Part shown: positions 1 to 64,000 of the stretch, piece after piece
How positions within the stretch are numbered: position 1 is the stretch's first letter
Layout of the letters: each line of letters begins with the position of its first letter
Source: Paludisphaera rhizosphaerae
GTDB lineage: Bacteria; Planctomycetota; Planctomycetia; Isosphaerales; Isosphaeraceae
Length of the DNA: 64,000 nucleotides
Assembly: GCF_011065895.1 (NCBI RefSeq)
Contig: NZ_JAALCR010000016.1
Coordinates: 1-64,000, forward strand
Direction of reading: 5' to 3'
Position numbers and translations under genes: made by a program
Notes under the pieces: model-generated
Database searches by the model: none
What the model was told of the DNA's origin: nothing
What the model saw: the letters and a program-made list of their open reading frames with translations, nothing else

Positions 1-104
1 GGAGAGCGATAGCCAGGTGCCGGCTGTTCCTCACCGAGCACCTCCCAGACGCTCCAATCCCTTCACCATTCGCTACGCGAGAGCGTGTGAGGACGGGGTG
101 GACC
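1..104. other. Window edge, no gene seen
   Basis: About 100 bases downstream of the ankyrin gene. I see no hairpin with a T-run, no repeat and no convincing coding sequence. Any gene to the left lies outside the window. Confidence 0.5.
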
Positions 105-2537
105 TCATTGGCGCGAGCCTCGACGAGACTCACCGATCTGTTCTCCGCGGGAGAAAACGCCGGCGACGGCCCGGGCGGCTCTCGCGAACATCCGCACGGG
201 GAACGTCACGACCAGGATCAGCCGGATCAGCCAGACGAGCCGACGCAGGCCGCGCTGGGTTTTCTTGGTCTCCAACTCGTCGTCGCCGGTCCGCTCCGCG
301 GGCGTCCGGCCCTGATCGTCCCGCAGGTCGGGGTCTGCCCCTCGGACGCGAAGGATCTCCGCCACGACCGAATTACCGCGGGCGATCGCCAGATGGAGGG
401 GCGTCTGCAACCGCGCGTCGACTGCGTTGACGTCGGCGCCTCGATCCAGGAGCAGTTCGACGATGTCGGGGCTCGCTCGATAGGCCGCCCGATGCAAAGG
501 CGTCTGTTCGGCTTCCACCTTGCCGCCGATGTGCCATCCTGCCCACGCCAGCAATGACGTGAGGGGCGCTCCCGTGGACGAGAGCCGCTCTTCCCTGGCG
601 AGGCCTTTCCGGGTGCGGACGTCGACGGGGATGCCGCGATCCAGGAGCAGGGCCGCCGCGGCCTTGGAATGATCGTTGGCGGCGGAGTGCAGCGGCGTAA
701 ATCCCCGGAGGTCGCGGGCGTGCAGGTCGGCCCCCCGACGGATCAGCGCTTCGATCGCCTCGACCTTGTTGTCGCTGGCGGCCATGTGCAAAGGCCTCCA
801 GCCGTCTGGCTCGGCCGCGTCGATGTCGGCTCCCGCGTCGATAAGGGCCCCGATCGCGGCTATGTCGCCGGCTTCGGCGGCCCTGTGCAGGGCGGTCCAG
901 CCAGAAGCGTCGGCGGCCTCAAGCTCGGCGCCGGCTGCGACCAGCGCCTTGATCAGATCGACGCGACCTTCCTTCGCCGCCTCATGCAACGCCGTTGCGC
1001 TCTCCTCGTCCTTTGCACGGGCGAACTCCTCGTCCGTGAGGTCGGGGTCGACGTCGGGCAGCAATTTGCGCAAGGCCGCACGGGTCCGCTCGATCGACGA
1101 ATCTCCGAGCGACTCGACCACGACCACATCCGGTTCGTCGATCGCCTTCGGCGGGAGGCCGATCTCCGATGCGATGGCCGTGAACCGCTCGGGGTCGGTG
1201 AACAGGGTGGCCGCGGACCAAGTCCTGGCCTGGACGGGGATGAATCGCCCACGCTCTCCGGCGTCCCTCAGAGCCGCATTGGCCGCCGCGGCCAGTTCGG
1301 CGTACCCGTGAGGGTTCCAATGAGCGGTCATGAATCGATAGAGCCGGTTTCGGTGCACGAACTGGACCGGGAAGTCGTCCTCGCGGCCGTCACTGGGCTG
1401 ATAGACGGCCTCGGGGGCGAATGCGCCGCGGCTCGTGGCCGCGAACTCGTGGATCAACTCGTCGTAGGACATCGTCCTCTCGTCCTCATCCTGGACGAGG
1501 TGATGGAGCAGCCCCGCGGCATCGAAGGCGGCGCGGGCGCCCCAAGTGGGATCGGGGGTCTGGATGCGCTCGCACGATTCGCGGAGACTGGCGCCGGCCT
1601 TCCGCCCCTCGTCGGCGTCGACGAGTCCCGCCCCAACGATGCGCTCGACGACCGCCGAAGCTCGCTCGAATTCGGCGGCGCGATCGGTCGCGGCCGCCTC
1701 GTAGGATTCCAGTCGACCGATGATCTGCTCGAGCTGGTCCCGATCCTGCTCCGCCAGGGAAGAGGCCTGCTGGAGAGCCCTGAGAGTCTCCCAGGCCCGC
1801 TCCGAAAGCCGAGGATCGGGGCTGATCTGGGCGAACCTCTCAAGCATGAGCAGGCTGCCGCCGTCGAGTCGCTCCTCGCCGCGCGCGTTCAGGACGCCGA
1901 TCGCATGATCGAGGACTTCCGGTCGTCGCTCCTCGGTGAGTTCCCAACGGATGCTCCAACCCACGACGGGGTGGGCGATCAATCGGAGGAACCGCTCGTC
2001 CGTCTCCGGCGGCTTCAACTCGGCGAGTAAGTCAACGGCCGAGTCGGCTACCAGACGATCCTCATGGCCGAGTAAGTCGAAGAGTCGGTTGGCGTCGGAT
2101 TGGTCGAGGATGAGCGGTTCCGAAGCCCCGCCTCCCTTCGTCGCCTCCGCAAGGTGTTGGAGTTCCTCCAGGACCGAATGCAGGAGTTCTCCGTCTTCAC
2201 TGCCCAGCAATTTGAGCAGGCAACTGAACGCTCGAGGACGATCGATCACCCCGAGGGCGGTCGAGGCGTACAGCCGCGTCCGTTCCACCTGCGCGCCGCA
2301 ACCTTCCGCGATTGCTAGCAAACGAGGAGCGGCCTGATCCCGATTCCGGCGGAGCACGCCCCTCTCGGCCCGCGATACGCGAAACCTGGGCTCCTCGTCG
2401 TACTCCTCGTCTTCATCCGGGGCCGGCGCGGCGGCGATCCGCTCGAACATCCCCTCGATCAAAATCCGCTCGCCTTCGATCGCCGCGGCACGCGCGGCCA
2501 CGATGGAGGCCTGATCTTCAGTCACCTGGAGTCGCAT
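105..2537 (-). CDS. Ankyrin-repeat protein with helical N-terminal domain
   Basis: About 810 aa from the ATG at 2537; a GTG at 2612 would add 25 residues, and neither has a strong ribosome site. The first 500 residues are acidic, helix-rich and look repeat-like (HEAT/ARM-like), but I do not recognise a family. Residues about 512-750 are ankyrin repeats with the usual TALH/TPLH starts and GAD turns; an insertion of about 45 residues splits the fourth and fifth repeats. A basic, hydrophobic segment near the C-terminus (WLIRLILVVTFPVRMF) could be a membrane or amphipathic anchor. Ankyrin arrays bind proteins, but the partner cannot be told from sequence. It stands alone, divergent from the hydrolase at 2770. 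The ankyrin call is firm; the cellular role is unknown. Confidence 0.85.
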   Translation of the reverse strand: MRLQVTEDQASIVAARAAAIEGERILIEGMFERIAAAPAPDEDEEYDEEPRFRVSRAERGVLRRNRDQAAPRLLAIAEGCGAQVERTRLYASTALGVIDRPRAFSCLLKLLGSEDGELLHSVLEELQHLAEATKGGGASEPLILDQSDANRLFDLLGHEDRLVADSAVDLLAELKPPETDERFLRLIAHPVVGWSIRWELTEERRPEVLDHAIGVLNARGEERLDGGSLLMLERFAQISPDPRLSERAWETLRALQQASSLAEQDRDQLEQIIGRLESYEAAATDRAAEFERASAVVERIVGAGLVDADEGRKAGASLRESCERIQTPDPTWGARAAFDAAGLLHHLVQDEDERTMSYDELIHEFAATSRGAFAPEAVYQPSDGREDDFPVQFVHRNRLYRFMTAHWNPHGYAELAAAANAALRDAGERGRFIPVQARTWSAATLFTDPERFTAIASEIGLPPKAIDEPDVVVVESLGDSSIERTRAALRKLLPDVDPDLTDEEFARAKDEESATALHEAAKEGRVDLIKALVAAGAELEAADASGWTALHRAAEAGDIAAIGALIDAGADIDAAEPDGWRPLHMAASDNKVEAIEALIRRGADLHARDLRGFTPLHSAANDHSKAAAALLLDRGIPVDVRTRKGLAREERLSSTGAPLTSLLAWAGWHIGGKVEAEQTPLHRAAYRASPDIVELLLDRGADVNAVDARLQTPLHLAIARGNSVVAEILRVRGADPDLRDDQGRTPAERTGDDELETKKTQRGLRRLVWLIRLILVVTFPVRMFARAARAVAGVFSRGEQIGESRRGSRQ

Positions 2538-2769
2538 CTTCGTCGTCACTTGGTCTGAGGAGCCCAGTCGAACAAGGAGCTTGATCCAAGGGCCGTTGAG
2601 GGAGGCGTGCACGGCCGGATCACATCCCTGATCTTGCGCGAAGTCCGAGTGGCATGGCTACACGAGAGTGGCCATGCTGCCGCGTCAGGCTCTTTCGCGA
2701 TCCCGAAGGGCAGGTGATGATGAGAACGGGGAATAGGACGGGGCGATGCGCTTTTGAGGAGGAATTGCC

Positions 2770-3660
2770 GTGGGTCGATCAGCTTGGCTCGTGGTCGCTG
2801 CGGTCGCCGCGGTGGTGTTGGCGGCGGGGGCGGGGATTGCGGACGGCGGGGGGCTGACGCTGCATCTCCGGTCGCGGGTCGTGGACGGGGACGGCAGGGG
2901 GGCGGTCCTCAAGCGGGAGGAGGACTGGGACCCGAAGAAGACGGCGATCATCGTCTGCGACATGTGGGACGACCACTGGTGCAAGTCGGCGGCGAGGCGC
3001 GTGGGGGAGATGGCGGGGCCGCTGGACGAGATGCTCAAGGCGGCGCGGGCTCGGGGGATCTTCGTGATCCACGCACCCAGCACGACCACGGAGTTCTACA
3101 AGGATACGCCTCAGCGGAAGCGGGCGCAGTCCGCGCCGTACGCGCCCACGCCGGCTCCGTTGGCCTCGTCGCCGCGATGGGGCACAGCCTGGTGCTGGCC
3201 TGACGGCAAGCATGAGGGCGTCCTGCCGATCGACGACTCCGACATGGGCTGCGACTGCGCCCAGAAGTGCGAGATCCGGTCCCCCTGGACGCGGCAGACC
3301 GCCGCCATCGAGATCGCCGAGGGAGACGCGATCACCGACGACGGTCAGGAGACCTGGAACCTGCTGGCCAGCCGGGGGATCGACAACGTCATCCTCTGCG
3401 GAGTGCACTTGAACATGTGCGTGCTCGGCCGACCGTTCGCCATCCGCCAGATGGCCACGCTCGGGAAGAAAGTCGCCCTGATCCGCGACCTGACCGACAC
3501 GATGTACAACCCCGAACGCCCGCCTGGCGTCAGCCACTTCGCCGGCACCGACCTCGTCGTCGGCCACGTCGAGCGCTACTGGTGCCCGTCCTTCCTCAGC
3601 ACCGACATCACCGGCAAGCCGCGCTTCCGATTCGCGGGGGACCGTCGGACGGAAGATTGA
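2770..3660 (+). CDS. Exported isochorismatase-like cysteine hydrolase
   Basis: 296 aa, GTG start at 2770 preceded by GAGGAGG at 2757-2763. Residues 1-24 form a signal peptide (hydrophobic core LVVAAVAAVVLAAGAG). The mature part matches the isochorismatase-like amidohydrolase fold: the first strand IIVCDMW carries the candidate catalytic Asp64, and GVHLNMCVLGRPF holds the candidate nucleophile Cys217. The family hydrolyses C-N bonds (nicotinamidase, N-carbamoylsarcosine amidase, isochorismatase); the substrate here is not predictable. An insertion around residues 125-175 has several extra cysteines (CDCAQKC), unusual for a cytosolic relative and suggesting disulfides or metal binding outside the cytoplasm. 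Monocistronic, convergent with the debranching enzyme. Confidence 0.85.
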   Translation: MGRSAWLVVAAVAAVVLAAGAGIADGGGLTLHLRSRVVDGDGRGAVLKREEDWDPKKTAIIVCDMWDDHWCKSAARRVGEMAGPLDEMLKAARARGIFVIHAPSTTTEFYKDTPQRKRAQSAPYAPTPAPLASSPRWGTAWCWPDGKHEGVLPIDDSDMGCDCAQKCEIRSPWTRQTAAIEIAEGDAITDDGQETWNLLASRGIDNVILCGVHLNMCVLGRPFAIRQMATLGKKVALIRDLTDTMYNPERPPGVSHFAGTDLVVGHVERYWCPSFLSTDITGKPRFRFAGDRRTED

Positions 3661-3817
3661 CCTGAGCCGGGTGGAGCGATCGGCGGACCTCCTCTGCTGC
3701 CGCTTTCTCGCCTGGCGGCCCGGCGAGAGGAAGAGTCCGAGATCGACCTACGATCCGGCCTCCTGATCAACGGGTTGTCGGGGAGCAGCGTCCCCGCCGA
3801 AGGCTTGTCCGTGGAGT

Positions 3818-5806
3818 TTACTCGGACGAGGCGAGGATGATCATCGACCGGGCTCGGACGAGATAGGTCGACATGACGGCGATCTCAGGGCCTTCGTCGA
3901 CTTCGACGTAGTCGTCGGGGGAAGCAAGCGCTGTGTCGACCACGCGTCGCCAGGGGCGTCCTGAGGGCGAGGCCGGGATATGAAACCGCTCGTCGCGATC
4001 GTCCGCGTTCATGGCCACGAAGAAATCGCGGTCGATCACCCCGGGCCGGTCGCAGCGGCGGCCGTCGAGGGCGAAGGCGAGCATGCGACTGCTGGGAGAG
4101 AAGTCTGGCTGAACGGGTAGAACACCGTGCCAGAAGATCTCGGGAGGGCTTCCCGACGCCTGCCCAAAGAAGCTCCGGCGTCGGAAGACGGGATGAGCCT
4201 TGCGCAGGGCGATCATCTTGCGGACGAAGCGGAGGAAGTCCTGATTGGCGTCGGCGAGGCTCCAGTCGACCCAACTGACGGGGTTGTCCTGGCACCAGGC
4301 GTTGTTGTTGCCTTGCTGGGTCCGCAGAATCTCATCGCCGCCGAGGATCATGGGAACGCCCTGCGAGATCAGGAGCGTCGCCATGAGGTTTCTGACCTGG
4401 CGACGCCGGATCTCAAGAACCGCCGGGTCGTCGGTCGGTCCTTCGACGCCGCAATTCCAGGAGAAGTTCGCGTCGTTGCCGTCGCGGTTCCCTTCGCCGT
4501 TGGCCTCGTTGTGCTTGTGGTCGTAGGAGACGAGGTCGAGCAGGGTGAAGCCGTCGTGGCAGGTGATGAAGTTGATCGAGTGCAATGGGCTGCGGCCCGT
4601 GTAGAGGTCGTCGGAGCCGCAGATTCGCGTCGCCAGGGCCGAGGTCATCCCCGGATCCCCCCTCCAGAAGCGCCTGATGTCGTCGCGATAGCGGCCGTTC
4701 CAGTCAGACCAGCGGGCGCCGCCTGGGAAGGTCCCCACCTGATAGAGACCCCCCGCATCCCAGGGCTCGGCGATCAGCTTGGTCCCATAGAGCAACGAAT
4801 CCTCGGAGATCCGGTTGATCGTGGGAGGGTCGACCAAGACGTCCCCTCGACGGTCCCGGCCCAGGACCGACGCGAGGTCGAACCGGAAGCCGTCGACGCC
4901 CGCCTCGGCGACCCAGTTCCGCAGGCACCACAGCAGGAAGTTCCTGACGATGGGGTGGTCCGTGTTGAAGCTGTTGCCGCAACCGGAGAAGTTCAGGTAG
5001 CCTCCCCGCTCGTCGAGGATGTAATAGAGCCGGTTGTCGAAGCCTCGAAAGCTGTAGGTCGGTCCGTCGTCTCCGCCCTCCGCTGTGTGGTTGAAAACGA
5101 TGTCGAGATAGACCTCGACTTCGTGCTCATGGAAGGCGTCGACCATCGCGCCGAATTCCTTCCACGCCTCGGAAGGGCCCGCCTTGACGGCGTAGTTCGC
5201 CTTGGGGGCGGAAAAGGCGATCGTGTTATATCCCCAGAAGTTCAGCAACCGCTCGCCGGTGAAGGGGTTGACGTAACTGCAGTCCGTCTCGTCGAATTCG
5301 TCGACGGGGAGCAGTTCGACGGCGGTCACTCCAAGCTCGTGCAGGTAGTCGATCTTCTCCGCGAGCCCAGCGAAGGTCCCCGGATCGGCGACGCCCGAGT
5401 TGGGGTGGATGGTGAAACCCCGGACGTGCAACTCGTAGACGATCGTATCCTCGAGCGGGGTTCCTGGGCCGACCACCGGCTCGCGCTCGGTCATCGCCTC
5501 GTTGATGAGGCTGCGCCTGGGGTTGGGCGAGCGGTCGCCCCAGTCGCCCCGGCAAGACACAGCGCGAGAGTAGGGGTCCAGCAGGATGACGCCGGAGTCG
5601 AAGCGATAGCCGTGGTTGTCGGGCCCGTCGACCCGGTAGCCGTAGCAGAACTCATCGGGGAGGCCGTCGATTCGGACGTGCCAGTGGTCCCCGGTTCGGT
5701 TGAGACGGGGGTCGAGTTGGACCTCGGTTTCGAACCCGACCGTTTGGGGATCTCCCAGCACGAGCCAGACCGCCGTGGCGTGGCGACAGACCACGGCGAA
5801 GTTCAC
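3818..5806 (-). CDS. glgX: Glycogen debranching enzyme GlgX / isoamylase type (GH13)
   Basis: 662 aa if the GTG at 5806 is the start. It hydrolyses alpha-1,6 branches of glycogen or limit dextrins in the cytoplasm. Domains: CBM48-like N-terminal beta-sandwich (about 1-95), GH13 catalytic barrel (about 120-560), C-terminal beta domain. Catalytic residues visible: nucleophile Asp310 in GFRFDLA, acid/base Glu347 in LIAEPWD, transition-state Asp418 in CHDGF; also DIVFNHTAEG. The GTG falls inside the first CBM48 strand (GGVNFAVV): family-like residues PLGAITELGG continue in frame upstream, yet no ATG, GTG or TTG occurs before the stop at 6008-6010. The true start may be non-canonical (for example ATT at 5923 or a CTG), or there is a sequence error. 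The enzyme call is secure, the 5' end is not. Confidence 0.93.
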   Translation of the reverse strand: MNFAVVCRHATAVWLVLGDPQTVGFETEVQLDPRLNRTGDHWHVRIDGLPDEFCYGYRVDGPDNHGYRFDSGVILLDPYSRAVSCRGDWGDRSPNPRRSLINEAMTEREPVVGPGTPLEDTIVYELHVRGFTIHPNSGVADPGTFAGLAEKIDYLHELGVTAVELLPVDEFDETDCSYVNPFTGERLLNFWGYNTIAFSAPKANYAVKAGPSEAWKEFGAMVDAFHEHEVEVYLDIVFNHTAEGGDDGPTYSFRGFDNRLYYILDERGGYLNFSGCGNSFNTDHPIVRNFLLWCLRNWVAEAGVDGFRFDLASVLGRDRRGDVLVDPPTINRISEDSLLYGTKLIAEPWDAGGLYQVGTFPGGARWSDWNGRYRDDIRRFWRGDPGMTSALATRICGSDDLYTGRSPLHSINFITCHDGFTLLDLVSYDHKHNEANGEGNRDGNDANFSWNCGVEGPTDDPAVLEIRRRQVRNLMATLLISQGVPMILGGDEILRTQQGNNNAWCQDNPVSWVDWSLADANQDFLRFVRKMIALRKAHPVFRRRSFFGQASGSPPEIFWHGVLPVQPDFSPSSRMLAFALDGRRCDRPGVIDRDFFVAMNADDRDERFHIPASPSGRPWRRVVDTALASPDDYVEVDEGPEIAVMSTYLVRARSMIILASSE

Positions 5807-6132
5807 GCCCCCCAGTTCCGTGATCGCCCCGAGCGGCAGCGGCCGGCCCCGCTTGACCGTGAGAACGCAGTCTCGGAAGACGTATTCGGCCTCAACGCCC
5901 TCGCCGGAGGTGATGCTGGAAATCGCCGTGGTCCTGTGAAAGGGGGACGGCCCGGGAGCATCACGGGGAGGGAGGCGACGGGTCGGGCCAAGAAGAACGC
6001 CGAACCATCACGCCCGACGGTGTGTCGGGTGGATCGTTCGGCGAGTGCGAACCAAGAGGGAAACGATCGAGGGAGAGGTCGATGCGGCGATAGATGACTC
6101 TTCTGTGGACGCCGCGACGGCTTCTGGGCGAA
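5807..6132. other. 5' region of the debranching gene
   Basis: Holds the in-frame extension of the debranching enzyme (minus-strand codons 6007 to 5807, 67 codons without a canonical start). Beyond that no gene is supported. Confidence 0.4.
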
Positions 6133-6330
6133 TCAACGCTCGTTCGCGGTCCGGTCGGCGGTGCGGCCGTTGCGAGACGAGTTGGCGTAGGCGGCCGTCA
6201 GAGCCCCCAGCAGTGCGGCTCGGCGACCGGCACGGGCCGACTTCCCTCCGCGGCGGACGCGGGCGACAGCCCCGGCCCACTCGAAACCCGTCTGCGAGGT
6301 GGTCGACTTCTTACAATTATCGTCGCTCAT
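6133..6330 (-). CDS. Small hypothetical basic protein
   Basis: 65 aa from the ATG at 6330, with GGGAG at 6345-6341 ten bases upstream. The product starts MSDDNCKKSTTSQ and then becomes Arg/Ala-rich with a short hydrophobic patch (AALLGALTAAY). No family recognised. The support is only the ribosome-binding site and a plausible small-protein composition; it lies alone in a gap between the debranching enzyme and the protease. It could equally be a chance reading frame in GC-rich DNA. Confidence 0.28.
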   Translation of the reverse strand: MSDDNCKKSTTSQTGFEWAGAVARVRRGGKSARAGRRAALLGALTAAYANSSRNGRTADRTANER

Positions 6331-6801
6331 CGAACAAACGCTCCCGAAAGCAGACACACCGCCGGAAACCCTCCGACGCTGCTCCACCCACTCCCTTGGT
6401 CCGCAGAGAATCCCAATTCCCCGCGGCTTGCCATGCCTGGCGAGACGCCGCCGTCGCACTCTGACTCGAACGTCGGTCGTCGACCTTTCCGCCCGTGAGT
6501 GCTCTCACGAGAAGGAACGTCAGGGAGCCGCTGGATCGCACGAATCCATGCGGAGGGGCCCCGCCGTCGGCGAACCGTAACAGAATCGGACGAAACCGGC
6601 AAAGACTTCAGCCGGGCGACCTCATAAAGGGCCTGAGAACTCGCGTCGAAGCGAGCCGAAGAGGCCGAATTCGGCGTTTCGACGACTCCACGCAAAGGAA
6701 ATCTATCAGTCCTCTCGAAACGAGTCCAGGAAAAATGACGGATCCGTCGGTGTTTTCCGGGAGTCCGCATCACGCCATTCAAAGTGGCCTATTCTGGTGT
6801 C
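6331..6801. other. Intergenic, no supported gene
   Basis: About 470 bases of mixed composition between the small ORF and the 3' end of the protease gene. Longer open frames here have shadow-like composition (Arg/Ser-rich, no domain). No hairpin with a T-run was spotted. Confidence 0.4.
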
Positions 6802-8043
6802 TCAACCAAGAACTTCCATAAGCCGATTCAGCAGGTTCCAGATCGTCGCCGCCGGAGCGGGAACGATGTCCTCAACCTGTCGAAGATCGGCCCCAAGCTG
6901 CTGGACGAGCATCATCAGCGTGCTGAATCCGTTGAAAACGCCGTGCATGGTGATCGCCGTCAACAGGCTGCCTGTTCGTTGATACACAACCCCCAGAATC
7001 ATCGCGAAGAAGAACAGGGGAATGGGGGCGGGCCACTGGGCGATGTGCAGCGCCGCGAACAACGCCGAAGTCAAAACAACGGCCGGCCAGCAGACCTCGT
7101 TCAGCTCGTCCGTGTCGGAATCCTCGGGGGGCACGAATGGATTCCGGAACACTCGCGAGAGCCAGCCTTGCAAGACGCCTCGGAAGAGAGTCTCCTCTGC
7201 GATCGGGGCCAGGACGACGGCCGATACGAAGGCGAGAATCGCCGTTGCGGGCGAGAAGTGATCCTTCATCATCTTCTCGACGGGGTGCGACTCAGGACTG
7301 AAGAATCGCACCGCCAGGAACTGGACGATGTAGACGACCGGCGTGGCGATGAGCGCGGCGATGAATCCCGTCAGAATCTGCTCGGGCAACCTTCGGGTCG
7401 TGAGGCCGAGAGCTTCCAGGCCGACCCGGGAGCACCTGCGAAAGAACCAGGGGAAGGCCGACAGGAAGATCAGGATGTGGCAGGTGTTCAGGGTCATCAG
7501 GTCTCGAGCGGCCGCCGCTGTCTCGTTGGAGGCGTCGTCGGCGTGGCGGTCGGTCTCCTTCGCGACCTCCGCCTTCGGTTCAGCCGCGGGGTCGGATGCT
7601 TCGGTCTCCTTCGCGACCTCCGCCTTCGGTTCAGCCGCGGGTTCGGATGCTGGCGCTGCATCTTCCTTGGCATCGGCCGCGGCTGGAGGAGCTTCATCCC
7701 CGGCCTTCTCCACAGCCTTGCCATGATAGGCCTTGAGGGCCTCCTCAACCCGAATCCCGAGCAACTCGCGACAGGCCAGGGTCGCGGCCTGACTCGTAAC
7801 GATGTAAAGAGCGATAATCGTCAAGATGGCTCCCAGCCCCCAGACCGCCGGTTGGAGACGGACAAAGGGGGGGCGAGGCAGGATAGGGAGATTGAGGGCC
7901 AGGCGCAGAACGGCCCACATCGAGTAGAGCAGCATCCCAGCGAGCATCGAGAGGAGGAGAATCGAGACGACGCTGAGGAGTCCCTGCTGGACGTGCAGAG
8001 CGACGGCGAGGGGAATGTACCCCTGATAAAGAGGGGGCGTCAT
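6802..8043 (-). CDS. CPBP-family intramembrane metalloprotease
   Basis: 413 aa from the ATG at 8043. The reading frame stays open upstream across tyrS, but that part is antisense shadow. CPBP (Abi, Rce1-like) proteases are integral membrane zinc-type proteases or prenyl-protein processing relatives. All signature motifs are present: EETLFRG (motif 1), FAALH (motif 2) and HGVFN (motif 3). Two N-terminal membrane segments, then a low-complexity soluble loop (about residues 115-190) rich in Ala/Glu/Lys, then the multi-pass catalytic core. The loop contains two tandem copies of a 17-residue unit (SEPAAEPKAEVAKETEA-like), encoded by a 51-bp direct repeat at about 7551-7652. Divergent from tyrS; the substrate is unknown. 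Confidence 0.9.
   Translation of the reverse strand: MTPPLYQGYIPLAVALHVQQGLLSVVSILLLSMLAGMLLYSMWAVLRLALNLPILPRPPFVRLQPAVWGLGAILTIIALYIVTSQAATLACRELLGIRVEEALKAYHGKAVEKAGDEAPPAAADAKEDAAPASEPAAEPKAEVAKETEASDPAAEPKAEVAKETDRHADDASNETAAAARDLMTLNTCHILIFLSAFPWFFRRCSRVGLEALGLTTRRLPEQILTGFIAALIATPVVYIVQFLAVRFFSPESHPVEKMMKDHFSPATAILAFVSAVVLAPIAEETLFRGVLQGWLSRVFRNPFVPPEDSDTDELNEVCWPAVVLTSALFAALHIAQWPAPIPLFFFAMILGVVYQRTGSLLTAITMHGVFNGFSTLMMLVQQLGADLRQVEDIVPAPAATIWNLLNRLMEVLG
7551..7652. repeat. 51-bp tandem direct repeat within the CPBP gene
   Basis: The block beginning CGGTCTCCTTCGCGACCTCC occurs at 7551 and again at 7602 with near identity through GCCGCGG. The period is 51 bp, so copy-number change would keep frame and alter the acidic/basic linker length by 17 residues. 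Confidence 0.85.
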
Positions 8044-8208
8044 GAGACCTCGCGAGAAGGGGGGGCGGTTCCACTCGTTCGATCGTAGCAGGCCCGCGGC
8101 GTGTCGGCCACCTTGAGAACTCGCCCCAAGGCTTCTAGAATCGGCGGATCGTCGACGTCGCCGCGAGGGCTCGCGGGGTCGACGGTGTCTCGGGAGCCTC
8201 GCGGAACG

Positions 8209-9426
8209 ATGCTGGACGTGCAAGGGCAGTTGGAAATCCTGCGCCGGGGGGTCGAGCAGATCGTCCCCGAAGGCGAGTTCGTCAAGAAGCTGGAACGCTC
8301 GGTCCGCGAAAACCGCCCGCTGCGCGTGAAGTACGGCATCGACCCGACGGGCATCGACGTGCACCTCGGCCATACGGTCCCGCTCCGCAAGCTGCGGCAG
8401 TTTCAGGACCTCGGTCACACGGCCGTCATCATCATCGGCAACTACACGGCCCTGGTGGGCGACCCATCGGGACGGGACGAGACCCGATCGGCTCTGACGA
8501 AGGACCAGGTCGCGGAGAACGCCCGCGATTACCTCAAGCAGGTCGGTCGAATCATCGACCTGGAGAGGGCCGAGGTCCACCACAACGGCGACTGGTTCGG
8601 CAAGTGGGAGTTCCTGGACGTCCTCGACCTCATGCGGCGGATGACGTTGGGCCAGATCTCGGCTCGCGAGGACTTCGCCAAACGAATCGCCGCCGAGAAG
8701 CCCGTCTATCTTCACGAGTGCCTCTACCCGCTGATGCAGGGCTGGGACTCGGTCGAGATCAACGCCGACGTCGAACTCGGCGGCACGGAGCAACTCTTCA
8801 GCCTGATGGTCGCCCGCCAGCTCCAGCCCTTGCGAGAGCAGGATCCGCAGGTCGCCATGACGATGCCGATCCTCGTCGGCACGGATGGGACCCGTCGGAT
8901 GGGGAAGAGCCTGGGGAATTACATCGGCGTGGCGGAATCGGCCCAGGACCAGTTCGGCAAGGTGATGAGCGTCCCCGACGAGCCGATGGCTCAGTATTTC
9001 ACGCTGCTCACCGACCTGCCCGAAGCCCGAATCAAGGAACTCCTCGCTCCGGGGACCAACCCGAGAGACGCCAAGGAAGTGCTCGGCAAGGCGGTCGTCG
9101 CCCAGTATCACGGGGATGAGGCCGCCGAGGAAGCCGCCGCCGCCTTCCGCCGCCGCTCGGCCGGCGAGGATCCCCTGGAGATCCCCATCGCTTACCTCTC
9201 GGCCGACAAGCTCGACGCCGATGGGCGGATCCTGGCCCCGAACCTCATCAAGGAACTCGGCCTGGAGTCGAGCACGTCCAACGCCCGTCGGGTCATTGAA
9301 GGGGGAGGCGTCAATGTCGGCCCTCGGCGCGAGCCGATCTCCGACGTCAGGGCGATGGTCTCGGTGAGCGACGGTCTGATCGTGCGGGTCGGCAAGCGTA
9401 AGATCGCCGAGATCCGCCTCGTCTGA
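8209..9426 (+). CDS. tyrS: Tyrosyl-tRNA synthetase
   Basis: 405 aa from the ATG at 8209; the frame is open upstream to 8101, but homology begins at MLDVQGQLEILRRG. It charges tRNA(Tyr) with tyrosine in the cytoplasm. Class I motifs: HLGH at 52-55 (HIGH) and RRMGKS at 229-234 (KMSKS variant); the Rossmann core is followed by an anticodon-binding region and a C-terminal S4-like RNA-binding domain (about 335-405, GGGVNVGPRR). The length and the variant signature fit the TyrZ-like bacterial subgroup rather than the E. coli form. It is the only translation gene in the window and is divergent from the protease gene. Confidence 0.95.
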   Translation: MLDVQGQLEILRRGVEQIVPEGEFVKKLERSVRENRPLRVKYGIDPTGIDVHLGHTVPLRKLRQFQDLGHTAVIIIGNYTALVGDPSGRDETRSALTKDQVAENARDYLKQVGRIIDLERAEVHHNGDWFGKWEFLDVLDLMRRMTLGQISAREDFAKRIAAEKPVYLHECLYPLMQGWDSVEINADVELGGTEQLFSLMVARQLQPLREQDPQVAMTMPILVGTDGTRRMGKSLGNYIGVAESAQDQFGKVMSVPDEPMAQYFTLLTDLPEARIKELLAPGTNPRDAKEVLGKAVVAQYHGDEAAEEAAAAFRRRSAGEDPLEIPIAYLSADKLDADGRILAPNLIKELGLESSTSNARRVIEGGGVNVGPRREPISDVRAMVSVSDGLIVRVGKRKIAEIRLV

Positions 9427-9433
9427 ATTCAAA

Positions 9434-9451
9434 AGGCGACCTCCGTCGCCT
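9434..9451 (+). terminator. Possible hairpin after tyrS
   Basis: AGGCGAC (9434-9440) pairs with GTCGCCT (9445-9451) around a CTCC loop, eight bases after the tyrS stop. There is no T-run, so termination is uncertain; it also lies just ahead of the next gene. Confidence 0.3.
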
Positions 9452-9479
9452 CCAACGTCTCCTGCGAAGGGTGCAGTGT

Positions 9480-10562
9480 ATGGCCGAGCACGGGATCGGG
9501 ATCATTGGGTGCGGCATGATCGCGGAGTACCACGTCCGCGCGGTCAACGAAATCGACGGGGCCCGCGTCGTCGGTGCGTGCGACACGTCCGCCGCCCGTA
9601 CCAAGGCTGAGAAGATCGCCGGGATGGCCGGCCACGACTGCCAGATCTACGACGACATCGCCCAGATGCTCGCGAATCCCGAGATCGACGTCGTCTGCGT
9701 CTGCACCCCCAGCGGGGCGCACATGGAGCCCTCCGTCCAGGCCGCCAGGGCGGGGAAGCACATCATCGTCGAGAAGCCGCTGGAGATTGATCTCAACCGC
9801 TGCGACGCGATCATCAACGCCTGCGACGAGGCCGGCGTGCGCCTCTGCGCGATCTTCCCCTCACGGTTCGCGCCAGCCAATCGACGTATCAAGGAGGCGA
9901 TCGACTCCGGACGGTTCGGCAGACTCACCCTGGGCGACACCCACGTCAAGTGGTGGCGGACCCAGGAGTACTACGACTCCGGCGGCTGGCGCGGGACCTG
10001 GAAGCTCGACGGCGGCGGCGCCTTGATGAACCAGGCGATCCACAACGTCGACCTGATCTACTGGCTGATGGGAGACGTCGAGTCCGTCTTCGCCCACGCC
10101 GCGACGCTCGCCCACGTCCGCATCGAGGTCGAGGACACCATCGTCGCCACCGTTCGCTACAAGAGCGGAGCGCTGGGGACGATCCAGGCCGCCACGAGCG
10201 CCTATCCGGGGCTGGCGAAGCGGATCGAGGTCCACGGCGATCGGGGCTCGGCCCGTGTGGAGCAGGACGACCTGACGATGTGGGATTTCCAGGAGAAGAT
10301 CCCCAGCGACAACATCATCCAGGCCGCCATCGCCGGCCGGTCGTCGGGGAACTCGGGCGCCAGCGACCCCCGCGGAATCAGCCACCTGGGACATCGCGAG
10401 CAGATCGAGGACTTCTTGAGGGCCATCGACGAGAACCGCGCCCCCTTCGTCGACGGTCGCGACGGCCGCAAGTCGGTCGAAATCATCCGCGCCATCTATC
10501 GCTCGGCCCGTGAAGGCAAGGCCATCACCTTGCCGCTCGCCGACGACCCGCCGTCGTTCTGA
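9480..10562 (+). CDS. Gfo/Idh/MocA-family oxidoreductase
   Basis: 360 aa from the ATG at 9480, with GAAGGG about ten bases before; an in-frame GTG at 9471 is an alternative. NAD(P)-dependent sugar or polyol dehydrogenases and related enzymes. The N-terminal Rossmann fold shows GIGIIGCGMIAEYHVRA, and IIVEKPLEI carries the family's EKP motif; the C-terminal half is the Gfo/Idh/MocA dimerisation and substrate domain (KWWRTQEYYDSGGWRGT...NQAIHNVDL). No signal peptide, so cytoplasmic, in contrast to the two Tat-exported relatives at 26515 and 31621. Substrate not predictable. An acyltransferase gene follows about 85 bases later on the same strand. Confidence 0.92.
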   Translation: MAEHGIGIIGCGMIAEYHVRAVNEIDGARVVGACDTSAARTKAEKIAGMAGHDCQIYDDIAQMLANPEIDVVCVCTPSGAHMEPSVQAARAGKHIIVEKPLEIDLNRCDAIINACDEAGVRLCAIFPSRFAPANRRIKEAIDSGRFGRLTLGDTHVKWWRTQEYYDSGGWRGTWKLDGGGALMNQAIHNVDLIYWLMGDVESVFAHAATLAHVRIEVEDTIVATVRYKSGALGTIQAATSAYPGLAKRIEVHGDRGSARVEQDDLTMWDFQEKIPSDNIIQAAIAGRSSGNSGASDPRGISHLGHREQIEDFLRAIDENRAPFVDGRDGRKSVEIIRAIYRSAREGKAITLPLADDPPSF

Positions 10563-10647
10563 CCGACCGCGGCGCGCCTTGACGGGTCCGAGGATCCCGG
10601 CCATACTCCCCCGGGACCTCGCGCCCATGGTCAAGGAGCGACCGAAG

Positions 10648-11613
10648 ATGGCCCGGAATAAGATCAAACGGCCCTGGCTAGACTACCTCGTTTACCTCGT
10701 CGTCCGGGGCCTGGTCTTCACGGTCCAGTCGCTCTCCATCAGGCAATCCTACGCCCTGGCGCGAGGGATTGCCTGGATCATGTACACGGTCGACAAGCGA
10801 CACCGAGTCGTCGGCCTGGAGAACCTGCGCATGGCGTACGGCGACGCCATGACCGAGGCCGAACGCGACGAGGTCGTCCGGGGCGTCTATCGGCACTTCT
10901 GCATGATGCTGATGGAGATCTTCCACACGCCCAAACGGATCAACCTCGAGAACTACCGGCAATATGCCAGGCTGACGGGGCACGGTCCGGTGCTCGACAG
11001 GATGATCTCCGGCGAGCCGATGATCCTGCTAACCGGCCACTACGGCAACTGGGAGATCGCCGGCTACCTGTTCGGCCTCTTCGGTTTCCCCACCTGGTCG
11101 GTGGCGCGGACCCTCGACAACCCCTACCTGGAGCGCTACCTCCGGACCTTCCGCGAGAGCACCGGCCAGAAGATGATCCCCAAGGCGGGCGGCTACGACC
11201 AGATCGTGGATGTGCTCCAGACCAGCAGGACGCTCTCGATGCTTGCCGACCAGGACGCCGGCCAGCGAGGGATGTTCGTCGACTTCTTCGGTCGACCGGC
11301 CTCGACCCACAAGGCGATCGCGCTGCTCGCCATCGAGCATCAGGCTCCGGTGGTCGTCGGCGTGGCCCGGCGCATCGGACCTGGGTTCCGCTACGAGCTG
11401 CGGTGCGCTCAGATCATCGAGCCGGGCGAATTCACCGGCGGTTCCGACGACGCCCGGCTGCTGACCCAGCGTTACACGAGCGCGCTCGAAGAGTTGATCC
11501 GCCAGGATCCCACGCAGTACCTCTGGTTGCACCGGCGATGGAAGCACCAGCCCGCCCCTCGCAAGAAGGGAGCGAGGCCGGAGGCGGCTCGAACCGAGGC
11601 CGCCGCCGGCTGA
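10648..11613 (+). CDS. Lysophospholipid / lipid A acyltransferase (LpxL/HtrB type)
   Basis: 321 aa from the ATG at 10648, preceded by AAGGAG; an in-frame ATG at 10627 would add seven residues. Family members transfer acyl chains to lipid A precursors at the inner membrane. Visible signatures: TGHYGNWE containing the HX4E/D catalytic motif, DQDAGQRGMFVDFFGRPAST, and the C-terminal WLHRRWK typical of LpxL/LpxM/HtrB. The N-terminal segment (LDYLVYLVVRGLVFTVQSL) is the membrane anchor. The basic Ala/Arg-rich tail is unremarkable. It implies an outer membrane with LPS-like lipid, in keeping with planctomycetes as diderms. Convergent with the M16 operon ten bases downstream. Confidence 0.92.
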   Translation: MARNKIKRPWLDYLVYLVVRGLVFTVQSLSIRQSYALARGIAWIMYTVDKRHRVVGLENLRMAYGDAMTEAERDEVVRGVYRHFCMMLMEIFHTPKRINLENYRQYARLTGHGPVLDRMISGEPMILLTGHYGNWEIAGYLFGLFGFPTWSVARTLDNPYLERYLRTFRESTGQKMIPKAGGYDQIVDVLQTSRTLSMLADQDAGQRGMFVDFFGRPASTHKAIALLAIEHQAPVVVGVARRIGPGFRYELRCAQIIEPGEFTGGSDDARLLTQRYTSALEELIRQDPTQYLWLHRRWKHQPAPRKKGARPEAARTEAAAG

Positions 11614-11623
11614 GAACGAGAAC

Positions 11624-13144
11624 TCATTTCTCGAACATCTGCTCCACGGGAACGATCCGCACGCTGACATCCTTGAGCGGGAAGACCTCGATGAGCTTGT
11701 CCTGGTCGAGGATCTCCTGCGGCGTTCCCTGTGTGTCGTAGACGATCGGCGAGGGCTTGCCCGACGTCAGCAGCCCGCGCAACTCCTCTGCATTCCCGGC
11801 CACGATCGCGACCTTCATGCCGCTCGGCTTCAGATGCCTGCGCACGGCCGCGTTGACCTGGTCGACAGTCAGCTTCGGCAGTCGATCGGCCAGTTCGGTG
11901 ACGAGGTCCTTGCGGCCGTAAAGGGTTCCTTCGATCGCGTAGCCGAGCCTTCGCGAGAGGGTCTGGACCCAGAGCTTGCTGTAATTCAGCAGGAACGAGC
12001 GAGTGGCCTCGAACTCCTCGGGGGTCATTCCCTTCTCGATCAGCCGATCCACCTCCCAGAGCGCCGCGCGAAGAGCGAACACCGCCTTGTCGGTCGGCAC
12101 GGGGCGGATCCAGATCGAGAAATACTGCCGCGAGCGGTGATTGTTGGGGATCGGGAAGGTCGACTGGCCCTCCTGAATGAAGTCCTCGATGTAGGAATAG
12201 TCGCCGTAGTTGAGGCCCCGCTTTCCTCGGAGGTCCTGCATCAATCGGCCGTTGAAGGTGCGGTGCTCTCCCAGGAACGAATTGGCGACGGCCAGCGCAT
12301 AAAAGTCGTCGTCAGTCCGCGTGACGTCGATCGGAAAGCCGATGGAGATGGCCGTGGCCTCAGCCGGCTTGGTGACGATCGTCACCTCCAGGCCCCTGGG
12401 AGGGCCGACCGGTGGAATCGTCGTCGGCTGAAGTTCCGAGACGCGAACCAGCGGGGAAAGGCCGTTCTCGATCAGCTTGACGGTCTCGGCGTTCGCCGCG
12501 CCGGCGAGTCCCAGAAACAGGCGGTCGCGCGTGTAATGCGTCCGGTGGAAGTCCTTCACGTCGTCGAGCGTGATCGCCTTCAGCCCCGCCACCAGCCCCT
12601 CGTCGGGTCGACCGTAGGGGTGGTTCTCGTACAGAGCGGACTGGAGCGTCCACTTCCCGAGCGCTTCGTCGTTGTCGCCTCGGAGAGTCTTGGTCAGGTG
12701 GTCCAGTGCTTCCTCACGGAGCCGATCAAAATCCTCGGGGGCGAACCGAGGCGAGGCGATCATCTCGGTCGCCAGGGGGATGTAGGAGCCCAGGTTGTCC
12801 TTGTGGACGTCGCCGCTGAACACGGAGACTTCTTTCAGGCAGTTGCCGTTCAACTCAGCGGCGATTGGAAAGAAGCGGTCGAGCACCTCTTCGTATTTGA
12901 GGGTCTTCGTGCCTCCCTGAGCCACCATCGCGGCGGTGAGGGCGGCAAGGCCTTCTTTCCCCTTGGGGTCGTCGGCCGAACCTACGCGGAAGACGAGGCG
13001 AAGCGATACGAGTGGACCCGACGAGGGAACCAGAACGACTCGCGCATCCGCGGGACCGTCGGCAAGGGCGGGAATCCCCACCGCTGAAGCGAGGAGCGAG
13101 GCGGCGATCGTCAGGCCGGACCTCAAGTACGACGTGTTGATCAT
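11624..13144 (-). CDS. M16-family peptidase-like protein, non-catalytic subunit
   Basis: 506 aa. Signal peptide at residues 1-28. The fold is pitrilysin/insulinase-like (two M16 halves: FRVGSADDPKGKEGLAALTAAMVAQGG at the start, then HYTRDRLFLGLAGA), but the HxxEH zinc motif is replaced by LTAAM, so it should not cleave peptides itself. In bacterial pairs such a subunit completes the clamshell with the catalytic partner, which is exactly the gene upstream: its stop overlaps this ATG by four bases (ATGA, 13144-13141), implying translational coupling and 1:1 expression. Probably periplasmic. Confidence 0.9.
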   Translation of the reverse strand: MINTSYLRSGLTIAASLLASAVGIPALADGPADARVVLVPSSGPLVSLRLVFRVGSADDPKGKEGLAALTAAMVAQGGTKTLKYEEVLDRFFPIAAELNGNCLKEVSVFSGDVHKDNLGSYIPLATEMIASPRFAPEDFDRLREEALDHLTKTLRGDNDEALGKWTLQSALYENHPYGRPDEGLVAGLKAITLDDVKDFHRTHYTRDRLFLGLAGAANAETVKLIENGLSPLVRVSELQPTTIPPVGPPRGLEVTIVTKPAEATAISIGFPIDVTRTDDDFYALAVANSFLGEHRTFNGRLMQDLRGKRGLNYGDYSYIEDFIQEGQSTFPIPNNHRSRQYFSIWIRPVPTDKAVFALRAALWEVDRLIEKGMTPEEFEATRSFLLNYSKLWVQTLSRRLGYAIEGTLYGRKDLVTELADRLPKLTVDQVNAAVRRHLKPSGMKVAIVAGNAEELRGLLTSGKPSPIVYDTQGTPQEILDQDKLIEVFPLKDVSVRIVPVEQMFEK

Positions 13145-14493
13145 TTGGATTCCCTCGTCTCCAGCGTGACGACCGTCTCGTTCGTCGCCGTGAAGTACTT
13201 CGATGCGACGCGTTGAAGGTCGGCCGGGGTCAGACGATCGTAGGCGGCGTACAGTTCGTTGAGCGCTTCGGGTCGGCCGTTGATCGCGATCGACTCCCCA
13301 ACCGCCCTCGCCACGGAATCGGGACTGTCCAACTCGCCGGCGAAGGCGTAGCGGAGGTGCGACTTGATCGCGTTGAGACGATCCTCGGCGACCGGCTTCT
13401 CGGCGGCCTCCTTCAGCGCGTCCCGAATTCGTCGGCCGATCTCCGGCATGAATTCCACCTTTCGGCCGCGCGCCAGGATCGTGAAGAGATGAGGGTCGCG
13501 GTGTGGATCGATGAACGCGGTCAGCGTCTCGGCCTTCTGCTCGTCGAGGACTAGCGAGCGGTACAGCGGGCTGGTCTCGCCGAAGACGGCTTGCTGCAGC
13601 GCCCTGAGCGCAGGCACATCCGGATTGGCGGGATCAGAGGCTGGGGTGTGGTAGGTCAGTGCCAGGATCGGCAGCGTCGGCAGGGGCCAGGTCAACTCGG
13701 CCTTTCGAGGGCCGTCCTGCTCCGGCTCCTGGGGGATCTCGACGCTCTTGCCTCCTCGGGGCCAGGTCCCATAGGCGGTCTTCACGAGGTCGACGAGGAC
13801 GTCGTGATCCACCTGGCCGGCGACGACGATCGTGCAGTTTTCCGGTCGATACCAGCGATCGAAGAAGACCTTGCTGTAGGCGTACTGATTCGGCATGTCC
13901 TTGATGTCAGCCAGGAAGCCGATCGTCGTGTGCTTGTAAGTGTGCGCCGTGAAGGCCGTGTCCGAGAGCGCCTCTTCCAGCTTGAGGAACGGAGAAGAGG
14001 AGCTTTTGTTGTACTCGCCGAGCACGGCGCGGGCTTCCTTCTGGAAGTCGGCCTCGTCGTACTTGAGGTTTCGGAAGCGGTCGGACTCGATCTCGACGGC
14101 CTTCGCCAGGGCCGTCGCCGGGATCGTCATGTGGTAGCACGTCCAGTCGTCGGTCGTGAACGCGTTGGAGTCGGCGCCGAGCGATTTGAGGACGTCGTTG
14201 TAGGCGTCCTGCGAGTACTTGTCGGTTCCGCGAAACATCATGTGTTCAAAGAAGTGGGCGAACCCGGACAGCCCCTTCTCAACCTCGTTCCGCGAGCCGG
14301 TGCGGACGACCGTGTAATAGGCGATGATCCCCGGCGAATCAAAGGGGATGCTGACAACCCCGAGGCCGTTCTCCAGCGTCGTCTTACGGATGGGGTAAGG
14401 GAACACCGGCGGTCGGCCGTCTTCAGCCCTGACCGTTGTGAATGCGCCGGCGAATCCGAAAACGGCGACCGCGCAAAGGAGCAAGCGTTTCAT
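13141..14493 (-). CDS. M16-family zinc peptidase, catalytic subunit
   Basis: 450 aa from the ATG at 14493, where the signal peptide MKRLLLCAVAVFGFAGAF begins; the open frame further upstream belongs to the preceding gene's region. The inverted zinc motif is intact: HFFEH at residues 80-84, with the third ligand expected in the downstream helix around EARAVLGEY. Pitrilysin-type peptidases degrade oligopeptides within a closed chamber and work as dimers or paired domains; the inactive partner follows at 13144. The gene starts 22 bases after the MBL-fold gene's stop, so the three form an operon (15595 to 11624). Confidence 0.93.
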   Translation of the reverse strand: MKRLLLCAVAVFGFAGAFTTVRAEDGRPPVFPYPIRKTTLENGLGVVSIPFDSPGIIAYYTVVRTGSRNEVEKGLSGFAHFFEHMMFRGTDKYSQDAYNDVLKSLGADSNAFTTDDWTCYHMTIPATALAKAVEIESDRFRNLKYDEADFQKEARAVLGEYNKSSSSPFLKLEEALSDTAFTAHTYKHTTIGFLADIKDMPNQYAYSKVFFDRWYRPENCTIVVAGQVDHDVLVDLVKTAYGTWPRGGKSVEIPQEPEQDGPRKAELTWPLPTLPILALTYHTPASDPANPDVPALRALQQAVFGETSPLYRSLVLDEQKAETLTAFIDPHRDPHLFTILARGRKVEFMPEIGRRIRDALKEAAEKPVAEDRLNAIKSHLRYAFAGELDSPDSVARAVGESIAINGRPEALNELYAAYDRLTPADLQRVASKYFTATNETVVTLETRESK

Positions 14494-14515
14494 CGAATAA
14501 GGCACTCCTGCCTGG

Positions 14516-15595
14516 TCACTGGGATTCGAACGTTCGTTCGGGTCCGTCCGAGCCCATTCGCACCCGGAACGTCTTGCCGTCCGCGGGGACGGCGACGCGG
14601 ATGTAGCGCCCACCGGCGGGGTCGGTGTTGGCGATAAGGGACGGGTCGGTGTTTTGATCCGCCGCCGTCTGGGCGTTCTTGTGCAATTGGTAGGCCGCCT
14701 GAACGGAGGGGATCGCCTTGATCCGGCGTACGGTCTCGGCCGCCCCCCCCTTGCGAGGGCCGTTGTCCATGATGGTGACGACCGGGGCGATCGTGCGAAG
14801 GAAGTCGGGATTGTTGGAGATGTCCATCCCGTGGTGGGTCACCTGGAACAGGTCGATCTTGCCGACGAGGTCCACCGGGCAGACCAAGCTCTTCTCGATG
14901 TTCCAGGTCAGGTCGCCGCAGTCGAGGAATTCGAAGGCCCCCTGGCGGAGCTTCAGCACGACGCTGCGCGCGTTGTCGGATTCGTCGACCGGATGATCGG
15001 GAGCCGCCGACTCGCACGAAGCATTCGCGGGAGCGCCGGTTGGAGCAGGAAGGACCTTACCGGACGCCGCGAGAACAACCGCGGTCGTCGTACCTCTCAG
15101 GGGGAGCGAATCGCCCGCTTTCAAGACGGACCGCTTCCCCTTGGACGCGTCACGATAGGCGACGCCGAGGGGGTCCTGCGACTTCGGGCCGTCGGGAAAC
15201 TCCGCGCCGGCTTCGCCGTCTTCGGGGAGGCCCCGATCCCAGAATCGGCCGATCGCGGCGCGCTTCGCTAACCCGGCGACGCCGCCGTAATGGTCCATGT
15301 GCCAGTGCGTCGTCACCAGGTGGTCGATGCGATCGCAGCCGGCGTCCTTGAGCGCCTTCACGATCCTCTCGGGATCGCGGTCGTTCTGGCCAGGCCAACC
15401 GCTGTCCACAAGAATCGTCTCGCGTTCCGGGGTGACGACGAGGGTGGCCGCTCCTCCCAGGACGTCGACAAAGTAAATCTCAAGATCGGCGGCGGCCGCT
15501 CGACCCGAATCGAGGCAAGCGCATCCCGCCAGGACAGCGACCACCAAGGCACGTCCGAACCTCTGAATTTCACCTGTCCAGCCCAGATTCCTCAT
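14516..15595 (-). CDS. MBL-fold metallo-hydrolase, predicted lipoprotein
   Basis: 359 aa from the ATG at 15595, preceded by GGGGGAGAG; the frame is open upstream to 15850 but that part looks non-coding. The signal sequence ends in a lipobox (LAGC, Cys25). The metallo-beta-lactamase motif HWHMDH lies at 97-102, with THHGMD further on as a likely later ligand. Its layout resembles ComEC-C-terminal-like or extracellular MBL hydrolases (phosphodiesterase or nuclease relatives), but the substrate cannot be assigned. First gene of the operon with the M16 pair, so it may act with peptide turnover at the cell envelope; that link is inference. Confidence 0.88.
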   Translation of the reverse strand: MRNLGWTGEIQRFGRALVVAVLAGCACLDSGRAAAADLEIYFVDVLGGAATLVVTPERETILVDSGWPGQNDRDPERIVKALKDAGCDRIDHLVTTHWHMDHYGGVAGLAKRAAIGRFWDRGLPEDGEAGAEFPDGPKSQDPLGVAYRDASKGKRSVLKAGDSLPLRGTTTAVVLAASGKVLPAPTGAPANASCESAAPDHPVDESDNARSVVLKLRQGAFEFLDCGDLTWNIEKSLVCPVDLVGKIDLFQVTHHGMDISNNPDFLRTIAPVVTIMDNGPRKGGAAETVRRIKAIPSVQAAYQLHKNAQTAADQNTDPSLIANTDPAGGRYIRVAVPADGKTFRVRMGSDGPERTFESQ

Positions 15596-16140
15596 CTTCG
15601 CTCTCCCCCGAAGGTCCAGCACCCAACCGCTGGTCGCTCGTCCCGACGCGATCGTTGATCGTGACCCGGGGAAGAGAGGAAGGCAAGTATTCAGGATCGT
15701 AAAGTTTGGTGCGGTGGGCAGGTGTCTCTGTGTGCCTGTGATGGTTTGGGTGCTTGGGTTGATGGCGAGATTGAAGGAAAAAGTCGTCATCGCGTTGATT
15801 GGAGGCACATGCGGGACGCCGCGATGCCTGAAATCGCCGACTACGATCATCGTCGACTTGATTTTCGCAAATTCGACTCAACGAATGTCATGGAGAGATA
15901 TAGAGTGAGGCCAGATTCATTGAGTTCTCTTCCAATACGCGGCGACTTAGATTTGGAAGCAAGGACGGGGATCTCTTTGAGAAATCCGTGGCGGATTCGT
16001 GTCGCCAGTCGATCCGAAGCACGGTTCTCAAAACGTCGCGTTGTGGATTAACGAAGTTATCGTAGTGAGATGATCCTGCTCATCCCCTTCGGGGTCGATC
16101 CGGGGCGTCTGGCGCCTAGTAGCGCGGGGGAATCGGGAAC
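15596..16140. other. Divergent intergenic region, AT-richer
   Basis: About 545 bases between two divergent genes, visibly lower in GC than its neighbours (15850-16050 especially). It should hold promoters for the MBL operon and the receiver-like gene. I see no convincing ORF; GGGGGAATCGGGA just before 16141 acts as ribosome site for the right-hand gene. Confidence 0.45.
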
Positions 16141-16614
16141 ATGAACGGTATTACAATCCTCACCGTCACCAAGGATGCAGACTGGCTGGTAGGCATGAGA
16201 CCCGCGCTGCATGCGGCCGGTCGAGGGCGGCTTGTCGTGGCGGACTCTGTCCAAGAGGCCGATCGGCTGCTGGAATTCGCGAAGCCGCGGTTCATCGTCG
16301 TCGACTGGGAGAACTCTCGTTGTCCCTCCGAAGAGCTTGCGGCTCTGCTGTGGAAGAACTCGATTCAGTCTCGGCCCGCTCTCGTGATGATCGTGGCCCA
16401 CGACTATCGAGTGGACGAGGCGACGCAGCTTTTCCAGCTCGGCGTCGACGAGTACATCAGCGCCTCGGATCATGGCGATGCGCTGGTGACGATTCTCAAA
16501 TCCCACAAGCCCCGAAACGCCGGCGCAGACCAGGCTGATCGGGCTCACGCAAGCGTCAACGAAGCGGCCAACGGACGCCTCGGCGCGTTCGACCCCGTGG
16601 GTCTGCTGCACTAA
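16141..16614 (+). CDS. Degenerate response-regulator receiver protein
   Basis: 157 aa. A single CheY-like fold with no output domain: alternating beta strands and helices ITILTVTKDADW...RFIVVDW...PALVMIVAH...GVDEYIS. The candidate phospho-acceptor Asp55 is retained in VVDW, but the acidic pair after strand 1 is KD rather than DD, the conserved Thr/Ser position is Ala86, and the Lys near DEYISAS is missing. This suggests a pseudo-receiver used for protein contact rather than phosphorelay. About 40 C-terminal residues are polar and unstructured. It stands alone and is followed by a strong terminator; no kinase is nearby. Confidence 0.75.
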   Translation: MNGITILTVTKDADWLVGMRPALHAAGRGRLVVADSVQEADRLLEFAKPRFIVVDWENSRCPSEELAALLWKNSIQSRPALVMIVAHDYRVDEATQLFQLGVDEYISASDHGDALVTILKSHKPRNAGADQADRAHASVNEAANGRLGAFDPVGLLH

Positions 16615-16637
16615 GCGCGATCCGACGAACCAAACTC

Positions 16638-16677
16638 AACAAGAAGGCCCGGCCGAAATCGGCCGGGCCTTCTTGTT
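16638..16677. terminator. Strong bidirectional terminator
   Basis: A 19-bp perfect inverted repeat: 16638-16656 (AACAAGAAGGCCCGGCCGA) pairs with 16659-16677. A T-rich end on the plus strand (TTCTTGTTTGA) and A-rich flank on the other side allow use by both convergent genes (16141 plus, 16703 minus). Confidence 0.9.
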
Positions 16678-16702
16678 TGAGTGACGGTCTCCGATCGAGG
16701 CG

Positions 16703-19700
16703 TCAGTGCCCGCCGCCTGCTGGCGCACCCGTGGGGATGGGGCCGGAATGGACGGAGGCGGGTGAGCGGTCGAGGCCCAGTGGGGCTCGCCCAGCCTTCA
16801 CTTCATCGAGCCGTCGGCCGTACTTCTCGTACAGTTCGGTGTGTCGGCTTTCCGGCGTGACAGGCTTGCCGTCGATGAAGAGCAGTTGAACGCCGGTCGT
16901 CGGTTGCAGCACATGGCCTGAGGTCACGACGACGTTGGCGCGCTTGCCCGGTTCGAGCGTCCCCAACTGGTCGGCGATCCCCAGAATCTGTGCCGGGTAG
17001 AGCGTGACCGCCTTCAACCCTTCCTCCTCGGGGAGTCCGAACGCAACGGCGGTCGCCGCCTCGTAGGGAAGCAGCCGAGAGTTGCGCGGAGAGGATGCAC
17101 CCGGCGCGGACCGGATGGCGAAGGGGACGCCGGCAGCCTGCAACTTGGCCGGGTTGGCGTAGGGGGCGTCATACGGGTCGTACTCCCTCGCCGGGAAGTT
17201 CAACGTGCCGGCGACGATGACCGGAACGCCCGCCTTCTTGATCTCGTCGGCGACCTTCCAGGCGTCGCCGGCTCCTGAAAGAGCCGCCTTGAGCTTGAGT
17301 TCCTTGATGAGCGCCAGGGCGTCCAGGATCTCAACCCGGTCCTCGGCGTGGAGGATCACCAGCTTCTCGCCCTTGGCGTAGGGGGCGAGAGCCTCCATCC
17401 TCGGGTCGACCTTGGGCGTGGACAGGTTCTTGGAGCGGGCCTCGGCGACGACCTCGCTATATCGCTTGGCCTTGAGGAACTGCTGCTTCAAGGCCTCCAG
17501 CAACTCCTTGCGGCGTGCGTTCGGGTCGGCGTTGTCGCCGCCGCCGGGACCTCCCGGGCCACCCTGCCTGGGCTGGCTGCCAAGCGGCCGGTGAACGTGG
17601 CGCGGGATGTTGACCGAGAGCGCGGCCGGGTCGATGAACGCCATCTCACGGGGCACCCAGCCGTTGAAGTTGGCGACGGCCGCCTGGCCGGAGATCGTCC
17701 CGCCGGAGGGCTCGACGAGCCCGGCGAGCACGCCGTTGGCCCGCGTGACGGCCACGTGGGCGCTGTCGGTCCTGAGGGCGGAGGCGGCGTGCAACTCGGG
17801 CTCGTAGCGACCGGCGTCGGCGAAATCGAGCGTCTCGTTGAGGCTGCCGATTTCCGCCAGCCCGACGCTCGTCCCCGCATCGATCAGACCCGGCCAGATG
17901 TCGAGTCCGCGCACGTCGATGGTTTGCGCCTCGGGCGGAATGGGAGTTCCGGCCGGTCCGACCGCGGCTATCTTGCCGCCGACGATGGCGAGCACGCCTC
18001 CCGGAATCGCGGGTCCGCTGACGGGATGCAGCGTACCGCCGACGAGTGCGTAGGCGTCCTTGGGCTGGGGCGTGAAAGTCAGGCTCGGATTGCGGGAAGC
18101 CTCGGGGGCCTGCGGCATCCGCGAGTGATCGCCGGGCCGCGAGACGAACTTGCCGTCGACGAGAGGCTGGCGCTGAAAGTAGACCTCACCTTCGATGATC
18201 GACATCTCGCATCGTGAGAAGGCATCGAACGGATGCCCGTTGAAGATGGCGACGTCGCCGTCCTTGCCGACCTCCAGCGAGCCGATCTGGTCCTCTCGAC
18301 CCAGTTCGAGCGCCGGGTTCAGCGTGACGAACGCGAGAGCCTGCTCCTCGCTCGCACCGCCGTACTTCACCATCTTGGCGGCTTCGTGGTAGAGGTGGCG
18401 GATCAGCTCTTCGCTGTCGCTCTTGATGCTGACGGCCACGCCTGCGCGACTCATCAGCATCGCGTTGAACGGGATGGCGTCGTAGGCCTCGATCTTGTAG
18501 GCCCACCAGTCGGAGAATGTCGATGCGTGCGCGCCGTGGGCGGCGATCTCCGGAGCGACCTTGTACCCCTCCAGGACGTGCTGAAGCGACTGCACGCGGA
18601 CGCCGTAGCGCTCGGTCGTCCGGAGCAGCATCAGGATCTCGTCCGCCCGATAGCAGTGGCTGTTGATCTTGATGGAACCGTCAAGGATCCGTTCCAGGGC
18701 TTCCAGTCGGAAATCGCGGCGAGGAGGCGGGCCGGCCTTCTCGCCCTCGGTCGCCACCTTCTCGTTGTAGAGCCGCCAGGCTTTCTTGTAGGCGAGCGCT
18801 TCCTCGAAGGCGCCCGCGATGACGGCCTCGACGCCCATTCGGGTGTTCGGGAACCGGCCCGTCGACCGCGTGACGTTCTCGCCGAGGGCGAATTTCACCC
18901 CCTGCATCCCTTCCCGGATGATGAGGTCGCGGCCGGGCAGGCCGTACTTGAGCTTGATGACGGCGTCCTGACCGCCGATCGTGTTCGCCGACCCGTGGAG
19001 TACGCGAGCGGTCGTCGTCCCACCGGCGAGGGCTCGGAAGATCGAGACGTCGTCGCCCGTGATGACGTCCTTCACGCGGACGTCTGGGACGACGGACAGA
19101 GTCCCCTCGTTGACGGCTCCCTGCACGGCGATGTGCGAGTGGGTGTCGATGGCTCCGGGGGCTGCGACCATCCCCTCACCGTCGATCACCGCGATGCCCT
19201 CGGCGGCGGTCACGTCGGGGCCGATCGCCTTGATCTTGCCCTTCTCGATCAGGATCGAGCCCTTGGGGATCGTCCCCTTCGTTCCCGTCAGGATGACGAC
19301 GTTCTTGATGAGGACGTCGCCGCCCGTCTTGATCTGGGGCTTGCGGTTGGAATCCAACTCGGCCGCGACGTCGACGAACGGCGGGGGAGGGGGCTCCTTC
19401 GCCTTCTCATCCTTCTTCTCTTCGGGCTTCTTGTCGTCGGCCTTTTCGTCCTTGGCCGGTTCGTCCTTCTTCTCCTCTGGCTTGGCCTCAGTGGCCTCTT
19501 CGGCTTCGCCGGCCGGACGGGGGCGACCGCCGCGGGCTCCTGGACCGCCGGGACCGCCGGGGCCTCCGGGGCCGCGTCGGCCGAGCATCCGTCCCTCGCC
19601 GCCCGCGGGCTGTTCGTCGGCCTTGACCTCGAACTTGCGGCCGTTGATGAAGGTGTACTTGACCTTGGCCTTCTCGTCCTGGAACGGGGCTGAGAAGACG

Positions 19701-21106
19701 ACGACGTGAGCGAGTTTGCCAGGCTCCAGCGTTCCCAACCGGCGATCGAGGCCCACGAGCTTCGCGGCCTCGACGGTCAAGGCCGCGAGCGCCTGGTCGG
19801 CGGTAAGGCCCTGAGCGATGAGCGCCCGGAGACGGGCGGGGACGTTCTCGATTCGGTCGACGCCCTCGGTTCCGATTGCGAACGGCACGCCCTCCTTGGC
19901 GAGCAGGGCGGCGGTGGCGACCTGAGCCTTCCAGTGGTCGAGGTACTCGGCATGGACTCGGAGTGGATCGTCGCGCTGAGCGTCGGGACGCTTGCGATAC
20001 TCGTCCTCAGTGGGGACCTTGGGTTCCTCGGGGAAGTCGAGTCGCAGGACGACGGGGGTCTTTTCCGCCTTCAGTCGGTCGACGACCTTGTAAGCTTCGC
20101 GTCCGCCGACGATCACGGCCGTCGTGCCGAACTCCTGGGCCAGGTCGAGGGCACGGTGGATTTCATCGCGAGTCTCAGCCTGCCACCACACGGGGATCGA
20201 CTTGGCGCGGGCGTTGGCGAGAACGTCGAGCGCCGGGTCGTCGGGCACGGGCTCCCCGCCGTGGGCCTTCTCATAAGCCATCCGTTTCTGATGGTGTTCG
20301 GCATCGCTCATCGCCTGCCGGAGGTGGGACACCGAACCCATGAGGACGCGTGGGTAAGGATTCTCCGAGGCCCCATCACGGCCGCCGAAGCCTCGTCCGC
20401 GAAAGCCGGCCGGAGGGGCGCCGGGCGTGTTCTGGCCTGTTCCCGCGGAGGGCTCCTGCGGCGGAGCCACCTGGATGTGCAGCGCGACGGGCGACTTGAG
20501 CAGCGCGTCGCGACGGGGGAGGCCGGAAAGGCTCACCACGGCGCTGCGGCCGGTCGCGATCGCACCCGCCGGCGCGGTGAGCATGTCCGTGAAGCCCAGG
20601 CGACGTCGCGGGTCGGCCAGCGCGTCGTTGAGGTCGAGGGCGTCGGCGACCTGGAATTCAGGCGTCAGTCCCTTGCGGTTGTCAGTCGGGGTGACGGCGA
20701 GGGTCGTCTCCGAGAGATCGACGGGGCGGCCCCGACCGGTGGTCGATCGTTCGACGCCCGCCTTCTGGCCGGCCGTTGTGTAGACGTCGATGAAGCCCGG
20801 GTAGACGATCAGACCCTTGCCGTCGACGATCTCGGCGTCGAACGGGACGGTCACCTCGGCGGCGGGACCGGCGGCTTCGATCAGGCCGCCTCGGATCACC
20901 AGCACGCCGTCGTCGACCACTTTGCCAGGGGCGATGAAGAGCTTGGCGCCTTTCACGGCGAAGGCGGCGGGGTAGTTCGGGTCGTCGTCGGCAAGCGACG
21001 CGGGAGCGATCGTCGAGAGCAGGAGGATCGGCAGAAGCAGTAATCGACCGACGCGGAAATGCGGACTCGATCGCGGACGAGAGGCCCCGATAGATGGGTC
21101 GTTCAT
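16703..21106 (-). CDS. Giant exported protein with three amidohydrolase-like modules
   Basis: 1467 aa, ATG at 21106 with GAGGA six bases before. Signal peptide about 20-40 (LLLLPILLLSTIAPASLA). Module 1 (about 45-505) has the amidohydrolase composite barrel (GFIDVYTTAG) but no HxH metal pair. A charged Lys/Glu/Pro/Gly linker follows (about 509-575, repeated GGP and EEKKDE units). Module 2 (about 580-1010) has an intact metal site, GAIDTHSHIAV with His656 and His658, and further His motifs, so it is the likely catalytic part (imidazolonepropionase/dihydroorotase superfamily). Module 3 (about 1020-1467) starts again with a beta-sandwich (YALVGGTLHPVSG) and WPGLIDAGTSVG, again without HxH. One active and two apparently inactive barrels in one chain is unusual. 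Substrate unknown; probably periplasmic. Confidence 0.9.
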   Translation of the reverse strand: MNDPSIGASRPRSSPHFRVGRLLLLPILLLSTIAPASLADDDPNYPAAFAVKGAKLFIAPGKVVDDGVLVIRGGLIEAAGPAAEVTVPFDAEIVDGKGLIVYPGFIDVYTTAGQKAGVERSTTGRGRPVDLSETTLAVTPTDNRKGLTPEFQVADALDLNDALADPRRRLGFTDMLTAPAGAIATGRSAVVSLSGLPRRDALLKSPVALHIQVAPPQEPSAGTGQNTPGAPPAGFRGRGFGGRDGASENPYPRVLMGSVSHLRQAMSDAEHHQKRMAYEKAHGGEPVPDDPALDVLANARAKSIPVWWQAETRDEIHRALDLAQEFGTTAVIVGGREAYKVVDRLKAEKTPVVLRLDFPEEPKVPTEDEYRKRPDAQRDDPLRVHAEYLDHWKAQVATAALLAKEGVPFAIGTEGVDRIENVPARLRALIAQGLTADQALAALTVEAAKLVGLDRRLGTLEPGKLAHVVVFSAPFQDEKAKVKYTFINGRKFEVKADEQPAGGEGRMLGRRGPGGPGGPGGPGARGGRPRPAGEAEEATEAKPEEKKDEPAKDEKADDKKPEEKKDEKAKEPPPPPFVDVAAELDSNRKPQIKTGGDVLIKNVVILTGTKGTIPKGSILIEKGKIKAIGPDVTAAEGIAVIDGEGMVAAPGAIDTHSHIAVQGAVNEGTLSVVPDVRVKDVITGDDVSIFRALAGGTTTARVLHGSANTIGGQDAVIKLKYGLPGRDLIIREGMQGVKFALGENVTRSTGRFPNTRMGVEAVIAGAFEEALAYKKAWRLYNEKVATEGEKAGPPPRRDFRLEALERILDGSIKINSHCYRADEILMLLRTTERYGVRVQSLQHVLEGYKVAPEIAAHGAHASTFSDWWAYKIEAYDAIPFNAMLMSRAGVAVSIKSDSEELIRHLYHEAAKMVKYGGASEEQALAFVTLNPALELGREDQIGSLEVGKDGDVAIFNGHPFDAFSRCEMSIIEGEVYFQRQPLVDGKFVSRPGDHSRMPQAPEASRNPSLTFTPQPKDAYALVGGTLHPVSGPAIPGGVLAIVGGKIAAVGPAGTPIPPEAQTIDVRGLDIWPGLIDAGTSVGLAEIGSLNETLDFADAGRYEPELHAASALRTDSAHVAVTRANGVLAGLVEPSGGTISGQAAVANFNGWVPREMAFIDPAALSVNIPRHVHRPLGSQPRQGGPGGPGGGDNADPNARRKELLEALKQQFLKAKRYSEVVAEARSKNLSTPKVDPRMEALAPYAKGEKLVILHAEDRVEILDALALIKELKLKAALSGAGDAWKVADEIKKAGVPVIVAGTLNFPAREYDPYDAPYANPAKLQAAGVPFAIRSAPGASSPRNSRLLPYEAATAVAFGLPEEEGLKAVTLYPAQILGIADQLGTLEPGKRANVVVTSGHVLQPTTGVQLLFIDGKPVTPESRHTELYEKYGRRLDEVKAGRAPLGLDRSPASVHSGPIPTGAPAGGGH

Positions 21107-21351
21107 GGATGTCCTCTTCAGAAATGCGGCTCGGGACGTCGTTCCCTGGCGATCGCAGCATCATAGTCGAACCCGCCCGCTCGACGCCATCGTTCAGGGT
21201 TTTCGATCAGCCCCAGGATGCGCCGGTGGAATCGAGTCGGGCGGAGCGTTGCTCACGTCCGCCGGGCGCGGCAGACTTGTCGAAAGCGTCCGCGTGGGCC
21301 GGGGATTTCCGTGGCCCAGGGCGTCGAGCCATCCTCAGGAGTCTGTCCGCC

Positions 21352-23466
21352 ATGAGAAGACGTTCGATCCGAACTCTCGCCGCAGTCCTGATCCTCGTCG
21401 CCGCAGCCTCGGCGATTCGGGCGCAGACTCCGGCCGACTTCGCGCAGACAGGCGCGTACATCGCCTCGCTCCAGAACAAGGACGGCGGCTTCGGCTCCGC
21501 GCCGGGACAAGCCTCGACGCTGGGCTCGACAAGTTCGGCCCTGCGGATTCTGAAGTACGTCGGCGGTTCGGTCCCGGACGTCCTCAACTGCATCAAGTAC
21601 GTGAAGTCCTGCCAGGTCGACGGCGGCTTCGCCCCGACGCCCGGCGGCAAGGCGGACTCGCTGACGACTTCGACAGGTCTGCTCGCCGCGGCTGAACTCA
21701 AGATCGTCGACAAGCCGCTCGTCGACTCCGCCATCGCCTACTTTCATGAGCATGCGAAGGAGGATGAGCAGGTCCGGATGGCGGTCGCCGCGATGGAGGC
21801 CGTCGACAGCCTATCGCCGGACTCCCCGCGTTGGATGGAGCAGATCCAGAAGCTGGGGAACCCTGACGGAACGTTCCGCGAGGGGCCCGGCCAGGCGTTC
21901 GCGGCCGGAACCGTCGCGGCGACCTTGCTTCGCGCGGGGGGCAGCCTGGTCAATCGCGACGCCGCCGTTTCCGCGATGAAGGCCGGACAGCAGGCCGACG
22001 GCGGTTGGTCCAAGGACGGCGGCCCATCGGATCTTGGCAGCTCGTATCGAATCATGCGGGCGCTTTACATGCTCAAGGAGAAGCCCGATCTCGACCGCCT
22101 TCGGTCGTTCATCGCCCGCTGCCGCAAGTCGGACGGGACCTATTCGACTACGCCCGACGGGCAGGGCAATCTCGGTGGGACGTACTTCGCATCGATCCTC
22201 ACCAACTGGTCGCGCAAGCTCGACGGCGAGCCGCCCATCGTCGAGACCGCCGGGTTCGTTCCGCTCTTCAACGGCCGAGACCTCACGGGCTGGGAAGGCG
22301 ACACGACTGTCTGGTCAGCGCGTGACGGCATGATCGTCGGCAAGTCGAACGGTTTGAAGAACAACGTCTTCCTGGCGACGAAGGAATCGTACCGCGACTT
22401 CGTCCTTTCGCTCAGCTTTCGGGTGATCGACGGGAAGGGGAACACGGGCGTCCAGTTTCGGAGCGTGCGGATCCCGGGCACAGAGATGTCCGGCTACCAG
22501 GCCGACATCGGCGAGGGGTACTGGGGGAGCCTCTATGACGAGTCGAGGCGCAAGAAGACGCTTGTGACGGCTTCGAAGGAGGCGCTTGAGAAGCTCAACA
22601 AGAAGGACTGGAACCAGTACGTCATCCGGGCGTTCGGCGACAAGATCACGACTTACCTCAACGGCGTCACCTCGGTCTCCTACACCGAGACCGACCCGAC
22701 GGTGGCCCGCGACGGCCTGATCGCCTTGCAGGTCCACTCCGGCGGGCCGATGGAGGTGCAGTTCAAGGACGTGATGATTCAACGCGTCCCGTCGCCTGGC
22801 GTCTGGGCCGATCCGAAGGCGGCCGGCTTCCACCTCCGAACCGTCGCGACGCCTGAAGGCGATCGTAAGTACACGGTCTACGTGCCCCAGGGTTACGACG
22901 AATCGAAGACTTACCCCGGGGTCCTCTTTCTCCACGGCGCCGGCGAGCGTGGCGAGGATGGGACGATCCCCTCGCAGGTCGGCCTCGGGCCGGCGATCGT
23001 CCATCGCGGCGGAATCCCGGCGGTCGTGGTGTTTCCTCAGGCCCGGAAGACCTGGCAGTCGGACTCCGACGACGCCAAGGCCGCGCTCCAGGCGCTCGAC
23101 GACGTGATGAAGGCTTACAAGGTCGACCCCGCGAGGATCGTCGTGACGGGTCTCTCTATGGGGGGGATGGGGACATGGAGCATTGGCGGCCAGAACCCTC
23201 AAAAGTTCGCTGCAGCCGTGCCGATCTGCGGGCCTGGCAAGCCTGAGGACGTCGTCAATCTTCTGAAGACCCCCATGCGGGCGTTTGTCGGCGACGACGA
23301 CTCGCCCAAGCTTCACCTCGGCCTGCGAATGAATATCGAGGCCTTTCGTAACGCGGGGGGGCACCCTGGTTACACCGAGTATCGCAACGTCCCGCACAAC
23401 AGCTGGGACCGCGCCTACAACGATCCCGAAACGATCGACTGGATGCTCACGCAGAAGCGACCCTGA
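21352..23466 (+). CDS. Exported fusion: prenyltransferase-like toroid, DUF1080, alpha/beta esterase
   Basis: 704 aa from the ATG at 21352, at a clear signal peptide (IRTLAAVLILVAAASAIRAQ). Residues about 25-290 are alpha/alpha repeats with QNKDGGFGS and QQADGGWSKDGG, as in prenyltransferase/squalene-cyclase beta subunits, but without an evident catalytic site. Residues about 300-480 are DUF1080 (3-keto-disaccharide hydrolase / LamG-like: GFVPLFNGRDLTGW...GNTGVQFRS). Residues about 490-704 are an alpha/beta hydrolase of the PHB-depolymerase/esterase type: GLSMGG with Ser602, acid in DDD at 648-650, His682 in VPHNSW. The three modules suggest a secreted carbohydrate-ester enzyme; the toroid may bind or scaffold. 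I know each domain in planctomycetes, not this combination. Confidence 0.88.
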   Translation: MRRRSIRTLAAVLILVAAASAIRAQTPADFAQTGAYIASLQNKDGGFGSAPGQASTLGSTSSALRILKYVGGSVPDVLNCIKYVKSCQVDGGFAPTPGGKADSLTTSTGLLAAAELKIVDKPLVDSAIAYFHEHAKEDEQVRMAVAAMEAVDSLSPDSPRWMEQIQKLGNPDGTFREGPGQAFAAGTVAATLLRAGGSLVNRDAAVSAMKAGQQADGGWSKDGGPSDLGSSYRIMRALYMLKEKPDLDRLRSFIARCRKSDGTYSTTPDGQGNLGGTYFASILTNWSRKLDGEPPIVETAGFVPLFNGRDLTGWEGDTTVWSARDGMIVGKSNGLKNNVFLATKESYRDFVLSLSFRVIDGKGNTGVQFRSVRIPGTEMSGYQADIGEGYWGSLYDESRRKKTLVTASKEALEKLNKKDWNQYVIRAFGDKITTYLNGVTSVSYTETDPTVARDGLIALQVHSGGPMEVQFKDVMIQRVPSPGVWADPKAAGFHLRTVATPEGDRKYTVYVPQGYDESKTYPGVLFLHGAGERGEDGTIPSQVGLGPAIVHRGGIPAVVVFPQARKTWQSDSDDAKAALQALDDVMKAYKVDPARIVVTGLSMGGMGTWSIGGQNPQKFAAAVPICGPGKPEDVVNLLKTPMRAFVGDDDSPKLHLGLRMNIEAFRNAGGHPGYTEYRNVPHNSWDRAYNDPETIDWMLTQKRP

Positions 23467-23480
23467 CGGGACCCCGGGAG

Positions 23481-23512
23481 GGCCTGCGAGGTCAGGGATT
23501 GACCTCGCGGCC
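23481..23512. terminator. Hairpin between convergent genes
   Basis: GGCC-T-GCGAGGTCA (23481-23494) pairs with TGACCTCGCGGCC (23500-23512), a 13-bp stem with one bulge. It overlaps the stop of the minus-strand gene. No T-run, so it may be a weak or rho-assisted terminator shared by both genes. Confidence 0.45.
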
Positions 23513-24073
23513 CGACCAGCGGCCGAGGGAATCGGCCTCATACTTCCAGCGATGCTGAGGGGAGCCCTGAAGCTCCAGATGATCGACTTCGATCGCCGTG
23601 AGGATCATCAGGCAGAACGAGTCAACGGGGCGGGACGGGTCGGGCGCGGTGGTGGGGAAGCGGATCGAGAGGTTGCGTGGTTCTCCGGGCGTCGGCCAGG
23701 TGAAGCTGAGTCGCGTCTCATCGCTCAACTCAGCCCAGAGGTCTTCCCGCGCCTGACGCAGTTCGGGCTCAATCGATGCCTCGTCGACGAGGGCCAGGTA
23801 GCCTGCGAGGCGGAACTGTTCGCGGGTCTCCGGGAAGTACCAGCAGATCTCGCCGTAAGGATGGGCCTCGATTTCGGCGTGCTTGGCGCTTCGGCCGTCG
23901 GTGGTGAAGATCAGCTTCCGGGCGTCGTCGAGAAAGCCGCGGAAGACTACGGTGCGGATCGCGGGCCGGCCGTCGGAGCGAACCGTCGCCAACTGCACGA
24001 GTCGAAGCTCGGGGCGGTTCCGGTTGCGGTGCAGCGCCAGGTCGAGAGAAGGCCGCCAGATCTCCGCGGGCAT
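23492..24073 (-). CDS. Pyridoxamine 5'-phosphate oxidase-like FMN protein (Alr4036 type)
   Basis: 193 aa, ATG at 24073 with GAGGAGGG upstream. The split-barrel flavin fold is recognisable: RLVQLATVRSDGRPAIRTVVFRGF at the start (FMN-binding strand), SAKHAEIEAHPYGEICWYFPETREQFRLAG in the middle, and the C-terminal RWKYEADSLGRWSGREVNP. The full length and the W..E...RWKYEAD end match the Npun_F5749/Alr4036 subgroup rather than PdxH. These bind FMN, but their physiological substrate is generally unassigned. Cytoplasmic. Same strand as the regulator upstream, with a gap of about 50 bases. Confidence 0.85.
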   Translation of the reverse strand: MPAEIWRPSLDLALHRNRNRPELRLVQLATVRSDGRPAIRTVVFRGFLDDARKLIFTTDGRSAKHAEIEAHPYGEICWYFPETREQFRLAGYLALVDEASIEPELRQAREDLWAELSDETRLSFTWPTPGEPRNLSIRFPTTAPDPSRPVDSFCLMILTAIEVDHLELQGSPQHRWKYEADSLGRWSGREVNP

Positions 24074-24127
24074 GGGCCGACCCTCCTCAGCGAGGGGATG
24101 TGACGATCGAGGCCCGTCTGAGCAAGA

Positions 24128-24523
24128 TCAGACGGGTGACCAACCTTCGGCAAGGCCGCCGCCGGCCGCCGGGTCGGCCGCGGCTTTCATTGCATCGTGG
24201 ACGACCGTTTCCAGGACGTTGATGTACTCCAGGAAGCGGCGTCGGCCTCTCTCCGTGACCCGGCAGAGCGTTTGGGGCCGTTTCTTGTGGAAGCCCTTCC
24301 AGATCTCGACGAAGCCGGCCTCATGAAGGATCTGCAGGTGCCGGCTGAGATTGCCGTCGGTGAGCTGGCAGAGATCCTTCAGGTCTCCGAAGACGAGCCC
24401 GCGCGAGTGCGTCACCAGCGAGGTCATGATCCCCAGCCGCGCCTTTTCGTGGAAGATCCGTTCCAGCCCTTCGTAGGCGAATCGGCCGGTCGGCTCGTCG
24501 GGCCGGACGTCAGGCTGCGTCAT
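24128..24523 (-). CDS. Winged-helix transcriptional regulator (ArsR/MarR-like)
   Basis: 131 aa from the ATG at 24523. A winged helix-turn-helix with LVFGDLKDLCQLTDGNLSRHLQILHEAGFVEIWKGFHKKRPQTLCRVTERGRRRF, the pattern of the small HTH_34/PadR-like 'transcriptional regulator' family that separates the recognition helix (GNLSRHLQ) from a basic wing. It overlaps the 3' end of the membrane-protein gene by 14 bases, so both are co-expressed, and it probably controls its own operon. Effector unknown. Confidence 0.85.
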   Translation of the reverse strand: MTQPDVRPDEPTGRFAYEGLERIFHEKARLGIMTSLVTHSRGLVFGDLKDLCQLTDGNLSRHLQILHEAGFVEIWKGFHKKRPQTLCRVTERGRRRFLEYINVLETVVHDAMKAAADPAAGGGLAEGWSPV

Positions 24524-25127
24524 GGGAGTCGCTCTCCAGGGTCCGATGGAGGATGGCGGCCGCCAGGAATTGCCCCACACTGAAGGGAAGTCCCATGGCG
24601 ATCGGGTTCATGGCCCATTCGCCCTGAGCGGCGGCCAGAGTCGCCAGCCCGGTCAACCCATAGAAGACCGCAACCAGCAGCATCGGACGGGGCAGCAATC
24701 GCGACGTGGCGAAAATGCCCAGACTGTAAAAGATCTGCCAGAGACCCGGCAGAATCCAGACCAGCGTTGGGCAAGACCTCGCGATGACGAGGGTCGTCAG
24801 TCCTCCCGCCGCCAGGCACGGGGAAAACTGCTCCATCGCCAGAGCCGTCTGCTCGCGGGTGAGCGAGGAGTCGGAGGATCTCGCGTGGATCAGCATCTCG
24901 GCCACCGCCGATGCGCCGCTGACGACCGCCGCCCCGATCCAGAGCGTCAGGTACGCCGGATAGTTCTGCACCGGGTCCTTAACGGCTATCGCCTGCACCG
25001 TCGCGGCCGTCAGCGCCACGGCGCCGGAGAACGCTGCGGGGACCGCGCGATAACCTCGGAACACCTCGGTCCGCGCCATCTGCGTGCGGATCTCAGTGAT
25101 CTGCACTAACGCTTCTTCGAGTTCCAT
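24510..25127 (-). CDS. Multi-pass membrane protein paired with the HTH regulator
   Basis: 205 aa from the ATG at 25127, with GAGG about seven bases upstream. A short helical N-terminus (MELEEALVQITEIRTQMARTE) precedes five or six hydrophobic segments. No catalytic motif seen. The 14-base overlap with the downstream winged-helix gene marks a two-gene unit; an arrangement of membrane sensor plus small regulator is plausible but unproven. Confidence 0.78.
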   Translation of the reverse strand: MELEEALVQITEIRTQMARTEVFRGYRAVPAAFSGAVALTAATVQAIAVKDPVQNYPAYLTLWIGAAVVSGASAVAEMLIHARSSDSSLTREQTALAMEQFSPCLAAGGLTTLVIARSCPTLVWILPGLWQIFYSLGIFATSRLLPRPMLLVAVFYGLTGLATLAAAQGEWAMNPIAMGLPFSVGQFLAAAILHRTLESDSHDAA

Positions 25128-25276
25128 TGGGCCTCTTCCGAGGGGCGCCCTCGACGTTCTCTTGCACCGGCCGCACCAGCGGCAGGGCTTTGGATTGTAA
25201 AGCCGGTTTGGCCTTGCGCCAAGAGCGTCGATGTGGGGCGACCCGGCGATCCGAAGCCGCCCCACTCGAACGGTGC

Positions 25277-26476
25277 TTACTTGGTGCCCAGGTTTTCGAA
25301 CAGATAGAGTCCGCTCTTGCCGGGGCAGACGAGATCGATGTCGCCGTCGCCGTCGATGTCCACGGCGTCGACCTGGAGACCGGTCCCGGCCGTGCCGGCG
25401 GGGAAGTCCTTGAGAGCCCGACGATCGGGACCCTTTTCAGGAGCGTTCTTGGCCGGTTCGCCCTGGAAGATGACGTGCTTGGTCCAGGCCTTGGCCTTGG
25501 GGTCGAACTTGTACCAGGCGACGAGGGAGCCGTCGGTCGCGCCCGGCTCGATCTCGTGGGCGTAGACGCGCTTGCCGCTGATCAGTTCCTCGGCCTTGCC
25601 ATCGCCGTCGACGTCCGCCCAGAGTTGGGTGTGGACGGAGGCGACGCGCTCGTCGATCGGCATCTTGGTCCAGACGGTCTTACCATCCGGGCCGGTCGAC
25701 TGCTTGGCCCAGAAGAGGCCGAAGTTGTGGCCCATGCCGTAGACCAACTCAACCTTGCCGTCGCCGTCGAGGTCCTTCGCGGTGATCTGGATGCCGGTGG
25801 CGCCGAGGTTCCAGTCGGGGTGCCAGGCCCAGGTGTCGTTGGCGGGGTCGGAAGGCGCTTCAAACCAGCCCTTGGGGGTGAGCAGATCCGTGCGGCCGTC
25901 AAGGTTGACGTCGCCCGTGCCGACGCCGTGTCCCGCCGCGGCCGTTCCGAAGTCGTGCTTCTTGAATTCGACGCCCTTGCCGTCGGCCTTCTTCTTGACC
26001 TCGTACCAGACGACGACGTTGGTCGAGTTGGGCAGAATGTCGGGAACGCCGTCGCCCGAGAGGTCGACGGCGGCCGCGGCCTCGCTGGGGCCGGGCGTAT
26101 CGATGAGGTGGTAGGTCCACTTCTCGCCGAGCTTGCCGGGGTTTTCGACCCAGCCGACGTCCTTCGAGAAGTACGCCGCGGTGACGAAGTCCTTGTCGCC
26201 ATCGCCGTCGGCGTCGATCGGGATCACAGCGAAGTCGTTGAGGTAGGTCCCGGTTCGTGTGACCTCGCGAATCGGGTACTGGGTCCATTCCGGGGCCTTG
26301 TACCAGAAGCCGCCGGAGACGATGTCGAGCTTGCAGTCGCCGTCGACGTCCAACGCGCCGGCCGCTTCGAACTCACTGGTCGCGCCGATCGTGTGCTTCT
26401 TCCACTTGGGCTCATCGGCGGCGGCGGGCCACGACGCCCAGGCGGCGACGACGGCCGCCAACAGGATCCGTTGCAT
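25277..26476 (-). CDS. Exported FG-GAP/VCBS-repeat beta-propeller protein
   Basis: 399 aa from the ATG at 26476 at the signal peptide MQRILLAAVVAAWASWPAAA. The mature protein consists of repeats with calcium-binding loops of the form D-x-D-x-D-G (VDGDCKLDI, DADGDGDKDF, LDGDGKVEL, VDGDGKAEE, IDGDGDIDL), the FG-GAP/VCBS propeller pattern. Such proteins bind ligands or other secreted proteins and are frequent in planctomycetes. It lies 38 bases downstream of a Tat-exported oxidoreductase, so the two are likely one transcript and may act on the same extracellular substrate. Confidence 0.9.
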   Translation of the reverse strand: MQRILLAAVVAAWASWPAAADEPKWKKHTIGATSEFEAAGALDVDGDCKLDIVSGGFWYKAPEWTQYPIREVTRTGTYLNDFAVIPIDADGDGDKDFVTAAYFSKDVGWVENPGKLGEKWTYHLIDTPGPSEAAAAVDLSGDGVPDILPNSTNVVVWYEVKKKADGKGVEFKKHDFGTAAAGHGVGTGDVNLDGRTDLLTPKGWFEAPSDPANDTWAWHPDWNLGATGIQITAKDLDGDGKVELVYGMGHNFGLFWAKQSTGPDGKTVWTKMPIDERVASVHTQLWADVDGDGKAEELISGKRVYAHEIEPGATDGSLVAWYKFDPKAKAWTKHVIFQGEPAKNAPEKGPDRRALKDFPAGTAGTGLQVDAVDIDGDGDIDLVCPGKSGLYLFENLGTK

Positions 26477-26514
26477 GAAGATCTCCCTGGCTGGAATGAA
26501 GGAAGGGGGCGGGT

Positions 26515-27831
26515 TCAGACGGTCGGCAGGACCCACGGCTTGCGGTATTCCTTCGTGAGGAACTGGTTCGCCTCGACGTGGTTGGTGATTCGTTCGGCGG
26601 CTGGATCCCAGGCGAGCTTCTCCCCCGTCCAGAGCGAGATGTTGCCCAACTCGCCGACGGTGGTCAGACGGTGGCCGTACTCGAAGTTGCAGGAGCAGGT
26701 CGCTCGGGTCCGGATGGCGTCGAGCCACTCGCGATGATGACCGACCGAACGGGGAAGGGTTTTGGGCACTTCGGCGATCGTCTTCCCCTTCACCGGGAAG
26801 ATCTCATGGTGGGTGTAATTGGTAACGAGAGTCGCCTCGGTCCCCTGGAACATCACGCCCGACGGCTTCCCGTCGAAACCGTGGTCGCTGGCGTCGGTCT
26901 GGCTCCAGGCGAGGACGAAATGGTCGTCCCCCTTCTGGTATTCGTAGGAGACTTCCAGCGTGTCTGGGGTTTCAGCGTTGTCGTTCGAGGCGTAACGCCC
27001 GCCGGTGGCGCAGATGGTCCTGGGGGCGTCGACCTCCATCGACCAGTGGACGAGGTCGATCAGATGGCAGCAAAAGTCGGTAAGGATGCCGCCGCCGTAA
27101 TCCCAGAACCAGCGCCAGTTGAAGGTGAAGCGGTTGGAATTGAACGGCCGCTCGGGGGCGGGGCCGAGCCAGAAATCATAATCGCAGCCGGGGGGCGGAG
27201 AGGCGTCGGCGGGGCGGCCCATGCTCTCTCGCGATGCGGCCATCCAGGCTCGGGTCTTGGTGATCTTGCCGAGGGCTCCCGAACGGACGATCTCAACCAC
27301 CCGGTGGTAATTCTCGGTGGCGTGGATGAGGTTCCCCATCTGCGTGACCCGCTTGTACTTGGCAGCGGCGTCTGCGACCGCCCGTCCTTCGGCCACGCGA
27401 TGGGAGAGCGGCTTCTCGCAGTAGACGTCCTTGCCCGCCTGGCAGGCCATGATGGTCGGGATCGCGTGCCAGTGGTCGGGCGTCGCGATCACGACGGCGT
27501 CAATGTCCTTGCGGTCGAGAACCTTGCGGAAGTCGCCGTAAGTTTCAGGCTTGCCGCCAGCCGCCTCCTTGGCGCGTCGAACGTGAGGTTCGTAGACGTC
27601 GCAGACCGCGGCGACCCGAACGTCGGGGAACTCCTTGAAGATGTTCAGAAGGCCGGACCCCATTCCTCCGACCCCGATGAACCCTAACGTGATCGCCTCG
27701 TTGGGCGAACCGCTGGGCTTGGGCGCCGCCGGCTCCTCCTGAGCGCTGCTCGACCGTGGAGCCAGACCCGCGGTCGCGGCTCCAAAGGCCGAATAGGCCA
27801 GCAACTCCCGCCTTGTCCATCGTTCGGTCAT
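26515..27831 (-). CDS. Tat-exported Gfo/Idh/MocA-family oxidoreductase
   Basis: 438 aa from the ATG at 27831. The N-terminus MTERWTRRELLAYSAFGAATAG is a twin-arginine signal (RR plus hydrophobic core), so the enzyme would fold with bound NAD(P) and be exported. Rossmann motif GFIGVGGMGSGLLNI; VYCEKPLSH carries the EKP motif. The C-terminal domain is of the planctomycete type with NSNRFTFNWRWFWDYGGGILTDFCCHLIDLVHW. Redox chemistry on a sugar or inositol-type substrate is expected. First gene of a pair with the VCBS protein downstream. Confidence 0.92.
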   Translation of the reverse strand: MTERWTRRELLAYSAFGAATAGLAPRSSSAQEEPAAPKPSGSPNEAITLGFIGVGGMGSGLLNIFKEFPDVRVAAVCDVYEPHVRRAKEAAGGKPETYGDFRKVLDRKDIDAVVIATPDHWHAIPTIMACQAGKDVYCEKPLSHRVAEGRAVADAAAKYKRVTQMGNLIHATENYHRVVEIVRSGALGKITKTRAWMAASRESMGRPADASPPPGCDYDFWLGPAPERPFNSNRFTFNWRWFWDYGGGILTDFCCHLIDLVHWSMEVDAPRTICATGGRYASNDNAETPDTLEVSYEYQKGDDHFVLAWSQTDASDHGFDGKPSGVMFQGTEATLVTNYTHHEIFPVKGKTIAEVPKTLPRSVGHHREWLDAIRTRATCSCNFEYGHRLTTVGELGNISLWTGEKLAWDPAAERITNHVEANQFLTKEYRKPWVLPTV

Positions 27832-28573
27832 CACCCTCGCCTCCGAGATCGATGGTCCGCCCAGCCCACGCCTGGACCACGGCGGCACCTCAAGCTTCGT
27901 ACCAGACCCCGGAGCGTTTCTCAAGCATCAACCGAGACACGCGTAAAGTCAGGTGCGCGCTAGACCTTCGCGGCCGTCGAGGATCGGCGAAGACCGAGGC
28001 CTTGAAACACCCAAAGACCCCGTGCAACTTTCTGGAGGGGGTTGGCGGGTACGGTACAACCCTCAGGCGCACGAGGCTGCTGAGAGAGTGAGAGAGGAGA
28101 GGAGTAGGAATAGCGACTCGTGGACGAAAATCCGAGGAACTATTCTCTTTACCAAGTCGCGATCGACTGGATATGCTACCTCTCCATCATTCGAAAGGCA
28201 GCTGAGAAACACCGACAAGCGCCTCGCGGGGCATCTCCTCTTCCCCTGCGACCGCGTTTTGGTCGTCGATGCTCGTATTGTTCATTCACCGAGTGCAGCG
28301 AGTCCAGATCACCCCTAAGAAAAACGGGGGGGGCGGAGAGTCGTTGAATGCCCCTTCTTGACGAGCCTCGCGTGGAATCCTACCTATTCCAGTGATGATG
28401 CGTCGCATTCTATGGGTGGGGGCCAGCCCTCGTCAAGCGTTCTCATTCAGATTCTCGCCGATTCGGTGCGTCCGTGATTGTTTTGGGCAACACGAAGCAT
28501 TAACGACGACGCCAGAGAGATCGGGCGTTTTAAGGCAAGGCGGCTTTCATATCGGTGTTATTGGAGTGTGTGC
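27832..28573. other. Long divergent intergenic region, unexplained
   Basis: About 740 bases with lower GC than the surroundings (notably 28080-28560), between divergent genes. Contains a run of G at about 28326-28333 and several short AT-rich stretches. Short open frames exist but lack ribosome sites and recognisable composition. Promoters for both flanking genes are expected; a small RNA cannot be excluded. Confidence 0.4.
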
Positions 28574-28939
28574 ATGTGGCGATTTGCAGCCTGGATGTTC
28601 GGTCTGATCTGGGCGGCGGCTTGCGTGGGCGGCTGCTCCGAGGCTTCCGACGTTCCTGCCAGCGCGGGACTCAAGGCGACCGTCTCGGGCGTCGTCGCGG
28701 TGAATGGTAAAGCCGTGACGGGAGGAACCCTGGTTTTCAAACCGAACCACGCCGACCCGAGCACGCCGACAGCGACGGCGACGGTCCAGAGCGATGGCAA
28801 ATATACCGTCGAAACCTTCTCCGGCCCCTGCGAAGTCAGCTATGAAGGGCCCGGCTTCAAGAAAGACGCCGCCGTCGGCAAGGGGACTCGAACGATCTTT
28901 CTCGAAGAAGGCGAGAACACGTCCGACCTCGATTTCTGA
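28574..28939 (+). CDS. Small predicted lipoprotein with beta-sandwich domain
   Basis: 121 aa, ATG at 28574 with GGAG eight bases upstream. Signal sequence with lipobox VGGC. The rest, ATVSGVVAVNGKAVTGGTLVFKP...GKYTVETFSGPCEVSYEG, is the carboxypeptidase-regulatory-like / transthyretin-like beta-sandwich common in planctomycete lipoproteins, often next to DUF1559 genes. Likely surface- or outer-membrane-attached. It precedes the thioredoxin gene by about 70 bases on the same strand. Confidence 0.82.
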   Translation: MWRFAAWMFGLIWAAACVGGCSEASDVPASAGLKATVSGVVAVNGKAVTGGTLVFKPNHADPSTPTATATVQSDGKYTVETFSGPCEVSYEGPGFKKDAAVGKGTRTIFLEEGENTSDLDF

Positions 28940-29012
28940 TTCTCGAGACCGTCAGATCCTTCCGCGATCGATCCTTGCGTCCGTTCTCCGCCACCCGTTT
29001 TGAGGAACCTCG

Positions 29013-30092
29013 ATGAGACTGAGATTTGCAGCCGCCCTTCTCGGGGCCATGCTTCCCCTGGCCGTTCCCGCCGCCTTCGCGATGGCCGACGACCGCCCGG
29101 CCGACGCGATCCTGAAGGATCTGGACGCTCTCGAACGTCCCAAGCTCGACCCGGAGCAGCGTCGGGACGAGGCCGCTGTCGCCGCCTACTACCAGGCCGG
29201 CCAGAAGTACAGCCAGGAACGCTCGCGGCTGACCGTCGAACTCTTGAAGTCTCAGGCCGACCATCCCCGACTCCCCGGCCTCCTCATGGAGCGGTGGGGG
29301 AATCCCATGATTTCGTTGACGGTCACCCCGGAAGCCCTGATCAAGGAGGTCGATCAGGTTCTGGCGACCTTCAACGACGAGCAACTCAAACGGGCCGGCA
29401 ATTTCGTCAAGGCTCGCGCCGCGCTTCAGATTCACAAGGACGATCCTGCCGCCGCGCTCGCGGCCGTCGACGAGTTCATCAACGCTGTTCCTCAGGATCA
29501 GCGGGCCGCCGGGCTGCTCTACGCGATCAGCCGCGGCCTGAAGGACGAGGCGAAACAGGCCGAGATCGAGGACCGAATCCTCAAGGACTTCCCCAACGCC
29601 TCGGTCGTCAGGTCGATCCAGGGCGTTCGGAAGCAGCGCGAGTCGATCGGCAAGCCCTTCGCTCTTGAGTTCACCGATGCGATCAACGGGAGCAACGTCT
29701 CGATTGCGGGCCTCAAGGGGAAGGTCGTGGTGATCGACTTCTGGGCCACCTGGTGCGGCCCTTGCGTCGCCGAGATGCCCCGCATGAAGAAGCTCTACGC
29801 CGAGTACAAGGACAAGGGCGTCGAGTTCCTCGGCGTCAGCCTCGATCAGCCCGAAGACAAGGGCGGCCTGAAGGCGCTCAAGGAATACGTCGCCAAGAAC
29901 GAGATCGCCTGGCCGCAGTACTACCAGGGGAACTACTGGCAGAGCGAATTCAGCTCGTCATGGGGAATCAACGCGATTCCGGCTCTCTTCGTCGTCGACA
30001 AGGACGGGAACCTCGCCTCCGTCGAGGCTCGCCACCGGCTTGAGGCGTTGATTCCCGAACTCCTGGCCAAGGGAACGACCCCGACTCCCTGA
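29013..30092 (+). CDS. TlpA-like periplasmic thioredoxin with N-terminal helical domain
   Basis: 359 aa, ATG at 29013 with TTGAGGAACC just before. Signal peptide at 1-25. Residues about 30-205 are TPR-like helices (NFVKARAALQIHKDDPAAALAAVDEFINA). Residues about 210-355 are a TlpA/ResA-type thioredoxin: FWATWCGPC with Cys248 and Cys251, the conserved Pro in NAIPALFVVD, and VDKDGNL. It reduces or isomerises disulfides of exported proteins. The helical N-terminal extension is typical of planctomycete TlpA-like proteins and may select clients. Confidence 0.92.
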   Translation: MRLRFAAALLGAMLPLAVPAAFAMADDRPADAILKDLDALERPKLDPEQRRDEAAVAAYYQAGQKYSQERSRLTVELLKSQADHPRLPGLLMERWGNPMISLTVTPEALIKEVDQVLATFNDEQLKRAGNFVKARAALQIHKDDPAAALAAVDEFINAVPQDQRAAGLLYAISRGLKDEAKQAEIEDRILKDFPNASVVRSIQGVRKQRESIGKPFALEFTDAINGSNVSIAGLKGKVVVIDFWATWCGPCVAEMPRMKKLYAEYKDKGVEFLGVSLDQPEDKGGLKALKEYVAKNEIAWPQYYQGNYWQSEFSSSWGINAIPALFVVDKDGNLASVEARHRLEALIPELLAKGTTPTP

Positions 30093-30479
30093 CTTTCGGC
30101 CGATCAACGAGCGGCGATATTTGAAGTTCATTTGAGGAAGTTATGCTTGGGGAGGCCGAATCGATATGCTACGATGTCTCCCCAGGCTGACTTCCTCCCT
30201 CTCCCTTCTCAGCTTTGGCTCAGGGCTCTGCTCGGGGTCGGGATTGATATCCTTCGAGCTGAGACGCTGCCGTCTGCTCGCCGCCTTCTCTCACTTTGAC
30301 AAGGCCCGCACCGTTCTTGACCATCCTGGCGGCTCTCCGTCGTTCTTCATGCGACTCAGACCGCTGATCTTAGGCAACCCCGTCTATCTTCACGAACCGC
30401 GTCACGAGCTTGACCTCGGCGTGCGGCGCTCGTCGAGTTCGTCCTATCCCATCGTCCGTCCCCGTTGGAGAGGCTAGAG
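30093..30479 (+). other. Leader/promoter region of the DUF1559 gene
   Basis: About 390 bases with no supported gene. A sigma-70-like pair is possible: TTGGGG at 30147-30152 and TACGAT at 30170-30175 with 17-base spacing, in a locally AT-richer stretch. That would give a long 5' leader of roughly 300 nt. GGAGAGG at 30467-30473 is the ribosome site of the next gene. Confidence 0.3.
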
Positions 30480-31526
30480 ATGAGTATCGTTCCCTCGGTT
30501 CGACGCCCGGCTCCCCGTCGGGAGGCGTTCACCCTGATCGAATTGCTCGTGGTCATCGCGATTATCGCCGTGCTGATCGCTCTATTGCTGCCGGCCGTGC
30601 AGTCGGCCCGCGAAGCCGCACGTCGCGCTCAGTGCGTCAACAACATGAAGCAGCTCGGCCTCGGCATCATGAACTTTGAGAGCACCTTCGGCACCCTGCC
30701 GGCGGTGAACGCCGTCTATCGCATCGCGGCCGGCGCCCCGCTCATCATGGACAACACGGGCGGCATCTCCACCACGATTCCCGTGATCACCAGCCAGGTC
30801 GGCGGCTGGGCCATCCAGACCGTGGATTACATCGAGCAAGGCAACCTGCTGAACGATATCAAGGCGTCCCAAGCTTCGACCGACGTCGTGCCGCGTATGA
30901 ACACGGTCTATACGACTTCGGTGGCGGTCTATCTCTGCCCGTCGGACGGCAACAATACGAAGGGCTACAACGTCACCAGCGGGACGATCACGAACAACTA
31001 CAAGATGATCAACTACATTGCCTCCACGGGCAATGACGAATGGGCTCAGACGCTCAACGGGACGACTCTTCAGTTCGGCAACGCTCGCAACGGCATGTTT
31101 CCCCGCATGAACCGCGGCGGTACCACGAGCCCGCCGCCCTTCGTGACGATTGCCAGCGTCACCGACGGCATGAGCAACACGATCGCTCTGGGCGAACGTC
31201 CCGTCATCACCGGACAGGAATACAAGTCGGTGTGGTACTACGGCTACATGGAGGCTGTGGGAAGCCTCGCCGTGCCCGTCCCCACGGGCAGCTACACCTT
31301 CCGGGCGTGCACTCTGCCGATGCCTTACAAGTATGAGTCGGACCTGGGGACCACCACGGCCAAGACCTGCGCCTCGGGCCACATGTGGAGCAACCACCCG
31401 GGCGGCTCGAACTGGCTGTTCGGCGACGGCTCCGTGCGGTTCATGAAGTACTCGATGAGCCTGAACACGCTGGCGGCTCTCTCGAGCCGGAACGGCGGCG
31501 AGGTGATCTCGTCCGACGCGTATTGA
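30480..31526 (+). CDS. DUF1559 protein with type IV pilin-like N-terminus
   Basis: 348 aa from the ATG at 30480, preceded by GGAGAGG. The N-terminus [20 protein letters not shown] is a prepilin/pseudopilin methylation motif (cleavage before Phe after the basic leader, conserved Glu five residues in). It is followed by [26 protein letters not shown], the signature of DUF1559, a family hugely expanded in planctomycetes. Near the C-terminus lies [20 protein letters not shown], the H-x-G-DG tail. Likely membrane-anchored and displayed in the periplasm, with possible assembly by a type II/IV pilus machine encoded elsewhere. A strong terminator follows. Confidence 0.95.
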
Positions 31527-31557
31527 GCCGCTTCGCAGTTTGAGGCGATGAAAAAAG

Positions 31558-31600
31558 AGCCCCGGGTCGCGACCTTCATCGCGGCCCGGGGCTTTGTCAT
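31558..31600. terminator. Rho-independent-type terminator
   Basis: AGCCCCGGGTCGCGA (31558-31572) pairs with TCGCGGCCCGGGGCT (31579-31593), loop CCTTCA, one G-T pair, followed by TTGTCATTTTC. A-run AAAAAA precedes it, so it can serve the convergent minus-strand gene as well. Confidence 0.88.
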
Positions 31601-31620
31601 TTTCAGTCGGTCGACGGCGA

Positions 31621-33000
31621 TCAACCGAACTCGCGGTCGCGGATGATGCCCGGCTGCGGGATCGGGTACTTGCCGTTGGGGAGCGTCTGAAGCGGGGCGG
31701 CCCCGTTCATGGTCCAGCGCTCGAGTTCCGGCGCGAACTCGTGGGTGCAGTTGAGCATGTCGTCGAAGGTGATGGTCTCGCCGGTGTGGGCGGCCATTCG
31801 ACCCATCGACGTCACCAGGCTGGCCTCGACGCCCCGCTTGACCTCGTTGTACGGGTGGTCGGTGCGGATAGCCTCGATCAGGTGGTCCCACTCAAGCTGG
31901 TAGGGGTTGGGCTCGGGCTGGGGGAAGGCCCAGATGAGGTCCTTCTTGGAGCCGATCTTCTGGCCCTTGTAGATGCGGCACTTGGCCGGCGAGTGGGCCG
32001 CCGTGGAGATCACGGCTGAATTCTTCGAACCGTGGGCGTAGCTGGCGAACTCCGACTTGCAGCCGTCGATATTACGGCCTTCCAGGAAGAACTTGGAGCC
32101 GTCCTCGAAGGTGTACTCGACCGAGTAGGTGTCGAAGTTCTGGTCGATGCAGTCGCCGCGGTAGGTCCGGGCGCCGCTGGCCTGGGCCTTGACCGGCCAC
32201 GCGTCCTTCACCCAGCAGCACTCGTCGATGTTGTGGATGAGGAAGTCGCTGTAGCAGCCGCCGCTAGCCCACAGGAACCCGTGGAACTTGCGGATCTGGT
32301 AGAGCAGCTCGCTGATGTCGTTCGGCTTGGGCTGAACGAAGGCCGAGCCGACCGGGCCGGTCTGGCGGTAGGCCCGCATCGTGATGATGTCGCCGATCTC
32401 GCCGGCGCGGACCCGCTCGATCAACTCGCCGCGCGCCTTGCAGTGGCGGCACATCAGGCCGACGCCGACCTTCAGGTTCTTGGCAGCGGCCTTCTCGCCG
32501 AGTTCAAGCATCCGCTTGGAGGTGGGGCCGTCGACGGTGACGGGCTTCTCCATGAAGACGTTGACGCCCTTCTCGATGGCGTAGCCGAAGTGGAGCCAGC
32601 GGAAGGCCGGCGGGGTGGCGAAGATCGCAACGTCGCCGGGCTTGAGGCAGTCGATCGCCTTCTTGTAGGCGTCGAAGCCCAGGAATCGCCGTTCCTTGGG
32701 AACGTCGAGCTGCTTGGTCTCCTTGAATTCCTTGTCCAGCTGGTCGTAGCTGTTCTCCAACTTGTCGTTGAAGACGTCGGCCATGGCCACGAGCTTGATC
32801 GGGCCGCTGGTGGTCTTCAGGGCGTTCTCGGCCGCCCCGGTTCCCCGGCCGCCGGCCCCGATGAGAGCCACCTGGATCGTGTTGTCCTCGCCGGCATGGA
32901 CGAGAGGGGTCGCGGCTTGCGCGACCGACACGGCCGCGGCGACGGCGCCGCCGGTCTTGATGAAGTCGCGGCGCGAAGCGCCGGCCTTGGGGTCTGTCAT
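31621..33000 (-). CDS. Tat-exported Gfo/Idh/MocA-family oxidoreductase
   Basis: 459 aa from the ATG at 33000, GGAGCGAGCC just upstream. Twin-arginine signal ASRRDFIKTGGAVAAAVSVA. Rossmann segment VALIGAGGRGTGAAEN, EKP motif in VNVFMEKPVTVDG, then GLMCRHCKARGELIERVRAGEIGDI and the long C-terminal domain of the large planctomycete subgroup (SGGCYSDFLIHNIDECCWVK). Predicted NAD(P)-dependent, exported in folded form. It is not adjacent to an FG-GAP gene, unlike its relative at 26515, and is divergent from the aldehyde dehydrogenase. Confidence 0.93.
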   Translation of the reverse strand: MTDPKAGASRRDFIKTGGAVAAAVSVAQAATPLVHAGEDNTIQVALIGAGGRGTGAAENALKTTSGPIKLVAMADVFNDKLENSYDQLDKEFKETKQLDVPKERRFLGFDAYKKAIDCLKPGDVAIFATPPAFRWLHFGYAIEKGVNVFMEKPVTVDGPTSKRMLELGEKAAAKNLKVGVGLMCRHCKARGELIERVRAGEIGDIITMRAYRQTGPVGSAFVQPKPNDISELLYQIRKFHGFLWASGGCYSDFLIHNIDECCWVKDAWPVKAQASGARTYRGDCIDQNFDTYSVEYTFEDGSKFFLEGRNIDGCKSEFASYAHGSKNSAVISTAAHSPAKCRIYKGQKIGSKKDLIWAFPQPEPNPYQLEWDHLIEAIRTDHPYNEVKRGVEASLVTSMGRMAAHTGETITFDDMLNCTHEFAPELERWTMNGAAPLQTLPNGKYPIPQPGIIRDREFG

Positions 33001-33428
33001 GGCTCGCTCCTGGGGGGGCTGTGTGCGGTTGGGAGGACTTCCGAGGTCAGCCGACCGATCGTCGCGTCCAGCCTCTCGCTCGACCCTTCGGCCGCAAGAT
33101 GACCGATGCACGCGACGGGGAGGGATGGTGCTTGGCTCCGATTCGGGACTCCAGCACGGAGGAAAGCGACGGCCGAGAGGAGGGGCCGCACCGACTCCTG
33201 AACCCACAAGCGAGGTCGGGTTCCACTGCCGGCGTGCAAGGGCCCAGACCCTTCGACACGCCTGGATCATAACGCTCCACGTTCCTCGCACCAAAGGAAT
33301 TCGGCGCTTTTCGGCCGCGTCGCGACCCGTGATGTTGAAACCCCCCGAGGAGAATGGATTCTGTTATCTTAGCGTCCTAACACGCCCCCCACCCTTTCGA
33401 CGGAAGCGGGCGGCGATGGAGGAACGGC
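33001..33428. other. Divergent promoter region
   Basis: About 430 bases between divergent genes. GATGGAGGAACGGC at about 33415-33428 is the ribosome site of the aldehyde dehydrogenase. An AT-richer patch at 33355-33385 (TTCTGTTATCTTAGCG) is the best place for its promoter. No gene or repeat seen. Confidence 0.4.
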
Positions 33429-34928
33429 ATGGCGACGGCGACCCAGGAAGTTCTCACGACCAGAAATCCGGCGACCGGCGAACCGGTGGGGCGAGTTGTC
33501 GCGACCGCTCCCGACGAGGTCGCGCGGGTCGTCGCCCTCGCTCGTGAGGCTCAATCGAAGTGGGTCGCTCGCCCATTGTCGGAGCGTCTCGCCTTTCTGG
33601 ATCGCTGGCGGGCCGTTCTCAACCGCGACGCTGAGACTCTCGCCGACCTGATCCGGAGCGAGGTGGGGAAACCGACCATCGAAGCGATGGCCGCCGAGGT
33701 CGTGCCGACTCTGGACGCCCTCCGTTGGACCTCGCGCAATGCACGGTCTGCGCTCGCGGACGAGCGCCTGGGGCCTTCATGGCAGCGGATGCTGCTGATG
33801 CCGACAGGTCGACTTCGATGGGCGCCCGTCGGCCTCGTCGGGATGATCGGGACCTGGAACTATCCGTTGTTTCTCAGCGTTCCGGCGATCGCTCAGGCCC
33901 TTGCCGCGGGCTGTGGGATGGTCTGGAAGCCTTCCGAACTGGCGATCGCGACAGGAGAGATCGTTCAGGAGAGCCTGCGAGAGGCCGGCCTCCCCGAGGG
34001 CCTTGTCGGTATCGTTCATGGGAGGGGGGACGTCGGCCAGGCTCTCCTTGACGCTCCCATCGACAAGATGCTGTTCACTGGTGGAGTTCCAACGGGTCGG
34101 CAGGCGCTTCAGTCGGTTTCTGCCCGAGGAATCCCGGGCGTCGTGGAACTGTCCGGCTTCGATCCCGCGGTGATCCTTCCTGACGCTCCCCTGGAAAGCA
34201 CGGTGCGGGCCCTGGTCTGGGGAGCGTTCGTCGGCTGCGGCCAGACGTGCGTGGCGGTCAAGCGAATCCTCGTCGTGGGAGACCCCGCGCCCTGGATTCA
34301 AGCAATGGCCCAGGCGATCTCGCAACTCCGAGTCGGTGATCCAGCTCGGCCGGATATCGACATCGGCCCGATGATTTCCGAGGCGGCGCGGTCCCGATTC
34401 GATCGCACGATCCACGAGACCGTGGAGGCTGGCGCGAGGATCGAGGCAGGGGGCCGTCCGATCGAGGGGAACGGTTCCTTTTATGCTCCAACCCTGCTTT
34501 CGGCCAGTTCCCCGGAGCCTGAGCGAACCCTTGAAGGCGTCTTCGGGCCCGTCGTCCTGATCCGAGGAGTCGCGACGATCGACGAGGCGATCGCGGCGGC
34601 GAACGGCTCCGAGATGGCTCTGGCAGCCTCGGTCTGGGGCCGGGACCGCTCAATCGCTCGGGCGGTCGCGCGGCGGATCACCGCCGGAACGGTCTCGGTC
34701 AACGATGCCGTGACGGCGACGGGAGCAGCGGCCGCTCCCTTCGGCGGCTTCAAGGCCAGCGGTTTCGGCCGGACTCACGGCGTCGTTGGGCTTCGCGAGT
34801 TCGCTGCTCCCCAGGTTCTCTTCGAACGAAGAGCGGGCGGTTACCGTCCCCAACTCTTCCCCTACGGCGCTTCGTTCGTCGGACGATTTCTGCGTATTTA
34901 CCGACGTCTCTTTCACCCTCAGGCCTAG
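33429..34928 (+). CDS. NAD(P)-dependent aldehyde dehydrogenase
   Basis: 499 aa, ATG at 33429 with GGAGGA upstream. Complete ALDH fold: GTWNYP with Asn144, VWKPSE (cofactor lysine), FTGG near residue 217, VVELSGFDP with Glu240, and the nucleophile Cys274 in GCGQTCVAVKR. It oxidises aldehydes to acids; the substrate class is not evident, though the SGFDPAVIL pattern and the basic C-terminal tail (RFLRIYRRLFHPQA) resemble the succinate-semialdehyde/long-chain group. A hydrophobic-basic tail could give membrane association. MsrB follows 24 bases downstream, suggesting a joint oxidative/carbonyl stress unit. Confidence 0.93.
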   Translation: MATATQEVLTTRNPATGEPVGRVVATAPDEVARVVALAREAQSKWVARPLSERLAFLDRWRAVLNRDAETLADLIRSEVGKPTIEAMAAEVVPTLDALRWTSRNARSALADERLGPSWQRMLLMPTGRLRWAPVGLVGMIGTWNYPLFLSVPAIAQALAAGCGMVWKPSELAIATGEIVQESLREAGLPEGLVGIVHGRGDVGQALLDAPIDKMLFTGGVPTGRQALQSVSARGIPGVVELSGFDPAVILPDAPLESTVRALVWGAFVGCGQTCVAVKRILVVGDPAPWIQAMAQAISQLRVGDPARPDIDIGPMISEAARSRFDRTIHETVEAGARIEAGGRPIEGNGSFYAPTLLSASSPEPERTLEGVFGPVVLIRGVATIDEAIAAANGSEMALAASVWGRDRSIARAVARRITAGTVSVNDAVTATGAAAAPFGGFKASGFGRTHGVVGLREFAAPQVLFERRAGGYRPQLFPYGASFVGRFLRIYRRLFHPQA

Positions 34929-34952
34929 AATGAGCACGGGAGGACACTACCC

Positions 34953-35609
34953 ATGAGCATCCGAACGATTCTCGCCGGGGTTTGCGCGCTTCTCGTCGGC
35001 GCCACGTTGACCGCGGCCGTCTATCGTATGGGAGGGACGGCCGGATCCCCGCCCCCCTCTCCGATCGTCACCCCTCCGACGACCACCAACGGGAGCCCGA
35101 CCGAGATGCCGACTCAAGACGAAGCCCCCAAGCCTGCATCCACAGCCGAGCCGGCTGACGACGTCGTCGCAACGGGCCTTCCGAAAACGGAAGAGGAGTG
35201 GCGCAAGAAGCTGACTCCCGAGCAGTACCACGTCGTTCGCGAGAAGGGGACCGAGCGGGCGTTCACCGGCAAATACTGGAATCACAAGGAGGACGGCGTC
35301 TACCGCTGCGTCGGCTGCGGCGAGCCCCTCTTTGATTCCAACTCCAAGTTTGACTCCGGTTGCGGCTGGCCGAGCTTCTCCAAGCCGGTCGGCGACGGCA
35401 AGGAGATCAAAGAAGCCGTCGACAACAGCCTCTACATGACTCGCACTGAGGTCATGTGCCGGAAGTGCAACGCCCACCTCGGGCACGTCTTCGACGACGG
35501 TCCCGCGCCTACGAATCTGCGGTATTGCATCAATTCAGCCTCGATCGACTTCGAGAAGCGGCCGGACTCAGCCAAGAAGTCTGAGGGAGAAGCCGAAAAG
35601 AAACCTTGA
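34953..35609 (+). CDS. msrB: Exported peptide-methionine (R)-S-oxide reductase MsrB
   Basis: 218 aa, ATG at 34953 with GGGAGGA upstream. Residues 1-25 are a signal/anchor ([19 protein letters not shown]) followed by a Pro/Thr-rich linker to about 75; the catalytic domain spans about 78-205. Zinc sites CxxC at 119/122 and 169/172 and the catalytic Cys192 in RYCINSASI are intact, with GCGWPSF and [10 protein letters not shown]. It reduces Met-R-sulfoxide in proteins; the N-terminus places it outside the cytoplasm, tethered, repairing envelope proteins. It needs a periplasmic electron donor, and the TlpA-like protein at 29013 is one candidate. Co-transcribed with the aldehyde dehydrogenase. Confidence 0.95.
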
Positions 35610-35683
35610 AAACTGTGTCGCGGCTGAACCTTACGCGCGTTTCCGCCGCTTCGGCTTGTTCGGATGTTTCACAGGCTGTATAT

Positions 35684-35695
35684 TTTCTGTAGAAA
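35684..35695. promoter_or_regulatory. Candidate operator palindrome before the GbsR-type gene
   Basis: TTTCT-GT-AGAAA (35684-35695) is an inverted repeat within an AT-rich patch (TGTATATTTTCTGTAGAAACA, 35677-35697) that is unusual for this genome, 33-45 bases ahead of the regulator's start. Position and symmetry fit an autoregulatory site of a winged-helix dimer overlapping the promoter. Confidence 0.5.
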
Positions 35696-35727
35696 CAGTC
35701 AAACCAGGCGAAGCGGTGACAAACGTG

Positions 35728-36336
35728 ATGAACATGACGCCGGCCGCACAGAAGTTCGTGCTCCACTGGGGCGAGATGGGTCAGGCCTGGGGCATCAATC
35801 GAACGATGGCCCAGGTCCACGCCCTGCTGTTCATCGCACCGACCGCGCTGGATGCGGAGGAAATCAGCACCCTCCTGGACGTCAGCCGCTCGAACGTCTC
35901 GACGAGCCTTCGCGAGTTGATCACTTGGGGCGTCGTTCGCCGGGTGCACATCATCGGCGACCGCCGCGATCGGTTTGAGGCGCTGAAGGACGTCATGGAT
36001 ACGTTCCGCGTGATCATGGCGGAGCGTCGCCGTCGAGAGATGGACCCGACGATCTCGCTGCTGGAGCATTGCATCAGCGAGGCGAAGGCCGGCGGCGAGG
36101 GTGAAGCGTACACCCGCGAGCAGCTTGAGAAGATGCTCGCATTCACTCGCATGGTGACCGACTGGTACGGCCAGATCGAGAATCTGCCGACGCCGGCGAT
36201 GCTCCGTCTCTTCCGAGGCGGGACCGTGATCGCGAAGCTCTTCTCGCGATCCGGGAAGAACGGCAAACCGGGATTCGACCCCGCTGACTCGGCGGAAGCC
36301 TGGGATGAGGACGAAGCCAGCTCCCCCGGCAAGTGA
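35728..36336 (+). CDS. GbsR/MarR-type transcriptional regulator
   Basis: 202 aa from the ATG at 35728 (another at 35734; the frame is open from 35656, but the palindrome above lies in that segment). The order of elements matches the GbsR family: MTPAAQKFVLHWGEMGQAWGINRTMAQVHALLFIAPTALDAEEISTLLDVSRSNVSTSLRELITWGVVRRVH, a winged helix with recognition helix SRSNVSTSLREL, then a long helical dimerisation tail (YTREQLEKMLAFTRMV). GbsR relatives repress osmolyte or membrane-related genes in response to choline-like ligands; here no such genes adjoin, and the likely targets are itself and the upstream MsrB unit or the convergent operon. The C-terminal 30 residues are acidic. Confidence 0.85.
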   Translation: MNMTPAAQKFVLHWGEMGQAWGINRTMAQVHALLFIAPTALDAEEISTLLDVSRSNVSTSLRELITWGVVRRVHIIGDRRDRFEALKDVMDTFRVIMAERRRREMDPTISLLEHCISEAKAGGEGEAYTREQLEKMLAFTRMVTDWYGQIENLPTPAMLRLFRGGTVIAKLFSRSGKNGKPGFDPADSAEAWDEDEASSPGK

Positions 36337-36345
36337 TCGTCTCGC

Positions 36346-37890
36346 CTAGAAGGGCGTCTCCGATCGGGGCGTTTCCGGCTTCTGAGCGGGAGCTTCAGCC
36401 TTTGGGGCCGGCGTCGAAGTCGTAGTCTCGGCGGGCTGAAAGCTCGCGGCCGGCTTCTTCGCGGTCGCCTTTGCGGCTTCGGCTTCCTGTTTCTTGTGGC
36501 TTTCGAGGGCCTCGGCGAAGGCTCGGGATGCGTCGTTGTTGAGATAGCCGTCGATGAGTCCTTGCAGCTCGTCGAACACGGCCTGAAGGTGCCGCGTAAG
36601 GACGGTGGTCTTGGACGTTTCGTAAGACAGCTTCGTCGCTTCTTCCTTCAACTTCTTGACCGCGTCCGTGAAGGAGGGAGGCGGCGGCAGCAGGTCGTAT
36701 TGCTTCAGGAGTTCCTGAAGGCCCGTCCAGTCGTCGCCCTCGACGCGAGACTGCATCAACCGTTCGAGCCTGCCGCGAAGGGCGACCTGATCGACGATCT
36801 GGTCGCGCAGGGCGTCGAGCTGGACCTGGTATTTGGAGGCGAGCGGGAGCGGATCGACGGGGATTTCCCGCTCCTCGGAACTCTCTCCCGGCATCATGGG
36901 GAACTCGGCCAACGGTTCGGAGTCGCCGGCGAGGAGCCGCAGCTTCACGACTCCGCGCGTCGGACCAAGTTCAACGGCGATGCGGCCGCTGCGGTCGGTC
37001 ATCCCCACGTCTCGGATCGGGCCGTCGGGGGCGGGGCGTTCGGTGAGGGTGTATCCGGCCGCCGGCCCCTTCGTCGTGCGGTCGATGAACCGCAGGTGGA
37101 TCGTCGAGTCGCCAGCCTTCATCCCGAGCGCCGCGAGGGTGTTCGGCCGGGCGATGCGCTGGGAGAGCGGGTCGCGGAAGGCGCTCACGATCGCGCAGCG
37201 GGCCGTCGAGCCCTCAACCGATTCGGCCGTGAGATAGGTGAAGGCGATTCGGGTGATCCGCACGGAATCGTCGCGCATCGTGACCAATCGAAGGGGGATG
37301 AACGTCGTCCCCTTGGCGACGACCGCCCCGAGCGGACTGGCCGGCGGGATCGCCGCCCCTTGCACCTTCAGCAAGGCTCGGCCCCCCTCCTGACCGACGA
37401 TCAGCGCTGAGGGGTTGAACAGATCGGTGGTGAAGAGGAAGAACGCCCGGGGGGCGTCGAGCGGCGAGGGGACCGCGCGTCGTTGAAGAGGGCCAAGCCA
37501 GCGCGTGGCCGTGTCGTACTCCCGGCCGGTGAAAACCAGGTCGGCGTCGGCGGAGTCGACGGAGACCCAGACCAGCCAGACCTTGTCGAACGACGGGTCC
37601 AGCCCCTGCAATTCCTCGGCCTTGAGTCGTTCCAGGCCCTGGCCTGCCAAGGGGCTGGGCTTCTCCATTACCTCGATCGACCAGGAAGGACCGACGAACC
37701 GTCTGACCATCTCGTGCCAATCGGCGAGCAACCCGCTCCGTCGTCCGGCGTCGAATCGGGCGCCCGGGTCGAAGGCGAGATGAAGCGCGATCCGGTACGG
37801 CCGGTTCTCCATGGCCGGAGGAGTCTCTTCCGCCAGGCCGATGGAGAGCGAACCCAGGAGCAGAGCGAGGCCCGCGAGAATCGTTCGCAT
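36346..37890 (-). CDS. Secreted coiled-coil protein, gene 5 of the five-gene operon
   Basis: 514 aa, ATG at 37890, preceded by AAGGAT. Signal peptide RTILAGLALLLGSLSIGLA. About 25-330 is a beta-rich region with no family I recognise (PYRIALHLAFDPGARF..., two Ig-like stretches); 340-445 is helical with coiled-coil propensity (KYQVQLDALRDQIVDQVALRGRLE); the end is an Ala/Pro/Lys tail (KATAKKPAASFQPAETTTSTPAPKAE). Its ATG overlaps the stop of the upstream gene by one base (TAATG, 37892-37888), so it is translated by coupling with the SBP-like gene. Periplasmic; role unknown. Confidence 0.82.
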   Translation of the reverse strand: MRTILAGLALLLGSLSIGLAEETPPAMENRPYRIALHLAFDPGARFDAGRRSGLLADWHEMVRRFVGPSWSIEVMEKPSPLAGQGLERLKAEELQGLDPSFDKVWLVWVSVDSADADLVFTGREYDTATRWLGPLQRRAVPSPLDAPRAFFLFTTDLFNPSALIVGQEGGRALLKVQGAAIPPASPLGAVVAKGTTFIPLRLVTMRDDSVRITRIAFTYLTAESVEGSTARCAIVSAFRDPLSQRIARPNTLAALGMKAGDSTIHLRFIDRTTKGPAAGYTLTERPAPDGPIRDVGMTDRSGRIAVELGPTRGVVKLRLLAGDSEPLAEFPMMPGESSEEREIPVDPLPLASKYQVQLDALRDQIVDQVALRGRLERLMQSRVEGDDWTGLQELLKQYDLLPPPPSFTDAVKKLKEEATKLSYETSKTTVLTRHLQAVFDELQGLIDGYLNNDASRAFAEALESHKKQEAEAAKATAKKPAASFQPAETTTSTPAPKAEAPAQKPETPRSETPF

Positions 37891-40367
37891 TACCAGGGAT
37901 CCTTGGCGAACCACGGGGCGATCTCCCAGGTCTCGATACCTTGATACAGTCGATCGGTCGTCTCGGGAGGCCCTTTGAGCCGCTCACGCCAGGCGTAGCG
38001 AGCCGTCACCTGCCAGAGAGGAATCACCGGCAGTTCGTCTCGCAGCTCGCGGTCGATCTGAACGGCCATTCCGCGGGCGCTCGGCCATTCCGCAGCCTGT
38101 TCCAGTTGGAGGAGAAGCTGGAGGATTCGCGGACTGGCGGCCGAAGCCAAGGCGTTCGCCGACGGCGGTGCGTCGTAACCGGGACAGATCATCAACCCCG
38201 CGTCCAGAACGGGCTCGTCGCAACGGAGAACGCGGTAGGCCATGTCGAAACGTCGACCGGCGCGCAGTTCAGATTCGAGGCGAGCCGGGGCGACGGGGAT
38301 TGCTTCGACCTCGATGCGGGCCACGCGGAACGCCTCGACGAGGCGGGGAACGACGGCCTCGACCTCGGCGACGGCCGGGTATTCGAGCTTGAGCTTGATT
38401 GCGGGAACTCCGAGCTCACCCCTTGCCAGCGAGGCGAGCGCGACGGCCAGAACGAGGTTCGACTCCAGCGGCTTGACTCCCGCCGCGTCGCCCGGGCCGC
38501 CGCGAGGAAAGACGCCGTCGGCCGGGCTGTCCAGGTCGGACGGAGATCCCTTGAGGATCGTTTCCTCCAGGAGAGTCCGCCGGTCGAGAGCATAGGAGAG
38601 AGCCCGACGGAGCGTCCGGTTTCGCAGGGCCGGCGAGCGACCGTCGAGCGCCAGCACGTGTACTGCCGGTTGCGCGAACGCTCCGACCGATACGCCGGGC
38701 GTCGCGGTGAGTTTCACCGCCTGGTCGGGTGGGACGTGGCCGAGAACGGTCACGTCGCCCCGATGGAAGGCCGCGAGAGCCTCCGCTGAGTTGGCGTATC
38801 GGAATTCCCGGATTCGACGAATTCGAGTCGGCGATCCGTTCGACGTGTCGCTCGCAAGCCGTAGGTCGAGCGAGCGGTCCGATGCGCTGAAGCAGACGAA
38901 CGGACCTGAGCCCACGAGCCGCCGTTCCTTGGCCGAGAGGACGACGCGTCCGTCGAACCCCGCGTGAGCCGCGCCGATCGGAGCGTCGAGCCAGAAAGCA
39001 GGTTTCAACAGCGGCCGTCGGAGCCGCACCTCGACCTGACGTTCATCGATCGCCTGGACCTTGTCGAGCAGGTCGGCCCAGCGGGCCTGGTACTTGAGAG
39101 GGTTGCGGGGGTCGCAGCGGTCGACGAGGGAGCGAGCGACGTCCGTCGCCGAGACGTCGCGCGACCCGTCCGACCAGCGGATCCCTGGCTTCAGCCGGAC
39201 GACCAGCCTCCGGCCCAGGTCGGTCGACTCCAACGCCTGAGCGAGTTGATCGGGGCGTTCCCCTCGCTTCGCTTCTTCCGAATCGTCGGCGAGGATCGGC
39301 CGAAAGAGCAGGGGGGCGACCCGTTCGTCGGACGGCGATCGCGTCCACGGGCCGACCGGGGACGCCACGTCGGTCACGGCCACGTCGAGCGTCGGATCCG
39401 TCTCGAACGCCTGGACGTACTGGGCTTCAAGTCCCTCCTGAGTCGGCCAGATTCGCAGGGCTTCGACCAGCGCGTCGAGTTTCTCCGCATTCGATCCGCC
39501 GCCGATATTCCCGGCGCGGGCCCTGGCCATCGCCTGGAATTTCTCCCTCAGTTCACGCGCCTGGCGGACGTCCCTGGAAATCTGCTCCAGTTCGTGAAGT
39601 AGTCTGCGGCCCTCGGGATAGAGTTCCAGGCCGATGGCGTTCTCGATGCGGCCCGCGTAGGCGGCGGCGATCTGATCCACGAGCCCCGGGTAGTCGGGCT
39701 GCTCGGCGTGCAACTGGCGCAGGATGCGAAGGCCCCGCGAAACGTCACCGTCGCCGAGAGCCTGTTTCCCTTCCGCGAAGAGAAGTCCATGCACGTGGTC
39801 GGCCAACCCCGGCCACTTCGGGTCGCGCTGCTGGACTCGCAGGTAGAGTTCGAAGGCCCTCGTGTAGTCTCGCGCCTGGCGAAGTCGGTCCCCTTCGGCG
39901 AGCAGGATGTCCTCGAAGTATTCGATTTTTTTGATATGCGCACGCTTGATTTTGAAGTCGCGCGTGTCGCCTCGGCCCGTCGAGGCCTCCTGGGAGAGGT
40001 GGACGGTGATCTGCGTCTCGGGGCCCGGAGGCTCGTCCTTCTTCGCCTCGTAGGCTTCAAATCGGTTCTTCTCGCCGGGGAGCCCAACGTTCCCCTCCAT
40101 GGGAATCCTCGTTCCGGAGGCGCGAGCCTTTTCATCGGCGCGCGGGATCGGAGGCAGCGGCCGAGGACTGACGGGTTCGACGAAAATGACCGAATCGTCC
40201 TGGAGCGTGATCCGGTCGAAGGGGAACGAGCGGATGAGGTCGCTCGGGAGGACGACGCCCGAGGGACGCGCTGACTCCTGTCCCCTCGCCGTCGCGAGCG
40301 TTAGCAACTGAGAGGTCGCCGTTGCTGTGGCGAAGAGGATGAGCAGCCGAGGTCTCTGAACCATCAC
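37890..40367 (-). CDS. TPR plus SBP_bac_5-type binding protein, gene 4 of the operon
   Basis: 825 aa with the GTG at 40367 (AGGAGG seven bases upstream); the ATG at 40364 is the alternative. Signal peptide MVQRPRLLILFATATATSQLLT. Residues about 140-330 are TPR-like helices (YTRAFELYLRVQQRDPKWPGLADHVHG). About 345-810 is an extracellular solute-binding protein of family 5 (peptide/nickel/oligopeptide type): LKPGIRWSDGSRDVSATDVARSLVDRCDP, FGRDVTVLGHVPPD, NRTLRRALSYALDRRTLLEE, PLWQVTARYAW. The operon has no permease or ATPase, so it may be a ligand sensor rather than an importer component. Four-base overlap (GTGA) with the FHA gene. Confidence 0.88.
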   Translation of the reverse strand: MMVQRPRLLILFATATATSQLLTLATARGQESARPSGVVLPSDLIRSFPFDRITLQDDSVIFVEPVSPRPLPPIPRADEKARASGTRIPMEGNVGLPGEKNRFEAYEAKKDEPPGPETQITVHLSQEASTGRGDTRDFKIKRAHIKKIEYFEDILLAEGDRLRQARDYTRAFELYLRVQQRDPKWPGLADHVHGLLFAEGKQALGDGDVSRGLRILRQLHAEQPDYPGLVDQIAAAYAGRIENAIGLELYPEGRRLLHELEQISRDVRQARELREKFQAMARARAGNIGGGSNAEKLDALVEALRIWPTQEGLEAQYVQAFETDPTLDVAVTDVASPVGPWTRSPSDERVAPLLFRPILADDSEEAKRGERPDQLAQALESTDLGRRLVVRLKPGIRWSDGSRDVSATDVARSLVDRCDPRNPLKYQARWADLLDKVQAIDERQVEVRLRRPLLKPAFWLDAPIGAAHAGFDGRVVLSAKERRLVGSGPFVCFSASDRSLDLRLASDTSNGSPTRIRRIREFRYANSAEALAAFHRGDVTVLGHVPPDQAVKLTATPGVSVGAFAQPAVHVLALDGRSPALRNRTLRRALSYALDRRTLLEETILKGSPSDLDSPADGVFPRGGPGDAAGVKPLESNLVLAVALASLARGELGVPAIKLKLEYPAVAEVEAVVPRLVEAFRVARIEVEAIPVAPARLESELRAGRRFDMAYRVLRCDEPVLDAGLMICPGYDAPPSANALASAASPRILQLLLQLEQAAEWPSARGMAVQIDRELRDELPVIPLWQVTARYAWRERLKGPPETTDRLYQGIETWEIAPWFAKDPW

Positions 40368-43300
40368 GGCTTCGCCTCCTGGGATTGGTCCAGGTTCAGG
40401 AGTTGAAGGACGCCTCGACCGGACGGCACAAGCACGTCCGGGCCGACGGCGATCAGGCCGCCGACAGGCTGGACGCCCAGGTCGATCGCGGCCGTTTCAT
40501 GCCCGTCGGCGACCGAGAGCCCGCGCGCATGGCCGGCGCGATCGAGGACCCAGAGAAGCTCGCGCCGAATCAGCGGTGACCCGACGGCCGGTGCGCCCAG
40601 CGAGACAGACCAGACGCGCCGGCCGTCGCGTTCGACGAGCGAAACTCCCCCCGAGGCGTCGAAGACGACGACTCGGCCGTCGACGGCGTGGGGGGCGTCG
40701 AGCAACGGCGCCGCGAGCTTCCAAACGCCGATCGGACTGAGGTCGCGAGCCGCAAGCGAGCGTACGTCGCCGGCCTCCGTCGCCACCACGACGGCCGAGG
40801 CCGTGCAGGCGGGGGCGGCGATGATCTTCTGGTCGAGGGTCGTCTCCGCCTGGACGGCGATCCGGGGCGCTGGCGAACTCTGCACGGCCAGCCGGCGGAT
40901 TCGGCCGGCGTCGTCGGCCAGGATGATCGAGTCGTCGTCCAGTGGGGCCGGATCAAGCCATCGCCCGACGCGGTCGCGCTCGAATTCCGGGACGAGCGGC
41001 TCGGCGGTTGATCTTCCCGTGGACGGGTCGACCAGGTAGGCCCGGCCGTCCTCGGCCGCCACGAACAGAGCGCCCGCCCAGGGGAGAGGCCTTGCCGCCG
41101 GAGACGCGGGAAGCTCCGCCTTCAACCAGTCTCCTGGGCTTATGGGATCCGCCGACCAGACCTGGTTTCCGCCAGGGCCGGGGGCGATCAGATCGAGCTT
41201 GTCGCCCTCGCGCGACAGGCGGAGCAGGGGGCCGTTCGGAGCGTGGGGATCGCCGGGTTTCGGCAAGAGCGCCGAGGCGAAGCCGCCGCGTTCCAATTCC
41301 GTGCGGCTGATTTGAAGACGTCTGCCGGCCTGATCGACGGTTCTCAGATTTTCGCCGTCGTTCTCTGCGACCAAAGGCGACGGCCAGGCGGCGCCCAGGA
41401 CGGTCTGCCACTCGACCTTGCCGGTCGTCGGGTCGACGCCTCGAAGCGCGACGCCACCGCCCGCCGCCCGGTTCGACAATACGACGCGCTTCGCGGCGGT
41501 TTGGATCGGGGCCGAGGCCATTCCCACGTCGCCGAACAGGAATCTCCCGGCGAGCCGACCTCCCTCGGCGTCAACGTCGAACCGACCGGTTCGGCCGGCG
41601 GTGATCCAGATCTCGCGTTCGGTCGGGGCGTATCCGAAAGCAGGGCCCGAGGGTTCCGCATCAGGACTGAGCTTGGCGATCGATCGCAGAGGAGTCGCGC
41701 TGGAGTAGTCGCCGGCGGCGAAGACTTGCATCCCGCCACGATCGCCGATCGCCCAGACCGACGAGCCCGACGTCGGCGGGGTCGCCCAGGTCCAGCCGGG
41801 ATTGTCGATCGACTGCACGGCGCGGGGCCTGGCGCCGTCGTCGTCCAGCACCAGAACACGCCAGCGGCCGTCGGCGATCCGGTCGTTCTCCGCGACGATC
41901 AGGAACCTTCCCAGTCGAGCCGGTGCGCAGGGGATCGACCCCTCGGCGTGGCCGAGATACTGGACGTCGACGCACGCAAAGGGATCTCGGCTGATCGTGA
42001 AGAGGCAGTCCTTCCGGCCCATCATGTAGAGGAATCGCCCCGACTCGTCGCCGACCGGGGTCTGTGCGACCGGAAAGGCCAGATCAATGGCGGCGACGAC
42101 CTCGCCCGTGCTCAGGGACAACACCACCAGCTTGCCCGACGGGATCGATTGATAGACGTGCTCACCCAGGACGAGCGGGGATGCGTCTACCGGTTCGCCG
42201 AGCGGCTGGCGCCAGATGAGCCGGCCGGTGCGGGCGTCTCGTCGCGCCAACTCGTTGCGACGGGCGTCGAACATCAGGACGCTGGGATCGCCGGGGACGG
42301 GCGTCGGCGCGAACGGCGAGGCAAGGCCGACCGTCGTCCGCCAGACCGGAGCCCCCGTTCGAGAGTCCAGCGCGTAGGCCGCACCTTCCGCCAGGGCGTA
42401 AGCGAGGGCGTCCGGCGGGGGAGCATCCTGGGAGACGTCCGTCCGCGATCGCAGGACCAACGAGGTCGGAGCACCAAGTGGGTCGGGGTCTTCCTCAAGG
42501 AGAGCAGGACGCCGACTGGGGTCGACCTTGACCGCCTGACGCATCAGGTCGTTGGCTTTCACCATGCGCTCGACGACGGCCGCGTCGGTCGACAGATCTC
42601 CGTACGCTTCCACGAGCGCGTCGCGGGCCTTGTAGACCTGAGCGGCCGACTTCGCATCGAGGCCGCGGTCCATCGCCGTCAAGGTGGCGGCGCGCGTCTC
42701 GGCCTTGCGGATCGTGGCTCGGGCCTCGTTGAGCAGGTCGGGGAATCGCGATTTCGTCAGAATGGCCGGCGACATCTCACCGGCGATCTGGGCATGAAGC
42801 GCCGCTGCCGATTGGGCTTCGGCCAGCATTTTCGCATCGGCGGCTCGTCGGGCCCGATCCGCCAGTCCCTCCCCGATTCGGACCACCAGATCGCCAAGCT
42901 CGGATTTCTCATCGCGGTACTCGGGGAGCTCGCTCGTCTGTTCGAACATCTCGCGGGCGGCTTCCAGGGCCCGCGACCAGGTGGCTCCCGAGATTGTGAT
43001 GTACTGCCTCACGTTCGCCAGGGCTCGGAGCGTCGTCGCCTTGCCGGCTCGCACGTCTTCCGGATTTTTGGCGAGAAACGCGTCGAACTCGCGAATCGCG
43101 GTCAGGTTGTCGCCGTCCTCCATAAGCTCGACGGCGCGGTTGTAGGTGCGGGAGGCGATGGTCTTGTTGATGATCGAATGAAGCCAGAAACCCATGCCGA
43201 TCAGCGCGGCCAGCAGCGCGACGAGGGCCAGCACCGTCGGCGAGGAAGCGACAACCTCGCGCCCCGGCGGAGCCTCGGCCTCACGGGCCTTTCTCCAGCG

Positions 43301-43882
43301 ATCGCGGAGCCGGGCGAACAGGCCGGACGTCTTCGCTTCCGGCTTGCGGCGAGATGGATTCCCATGGGGCTTCAGGTCGGTCGGCGGGGGGGGCGCTTCG
43401 ATCTCGAGGTCGGCGAGCAGATCGTCGCGTTCGAAAATCGAGGGTTTCGAATGCGGCGCCGCGGGTAAGACCTTGGCCTCCACGGAAGACGATGCGGGCG
43501 GTCCCGACAGGACCTTGGTCGCCTCTTCTCTGGGCTTCGGCTTGCGAGTCCGCACAGGTGCGCGGGAGACAGGCTCAGCGGTCGGCAGGTCGTCGAGGCG
43601 CATCACGAAGATGCGGCTGCCGCCGATCTGCAACTCGTCTCCCTGGTGGAGGCTCGCCGAGACGACCCTGCGGCCGTTGATCTCCAGGAACTCGGCGTCG
43701 GGAGAGGCGTCGACCTTGAATTTGCTCCCCTTCCAACGGATGCGGCCGTGGACGGGGCAGACGCCCTCACCCTGGACGACGACGTCGCAGGATGGACTCG
43801 AACCGAGCAAGGCCGGATGGCTCCGGTCGAGCTCGACGAATCGCACACGGCCGTCGGCGTCGTGGATCTCAAGCGTGGCCAT
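40364..43882 (-). CDS. FHA - TM - PQQ-like beta-propeller protein, gene 3 of the operon
   Basis: 1172 aa from the ATG at 43882; a GTG at 43897 would add five residues. Residues about 5-95 are an FHA domain (DADGRVRFVELDRSHPALLGSSPSCDVVVQGEGVCPVHGRI) binding phosphothreonine, hence cytoplasmic. A Pro/Lys linker leads to one TM helix (about 217-240, VLALVALLAALIGMGFW). Outside: a helical TPR-like stretch (about 245-450), then PQQ/quinoprotein-type propeller blades to the end (YALDSRTGAPVWRTTVG, VDPTTGKVEWQTVLG, LDQKIIAAPACTASAVVVATEAGDV). This is a transmembrane link between Ser/Thr-phosphorylation inside and a binding propeller outside. No kinase in the window. Coupled to the SBP gene. Confidence 0.92.
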   Translation of the reverse strand: MATLEIHDADGRVRFVELDRSHPALLGSSPSCDVVVQGEGVCPVHGRIRWKGSKFKVDASPDAEFLEINGRRVVSASLHQGDELQIGGSRIFVMRLDDLPTAEPVSRAPVRTRKPKPREEATKVLSGPPASSSVEAKVLPAAPHSKPSIFERDDLLADLEIEAPPPPTDLKPHGNPSRRKPEAKTSGLFARLRDRWRKAREAEAPPGREVVASSPTVLALVALLAALIGMGFWLHSIINKTIASRTYNRAVELMEDGDNLTAIREFDAFLAKNPEDVRAGKATTLRALANVRQYITISGATWSRALEAAREMFEQTSELPEYRDEKSELGDLVVRIGEGLADRARRAADAKMLAEAQSAAALHAQIAGEMSPAILTKSRFPDLLNEARATIRKAETRAATLTAMDRGLDAKSAAQVYKARDALVEAYGDLSTDAAVVERMVKANDLMRQAVKVDPSRRPALLEEDPDPLGAPTSLVLRSRTDVSQDAPPPDALAYALAEGAAYALDSRTGAPVWRTTVGLASPFAPTPVPGDPSVLMFDARRNELARRDARTGRLIWRQPLGEPVDASPLVLGEHVYQSIPSGKLVVLSLSTGEVVAAIDLAFPVAQTPVGDESGRFLYMMGRKDCLFTISRDPFACVDVQYLGHAEGSIPCAPARLGRFLIVAENDRIADGRWRVLVLDDDGARPRAVQSIDNPGWTWATPPTSGSSVWAIGDRGGMQVFAAGDYSSATPLRSIAKLSPDAEPSGPAFGYAPTEREIWITAGRTGRFDVDAEGGRLAGRFLFGDVGMASAPIQTAAKRVVLSNRAAGGGVALRGVDPTTGKVEWQTVLGAAWPSPLVAENDGENLRTVDQAGRRLQISRTELERGGFASALLPKPGDPHAPNGPLLRLSREGDKLDLIAPGPGGNQVWSADPISPGDWLKAELPASPAARPLPWAGALFVAAEDGRAYLVDPSTGRSTAEPLVPEFERDRVGRWLDPAPLDDDSIILADDAGRIRRLAVQSSPAPRIAVQAETTLDQKIIAAPACTASAVVVATEAGDVRSLAARDLSPIGVWKLAAPLLDAPHAVDGRVVVFDASGGVSLVERDGRRVWSVSLGAPAVGSPLIRRELLWVLDRAGHARGLSVADGHETAAIDLGVQPVGGLIAVGPDVLVPSGRGVLQLLNLDQSQEAKP

Positions 43883-43918
43883 GAGACGTTGGTCCACTCC
43901 GCTGTGGGGCGTGACGGG

Positions 43919-44875
43919 TCATCGGAGCGTCTCCTGCGCGGCGACCTTGAAGTCGTAGCCTTCCCCCTTGGGAACGACCGCGAACCGGGTCGCGCGGATC
44001 TCGGCGGGAGTCCGTCCGCGGTAGCGCTGTTCGAGTTCGGCCAGCCGCTGTTCGACGCCCGCCGGGTAGAACTGGAAGACGGTCCCCTCGCCGACGTCGA
44101 TCCCCGCCTTGCGGAGCAGGGCGATGTCGGAGGCCTTGCGGGCCTTCCCTTCCCAGATGAAGTAAAGCCGTCCTTCGCCGCCGCTGCCCCCGTTGCGACG
44201 CGTCGGATTGGGACTGGAGAAGTTGGAGGCGTAGACCAGCAGGTCTTTGCCGGCCACGACGGCCAACTCAACGCCCAGAGCGTCGAGTTGGCGGGCGTAT
44301 TCCTCGGGCCGTTGGCCCTCGGGGTAAAGGATGCTCCAGCGGTTTTCGCGACTGACGCCGCCGTCGCCCGGACCGAAACCCAGCCCGGGGCCTCCGGAAC
44401 CCAGCTTCGACGCTCGCTTTCCGGTGGCCACAGCGGAACCGTTGGGCATGGCCGGTCCCACGTCCATCTCGGCAACGGACTTGCCGGCGTCAAGCGCGGC
44501 GTCGAGCATCGCTCCGGGGGTCGTCTGGACCGACGGCTGCTCGAACTCGCCGGGAGATTCTTCGTTGTTCGAGGCCATGGGAGCCGCGTCCGCGCCGGGC
44601 ACGTCGACCTTTTCCGTCGAGCCGGGGGTTCCCTCGGGCGCTCCACCGCCGCCGCCGAAGACCTCGACGATCTGGAGCGGAGACGTGACTCGCGACGCGT
44701 ATTCCTGGTTTGTGACGAAGATCAAGGCCATCCAGCCGACGACCAGCATTGCACCCAGAATGACGGCCATCAGAAACGACGTCACCCGGTCGTAGGCCGA
44801 CTCGCCCAGGATGCGGGGGTTGCGGTCGGCGGCGGCCGGTCCTTTTCGAGAGTCGAGCGTGGCTGTCGCGCTCAC
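43919..44875 (-). CDS. Single-pass membrane protein, gene 2 of the operon
   Basis: 318 aa, GTG at 44875 preceded by AGGAGGT five bases away, and overlapping the upstream stop (GTGA). Cytoplasmic tail of about 33 residues, one TM helix (about 34-57, FLMAVILGAMLVVGWMALIFV), a Gly/Ser/Pro-rich linker to about 185, and a compact C-terminal domain (RWSILYPEGQRPEEYARQLDALGVELAVVAGKDLLVYASNF...FKVAAQETLR). The arrangement (short tail, TM, flexible linker, small periplasmic domain) recalls TonB/ExbD-like or adaptor proteins, but I do not recognise the family. The strong ribosome site and tight coupling imply co-production with the neighbours. Confidence 0.85.
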   Translation of the reverse strand: MSATATLDSRKGPAAADRNPRILGESAYDRVTSFLMAVILGAMLVVGWMALIFVTNQEYASRVTSPLQIVEVFGGGGGAPEGTPGSTEKVDVPGADAAPMASNNEESPGEFEQPSVQTTPGAMLDAALDAGKSVAEMDVGPAMPNGSAVATGKRASKLGSGGPGLGFGPGDGGVSRENRWSILYPEGQRPEEYARQLDALGVELAVVAGKDLLVYASNFSSPNPTRRNGGSGGEGRLYFIWEGKARKASDIALLRKAGIDVGEGTVFQFYPAGVEQRLAELEQRYRGRTPAEIRATRFAVVPKGEGYDFKVAAQETLR

Positions 44876-46491
44876 GGCTTACCTCCTGCGGGGGCGGCGG
44901 CGCGAGCGGCGTCGGTCGGCGAGGAGTCGAGCGGTTTGACGGCGTCGTACCAGGCTCGCCAGCGCTCCGCCGCGGCGCGGCGGGCTTCCGGCGGCGAGCC
45001 GGCCTCCGGGCCGAAGCCCTCCAGCTTCCGGCTGATCAACTGCAAGCCCTGCCGAGCCGCGACGACGACGCGGTCGTCGCCGTCTTCGAGCGCCGTGATC
45101 AGGCTTGGGGCCGCGTCGAGATCCCCGCAGCGGCCGAGGGCCCACGCCGCGACCTCCCGCACTCCAGGGTCGCGCGCCCGGAGCATCCGTCGGAACCGGT
45201 CCTTGTGAGGCCGGAGCGCCGTCGGGCCTTGCTTCTGGTAGCGGTCGAGCACCCCGGCGAGCGCCGAGTCGGCGTCGGTGACGCGCGGGTCTTCGAGCAC
45301 GTCGAGCATCCCCTCGACGGCTCCGTTCATCGGACGGCTGATGATCCGCCCGCCGGCGACCGTCATCGTCGTCAGGTCGCTGGGGAGACCTCTCCCGCCC
45401 AGGAGCGTCCCGGAGCCGAGCTTCCGGATGTCGACGCGTTGGATGGTCTTCTTGGTGGACTTGGTGAGGAAGAGCATGGCCCAGACCGTCGTCACATCGT
45501 CCGTATAGGGGGAGAAGCTCCAGGAGCCGTCGGGCTTTTGGGACGATCGGATGTAGGCCGCCCCTCGCTGGTACCAGTCGATTTTCCCGATGGCATCGCG
45601 GTCGGAGAGAGCTCCGATACGTTCGATACCGTACAGCCCGTAGAAGACGGACTTGCCGAACGACTGGGTGTTCGCGGTGTTAAAGTTGGCGCTGATCCAG
45701 TTCATCCCGCGTGCGACCGCCGCGTTGATCTGGGCGGCCGTCGTGACGGGATTGAAATCGGTCCGCGGGCCGGAGTCGTCGACGGGCGTGAGGTAGGGGT
45801 TCACTCCCTTGCGGAACCTTCCATAAGCTTCCAACTGGCGGCGACAGATGAGTAGGCTGCCGACGCCCGCGGCGGTCATGGAGACCGTCTCCGGCTCGCC
45901 CTGGTCTCGGTGGTAGTTCCAGCTTCCTCCCGGCGCCTGAACCGAGAGGTACCATTGCGCCGCCCGGTCCCAGACGGAAGGGGGAATGTCGACGCCGTTG
46001 TTTTCGCACTCCCAGAGGCCGAGTACGGCGTACTGGGAAATGGAAGTGTCGCCGAAGGGACGGGGATCGTAGTCCCAACTGCCGTTGGCTTTTTGTTTGG
46101 ACATGAGATAGGCGGCGACGGCGTCCAGCATGCTGCCGCGGTCGGCGGCGTCCAGGTTCGCCAGCGCAAGCGCGACGACGCCGGCCTCGTAAATGTCGTA
46201 CCCGGCGCTTCGGTCGGGTTTGTAACCGCCGCTGACGAACCGCGAGCGGATCTTGTTGAGGCAGGCCGACAGGGCAGGGTCCGTGGGAGGGACCTCAGCC
46301 TTGATGAGGCCGAGAGCGATCATGGCCGTCTCGCCCACCTGCTTTCCCGAGTGGACGTTGCGGAGGTACTGGACGCCGGCGATGACCGCCGGATCCTGCT
46401 GCTCCGGAGCCGTTGCGCGGACGGAGCCGACCATCGCCGCGACCGCAGCGATGGCGAGGAGTGCTCGTCGAAGTCGGAGGGTCGCGAACAT
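44872..46491 (-). CDS. Exported prenyltransferase/squalene-oxidase-repeat plus HEAT protein, gene 1 of the operon
   Basis: 539 aa from the ATG at 46491 (a GTG at 46500 is possible). Signal peptide LRRALLAIAAVAAMVGSV. Residues about 30-340 form an alpha/alpha toroid with KQKANGSWDYDP, QAPGGSWNYHRDQG and SQKPDGSWSFSP repeats, as in cyclases and prenyltransferase beta-subunits, without evident DxDD or zinc site, so probably a binding scaffold. Residues about 415-520 are HEAT-like (PGVREVAAWALGRCGDLDAAPSLITALEDGDDRVVVAARQGL). First gene of five; divergent from the ATP-grasp triad across 370 bases. Confidence 0.88.
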   Translation of the reverse strand: MFATLRLRRALLAIAAVAAMVGSVRATAPEQQDPAVIAGVQYLRNVHSGKQVGETAMIALGLIKAEVPPTDPALSACLNKIRSRFVSGGYKPDRSAGYDIYEAGVVALALANLDAADRGSMLDAVAAYLMSKQKANGSWDYDPRPFGDTSISQYAVLGLWECENNGVDIPPSVWDRAAQWYLSVQAPGGSWNYHRDQGEPETVSMTAAGVGSLLICRRQLEAYGRFRKGVNPYLTPVDDSGPRTDFNPVTTAAQINAAVARGMNWISANFNTANTQSFGKSVFYGLYGIERIGALSDRDAIGKIDWYQRGAAYIRSSQKPDGSWSFSPYTDDVTTVWAMLFLTKSTKKTIQRVDIRKLGSGTLLGGRGLPSDLTTMTVAGGRIISRPMNGAVEGMLDVLEDPRVTDADSALAGVLDRYQKQGPTALRPHKDRFRRMLRARDPGVREVAAWALGRCGDLDAAPSLITALEDGDDRVVVAARQGLQLISRKLEGFGPEAGSPPEARRAAAERWRAWYDAVKPLDSSPTDAARAAAPAGGKP

Positions 46492-46860
46492 GTTCGTCAC
46501 CGATAGCCTGAGTCGGCATTTCCGCTTTGCACGAGATTGGTAGTCCTATGATTCTAACGTCGTCCTGGGCCGATGACCTGAGCAGCCTCAACGATTTTCG
46601 GAATCGTGCGTTCGGATCATCCGAAGCTTGGGACGCTTACGGCTGGTCAGCCGGTTCACATCCTGATAAAACAGGACGCGTTGGGCGGTCGCGGGCGACG
46701 GCCGATGAGGGCCTCGGCGCAATCCTTTGCTGACGATCTCGGTGGCCCCCGCCCCCGACGGCCCACACACCACCTCTCCCACGCCATAATCTCGTTCCCA
46801 CGCGCTCTGGTTCGTGGGGTCTTCCACTTCGCGCAAACCCGGTCCGCCGAATCGCCGCCC
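46492..46860. other. Divergent intergenic region between the operon and the ATP-grasp triad
   Basis: About 370 bases that must hold two promoters. AT-richer near 46535-46610. I see no clear operator or gene. The frame of the right-hand gene is open from 46606, but homology begins at 46861. Confidence 0.4.
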
Positions 46861-48372
46861 ATGCAACCGACCCATTCGGAAGAGAGCGCCGCGCTGTTCA
46901 GTGGATACGACGTCGCGGCCTACGACGAGATGTTCGGAACGGAGAACTCCGTTCGGAACCACTACGCCCCGCTCTACGACCGCCTGAACAACCTGGGACC
47001 CGCCGAAATCGAGCGGCGTCACAAGGTGGCGGATCTTACGATGCGCAACCAGGGCATCACCTTCACGGTCTACGGCCGCGACCAGGGGGTGGAACGAATC
47101 ATCCCCTTCGATCCGATACCCCGGCTGATCTCCAGCCAGGAATGGGACCGTATCGACCGCGGGCTCAAACAGCGCGTTCGCGCCCTTAACCTGTTTATAC
47201 GCGACGTCTACCACAACCGTTCGATCCTGAAGGATCGGATCATCCCCGCCGAGTTGATCTTCGGAGCCTCGGGGTATCGTCGCGATTGCGTCGGCCTGCG
47301 GGTTCCCAAGGACATTTACGTCCACGTCTCGGGAATCGACCTGATCCGCGACGCCTCCGGCGAGTATCTCGTTCTGGAGGACAACTGCCGCACCCCCTCG
47401 GGCGTCAGCTACGTCCTCAAGAACCGGCAGGTGATGAAGCAGATCTTTCCGTTCCTGTTCGAGGAATACAACGTCCGCCCGGTCGACGACTATACGGACA
47501 TCCTGCTCTCCGTCCTGCGGAACATCGCCCCCGACGGCTGCGACGATCCCTCGGTCGTCGTGCTGACGCCGGGCATGTACAACTCGGCCTATTACGAACA
47601 TAGCTTCCTGGCCCGTCAGATGGGCGTCGACCTCGTCGAGGGCCGCGACCTTGTATACGACCGGGGACAGATCTTCCGGCGCACCACGCGAGGGCTGCAA
47701 CGAGTCGACGTGATCTACCGTCGCCTCGACGACGACTTCCTCGACCCGCTGGCCTTCCGACCGGACAGCATTCTGGGCGTCGCCGGCTTGATGGGGGCTT
47801 ACCGCGCCGGCAACGTCGGCCTGGCGAACTCCCTCGGAACCGGGGTGGCCGACGACAAGGGGATCTATCCGTTCCTCCCCGACGTCATCAAGTACTACCT
47901 CGGCGAGGTGCCCATCCTCAACAACGTCGAGACGTTCCGGCCGCTGATTCCCTCTCACCGCCAGCACATCCTCCAGAACCTCGAGTCGCTGGTGGTGAAG
48001 GCGGTGGACGCCTCTGGCGGGTATGGGATGCTCATCGGCCCATCCTCGACCAAGGCTCAGCGAGAAGAGTTCCGCCGCAAGATCGAGGACAATCCACGGG
48101 CCTATATCGCCCAGCCGACAATCCAGCTCAGTCGTCATCCCACCTTCGTGGAAGGCCGGCTCGACGGCCGTCACGTGGACCTGAGGCCCTTCGTCCTCTA
48201 CGGCGAGGAAATCTTCGTCCTGCCTGGCGGTCTGACTCGGGTGGCCCTTCCTAAAGGGAGCCTGGTGGTGAACAGCTCGCAGGGAGGCGGCACCAAGGAC
48301 ACCTGGGTCCTCCACGACTCGGCCGATCATCGCCGGGCGTCGGGGCGGCCGACCGCCGGGGGGAGGGCCTGA
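46861..48372 (+). CDS. Circularly permuted ATP-grasp protein (CP_ATPgrasp_2)
   Basis: 503 aa, ATG at 46861. Recognised from YDEMFGTENSVRNHYAPLYDRL, VYGRDQGVERIIPFDPIPRLISSQEWDRIDRGLKQRVRALNLFIRDVYH, LVLEDNCRTPSGVSYVLKNR and VKAVDASGGYGMLIGP; this is the large ATP-grasp family also seen beside alpha-E and transglutaminase genes in many bacteria. It probably forms a carboxylate-amine/thiol bond with ATP (peptide or amide ligation); the substrate is unknown. Alpha-E follows one base after its stop (TGAGATG), transglutaminase thereafter: a three-gene operon. Confidence 0.93.
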   Translation: MQPTHSEESAALFSGYDVAAYDEMFGTENSVRNHYAPLYDRLNNLGPAEIERRHKVADLTMRNQGITFTVYGRDQGVERIIPFDPIPRLISSQEWDRIDRGLKQRVRALNLFIRDVYHNRSILKDRIIPAELIFGASGYRRDCVGLRVPKDIYVHVSGIDLIRDASGEYLVLEDNCRTPSGVSYVLKNRQVMKQIFPFLFEEYNVRPVDDYTDILLSVLRNIAPDGCDDPSVVVLTPGMYNSAYYEHSFLARQMGVDLVEGRDLVYDRGQIFRRTTRGLQRVDVIYRRLDDDFLDPLAFRPDSILGVAGLMGAYRAGNVGLANSLGTGVADDKGIYPFLPDVIKYYLGEVPILNNVETFRPLIPSHRQHILQNLESLVVKAVDASGGYGMLIGPSSTKAQREEFRRKIEDNPRAYIAQPTIQLSRHPTFVEGRLDGRHVDLRPFVLYGEEIFVLPGGLTRVALPKGSLVVNSSQGGGTKDTWVLHDSADHRRASGRPTAGGRA

Positions 48373-48373
48373 G

Positions 48374-49327
48374 ATGCTCAGCCGTGTCGCCGAGAGCCTG
48401 TACTGGATGGGGCGATATATCGAGCGGGCCGAGAACGTCGCCCGTCTGCTCGACATCGGCCTGTTCATGGAACTCGACGCCGACGTCGGGCTGGACGAGG
48501 GGCTCGGGCCGGTTGAAATCGCGCTCACGATCCTCGCCTGCCGCGACGCATTCCCCATGGAGGTCGGCCCGCCGTCGCGCGAGGCCGTCCTGCGCTTCCT
48601 CACGTTCGATCGGAGCAACTCGCAGTCGATCCTCAGCATGATCGCCCGCGCCCGCGAGAACGCCCGAGGAACTCAGGAAGCCATTGGCGTCGACGTCTGG
48701 AGCGAGGTCAACCGCCTCTACCTGTTCCTCGGCGGCACGCGCGCCCAGAAGCGGTTTGTTCGCGAACCATCCAGCCTCTTCAACTACATCAAGAACTCAT
48801 GCCTGCTGATCGACGGCATGATTCAGAACACCTTGCCGCGGGACGAGGTGTTCCATTTTCTGGAGTTGGGTCGGCACCTGGAGCGGATCGACGTACTTTG
48901 TCGAATCCTTCGCGCCAAGTGTCCAGGGTTGAGCAAGCCGATCAACGGTGAAGACTCGCCGATGCATCTCGTCCACTGGACGAGTCTGCTGCGAAGCTGC
49001 TCCGCCCACGGCCCGTTCCTCCGCTCCGAACGCGAACGCGTCGAGGCGGAAGGGGTCATCCGGTTCCTCGTTCTCGATTCCGACTTCCCCCGATCCATCC
49101 GCTACGGGGCCGCTCGCTGCCACGAGTCGCTGGAGGCGATCTCCGGCGGCGACGAGGAAGCGTACGGCTGCGAGGCCGAGCGGATCCTCGGCCGCCTCGA
49201 AAGCGACCTGCGCTACCTCGACGTGGCGGAGATTTTCGATCGCGGTCTGCTCCAGTTTCTGGACTCTCTCCAGATCTCGTGCCACCGCGTCAGCGACGAG
49301 ATCCAGCGCTCCTTCTTCCTGATGTAA
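48374..49327 (+). CDS. Alpha-E domain protein (DUF403)
   Basis: 317 aa, ATG at 48374, one base after the ATP-grasp stop. All-helical, opening MLSRVAESLYWMGRYIERAENVARLLDI, the hallmark of alpha-E; further SNSQSILSMIARARENARGTQE, FLELGRHLERIDVLCRIL and HMVHWTSLLRSC-like HLVHWTSLLRSC. Conserved Glu/Arg helices suggest an active or binding site but no reaction is established. It always accompanies the CP-ATP-grasp and usually the transglutaminase; a joint peptide-modification pathway has been proposed from genome context. Confidence 0.93.
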   Translation: MLSRVAESLYWMGRYIERAENVARLLDIGLFMELDADVGLDEGLGPVEIALTILACRDAFPMEVGPPSREAVLRFLTFDRSNSQSILSMIARARENARGTQEAIGVDVWSEVNRLYLFLGGTRAQKRFVREPSSLFNYIKNSCLLIDGMIQNTLPRDEVFHFLELGRHLERIDVLCRILRAKCPGLSKPINGEDSPMHLVHWTSLLRSCSAHGPFLRSERERVEAEGVIRFLVLDSDFPRSIRYGAARCHESLEAISGGDEEAYGCEAERILGRLESDLRYLDVAEIFDRGLLQFLDSLQISCHRVSDEIQRSFFLM

Positions 49328-49364
49328 CCCGAACGACGTCGACGAGCCGAGGGGGCGAATCCCA

Positions 49365-50360
49365 ATGCTGCTCCGCGTTCAGCACGAGACGAAGCTGACC
49401 TACTCCAACGACGTCGCCGAGACCGTCTTCGAGGTCCGCATGGGTCCTCCCTCCGAGGAGGATCAGACCTGTCTCGGATACCGTCTGCGGATCACGCCGG
49501 CCTCGCCGGTCACCGTCTATCAGGACGGCTTCGGCAACCGCGTCGATCTTTTCAATCTTTACGCCCCTTATCGCGAACTGCTGATCCGTGCGACCAGCGT
49601 GGTTAGGACCCATCGCACAGCCGGGGGACCCAGGCTCGCCGAGGTTCCCTTCGAGCCCGAGGCCGAGGAATTCCAGGCCATCGAGGCTCTGGAGTATCGG
49701 CTTCCAACCAGTCTCGTCGGCCGCAGCGCTGAGCTGACCAGCTTTGTTGAAAGCATTCCTCAACCGTCCGGCTCGCTGCTGGAAGTCGTCGAGCAGTTGA
49801 TGTCGGCCACGCGTTCGCGGCTGATCTATGAGAAGAAGGTGACCTCCGCGCGGACGCCGGTCGACGAGGCGCTGGCGCTGGGGAGGGGAGTCTGCCAGGA
49901 CTTTGCTCACCTGTTCCTCGGCGCATGTCGGGGCTTCGGACTCCCGGCCCGCTATGTCAGCGGCTACATCCACGAGCCTGGCGAGATCGCGACCCATGCC
50001 TGGTGTCAGGTCTGGGCCGGTCGGAACGGCTGGGTCGACGTCGACCCGACCCGCGGCGAGATCGTCGGCGACGACTACGTCCGCATCGCCCTAGGTCGCG
50101 ACTACCTCGACGTTCCTCCCAACCGAGGCATCTACCGCGGACAGTCCGACGAAACGATCAACGTCGCGGTGAAGGTGGAGAACATCCAGCGGATGCCCTC
50201 CGACTGGGGCGAATGGTCGGAAGGCTCGGACGCGCCCTGGTCGGCGGCCTCGTGGATCCAGTCGGAACGCCAACATCAGCGTGGGCGTCTCTCACAGATG
50301 CTCTCGCAGTCGCAGGCCACCTTCCGGCAGCAGCAGAGTCAGCAACAGCAGACTCCGTAA
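49365..50360 (+). CDS. Transglutaminase-family cysteine protease-fold protein
   Basis: 331 aa, ATG at 49365, 37 bases after the alpha-E gene. N-terminal beta domain (HETKLTYSNDVAETVFEVRMGPP, bacterial transglutaminase-like N-terminal region), then the papain-like core with triad Cys177 (GRGVCQDFAH), His211 (THAWCQVW) and Asp227 (WVDVDPT). The tail is Gln-rich (SQSQATFRQQQSQQQQ), possibly itself a substrate. No signal peptide, so cytoplasmic. Likely hydrolyses or transfers an amide made by the ATP-grasp partner. Last gene of the triad; convergent with the glycosyltransferase 14 bases away. Confidence 0.94.
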   Translation: MLLRVQHETKLTYSNDVAETVFEVRMGPPSEEDQTCLGYRLRITPASPVTVYQDGFGNRVDLFNLYAPYRELLIRATSVVRTHRTAGGPRLAEVPFEPEAEEFQAIEALEYRLPTSLVGRSAELTSFVESIPQPSGSLLEVVEQLMSATRSRLIYEKKVTSARTPVDEALALGRGVCQDFAHLFLGACRGFGLPARYVSGYIHEPGEIATHAWCQVWAGRNGWVDVDPTRGEIVGDDYVRIALGRDYLDVPPNRGIYRGQSDETINVAVKVENIQRMPSDWGEWSEGSDAPWSAASWIQSERQHQRGRLSQMLSQSQATFRQQQSQQQQTP

Positions 50361-50373
50361 CGGGGAAAGTCCC

Positions 50374-51600
50374 TCAAACCCCGGCGGCGGCCTCGTCGGC
50401 TTCCCGATCTCCGGTCTGGGAGATCGAAGCGTCGTAGCTCGTGCCGCGCCACGCGACCTTTCCGGTGAAGCACATCCAGATCGCGCGGATCAGGATGTAG
50501 TCGGTGATGAGGTTTCCCAGAGGGAACGTGGCCACGTATTTCGAATCAGGCACCGAGACGTCGTAGACCAGGCGGAACACCGCGTACATCAAGGCGTGGT
50601 GAGCCAACGACAGACCCAGCAGCCACCACGCGAAAACGCCCCCCCGACCGCTCCCCAGCATTCCCATGGCCACGAGCAGGACGACGTGGCCGCTCTGGCA
50701 GAAGACGAGCGGGTCCAGGAGTTTCAGGAGGAGCCGCCAGGGTTTTCGGTCGAGCGCGTCGAAGAAGATCCGACTCCATCCCCGGACGAGTTGCCCCAGC
50801 GAGGCGTACATCCGGCACGAGATCAGCCCCTTGGTGATCCCCAATCGAATCGGCATTCCCAGGCCCTTGACCTTCTGGGCCATGCCGATGTCCTCGACGA
50901 ACCGATCACGAACCGCGCGATGACCGCCGGCCGCGTCGTAGGCGGCTCGGGTGACGAGGATCGACTGCCCGTTGGCGAAGGCCAGCGGACAGGCGTCGTC
51001 GTTGATCTTGCGGGGGGGGAACGACGTCATCAGGACGATCCCCGCCAGCGGCTGGACGACCTGCTCCCAGAACGTCTCGCAACGCAGCTCCGGGAGGACG
51101 CTCACCAGCGCTGCGTTGTTCGACCGGGCGTATTCGAGCATCACGTTCAGAAAGCCTGGCTCGGGCTTCACGTCGGCGTCCAGGAACCAGAGCCATTCGC
51201 CGCGGGCCGACGCTGAATGTCGATGCAGAACGTACGTCTTCCCCGTCCACCCCGGCGGCAGCCGATCGTTCTGGAGGACGCGTATGCGCGGATCCGCCGC
51301 CTCGTGGCGACGCGCGATCTCCAACGTCCGATCTTGACTGCGGTCGTCGACGATCAGGATCTCCAGGTCGGGATACTCCTGGGCTCGAACGGCCGATAGG
51401 CACTCGTCGAGCATCGCCTCCTCGTCCTTCGCCGGGATGATCGCGGAGACGAGGGGATGGGCCGCACTCGCAAGTCGCGGCGAGTCGGGCGTCAGGGGGC
51501 GGTCCTGGCCGAGAATGATCTTCAGGGCGATCCAGCGGAGGGGCCAGATCAGGATGATCGCCGCGTAGGCGTAAAGGATATACGTCTCAACGCGGGTCAT
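50374..51600 (-). CDS. Membrane glycosyltransferase, GT2 family (HpnB-like)
   Basis: 408 aa, ATG at 51600 with GGAGG upstream. N-terminal TM helix (YILYAYAAIILIWPLRWIALKI); GT-A domain with VSAIIPAKDEEAMLDECL, the VDDRSQDRT donor loop, the DAD metal motif in LDADVKPEPGFLN and EDIGMAQKVKG for the acceptor; then GQLVRGWSRIFF (QxxRW-like) and three or four C-terminal TM helices. It transfers a sugar from a nucleotide donor onto a membrane or exported acceptor; it resembles HpnB and related GT2 proteins. ATGA overlap with the small membrane protein gene at 51597, so part of the four-gene larC operon. Confidence 0.88.
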   Translation of the reverse strand: MTRVETYILYAYAAIILIWPLRWIALKIILGQDRPLTPDSPRLASAAHPLVSAIIPAKDEEAMLDECLSAVRAQEYPDLEILIVDDRSQDRTLEIARRHEAADPRIRVLQNDRLPPGWTGKTYVLHRHSASARGEWLWFLDADVKPEPGFLNVMLEYARSNNAALVSVLPELRCETFWEQVVQPLAGIVLMTSFPPRKINDDACPLAFANGQSILVTRAAYDAAGGHRAVRDRFVEDIGMAQKVKGLGMPIRLGITKGLISCRMYASLGQLVRGWSRIFFDALDRKPWRLLLKLLDPLVFCQSGHVVLLVAMGMLGSGRGGVFAWWLLGLSLAHHALMYAVFRLVYDVSVPDSKYVATFPLGNLITDYILIRAIWMCFTGKVAWRGTSYDASISQTGDREADEAAAGV

Positions 51601-52094
51601 CGAGGGACCTCCGCCTCATCATTCATCGGCTCGTCGAAGCCTTCCAGGTCGATGGCTCTCGGCAGGGCGAGCCGCCCCAGGACCATCGCCCCCAGCCAGA
51701 ATGGAGCGACGCCTCCCAGGCTTGGGTCGATGAGTATTCCATAGGCGAGCCCCAATGGCAGAGCGCACCAGCCAAGGACCGCCGTCCCCACTCGGGAAGT
51801 GAAATACCGCCGTGCTCGCGTCGTGGGGGGCTCGAGCCGCCGTCGCCCCCCAAGCTGCCTGAGGACCAACATCGCGAAGGCGAAGAGTCCGAACAGCCCT
51901 CCGAGCAACACCTTCTTGAGCAACCCCCGATCGAGGTCCGTCTCGATCCCCTCCCAGCGTCTCAGGAGCAATCCTGTCGCCGCGATGGCGAGGCCGTCGA
52001 CGATCATGACGTTGAGGACGACGGACCGCGTGCGTTCCAGGCATCGGGAAGCGGAGGGTTCCAGCCCGTTCGAAGTGGAGTCAGGGAGAGTCAT
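51597..52094 (-). CDS. Small integral membrane protein
   Basis: 165 aa, ATG at 52094 preceded by AGGGA. Four hydrophobic segments (VVLNVMIVDGLAIAATGLLL, KKVLLGGLFGLFAFAMLVL, TAVLGWCALPLGLAYGI, APFWLGAMVLGRL) with basic cytoplasmic loops (RQLGGRRRLEP). No family recognised. It overlaps both neighbours: 14 bases with the upstream gene and four with the glycosyltransferase, so it may be a partner or flippase-like subunit for the latter; that is inference. Confidence 0.8.
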   Translation of the reverse strand: MTLPDSTSNGLEPSASRCLERTRSVVLNVMIVDGLAIAATGLLLRRWEGIETDLDRGLLKKVLLGGLFGLFAFAMLVLRQLGGRRRLEPPTTRARRYFTSRVGTAVLGWCALPLGLAYGILIDPSLGGVAPFWLGAMVLGRLALPRAIDLEGFDEPMNDEAEVPR

Positions 52095-52521
52095 GGCGTC
52101 CCTGCGTCCGAGAAGCCTGATGCTGTCGGTAGAGTCCAGCGATCACCTCGATCTGTCCGATCGGTCGGCCGGTCTCGCGGGCGATCTCCTGGGGCGAGCG
52201 ACCAGCCTGGATGAGCGCCCAAACGTCGCCGTGCTTCTCGGCCAGGTTGGCCGCGTCGTCAGGGGATTCCGCCGCCGTCAGGTCGGGGACGGAGATCAGG
52301 TCGTCGATCACAGCCGGCCCCTTGCGCGAGTTGACCGACGCATCGTGTTCCAGCCGTCGCAATTCATAGGCGAGTTGCACCAAACGCTGCTCGGTCGCCT
52401 CCTGGGCGCGAACCAGGCCGTCCATTCTCCGGACGAGGTACAGACCCGTGCCGGCGGAGAGAACCACCAGCGCCAGCAGGCTTCCCAGGCACGTAGCGAC
52501 CCAGAAGTATGACTCCGACAT
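52081..52521 (-). CDS. Membrane-anchored protein with helical/HTH-like C-terminus
   Basis: 146 aa from the ATG at 52521, GGAAGGA nine bases upstream (a TTG at 52527 is possible). One N-terminal TM helix (FWVATCLGSLLALVVLSAGTGLYLV), a coiled-coil (VRAQEATEQRLVQLAYELRRLEHD), then a short helix-turn-helix-like segment (VWALIQAGRSPQEIARETGRPIGQIEVIAGLYRQH), the shape of DUF2802-type anchors seen in planctomycete and other envelope operons. DNA binding from the membrane is possible but unproven. Confidence 0.78.
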   Translation of the reverse strand: MSESYFWVATCLGSLLALVVLSAGTGLYLVRRMDGLVRAQEATEQRLVQLAYELRRLEHDASVNSRKGPAVIDDLISVPDLTAAESPDDAANLAEKHGDVWALIQAGRSPQEIARETGRPIGQIEVIAGLYRQHQASRTQGRHDSP

Positions 52522-52548
52522 GTTCAACCGGTCCTTCCCGCCGTCCGG

Positions 52549-53778
52549 TCAATGAGCGTGAGGGTGCTCGTGGTCCTGGGGCGTCGTGTGGGGGGGCGAG
52601 AGAGCCGCTTCGGTCGTCCTCCGAGCGTAGGCCGCGTGGGCCGCGTCGAAGACCTGGCGAAGCGGGACGCCGTGCTCGGAGGCGATTCGAGCGCAGTCGT
52701 CGTACTCGGCGCTGAAGGTCGGCGGCCGGTTATCCAGCCAGCCGAGTTTCCCACGGACGACGCCGAACTCCGTCTCGACCTCGACGGCCTTGCGATTCAG
52801 TTTATGACGACTGACTGGGAACCGACGGACTCCCAGCGTGGTCGTCTCACGGAAGAGGATCTCCTCCATCGCGGGGATCTTGGTCTCGTCGCAGAGTACG
52901 CTGACCATCACGCCCGGTCGGTTCTTCTTCATCTGAATCGGCGTGGTGAAAACGTCGAGCGCGCCGGCTTCCATCAGTTTGATCGTCGTGTATCCGACAA
53001 CCTCGCCGGGCAGGTCGTCGAGGTTCGTCTCCAGCATGAAGACCCGGTCCGCATTGGGCGAATCAGCCAGGACGCCGACGAACAGCCGCAGGATGTTCGC
53101 CTGGCCGGCGACTTCTCGGGTCCCCGCGCCCAGCCCGATCGACTCGACGGTCAGCGGGGGGAGGGGGCCGAACCGTTCAGCGATGGTGGTCACGATCGCG
53201 GCGCCTGTCGGGGTGGTCATCTCCATCTCGATCGGCGAGTCGGCCAGGGGAACTCCCTTGAGGATCTCGGCCGTCGCCGGCGCGGGGAGGGGCATCCGGC
53301 CATGTTCGGCCTTGATCCACCCGCGACCCGGAGGAACCGCGCTGCATTCAAAGCGGTCGACGCCCAGAAGATCCAGACCGACGGCTGAGCCGACGATGTC
53401 GATGATCGAATCGACCGCGCCGACCTCGTGGAAGTGGATCTTCGCAAGGTCGACGCCGTGGACTCGCGCCTCCGCTTCGCCCAGCTTCAGGAAGATGCTG
53501 CGTGCCAGTTCTTTCTGAGAGGCCGTCAGCGAGGCCTTGTCGATGATCGACTCGATTTGCCGCCAGTGGCGATGGGCGTGTTCACGAGGCGTCTCGACAC
53601 GGGCGTAGGTGGCTCGGAAGCCTCCGCGACGCACGGTCTCGAATGACAGTTCGCCGGGCAGTTCCAGGCTCTTGACGGCCTGGACGATCGCCCGGCCGTC
53701 GACCCCGGCGTCGACCAGCGCTCCGAGCGTCATGTCGCCCGAAACACCACTGAAACAGTCGAAATAGCCGACGCGCAC
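52549..53778 (-). CDS. larC: Nickel pincer cofactor biosynthesis protein LarC
   Basis: 409 aa with the GTG at 53778, chosen because GAGGAG lies seven bases before it and the family consensus starts at (M)RVGYFDCFSGVSGDM; in-frame ATGs at 53793 and 53823 have poor sites. LarC inserts nickel into the pyridinium dithiocarboxylate nucleotide of lactate-racemase-type enzymes (CTP-dependent). Seen: CFSGVSGDMTLGALVDAGVD, IHFHEVGAVDSIIDIVG, TPTGAAIVTT, ETNLDDLPGEVVGY, and a His-rich tail (HTTPQDHEHPHAH) suited to nickel binding. The partners LarB and LarE and the apoenzyme are absent here. Confidence 0.94.
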   Translation of the reverse strand: MRVGYFDCFSGVSGDMTLGALVDAGVDGRAIVQAVKSLELPGELSFETVRRGGFRATYARVETPREHAHRHWRQIESIIDKASLTASQKELARSIFLKLGEAEARVHGVDLAKIHFHEVGAVDSIIDIVGSAVGLDLLGVDRFECSAVPPGRGWIKAEHGRMPLPAPATAEILKGVPLADSPIEMEMTTPTGAAIVTTIAERFGPLPPLTVESIGLGAGTREVAGQANILRLFVGVLADSPNADRVFMLETNLDDLPGEVVGYTTIKLMEAGALDVFTTPIQMKKNRPGVMVSVLCDETKIPAMEEILFRETTTLGVRRFPVSRHKLNRKAVEVETEFGVVRGKLGWLDNRPPTFSAEYDDCARIASEHGVPLRQVFDAAHAAYARRTTEAALSPPHTTPQDHEHPHAH

Positions 53779-53877
53779 GACCCGGCTCCTCATCCCAGTT
53801 ACTGACGCTCGAAGGACTTCCATTCTATCCCCGACGACGCCGGTCGCAACCCGCCGTCGACTCGGTTAGCGCGGCCT

Positions 53878-54705
53878 TCAGGCGTCGAGGTACTCCTCGC
53901 CTTCCAGCCCTTGGATGTATTCGAGGGCTTCTTCCAGCGTTACGACGTCGACGCCGGTCGCGCGACCGGCGTCGTCGCATTCGCGGAGAAGTTTCAGGTC
54001 ATCGGCGTACTCGGACTCGTCAATCTCTCGACGCTGCTTCGCCCCCAGAGCGCGGCGGCGGTCGGGAAGGAGGTCCATGTGGTGAGCGATCAACCAGAGG
54101 GTGCGCTCGGTCACTGCGCCGCGGAGACCGTCGACGGCTGCTGCGACGTGGTCCTTGGGATCGATCGCCTTGCCCACGTCGTGAAGCAGAGCGGCCAGAA
54201 GGAACTCCTCGTCGTAGGGGTGGGCTTCGCGGGCGAGTTGGAAGACCTGCAGGCTGTGGTAGAGGGCGTCTCCCTCGGGATGCTTGGCGGGATCCTGCTT
54301 GACCGACTCGAGAGGGCCGAGTCTCAAGCGATAGACGGCGAAGCGATCGATCGACTCAGCGAGCGAGGCCGCGGGCGGGGGTTCGTCGTTCTCGTCCTCC
54401 GACTCGGTTTCCTCTTCTTCCTCGTCGGACCGCTGTTTCTGGAGGAAGACGAGTTGATCGCGAACCTCGTCGTCCGAGGGGAGGTCGCCGGGGCGGACGC
54501 GATGGCCCAAAACTGCTGCCGCCTTGCGTTTGGCGGCGTAATAGTCGGCCTCCGAGGCGGTCTGGAGCTGGTCGAGCGGGATCGGATCATCTCGGCCCAC
54601 GTTAAAGGCGTCGAGCATGCGCCGGGCGGCCTCAAGCGCGATCTGTTGTCGCAGTCGAGAGGTGGCGGGGCCGTTTCGAAACTGTCGTTTGTACTTGTCG
54701 TGCAT
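53878..54705 (-). CDS. HD-domain phosphohydrolase-like protein
   Basis: 275 aa from the ATG at 54705. N-terminal basic/helical region, acidic low-complexity stretch (about 94-108, SDEEEEETESEDENDE), then an HD domain: YHSLQVFQLA (His150), LLHDVGKAI (His175-Asp176), IAHHMDLL (His208/209), a complete metal constellation for phosphoester hydrolysis. Substrate unknown (nucleotide or cyclic nucleotide candidates). The tail is acidic. It lies between the DUF937 gene (89 bases) and larC (99 bases) on the same strand. Confidence 0.85.
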   Translation of the reverse strand: MHDKYKRQFRNGPATSRLRQQIALEAARRMLDAFNVGRDDPIPLDQLQTASEADYYAAKRKAAAVLGHRVRPGDLPSDDEVRDQLVFLQKQRSDEEEEETESEDENDEPPPAASLAESIDRFAVYRLRLGPLESVKQDPAKHPEGDALYHSLQVFQLAREAHPYDEEFLLAALLHDVGKAIDPKDHVAAAVDGLRGAVTERTLWLIAHHMDLLPDRRRALGAKQRREIDESEYADDLKLLRECDDAGRATGVDVVTLEEALEYIQGLEGEEYLDA

Positions 54706-54794
54706 GATCGGCGATTCTACCAAAAAGCCGGGGCCCGCCGATCCCCCGAAGGAGGAACGGCGGGCCGGCGTCGAGTCGCCGCGAAGATCGAAGC

Positions 54795-55886
54795 TCAGAC
54801 AGAGAATCCGACAAGCTTCGCGATGATCGCGTCGAGGATCGGCTTCAGCTTCTCGCCCACGCCGGGGATCTCCAGCACCTTGGCGACGACGCCCTTGAGG
54901 GTGTCGAGGTGATCGACGGTCACCTTGGCGACTGTCGCCTTGGCTTCGGCGGGAATCTTGTCCCACAGGGCCTTGACCGTATCGAGTTCCGTGCTCAGGG
55001 CGGTGAGTTTGGGAGCCTCGGCCTCAGCGGTCGGCACGTCCTTGACGAGGGCGAGCGCGTTGGTGACGCCCGTATAAACTTCGGTCAGCCCCTTCGACAC
55101 CGCGTCGACCGTCGGGATCGCGAGCTTGGGCTCGGCCGGAGCGATTTCCACAGGAGTGAGCGGCTTGGGGGCTTCGGCCGACGGTGTGGTGGCCGCCGCT
55201 GGCGCAGGAGCAGGGGCGGGCGCGACCGGCTCTTCCGCCGGCTTCATGAAGAAATATAGGCCCGCGGCGATCAGGCCGAGCGCCAGCAAGGGGAGCAGCC
55301 AGCCGGGCAGGGCGGGTTCCTCGACCTTGGTCGTCGTCACGTGTTTCGTCGTCGGCGTCGAGGAGGGCGGGGAGGTCAGGTCGGCGAGCGACAGGCCGGC
55401 GGGAATGGCCTTGGTGATGTTGGGCTTTTCGGCCGTCAGTAGGCTCGTCAGGTTGGCCGGTGTGAGACCGCCCTTCCCCTTGAGCTGGGCGGCCAGGACG
55501 CTGAGGATCAAGGGGCCGACGTAGCTCAGCAGGGTCTTGATCGCCGGCAATCCGATGCCCACGAATTTCGACAGAATGTTGAGCAGGGTCGAGAGGTTCG
55601 GGCCCAAAAGCGAACCCAGAATGTCGCCGCCGGAGGGAGGTGTTGGAGTCGCCCCCGGGGTCTTCAGCGTGGCGACGGGATCGGTTCCCTCAAAGTCCCT
55701 CAGGGCGCCCAGCAGTCCGTCGAGGCCCTTGCCGCTCAGGGCGGAGTTCGCGATCATCGCGAGGACCGACGGGATTGCGGCGTTGGTCGCCGTCCGCGTC
55801 TTCTCCGACGACTCTCCGATCACGCCGCTCAGCTTGTCCAGGACCTCGCTGGTCAGTTGGCTCTTGATCAGGTCGACGATGCTCAT
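54795..55886 (-). CDS. DUF937 protein with central TM helix
   Basis: 363 aa from the ATG at 55886, GGGAG nine bases upstream. Residues about 1-160 are DUF937 (MSIVDLIKSQLTSEVLDKLSGVIGESSEKTRTATNAAIPSVLAMIAN), a helical domain of unknown function in stress-linked bacterial proteins. A Thr/Pro linker leads to one TM helix (LPGWLLPLLALGLIAAGLYFFM), then an Ala/Pro-rich stretch and a helical C-terminal domain (TVDAVSKGLTEVYTGVTNALALVKDV...ILDAIIAKLVGF). No partner identified. Low confidence for any function beyond envelope association. Confidence 0.85.
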   Translation of the reverse strand: MSIVDLIKSQLTSEVLDKLSGVIGESSEKTRTATNAAIPSVLAMIANSALSGKGLDGLLGALRDFEGTDPVATLKTPGATPTPPSGGDILGSLLGPNLSTLLNILSKFVGIGLPAIKTLLSYVGPLILSVLAAQLKGKGGLTPANLTSLLTAEKPNITKAIPAGLSLADLTSPPSSTPTTKHVTTTKVEEPALPGWLLPLLALGLIAAGLYFFMKPAEEPVAPAPAPAPAAATTPSAEAPKPLTPVEIAPAEPKLAIPTVDAVSKGLTEVYTGVTNALALVKDVPTAEAEAPKLTALSTELDTVKALWDKIPAEAKATVAKVTVDHLDTLKGVVAKVLEIPGVGEKLKPILDAIIAKLVGFSV

Positions 55887-56078
55887 GTTCGTTAGCTCCC
55901 GATGTCGATCCAGGTGCGCTGACGATTCGATGTGATGCACGAGACTCGACGACGACGTCGTCGATAGATTTGACGCTTGTTAGCATTTGTTACTCTGCGC
56001 AGGGGCCGGAGCAAGGGGCCGCTCCCCCTGTCACCGCATTTTCACGAACTTTGATTGGCGCTTCTCGAGTGCGTGTGC

Positions 56079-59000
56079 CTATGCTTGCGACGCCGTCGGA
56101 ACCTTTGCGGCCAGGGCCTCCTCGGCGACCTTCTGGACGGCGCGAAGGTCGAGCTTTCCACTTCCGAGCATGGGGATTTCATCGACCTTCACCATGTTCT
56201 CTCGACGCGGGATGAAGAGGTTCGGGAGGCCCATCTGGGAGAGCCGCTTGAGGGCCTCATCGACCTTGGCGTCGTCGAGCGTCGTCAGCACGACGAGTTT
56301 CTCGCCCTTCTTCGCGTCGCCCAGGGCGGTGACGGCGAACTGCTGGGTCTGCGATCCGACCGCTTCGTGGAGAGCCTCCTCGACGCGGCCGTGAGGCACC
56401 ATCTCGCCGCCGATCTTGGAGAACCGCGAGAGCCTTCCCGTGATCTTCAGGAACCCGTCTTCGCTGAGCATTCCCTGGTCGCCCGTGTTGTACCAGCCGT
56501 CGATGAACGCCTTCTCGGTGAGATCCGGCCTGCCGAGATATCCCGACATCACGTTCGGGCCCTTCACGAGGACGAGCCCTTCTTGATTGGCCCCCTGGGT
56601 CTCATAAGTCGTCGGGGATACGACTTTGACCGCCACGCCGGGGATCGGCTGGCCGACGGTTCCGCGCCGGCATCCCGGCTGGAAGAACCCGGGGGCTCGG
56701 TAGTCGAACGTGTTCACGGCGACGAACGGCGAACACTCCGTGACGCCGTACCCTTCCATCGGCCGGATTCCGAAGCCGTCCTCGACGGCCGCCGCCAGCG
56801 AGTTGGGGAGCCGCTCCGCGCCGGCGAGCACCAGTCGCAACGATCCGAACTGCGATGGCGGCACGCGACGAAGGTAAAGCTGCAGAAACGTGGGCGTCGC
56901 CATGAGGACGGTGACGCGGAACTTCTCCACAAGTTGTCCCACCGCCACGGCCTCCAACGGCGAGGGGTGGAAGGCCGAGCCCATGCCGGTCGTTTTCCCG
57001 AACCAGAACATCGAGTACCCGAAGGCATGGAACATCGGCAGGATCATCGCCAGCCGATCGTGGGGCAGGATGCGGTACGTCCGCCTGGTCGATTCGATGT
57101 CCGAAACGATGTTGTAGTGCGTCAGCGGCACGCCCTTGGGGTCGCCCGTGCTGCCGCTGCTGAAGATGATCGTCGCGATGTCGCTCAACTCGACGGGTCG
57201 CCTCGCTCCTGCATAACGCTCCATTCGACTGATCGGTGCGAACAAGGCGACCGCCAGCGCCCGAAGCCGGTCGCCTCGGGTGATTCCGGCCATCTCGTCC
57301 TCGGCGAAGATCAAATCAACGCCTTCGGGCGCTTCCAGCTTTCCCTTATCCAGGAATCGCTTGCTGGTGATCAGAGTCTTGAGCCCCGACTGTCGCGCGG
57401 CCGACTCCATACCCGCTCGCCCCGCCGTGAAATTCAGATTCACGACCCCCTTGCCCGCGAAGGACGCCGCCAGGTTGATCACGGCGGAACCGATGCTCGC
57501 CGGCAGCAGCACACCGACGTTCTCCTGCCCCTCCCACCGCGGCTGGATCCGCTTGCCGAATGCGAGCGCGGCGGCGAGTGCCTTGATGTACGACAACGAC
57601 GGCCGTTGCAGGTCCATCAGGGCCCCGCGGAAGGGATGTCGACGGACCTGTCGGACGAAGCCGTGGTGCAGAGGACGGCAGTCGACCTTGCGGAATTCCC
57701 AGGCGTCGTAGTCGAGCTGGCGGATCGCCTGGCGGATGTCGAACAGCGAGGCTGTGGAGGGCATCGGCGCGCCGACGGAGACGGTCACCGGGAAGGGGAT
57801 GCGGTCGGGAATCCTCCTGCCGCTGATCGGTGCGAAGATACTCTCCTGAAGCCGGTCCAGGTGGATCGGGATGATCGGCGTCGTCCGGTTCTTGACGATG
57901 CGCAACAGCCCTCGCTGGAACGGGCCGATGAGGCCGGTGCGAGTCAACTGCCCCTCGGGGAAGATGCAAACGAGTTCCCCCGCGTCCAGCGCCCGGCCAG
58001 CTTCTCGGAACGCTTGCAGGATCATCCTCGGCCCCCGCGAGCCCGAGATCGGGATCGCCCGCATCGTCTTCAACAGGCGGCCGATGATCGGCTTGTCGAA
58101 GTACTCCGCGTAGACGACGAACCGCACCGGCCGATCCGAGAGCATCATCAGGAAGAGGCCGTCGGCAAACGAGACGTGATTCGGGACGAGCAGCGCTTGC
58201 CCCTTCTGGGGAATGTTCTCAAGGCCGACGAACTTCACGCGGTACGTCGTCCCGGCCATGCTCAGCAGCAGGAACCGGAAGAAGGCCTCCGGGACCAGCG
58301 AGAACGCCCAGAAGAAGCCGCCCGCGAGACCGATGCCGATGAGCAGGAAGACCGCCCGCCCGGAAAGCCCCGCGGCTGCCAGCCCCAGCGCCAGCAGCGA
58401 GCCGCCCAGCATCCCGGCGTAGACCAGGGTATTGGTGGTCGCGATCACGGCACCTCGACGATCCGCGGGTGACCGCCACTGGATCAGGGCGTTCAGCGGA
58501 ACGAGGAGGAACCCGGCGAAGAAGCCCAGAAGCCCCATCAGCAGAATCGTCCCATTAAGCTGCGGCCCCCAGGCCGCGAACGTGATCGCCGAAGCCGCCA
58601 TCCCCAACGCTCCGAGCGGCAGCAGCCCGTACTCAACCTGCGAGCCCGAAAGTCTCCCAGCCAGGTAGCAACCGATCCCGATTCCGATCCCGAGCGCCGC
58701 CAGGGGCATCGTCGCGTGGGATTCATCGAGTCCGAGGACGAGCTTTGCGTAGGGAAGCACGGGCGCCGGGATCAAGCTGGCGATGCTCCAGACGATCACC
58801 TGGCCGACTACGGCCAGCCGGAGCACGCGATCGGCCCGCATGGCGTCGAACGCCATTTTCAGGGTCTCGGCCAGTCCCCCCGCCGATCGTGCCGCCGGCC
58901 TTGCTGGGATCCGCAGGGCGGCGACCAGACCGATCGCCGACAGAACCGCCAGAGGAAGGGCCGCGAGCCATGGGCGTCCTTTGGTGTACTGGAAGAGAGG

Positions 59001-59525
59001 AGCCGCGGCGACCGTCCCGGCGATGATCGCGACGTTCGTCAGCATCTCCATCAGGCCGTTGCCGCGTGAGAGCTGCTCGTGCGGCACGATCTCGGGGAGA
59101 ATTCCGTATTTCGCCGGGCTGTACAGGGCGGATTGGACCCCCAGGAGCCCAAGGACCATCAGTGCGGGCCAGCCACCGGTCGGATGGATCAGCACGACGA
59201 GCGTGCCGAGGACCATCAGCGCGAGTTCAGCGATCTTCATCCAGACGATGATCGATTGCTTGCCGACTCGATCGGCCAGGACGCCGGCCGACGGAGAGAC
59301 GAGGAGCAGCGGCGTCATCAGGACGATCTGGGCGATCGCCATGCTGCGCTGGCCTTCGCTCTCGGTCGCCGCCGCGGCGAGCCCCAGAAGGACGACCAGC
59401 TGTTTCCAGGCGTTGTCGTTGAAGGCGCCCAGGAACTGGGTCGTCAGCAGCCCGCGGATGGCCGTAAGGCCGTTCGGACGCGTCGACTGGTCCTGGAAAA
59501 CGTTCGCGTCCGCCGCGTCAGCCAT
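56079..59525 (-). CDS. MFS - PlsC - AMP-ligase fusion (acyl-ACP synthetase/LPL acyltransferase, Aas/LplT-like)
   Basis: 1148 aa, ATG at 59525 with AGGAG nine bases upstream. Residues about 15-410 are a 12-TM MFS transporter (LplT-like). About 425-620 is PlsC: VPNHVSFADG (HX4D, about 449) and FPEGQLTRTG. About 630-1140 is an AMP-forming acyl-activating enzyme: IIFSSGSTGDPKGVPLTH (about 785), YGVTECSPF, YNTGDQG. The three activities fit flipping lysophospholipid inward, activating a fatty acid and re-acylating, i.e. lipid remodelling. The fused arrangement is known in several bacteria. Confidence 0.93.
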   Translation of the reverse strand: MADAADANVFQDQSTRPNGLTAIRGLLTTQFLGAFNDNAWKQLVVLLGLAAAATESEGQRSMAIAQIVLMTPLLLVSPSAGVLADRVGKQSIIVWMKIAELALMVLGTLVVLIHPTGGWPALMVLGLLGVQSALYSPAKYGILPEIVPHEQLSRGNGLMEMLTNVAIIAGTVAAAPLFQYTKGRPWLAALPLAVLSAIGLVAALRIPARPAARSAGGLAETLKMAFDAMRADRVLRLAVVGQVIVWSIASLIPAPVLPYAKLVLGLDESHATMPLAALGIGIGIGCYLAGRLSGSQVEYGLLPLGALGMAASAITFAAWGPQLNGTILLMGLLGFFAGFLLVPLNALIQWRSPADRRGAVIATTNTLVYAGMLGGSLLALGLAAAGLSGRAVFLLIGIGLAGGFFWAFSLVPEAFFRFLLLSMAGTTYRVKFVGLENIPQKGQALLVPNHVSFADGLFLMMLSDRPVRFVVYAEYFDKPIIGRLLKTMRAIPISGSRGPRMILQAFREAGRALDAGELVCIFPEGQLTRTGLIGPFQRGLLRIVKNRTTPIIPIHLDRLQESIFAPISGRRIPDRIPFPVTVSVGAPMPSTASLFDIRQAIRQLDYDAWEFRKVDCRPLHHGFVRQVRRHPFRGALMDLQRPSLSYIKALAAALAFGKRIQPRWEGQENVGVLLPASIGSAVINLAASFAGKGVVNLNFTAGRAGMESAARQSGLKTLITSKRFLDKGKLEAPEGVDLIFAEDEMAGITRGDRLRALAVALFAPISRMERYAGARRPVELSDIATIIFSSGSTGDPKGVPLTHYNIVSDIESTRRTYRILPHDRLAMILPMFHAFGYSMFWFGKTTGMGSAFHPSPLEAVAVGQLVEKFRVTVLMATPTFLQLYLRRVPPSQFGSLRLVLAGAERLPNSLAAAVEDGFGIRPMEGYGVTECSPFVAVNTFDYRAPGFFQPGCRRGTVGQPIPGVAVKVVSPTTYETQGANQEGLVLVKGPNVMSGYLGRPDLTEKAFIDGWYNTGDQGMLSEDGFLKITGRLSRFSKIGGEMVPHGRVEEALHEAVGSQTQQFAVTALGDAKKGEKLVVLTTLDDAKVDEALKRLSQMGLPNLFIPRRENMVKVDEIPMLGSGKLDLRAVQKVAEEALAAKVPTASQA

Positions 59526-59772
59526 CGACCGGGCTCCTGGTGCAGGTGTTCATGCCGCGCCGGACGGTCGCCGACGGTCAGCGCAACGACTGGGGAGCAT
59601 GCGCCACGTTGGGAATATGTTCAAGCCCGGCTCGCTTGAGACAGCCGCGCCGTGGATTTCCGCCGTCGGGCCCGTTCCGTCGACGGCCGGTGGGCGATAC
59701 GCTGGAATTGGGACGCGGCGACCGCGATTGGGGCGGGGCCGCGCAGTCGGTGCGAACGGGGGCGGAGGTTCC

Positions 59773-60771
59773 ATGCGCGTGCTCATTACCGGGGGGGCCG
59801 GATTCATCGGCTCGCATCTGGCCGACGCCTACCTGGCTCGGGGCGACGAGGTGTTCATCCTCGACGACCTGTCGACCGGGAGCATCGACAACATCCGCCA
59901 CCTGCGCGAGCGCCCGAACTTCCACTACACGATCGAGAGCGTACACCACGGCCCCACCGTGGCGGAACTGGTGGACCAGTGCGACGTCGTCTTTCACCTG
60001 GCCGCCGCGGTCGGCGTTCGCCTGATCGTCGAGAGCCCCGTCCGAACGATCGAGACGAACGTTCATGGGACCGAAGTCGTCCTGGCGGCGGCGAATAAGA
60101 AGAAGAAGAAGGTGCTCGTCGCCTCGACCTCGGAAGTTTACGGCCTGAGCGAGGCCGTCCCGTTTCGCGAGGACGGGAATCTCGTTCTGGGCGCCACCAG
60201 CAAGGGGCGTTGGAGTTACGCCTGCTCCAAGGCGATCGACGAGTTTCTCGCCCTGGCCTACTGGCGCGAGCGCAAGCTGCCGACGATCCTGGTCCGCCTG
60301 TTCAACACGGTCGGCCCCCGCCAGACGGGCCAGTACGGCATGGTCGTACCGACGTTCGTCAAACAGGCGCTCACCGATCGACCGATCACGATCCACGGCG
60401 ACGGCGACCAGTCGCGATGCTTCACCGACGTCTCCGACGTCGTCGCCGCTCTCGTCGGCCTGATGGACCACCCCGGCGCGGTCGGCGAGGTCTACAACGT
60501 CGGCTCGAACGAGGAGGTGACGATCCGGCAACTTGCCGAGCGCGTCCTGAAACTGACCGGGTCGTCCTCCGAAATCGTCCACATCCCCTACGAACAGGCC
60601 TACGGCGACGGCTTCGAGGACATGCCCCGGCGCGTCCCCGACATCGCCAAGATCCACGCCCTGATCGGCTACCAGCCGAAAAAATCGCTCGACCAGATCC
60701 TCGAAGGGGTCATCGCCTACTTCCGCGACGCCCCCTCCGCACCGACCCGACCGGCGCCGATTGCGGGGTGA
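59773..60771 (+). CDS. NAD-dependent sugar-nucleotide epimerase/dehydratase
   Basis: 332 aa, ATG at 59773 with GGAGG about four bases upstream. Extended SDR: Rossmann MRVLITGGAGFIGSHLADAY, STSEVYG catalytic Ser/Thr region, YACSKAIDE with Tyr and Lys, RLFNTVGPRQTGQYGMVVPTF and RCFTDVSDVV. The signature sits between UDP-glucuronate decarboxylase and GalE-type enzymes; C4-epimerisation or decarboxylation of a UDP-sugar is likely. Feeds envelope polysaccharide synthesis. Divergent from the acyltransferase fusion gene; no glycan cluster adjoins. Confidence 0.92.
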   Translation: MRVLITGGAGFIGSHLADAYLARGDEVFILDDLSTGSIDNIRHLRERPNFHYTIESVHHGPTVAELVDQCDVVFHLAAAVGVRLIVESPVRTIETNVHGTEVVLAAANKKKKKVLVASTSEVYGLSEAVPFREDGNLVLGATSKGRWSYACSKAIDEFLALAYWRERKLPTILVRLFNTVGPRQTGQYGMVVPTFVKQALTDRPITIHGDGDQSRCFTDVSDVVAALVGLMDHPGAVGEVYNVGSNEEVTIRQLAERVLKLTGSSSEIVHIPYEQAYGDGFEDMPRRVPDIAKIHALIGYQPKKSLDQILEGVIAYFRDAPSAPTRPAPIAG

Positions 60772-60854
60772 GCCTTCCCTCACGAACGGCCAGCCCAACG
60801 CGCTTGCCGTTCGACCCCTGATCGACCGAATTGTCAAAGAGCGATTCCCCCGCC

Positions 60855-62219
60855 TCAGACCGCCGTTCTGGGGCGGGTTCGTTTGCGCGGCGACGGAACG
60901 GCGATTATCGACGTAACTTCATGTTCAACCGACGCTTCAATCGCGGCGGCGTTGGGTTCGTTCGTCGCCTTTTGGGAAGCGGCGAAACGTGCCGTATGAA
61001 AGTCGCGACGCTTCGCGGTCGCCCCGGCTGTTTCGGGCGAGTCTGATCCACGACGGCCTTCCCCCCTGGAGGGGGAAGGTGGCCCGCAGGGCCGGATGAG
61101 GGGGACGACCGGCTTCGCGTTCGGGGAGTCCGTCGGATCGGACGTGTTCGCGACGGCGGTCGTCCCCCTCATCTGATCGCTCCGCGATCTGTCTTCCCCC
61201 TCCAGGGGGGAAGACGTTTTATGATCATGCTTCGCCGCGTCCTTCCGCATCTTCGTCAGCGTCTGCACCGCCCGAAACAACTCGCGCGCCCGCGCCGACT
61301 GGTATCGCCGCAGCCGCTCACCCTCGACGCCGGGCAGGAACGAGGCCGCTTCCGCTCGCTCCAGAGCGTCGTCCCCCTCAACCTCCTCCAACTCGGCCAA
61401 CCGCTCGCTCAGGCGGTCGGTTTCGCCGTCGACGACCGCTCGCAACGTCGCCCGCGCCTCGTCCTCGTCGGCCGGCGGAGGGGCCAACTCGCGCCAGTGC
61501 TGCCACTGGCTGTAGGTCGGGTCGTGGAACGGCGAGTCCCGCCGCAACCGCTTCCAAAATCCGACGCCGCCGTCCTCCTCCAACTCCTCCCAGGCCAGGA
61601 AGATCGCGTTCAAGGCCGGGTCATCGACGGCGTCGCCCGCCTGCTTTCCCAGCAGCCTGACGAATTTGTATTTATCTGAATATGTGAACAAATGACCGTC
61701 GTCGATCAAGGTGCGGATCTCTGCCCAGCGGTCGAGCATCCAGCGCACGCCCTCGGGCGAGTCCTCCAGCGTCGCGACGATCGCCGCCGGTTCGTCGTCC
61801 GACGGCGGGGCCGCCTTGCCGGAGGCGAAGCTGCCGACGATCGCGAACAGCCTCTGCCCCAGCGCGGCGACCTTCGCCGCCCCCTTCGCCCGCGACGTCA
61901 GCATCGCCCTCCGCACCCGCCTCGCCAGCAGCGCCGCCTCATACCGCTCCGCCCGCTCCAGCGCCCACGAAGCCTTCGCCGCCCTCTCGACCAACTCCCG
62001 TTCGATGGCGTTCTGCGGCTCCCAATCCTCGACCCAGAGATTGACGCGAGCCTCCAACTCGGCCGGGTCCTCGTGCGGCAGGACCGGCCCGTTCTTCGAC
62101 CGCATCCCATGCTTCAAAGCGTTCATCCGAGCCCGCGCCTTGCCGGCGTCGGACTTCGGCCCGGTCGATTTCTGCGCGTTCGCGCGATTGGCGCGGATCT
62201 GAGCCTCGGTAGCGGCCAT
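60855..62219 (-). CDS. Planctomycete paralog-type hypothetical with repeat-derived insert
   Basis: 454 aa from the ATG at 62219, which has GAGGAG nine bases upstream; the ATG at 62240 is weaker. N-terminus RANRANAQKSTGPKSDAGKARARMNALKHGM, a signature I associate with multi-copy planctomycete proteins of unknown function. The body is helical and charged (WALERAERYEAALLARRVRRAML). The minus-strand frame then reads straight through a 156-bp palindromic repeat (61058-61213), producing SSPLEGEDRSRSDQMRG and related residues, and ends in a basic tail (ATNEPNAAAIE, PRKRTRPRT). Cytoplasmic, function unknown. See the repeat entry. Confidence 0.7.
   Translation of the reverse strand: MAATEAQIRANRANAQKSTGPKSDAGKARARMNALKHGMRSKNGPVLPHEDPAELEARVNLWVEDWEPQNAIERELVERAAKASWALERAERYEAALLARRVRRAMLTSRAKGAAKVAALGQRLFAIVGSFASGKAAPPSDDEPAAIVATLEDSPEGVRWMLDRWAEIRTLIDDGHLFTYSDKYKFVRLLGKQAGDAVDDPALNAIFLAWEELEEDGGVGFWKRLRRDSPFHDPTYSQWQHWRELAPPPADEDEARATLRAVVDGETDRLSERLAELEEVEGDDALERAEAASFLPGVEGERLRRYQSARARELFRAVQTLTKMRKDAAKHDHKTSSPLEGEDRSRSDQMRGTTAVANTSDPTDSPNAKPVVPLIRPCGPPSPSRGEGRRGSDSPETAGATAKRRDFHTARFAASQKATNEPNAAAIEASVEHEVTSIIAVPSPRKRTRPRTAV
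61058..61213. repeat. 156-bp composite palindromic repeat (REP-like) inside a coding frame
   Basis: The two ends are a 21-bp block at 61058-61078, itself a hairpin (CTTCCCCC/GGGGGAAG), and its exact inverse at 61193-61213. Inside, the 16-bp block at 61095-61110 is exactly inverted at 61158-61173. Each half has its own hairpin: GGCCC/GGGCC at 61081-61093, and GATCGC/GCGATC at 61175-61189. The length is a multiple of three. Confidence 0.93.
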
Positions 62220-62240
62220 GGCGGGAGTCTCCTCGGTCAT

Positions 62241-62803
62241 TGCGGCGGGGATGTCACCTAGGAGGGACGATCCGCACGACGAGCGAGATGATTCCGATTG
62301 CCGAGACTTTTCACGCGCCGCTTCGGCCGACAAATCCGCATGTGCCGGTCGCCCTGGGTGCCGTGGCCACGCTTGCGTGGCCATGAACCGGCGTGGGAGA
62401 GTTGCAAGAGCGACGGCGATCGCATGGCCACGCAAGTGTCACGCGACGTCAAGTTATGCCGGCGAGTACGTCGGGTGGTTTGCCGCGATGAAGCCCGAAG
62501 AGAGTGGCTCTCTCCTTGGCATCTGAGATCCGAGCGTCAAAATCGAGAAACCGGGTGGTCCGGGCGGCTCGCCCGGACGTCGCTAGCCGTGGATCGAAGA
62601 CGTCCGGGCGAGCCGCCCGGACCACCCTCTCGGTCATCCCCGGAAGCCGGGCAATTGATTCCGACGTCTCTCGCGGCAAACCAACTGGCGGGTCCCCCGG
62701 GAAAGCTTGACGACGCGTGACACAAGCGTGGCCATGGCACCCGTGCGCAAAGGAGCACTTACGGCTGCTGATTGAGTCGAGCGAAGAGCATCCGAAGCCG
62801 ACT
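62241..62803. repeat. Intergenic region with long imperfect inverted repeats and a 29-bp hairpin
   Basis: A perfect 29-bp inverted repeat lies at 62553-62581 and 62599-62627 with a 17-base spacer. It is flanked by larger imperfect inverted copies: the left arm at about 62424-62492 (ATGGCCACGCAAGTGTCACG start, TGGTTTGCCGCG end) corresponds, inverted, to about 62660-62742. A further partial copy with its own hairpin (TGGCCAC/GTGGCCA) lies at 62356-62383. No ORF with a family signature. It looks like a non-autonomous element or nested intergenic repeats. Confidence 0.85.
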
Positions 62804-63739
62804 TCACTTTGACGCCGTCGGCGCATCCAGGACGACTGCCGCGGCCAGGTCGTTGCCGAAGGTTTTGAAGTCCTTCAGTGTCCAGACGACCTTCTTGTCG
62901 CGCGTGACCTCGATGAGCTGCGGGTTCTCGGGGCCGGCGTGGGTGTTGCCGAAGACGATGTTCCCGTTCGGTCGGACGGCCAGCGACGTGACCCATTGCA
63001 GACGGATGCCCGGCAGTTCGTTCTGGCCGACGCTCCAGACGACCTTGCCGGCGGGGTCGACCTCGATGACGCGGTTGCCGTTGCCTGTGGCGATCAGCGT
63101 GTTGCCGCTGGCGAGTCGGAGGGCGCCGAAGACCTCGGCGCCGTGTCCGCCGTGGCCGGAGGTTGCGGGGCGGCCGTCGAGATCAAGCTTGTACGACCAG
63201 ACGATCGAGCCGTCGGGGGCGTACTCGTTGACCGCGCCGTCGAGTTCCTGGCAGACCAGGTAGTGGCCGTTGGGGAGCTTGCGAACCAACCGCGTGTCGC
63301 GGTGGGAATTCGGCTTCTGAACCTTCAGGTCGAGCGAGTGGACGATCTCCCCCGAACGGTTCACCTCGATGATCCGCTTGTTGCCGCTCTCGGCGATCAT
63401 CGTCAGTCCGTCGTCGAGCCGCTGGACGGCGTGGACCTCGATTGGGCCGTCGTAGCCGGGCTTTGGCCTGGAGGTGTAGCTCCAGACGATCTCCTTCGCG
63501 GGGTTGAGCTCGACGACGGTCGCCGCGCCGGTGTGAGTCAGGATGTTGCCGTCGGGGAGCACCTGGAGATCATGGACCTGGCCTTTGATCGGCATCTCCC
63601 ACTCGACTTTCCCCTGGCCGTCGACGATGGACAGCCGACCTCGATCCGCGCCGAGCACCCGCCGGCCGGCGGCCTCCTGAGCGTCCGCCTGAAGGCCGAG
63701 GAGCAGTCCGGAGAGGAGGAGTGCGATTCGTGCCGGCAT
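62804..63739 (-). CDS. Exported beta-propeller protein (NHL/arylsulfotransferase-like)
   Basis: 311 aa, ATG at 63739. Signal peptide ARIALLLSGLLLGLQADA. The mature part has six or so propeller blades with G-x-I-V-W/K-V-V-W motifs (GKVEWEMPIKGQVHDLQVLPDGNILTH, KEIVWSYTSRP, GEIVHSLDLKV, GSIVWSYKLDLDG, GKVVWSVGQNELPG, KKVVWTLKDFKTFGND). The pattern fits arylsulfotransferase-like or NHL propellers, without an evident catalytic His, so a binding protein is likelier than an enzyme. It is 28 bases downstream of the AIM24-family gene on the same strand, probably co-transcribed. Confidence 0.87.
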   Translation of the reverse strand: MPARIALLLSGLLLGLQADAQEAAGRRVLGADRGRLSIVDGQGKVEWEMPIKGQVHDLQVLPDGNILTHTGAATVVELNPAKEIVWSYTSRPKPGYDGPIEVHAVQRLDDGLTMIAESGNKRIIEVNRSGEIVHSLDLKVQKPNSHRDTRLVRKLPNGHYLVCQELDGAVNEYAPDGSIVWSYKLDLDGRPATSGHGGHGAEVFGALRLASGNTLIATGNGNRVIEVDPAGKVVWSVGQNELPGIRLQWVTSLAVRPNGNIVFGNTHAGPENPQLIEVTRDKKVVWTLKDFKTFGNDLAAAVVLDAPTASK

Positions 63740-63767
63740 CGTGATTCTCGTCCGTGGGGAGGTTGGG

Positions 63768-64000
63768 TCAGTCGTCGTTCTTCTGCTTGACGGGTCGGAA
63801 GGGGTGGACCCAGTTCGCGAAGGCCTGCGGGCTTCTCGACTGGACCCAGAGGCGTCCTCGTCCTGAGAACCGGATCAAGAGTTGATCCGAGAACAGGAAG
63901 GAACGCACACGGCGGGCCCGAGTCACACGATACTGGAGCGAAGGCTCCCAGGCCACCGCGAAGCCGCTGTCGACGATGTACTCGCCGTCGACGTCGATCT
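63768..64000 (-). CDS. AIM24-family protein, C-terminal part (cut by window edge)
   Basis: Only the last 77 residues are present (open at 64000). The sequence IDVDGEYIVDSGFAVAWEP, then SLQYRVTRARRVRSFLFSD and VWVQ-type RLWVQSRSPQAFANWV, matches the C-terminus of the AIM24/TIGR00266 family (beta-prism-like, unknown function in bacteria). The stop at 63768 is 28 bases ahead of the propeller gene. Start and N-terminus lie beyond the window. Confidence 0.8.
   Translation of the reverse strand, partial: IDVDGEYIVDSGFAVAWEPSLQYRVTRARRVRSFLFSDQLLIRFSGRGRLWVQSRSPQAFANWVHPFRPVKQKNDD

Follow-up and report, generated by a model that had tools for sequence, protein, structure and literature searches.

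An exported chain of three amidohydrolase-type modules

The window analyzed here, a 64,000-nucleotide stretch of a Paludisphaera rhizosphaerae contig, carries on its reverse strand a single open reading frame in which three amidohydrolase-type modules, M1, M2 and M3, follow a predicted signal peptide. It is the only copy of the three-barrel gene in the 8.05 Mb genome, the other match being short and weak. The features of the gene are as follows.

16703-21106 (-): fused M1-M2-M3 amidohydrolase chain, a single open reading frame of 1467 residues with an ATG start (from the reading frame and its sequence)
20990-21106 (-): N-terminal Sec-type signal peptide, residues 1-39, recognized by eye from a basic n-region, the LLLLPILLLSTI core and the ending ...ASLA/DD
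19607-20977 (-): M1, residues 44-500, amidohydrolase barrel without metal ligands, with conserved R263, Q264, D268, R318 and E325
19343-19606 (-): M1-M2 linker, residues 501-588, of low complexity (Gly/Pro, then Lys/Glu/Pro) and predicted to be mostly disordered
18137-19342 (-): M2, residues 589-990, predicted live barrel, TM0814/3ooq-like (from sequence and structure matches and ligand columns)
19133-19141 (-): H656 and H658, predicted HxH metal ligands of strand 1, in 156/156 aligned M2 sequences
18893-18895 (-): K738, strand 4, probable bridging (carboxylated) lysine, in 156/156
18656-18658 (-): H817, predicted strand-5 ligand, in 156/156
18578-18580 (-): H843, predicted strand-6 ligand, in 156/156
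18416-18418 (-): D897, predicted catalytic or ligand aspartate of strand 8, in 156/156
16832-18070 (-): M3, residues 1013-1425, amidohydrolase barrel without metal ligands, with conserved E1085, D1094, R1122 and R1344

When scored singly against Pfam Amidohydro_1 (PF01979), M1, M2 and M3 reached 52.7, 61.3 and 33.9 bits, respectively, all above the gathering score of 25, and each is thus assigned to the superfamily by sequence. The modules also resemble one another (M1 and M3, 28% identity, E 4e-33; M2 and M3, 30%, 1.5e-22; M1 and M2, 22%, 2e-11), with E values of 1e-53 to 1e-79 in profile-profile comparisons, and M1 is closer to M3 than either of them is to M2. Among the matches listed for the whole protein (25 of 66), no NCBIfam family was found at its cut-off, and the same held for split relatives among the matches listed; the equivalogs hutI (110.7 against a cut-off of 298.15 bits), nagA (82 against 225.65) and Xaa-Pro dipeptidase (110.8 against 500) all fell below theirs. 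A crude test for a hydrophobic 12-mer upstream of the module that leads an open reading frame in relatives was positive for 53 of 71 M1, 22 of 38 M2 and 42 of 56 M3.

AlphaFold2 models were made of two barrels each, from alignments of 48-49 sequences. The M2-M3 model had a pLDDT of 91.2 and a pTM of 0.92, and the M1-M2 model had a pLDDT of 86.1 and a pTM of 0.87 despite 127 residues with pLDDT below 50; in the latter, pLDDT was below 50 across most of residues 498-578, in the linker. For two equal domains, these pTM values imply that the relative placement of the barrels is modeled with confidence. All three predicted modules have the barrel fold: M1 matched ochratoxinase (4c65, Z 24.1, its top structural match among the matches listed), and both M2 and M3 matched 3ooq (Z 42.1 and 48.1, respectively). 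The first-pass annotation had described three amidohydrolase barrels in one exported chain, and the signal peptide, the Pfam scores and the confident two-barrel models agree with that description; the structure prediction that it proposed, run on pairs of barrels, matched all three modules to amidohydrolase structures. The fold markers GFIDVYT and WPGLIDAG, which it had assigned to M1 and M3, are found where it placed them.

A complete predicted metal site in M2 but not in M1 or M3

Binuclear amidohydrolases follow a pattern of HxH on strand 1, a lysine on strand 4, histidines on strands 5 and 6 and an aspartate on strand 8. M2 has this complete set, with each position conserved in 156/156 aligned sequences, and the M2-M3 model places the six residues on strands 1, 4, 5, 6 and 8 or immediately after them. 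E743 and H704 are likewise invariant across the 156 sequences. Judged from these columns, M2 probably binds two divalent metals via H656, H658, K738, H817, H843 and D897; we take K738 to be carboxylated, following the pattern of the amidohydrolase superfamily. A further position of strand 5, residue 815, is His in 149/156 M2 sequences and Asn in the window (N815, 18662-18664). Of the seven sequences that depart from His815, four carry Asn, two Gln and one Asp; they are those of the window, L003, L005, L006, L104, L108 and L152.

The complete M2-type ligand set was found in 0/137 M1 and 0/150 M3 sequences, which places neither module in the binuclear subtype; eight short M1 pieces and pieces under 360-370 residues were left out of the alignments and sets. 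The columns of M1 and M3 that match the M2 ligands are variable or hold Gly, with Gly at the strand-6 position in 127/137 M1 and 138/150 M3, and the position of the strand-4 Lys in M3 falls in a gap of the profile alignment. A stray strand-1 HxH occurs in one of the 137 M1 (L142) and one of the 150 M3 (L170), each time with the strand-6 Gly and without the strand-8 Asp. No His or Cys column exceeded 50% in the 137 M1 sequences, the highest being H210 (68/137). Three such columns were found in M3. By position, H1027 (111/150) belongs to the N-terminal sheet, H1422 (99/150) to the C-terminus and column 1069 (78/150), where the window has Asp, to the stretch directly preceding strand 1; none is an M2 ligand position. 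We also considered H1253 of M3, on strand 5, as a relic of the strand-5 His. However, this residue is His in just 38/150 sequences and the other ligands are absent; H1253 is thus not a metal site. The first-pass annotation had placed a metal site only in the middle module and had confined His656/His658 (THSH) to it. Both statements stand, the second for the window sequence, and the search for metal-binding residues at non-standard positions in M1 and M3 returned none.

M1 and M3 have conserved residues of their own. R263, Q264, D268, R318 and E325 of M1 are kept in 125-130 of 137 sequences (R263 in 130), and in M3 R1122 is found in 150/150, D1094 in 149/150, E1085 in 148/150 and R1344 in 147/150. 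A simple Nei-Gojobori count over four same-genus orthologue pairs, with the L005 row left out, gave dN/dS values of 0.12-0.28 for M1, 0.08-0.22 for M2 and 0.13-0.27 for M3. All three modules are under purifying selection. The low dN/dS, together with the invariant residues that M1 and M3 have of their own, makes a pattern unlike that of decaying copies.

Arrangement of the modules across bacteria

Relatives were collected by module-profile searches of whole genomes and by a scan of named genomes. The scan gave at least 595 stretches encoding an M2 relative, and what is said of named loci rests on the best 80 of these. Because the two locus sets are partly shared (for example L134 = G006, L140 = G237, L162 = G101, L168 = G245, L178 = G199 and L188 = G197), their counts were not added.

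The first set holds 89 M2 loci of the phylum of the window. It includes the paralogous two-barrel loci L057, L130 and L131 and the loci L081, L086 and L092, cut by contig ends, and it omits L015-L051 (short flanks or duplicates of later loci), L126-L128 (nine-barrel clusters) and L129. All three modules are colinear in 77/89 loci: 34 encode a fused M1-M2-M3 chain, 28 an M1-M2 fusion and a separate M3, and 15 a separate M1 and an M2-M3 fusion. The rest are seven M2 and M3 gene pairs and four M2-M3 fusions without a recognized M1, and one M1-M2 fusion at a contig end. The 11 loci without M1 comprise the three paralogous ones, two at contig ends (L086 and L092) and six others; no M1-type barrel was found beside M2 and M3 in L103, L115, L117, L118, L124 and L125.

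The best 80 of the at least 595 named loci come from 11 phyla and two unassigned records, and 75 have all three modules, as three genes (29), as an M1-M2 fusion and M3 (26), as one fused chain (13), as M1 and an M2-M3 fusion (4) or as an M2-M3 fusion and M1 (3). The remaining loci are three M1-M2, one M2-M3 and one with separate M2 and M3, and contig ends cut some of the modules counted. Within these best 80, three genes are found in 17/22 loci of the Acidobacteriota and 10/11 of the Bacteroidota; loci of the Planctomycetota are fused (12/32) or have an M1-M2 fusion and M3 (16/32), the latter being also the form of both Pseudomonadota loci (Idiomarina baltica and Undibacterium fentianense). 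Both Armatimonadota loci (L182 and L183) have M1-M2 only, M3 being absent despite full flanks. The M1-M2 chain of L182 and L183 is extended at its C-terminus by about 130 residues.

That M1-M2 fusions beside M3 and M2-M3 fusions beside M1 both occur indicates that fusion happened at either seam. Adjacency is conserved: M2 without either neighbor was found in 0/89 loci of the phylum and in 0/80 named loci (the best 80 of at least 595). Outside both sets lies L129 (G153; 3307-4539, minus strand), a weaker M2 relative (237 bits) that is alone in a 5.8 kb contig and is absent from the tree described below. Where genes are split, the distance from the upstream stop to the next domain had a median of 65 nt across 33 junctions and of 85 nt across 56, with 33/33 and 54/56 of the junctions, respectively, within 300 nt.

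Co-occurrence was assessed by profile searches of 199 genomes of the phylum, with cut-offs set from the score listings (about 270 bits for M1, 480 for M2 and 320 for M3); M1 hits lying on an M3 were excluded, and G136 was scored as M3-positive from two pieces (272 and 234 bits). M2 was found in 65 genomes, M3 in 64, M1 in 54 and all three in 51. Only G186 had a strong M3 without M2, and only G186 and G226 a strong M1 without M2; we rejected these as orphan M1 or M3 genes, as both candidates sit at contig ends. M2 without M3 was found in G139, which holds sub-threshold M3-like pieces, and in G228, whose M2 starts near the contig edge. A strong M1 was missing from 13 genomes with M2. In five of these, the open reading frame of M2 also gave a weaker M1 match (G071, G099, G119, G129 and G219), two have one beside M2 (G180, 226 bits; G191, 250 bits), in two M2 lies near the contig start (G170 and G240), and in four there was no M1 match beside M2 (G078, G108, G139 and G144). 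The region was retrieved for 58 of the 65 M2 genomes; in G076, G170, G171, G191, G200, G214 and G240 the match coordinates place M3 next to M2. With 13 M2 genomes lacking a strong M1 and few lacking M3, M1 is, by these matches, the least constant module, and every strong M2 (65 genomes) is adjoined by at least one predicted dead partner. Within the family of the window (37 genomes including its own), G016, G017, G023, G024 and G035 had no strong match to any module, which fits a loss of the whole set, and G034 had an M3 piece only.

History of the three modules

In a tree of 74 sequences from eight phyla (Planctomycetota, Acidobacteriota, Bacteroidota, Gemmatimonadota, Pseudomonadota, Verrucomicrobiota, Ignavibacteriota and Zixiibacteriota), the 21 M1, 21 M2 and 21 M3 rows each formed one side of a branch, with SH-aLRT values of 100, 100 and 99; the tree was made by a quick method with no bootstrap and has some long branches (including L083_M1 and L161_M1) and seven rows of unlike composition. 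Holding M1, M2 and M3 of the window together as one clade cost 625 log-likelihood units (AU p 1e-56). On this phylogenetic evidence, M1, M2 and M3 are old orthologous groups. The phylogeny of the modules against each other, also proposed with the first-pass annotation, thus groups them by module over eight phyla and not by protein, and this grouping, together with the AU rejection, indicates that the divergence of the barrels is far older than their union in this gene of the window. Since the modules form clades over eight phyla and are separate adjacent genes elsewhere, the single chain appears to have arisen by fusion. An ancient tandem duplication, with the metal site lost early and long before the fusion, is likely. 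The distance matrices of the modules correlate (r 0.83-0.90 over 25 split-gene loci), a correlation that shared species history also gives.

Known relatives and gene neighbors

The best PDB sequence match of M2 (E 5e-48) is 3ooq of Thermotoga maritima, an amidohydrolase of no stated function, which we take to be the product of TM0814. It is also the best structural match of M2 (32% identity) and of M3 (the next entry has a Z of 24.5). Like M2, 3ooq has the HxH, the K..GEN motif of strand 4 and the strand-5 and strand-6 His; unlike the trio, it is a single-barrel chain with no pseudoenzyme modules, and the alignment shows that it is without the DWW motif nearly invariant in M2. No paper naming TM0814 or 3OOQ was found in our literature search. 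The nearest characterized folds include isoaspartyl dipeptidases as well as prolidases and Lys/Arg carboxypeptidases (3n2c/3feq, 3mkv, 3mtw (Cc2672) and 3be7; Z about 20-24), the latter group presumably corresponding in part to cog1228. In contrast to the trio, these prolidases and carboxypeptidases are single barrels on separate chains, with an identity of only about 15-22%. Metal-dependent bile salt hydrolases were considered and set aside as belonging to a different part of the amidohydrolase superfamily; the terms heterodimer and inactive are absent from the paper on them (PMC13081902).

No neighboring gene is widely shared: the widest non-amidohydrolase cluster occurs in 9 of the best 80 (of at least 595) loci, at varying positions. 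Clusters of NlpC/P60 (via member L193) and M28 (via L202) neighbors occur in 5/11 and 6/11 Bacteroidota loci, respectively, and are suggestive only. In Cyclobacteriaceae, the trio is followed by genes for an NlpC/P60 endopeptidase with SH3 domains (L193:9114-12484) and for an M28 peptidase with a TFR dimer domain (L202:10373-12487), and in Undibacterium an M28 gene lies about 2.8 kb before the trio; the rest of the nine further neighbors scanned had nothing in common. In the window, the nearest downstream genes on the same strand with a family match code for a metallo-beta-lactamase-fold protein and two M16 peptidase-like proteins, the latter from adjacent genes at 11624-14613 (-); pairs of live and inactive members are known in the M16 family. 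On the other strand, one open reading frame (21094-23466, plus strand) joins a prenyltransferase-type toroid, a 3-keto-disaccharide hydrolase domain and an esterase-like domain. The substrate of M2 probably belongs to the class of small amides or peptides. As the neighboring genes differ between lineages, the substrate itself is a guess, and it is the weakest step of the mechanism proposed below.

Other sets of predicted live and dead barrels

In a paralogous two-barrel protein (L131:3820-6441, minus strand; L057:4223-7066, plus strand) or gene pair (L130:507-3223, plus strand), the metal site is complete in the first barrel and absent from the second. In addition, seven consecutive genes with nine barrel-like domains are found in the same order in four genomes (genus codes g9 and g20).

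L127:2407-15028: nine-barrel cluster of G030
L128:1449-14013: nine-barrel cluster of G013
L126:2164-15614: nine-barrel cluster of G024
L215:2733-15467: nine-barrel cluster of G254

In 4/4 genomes, barrel a3 is the only one with the HxH, the strand-5 and strand-6 His and the strand-8 Asp. The last gene of the G024 cluster was matched in three pieces, and because profile tests cover only some of the domains, the count of nine is provisional. Among 45 family genomes, the cluster gene a5 was found in these four and in G255, at 47-100% identity.

Discussion

We propose, with a probability of about 0.6, that the exported hydrolase is a fixed assembly of a live M2 and two pseudoenzymes, M1 and M3, made from three genes elsewhere and as one chain here. 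Acting outside the cytoplasm, M2 would hydrolyze a small amide or peptide bond. M1 and M3 would pack on M2, in the places held by identical subunits in ordinary amidohydrolase oligomers, and may stabilize it, shape its substrate entry or regulate it. The models suggest that the barrels pack against one another, and we infer that the three modules form an obligate complex. The recurrence of the trio, as one to three neighboring genes, in many phyla points to the dead barrels being required partners rather than debris. The idea, put forward with the first-pass annotation, that the inactive barrels bind substrate or regulate is thus kept in a wider form, as a binding, structural or regulatory role would best account for the metal-less M1 and M3.

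Precedents exist for dead barrels of this fold. In the collapsin response mediator proteins with dihydropyrimidinase, catalytically dead amidohydrolase barrels take part in oligomers built from that fold; unlike the trio, the collapsin response mediator proteins are eukaryotic, cytosolic and encoded by separate genes. The complex of pseudo-dihydroorotase and aspartate transcarbamoylase is cytoplasmic. It is by analogy with this complex that we assign a role to M1 and M3: the pseudo-dihydroorotase of Pseudomonas aeruginosa is reported to be inactive, yet necessary for aspartate transcarbamoylase activity (PMC7053772). The likeness lies in an inactive dihydroorotase-like chain needed by its partner; in that complex, however, the partner is a transcarbamoylase and not an amidohydrolase, and the chains are separate.

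An alternative that we regard as unlikely is that M1 and M3 are independent binding barrels, arranged like beads on a string, whose old pockets bind substrate, cell-wall or surface ligands and bring the ligand near M2 without tight packing. Although the M1-M2 linker is long and disordered, and the modules keep their barrel folds and conserved polar residues of their own (R263, Q264 and D268 in M1; E1085, D1094, R1122 and R1344 in M3), the pTM values of 0.92 and 0.87 are above what we would expect for freely oriented domain pairs. Moreover, M2 is adjoined by M1 and/or M3 throughout both locus sets (the 89 loci and the best 80 of at least 595). More doubtful still is that M1 and/or M3 are another kind of enzyme, working through Arg, Asp and Glu without metal or with a single atypical metal. 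The (near) invariance of R1122, D1094 and E1085 in M3 and of R263 in M1 could be read in this way, but the ligand positions are without conserved His or Cys, and in the amidohydrolase superfamily, as described in PMC13081902, water is activated by metal. The first-pass annotation held tandem duplication with decay to be likely, and three homologous modules sharing one open reading frame might suggest it. In its recent form, in which a single gene duplicates internally and two of the copies then decay, this can be dismissed, since the clades follow the module and not the protein (AU p 1e-56 under the tree model used), the genes are split in other phyla, and purifying selection acts on M1 and M3, which have invariant residues of their own.

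The reading that we favor, a live M2 assembled with two dead sister barrels, may extend beyond the trio. We tentatively suggest that exported amidohydrolases of several lineages have repeatedly become sets of one live and several dead sister barrels, as in the trio, the two-barrel paralogue and the nine-barrel cluster, and that the dead barrels replace symmetry mates, so that the pseudo-oligomer is asymmetric and has a substrate path or regulation built in. Neither single amidohydrolase barrels nor pseudoenzyme partners are new in themselves; what appears to be new is a trio, fused or split, in which a live barrel and two dead sisters are widely conserved together. No description of such a trio was found in the titles and abstract openings of the literature searched, a body that lies outside subscription papers, and amidohydrolases are unmentioned in the Isosphaera and Gemmata literature among the matches listed.

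It is common to write pseudoenzymes off as relics. In the present case, two of them, as judged from their sequences, occur with a live homologue in orthologous trios across many phyla. Because one-, two- and three-gene versions exist in nature, the role of each dead barrel is directly testable, and the fused and split forms allow assembly by gene fusion to be tested on natural examples. If the tentative extension to several lineages is true, it would represent a general, so far undescribed architecture of secreted hydrolases.
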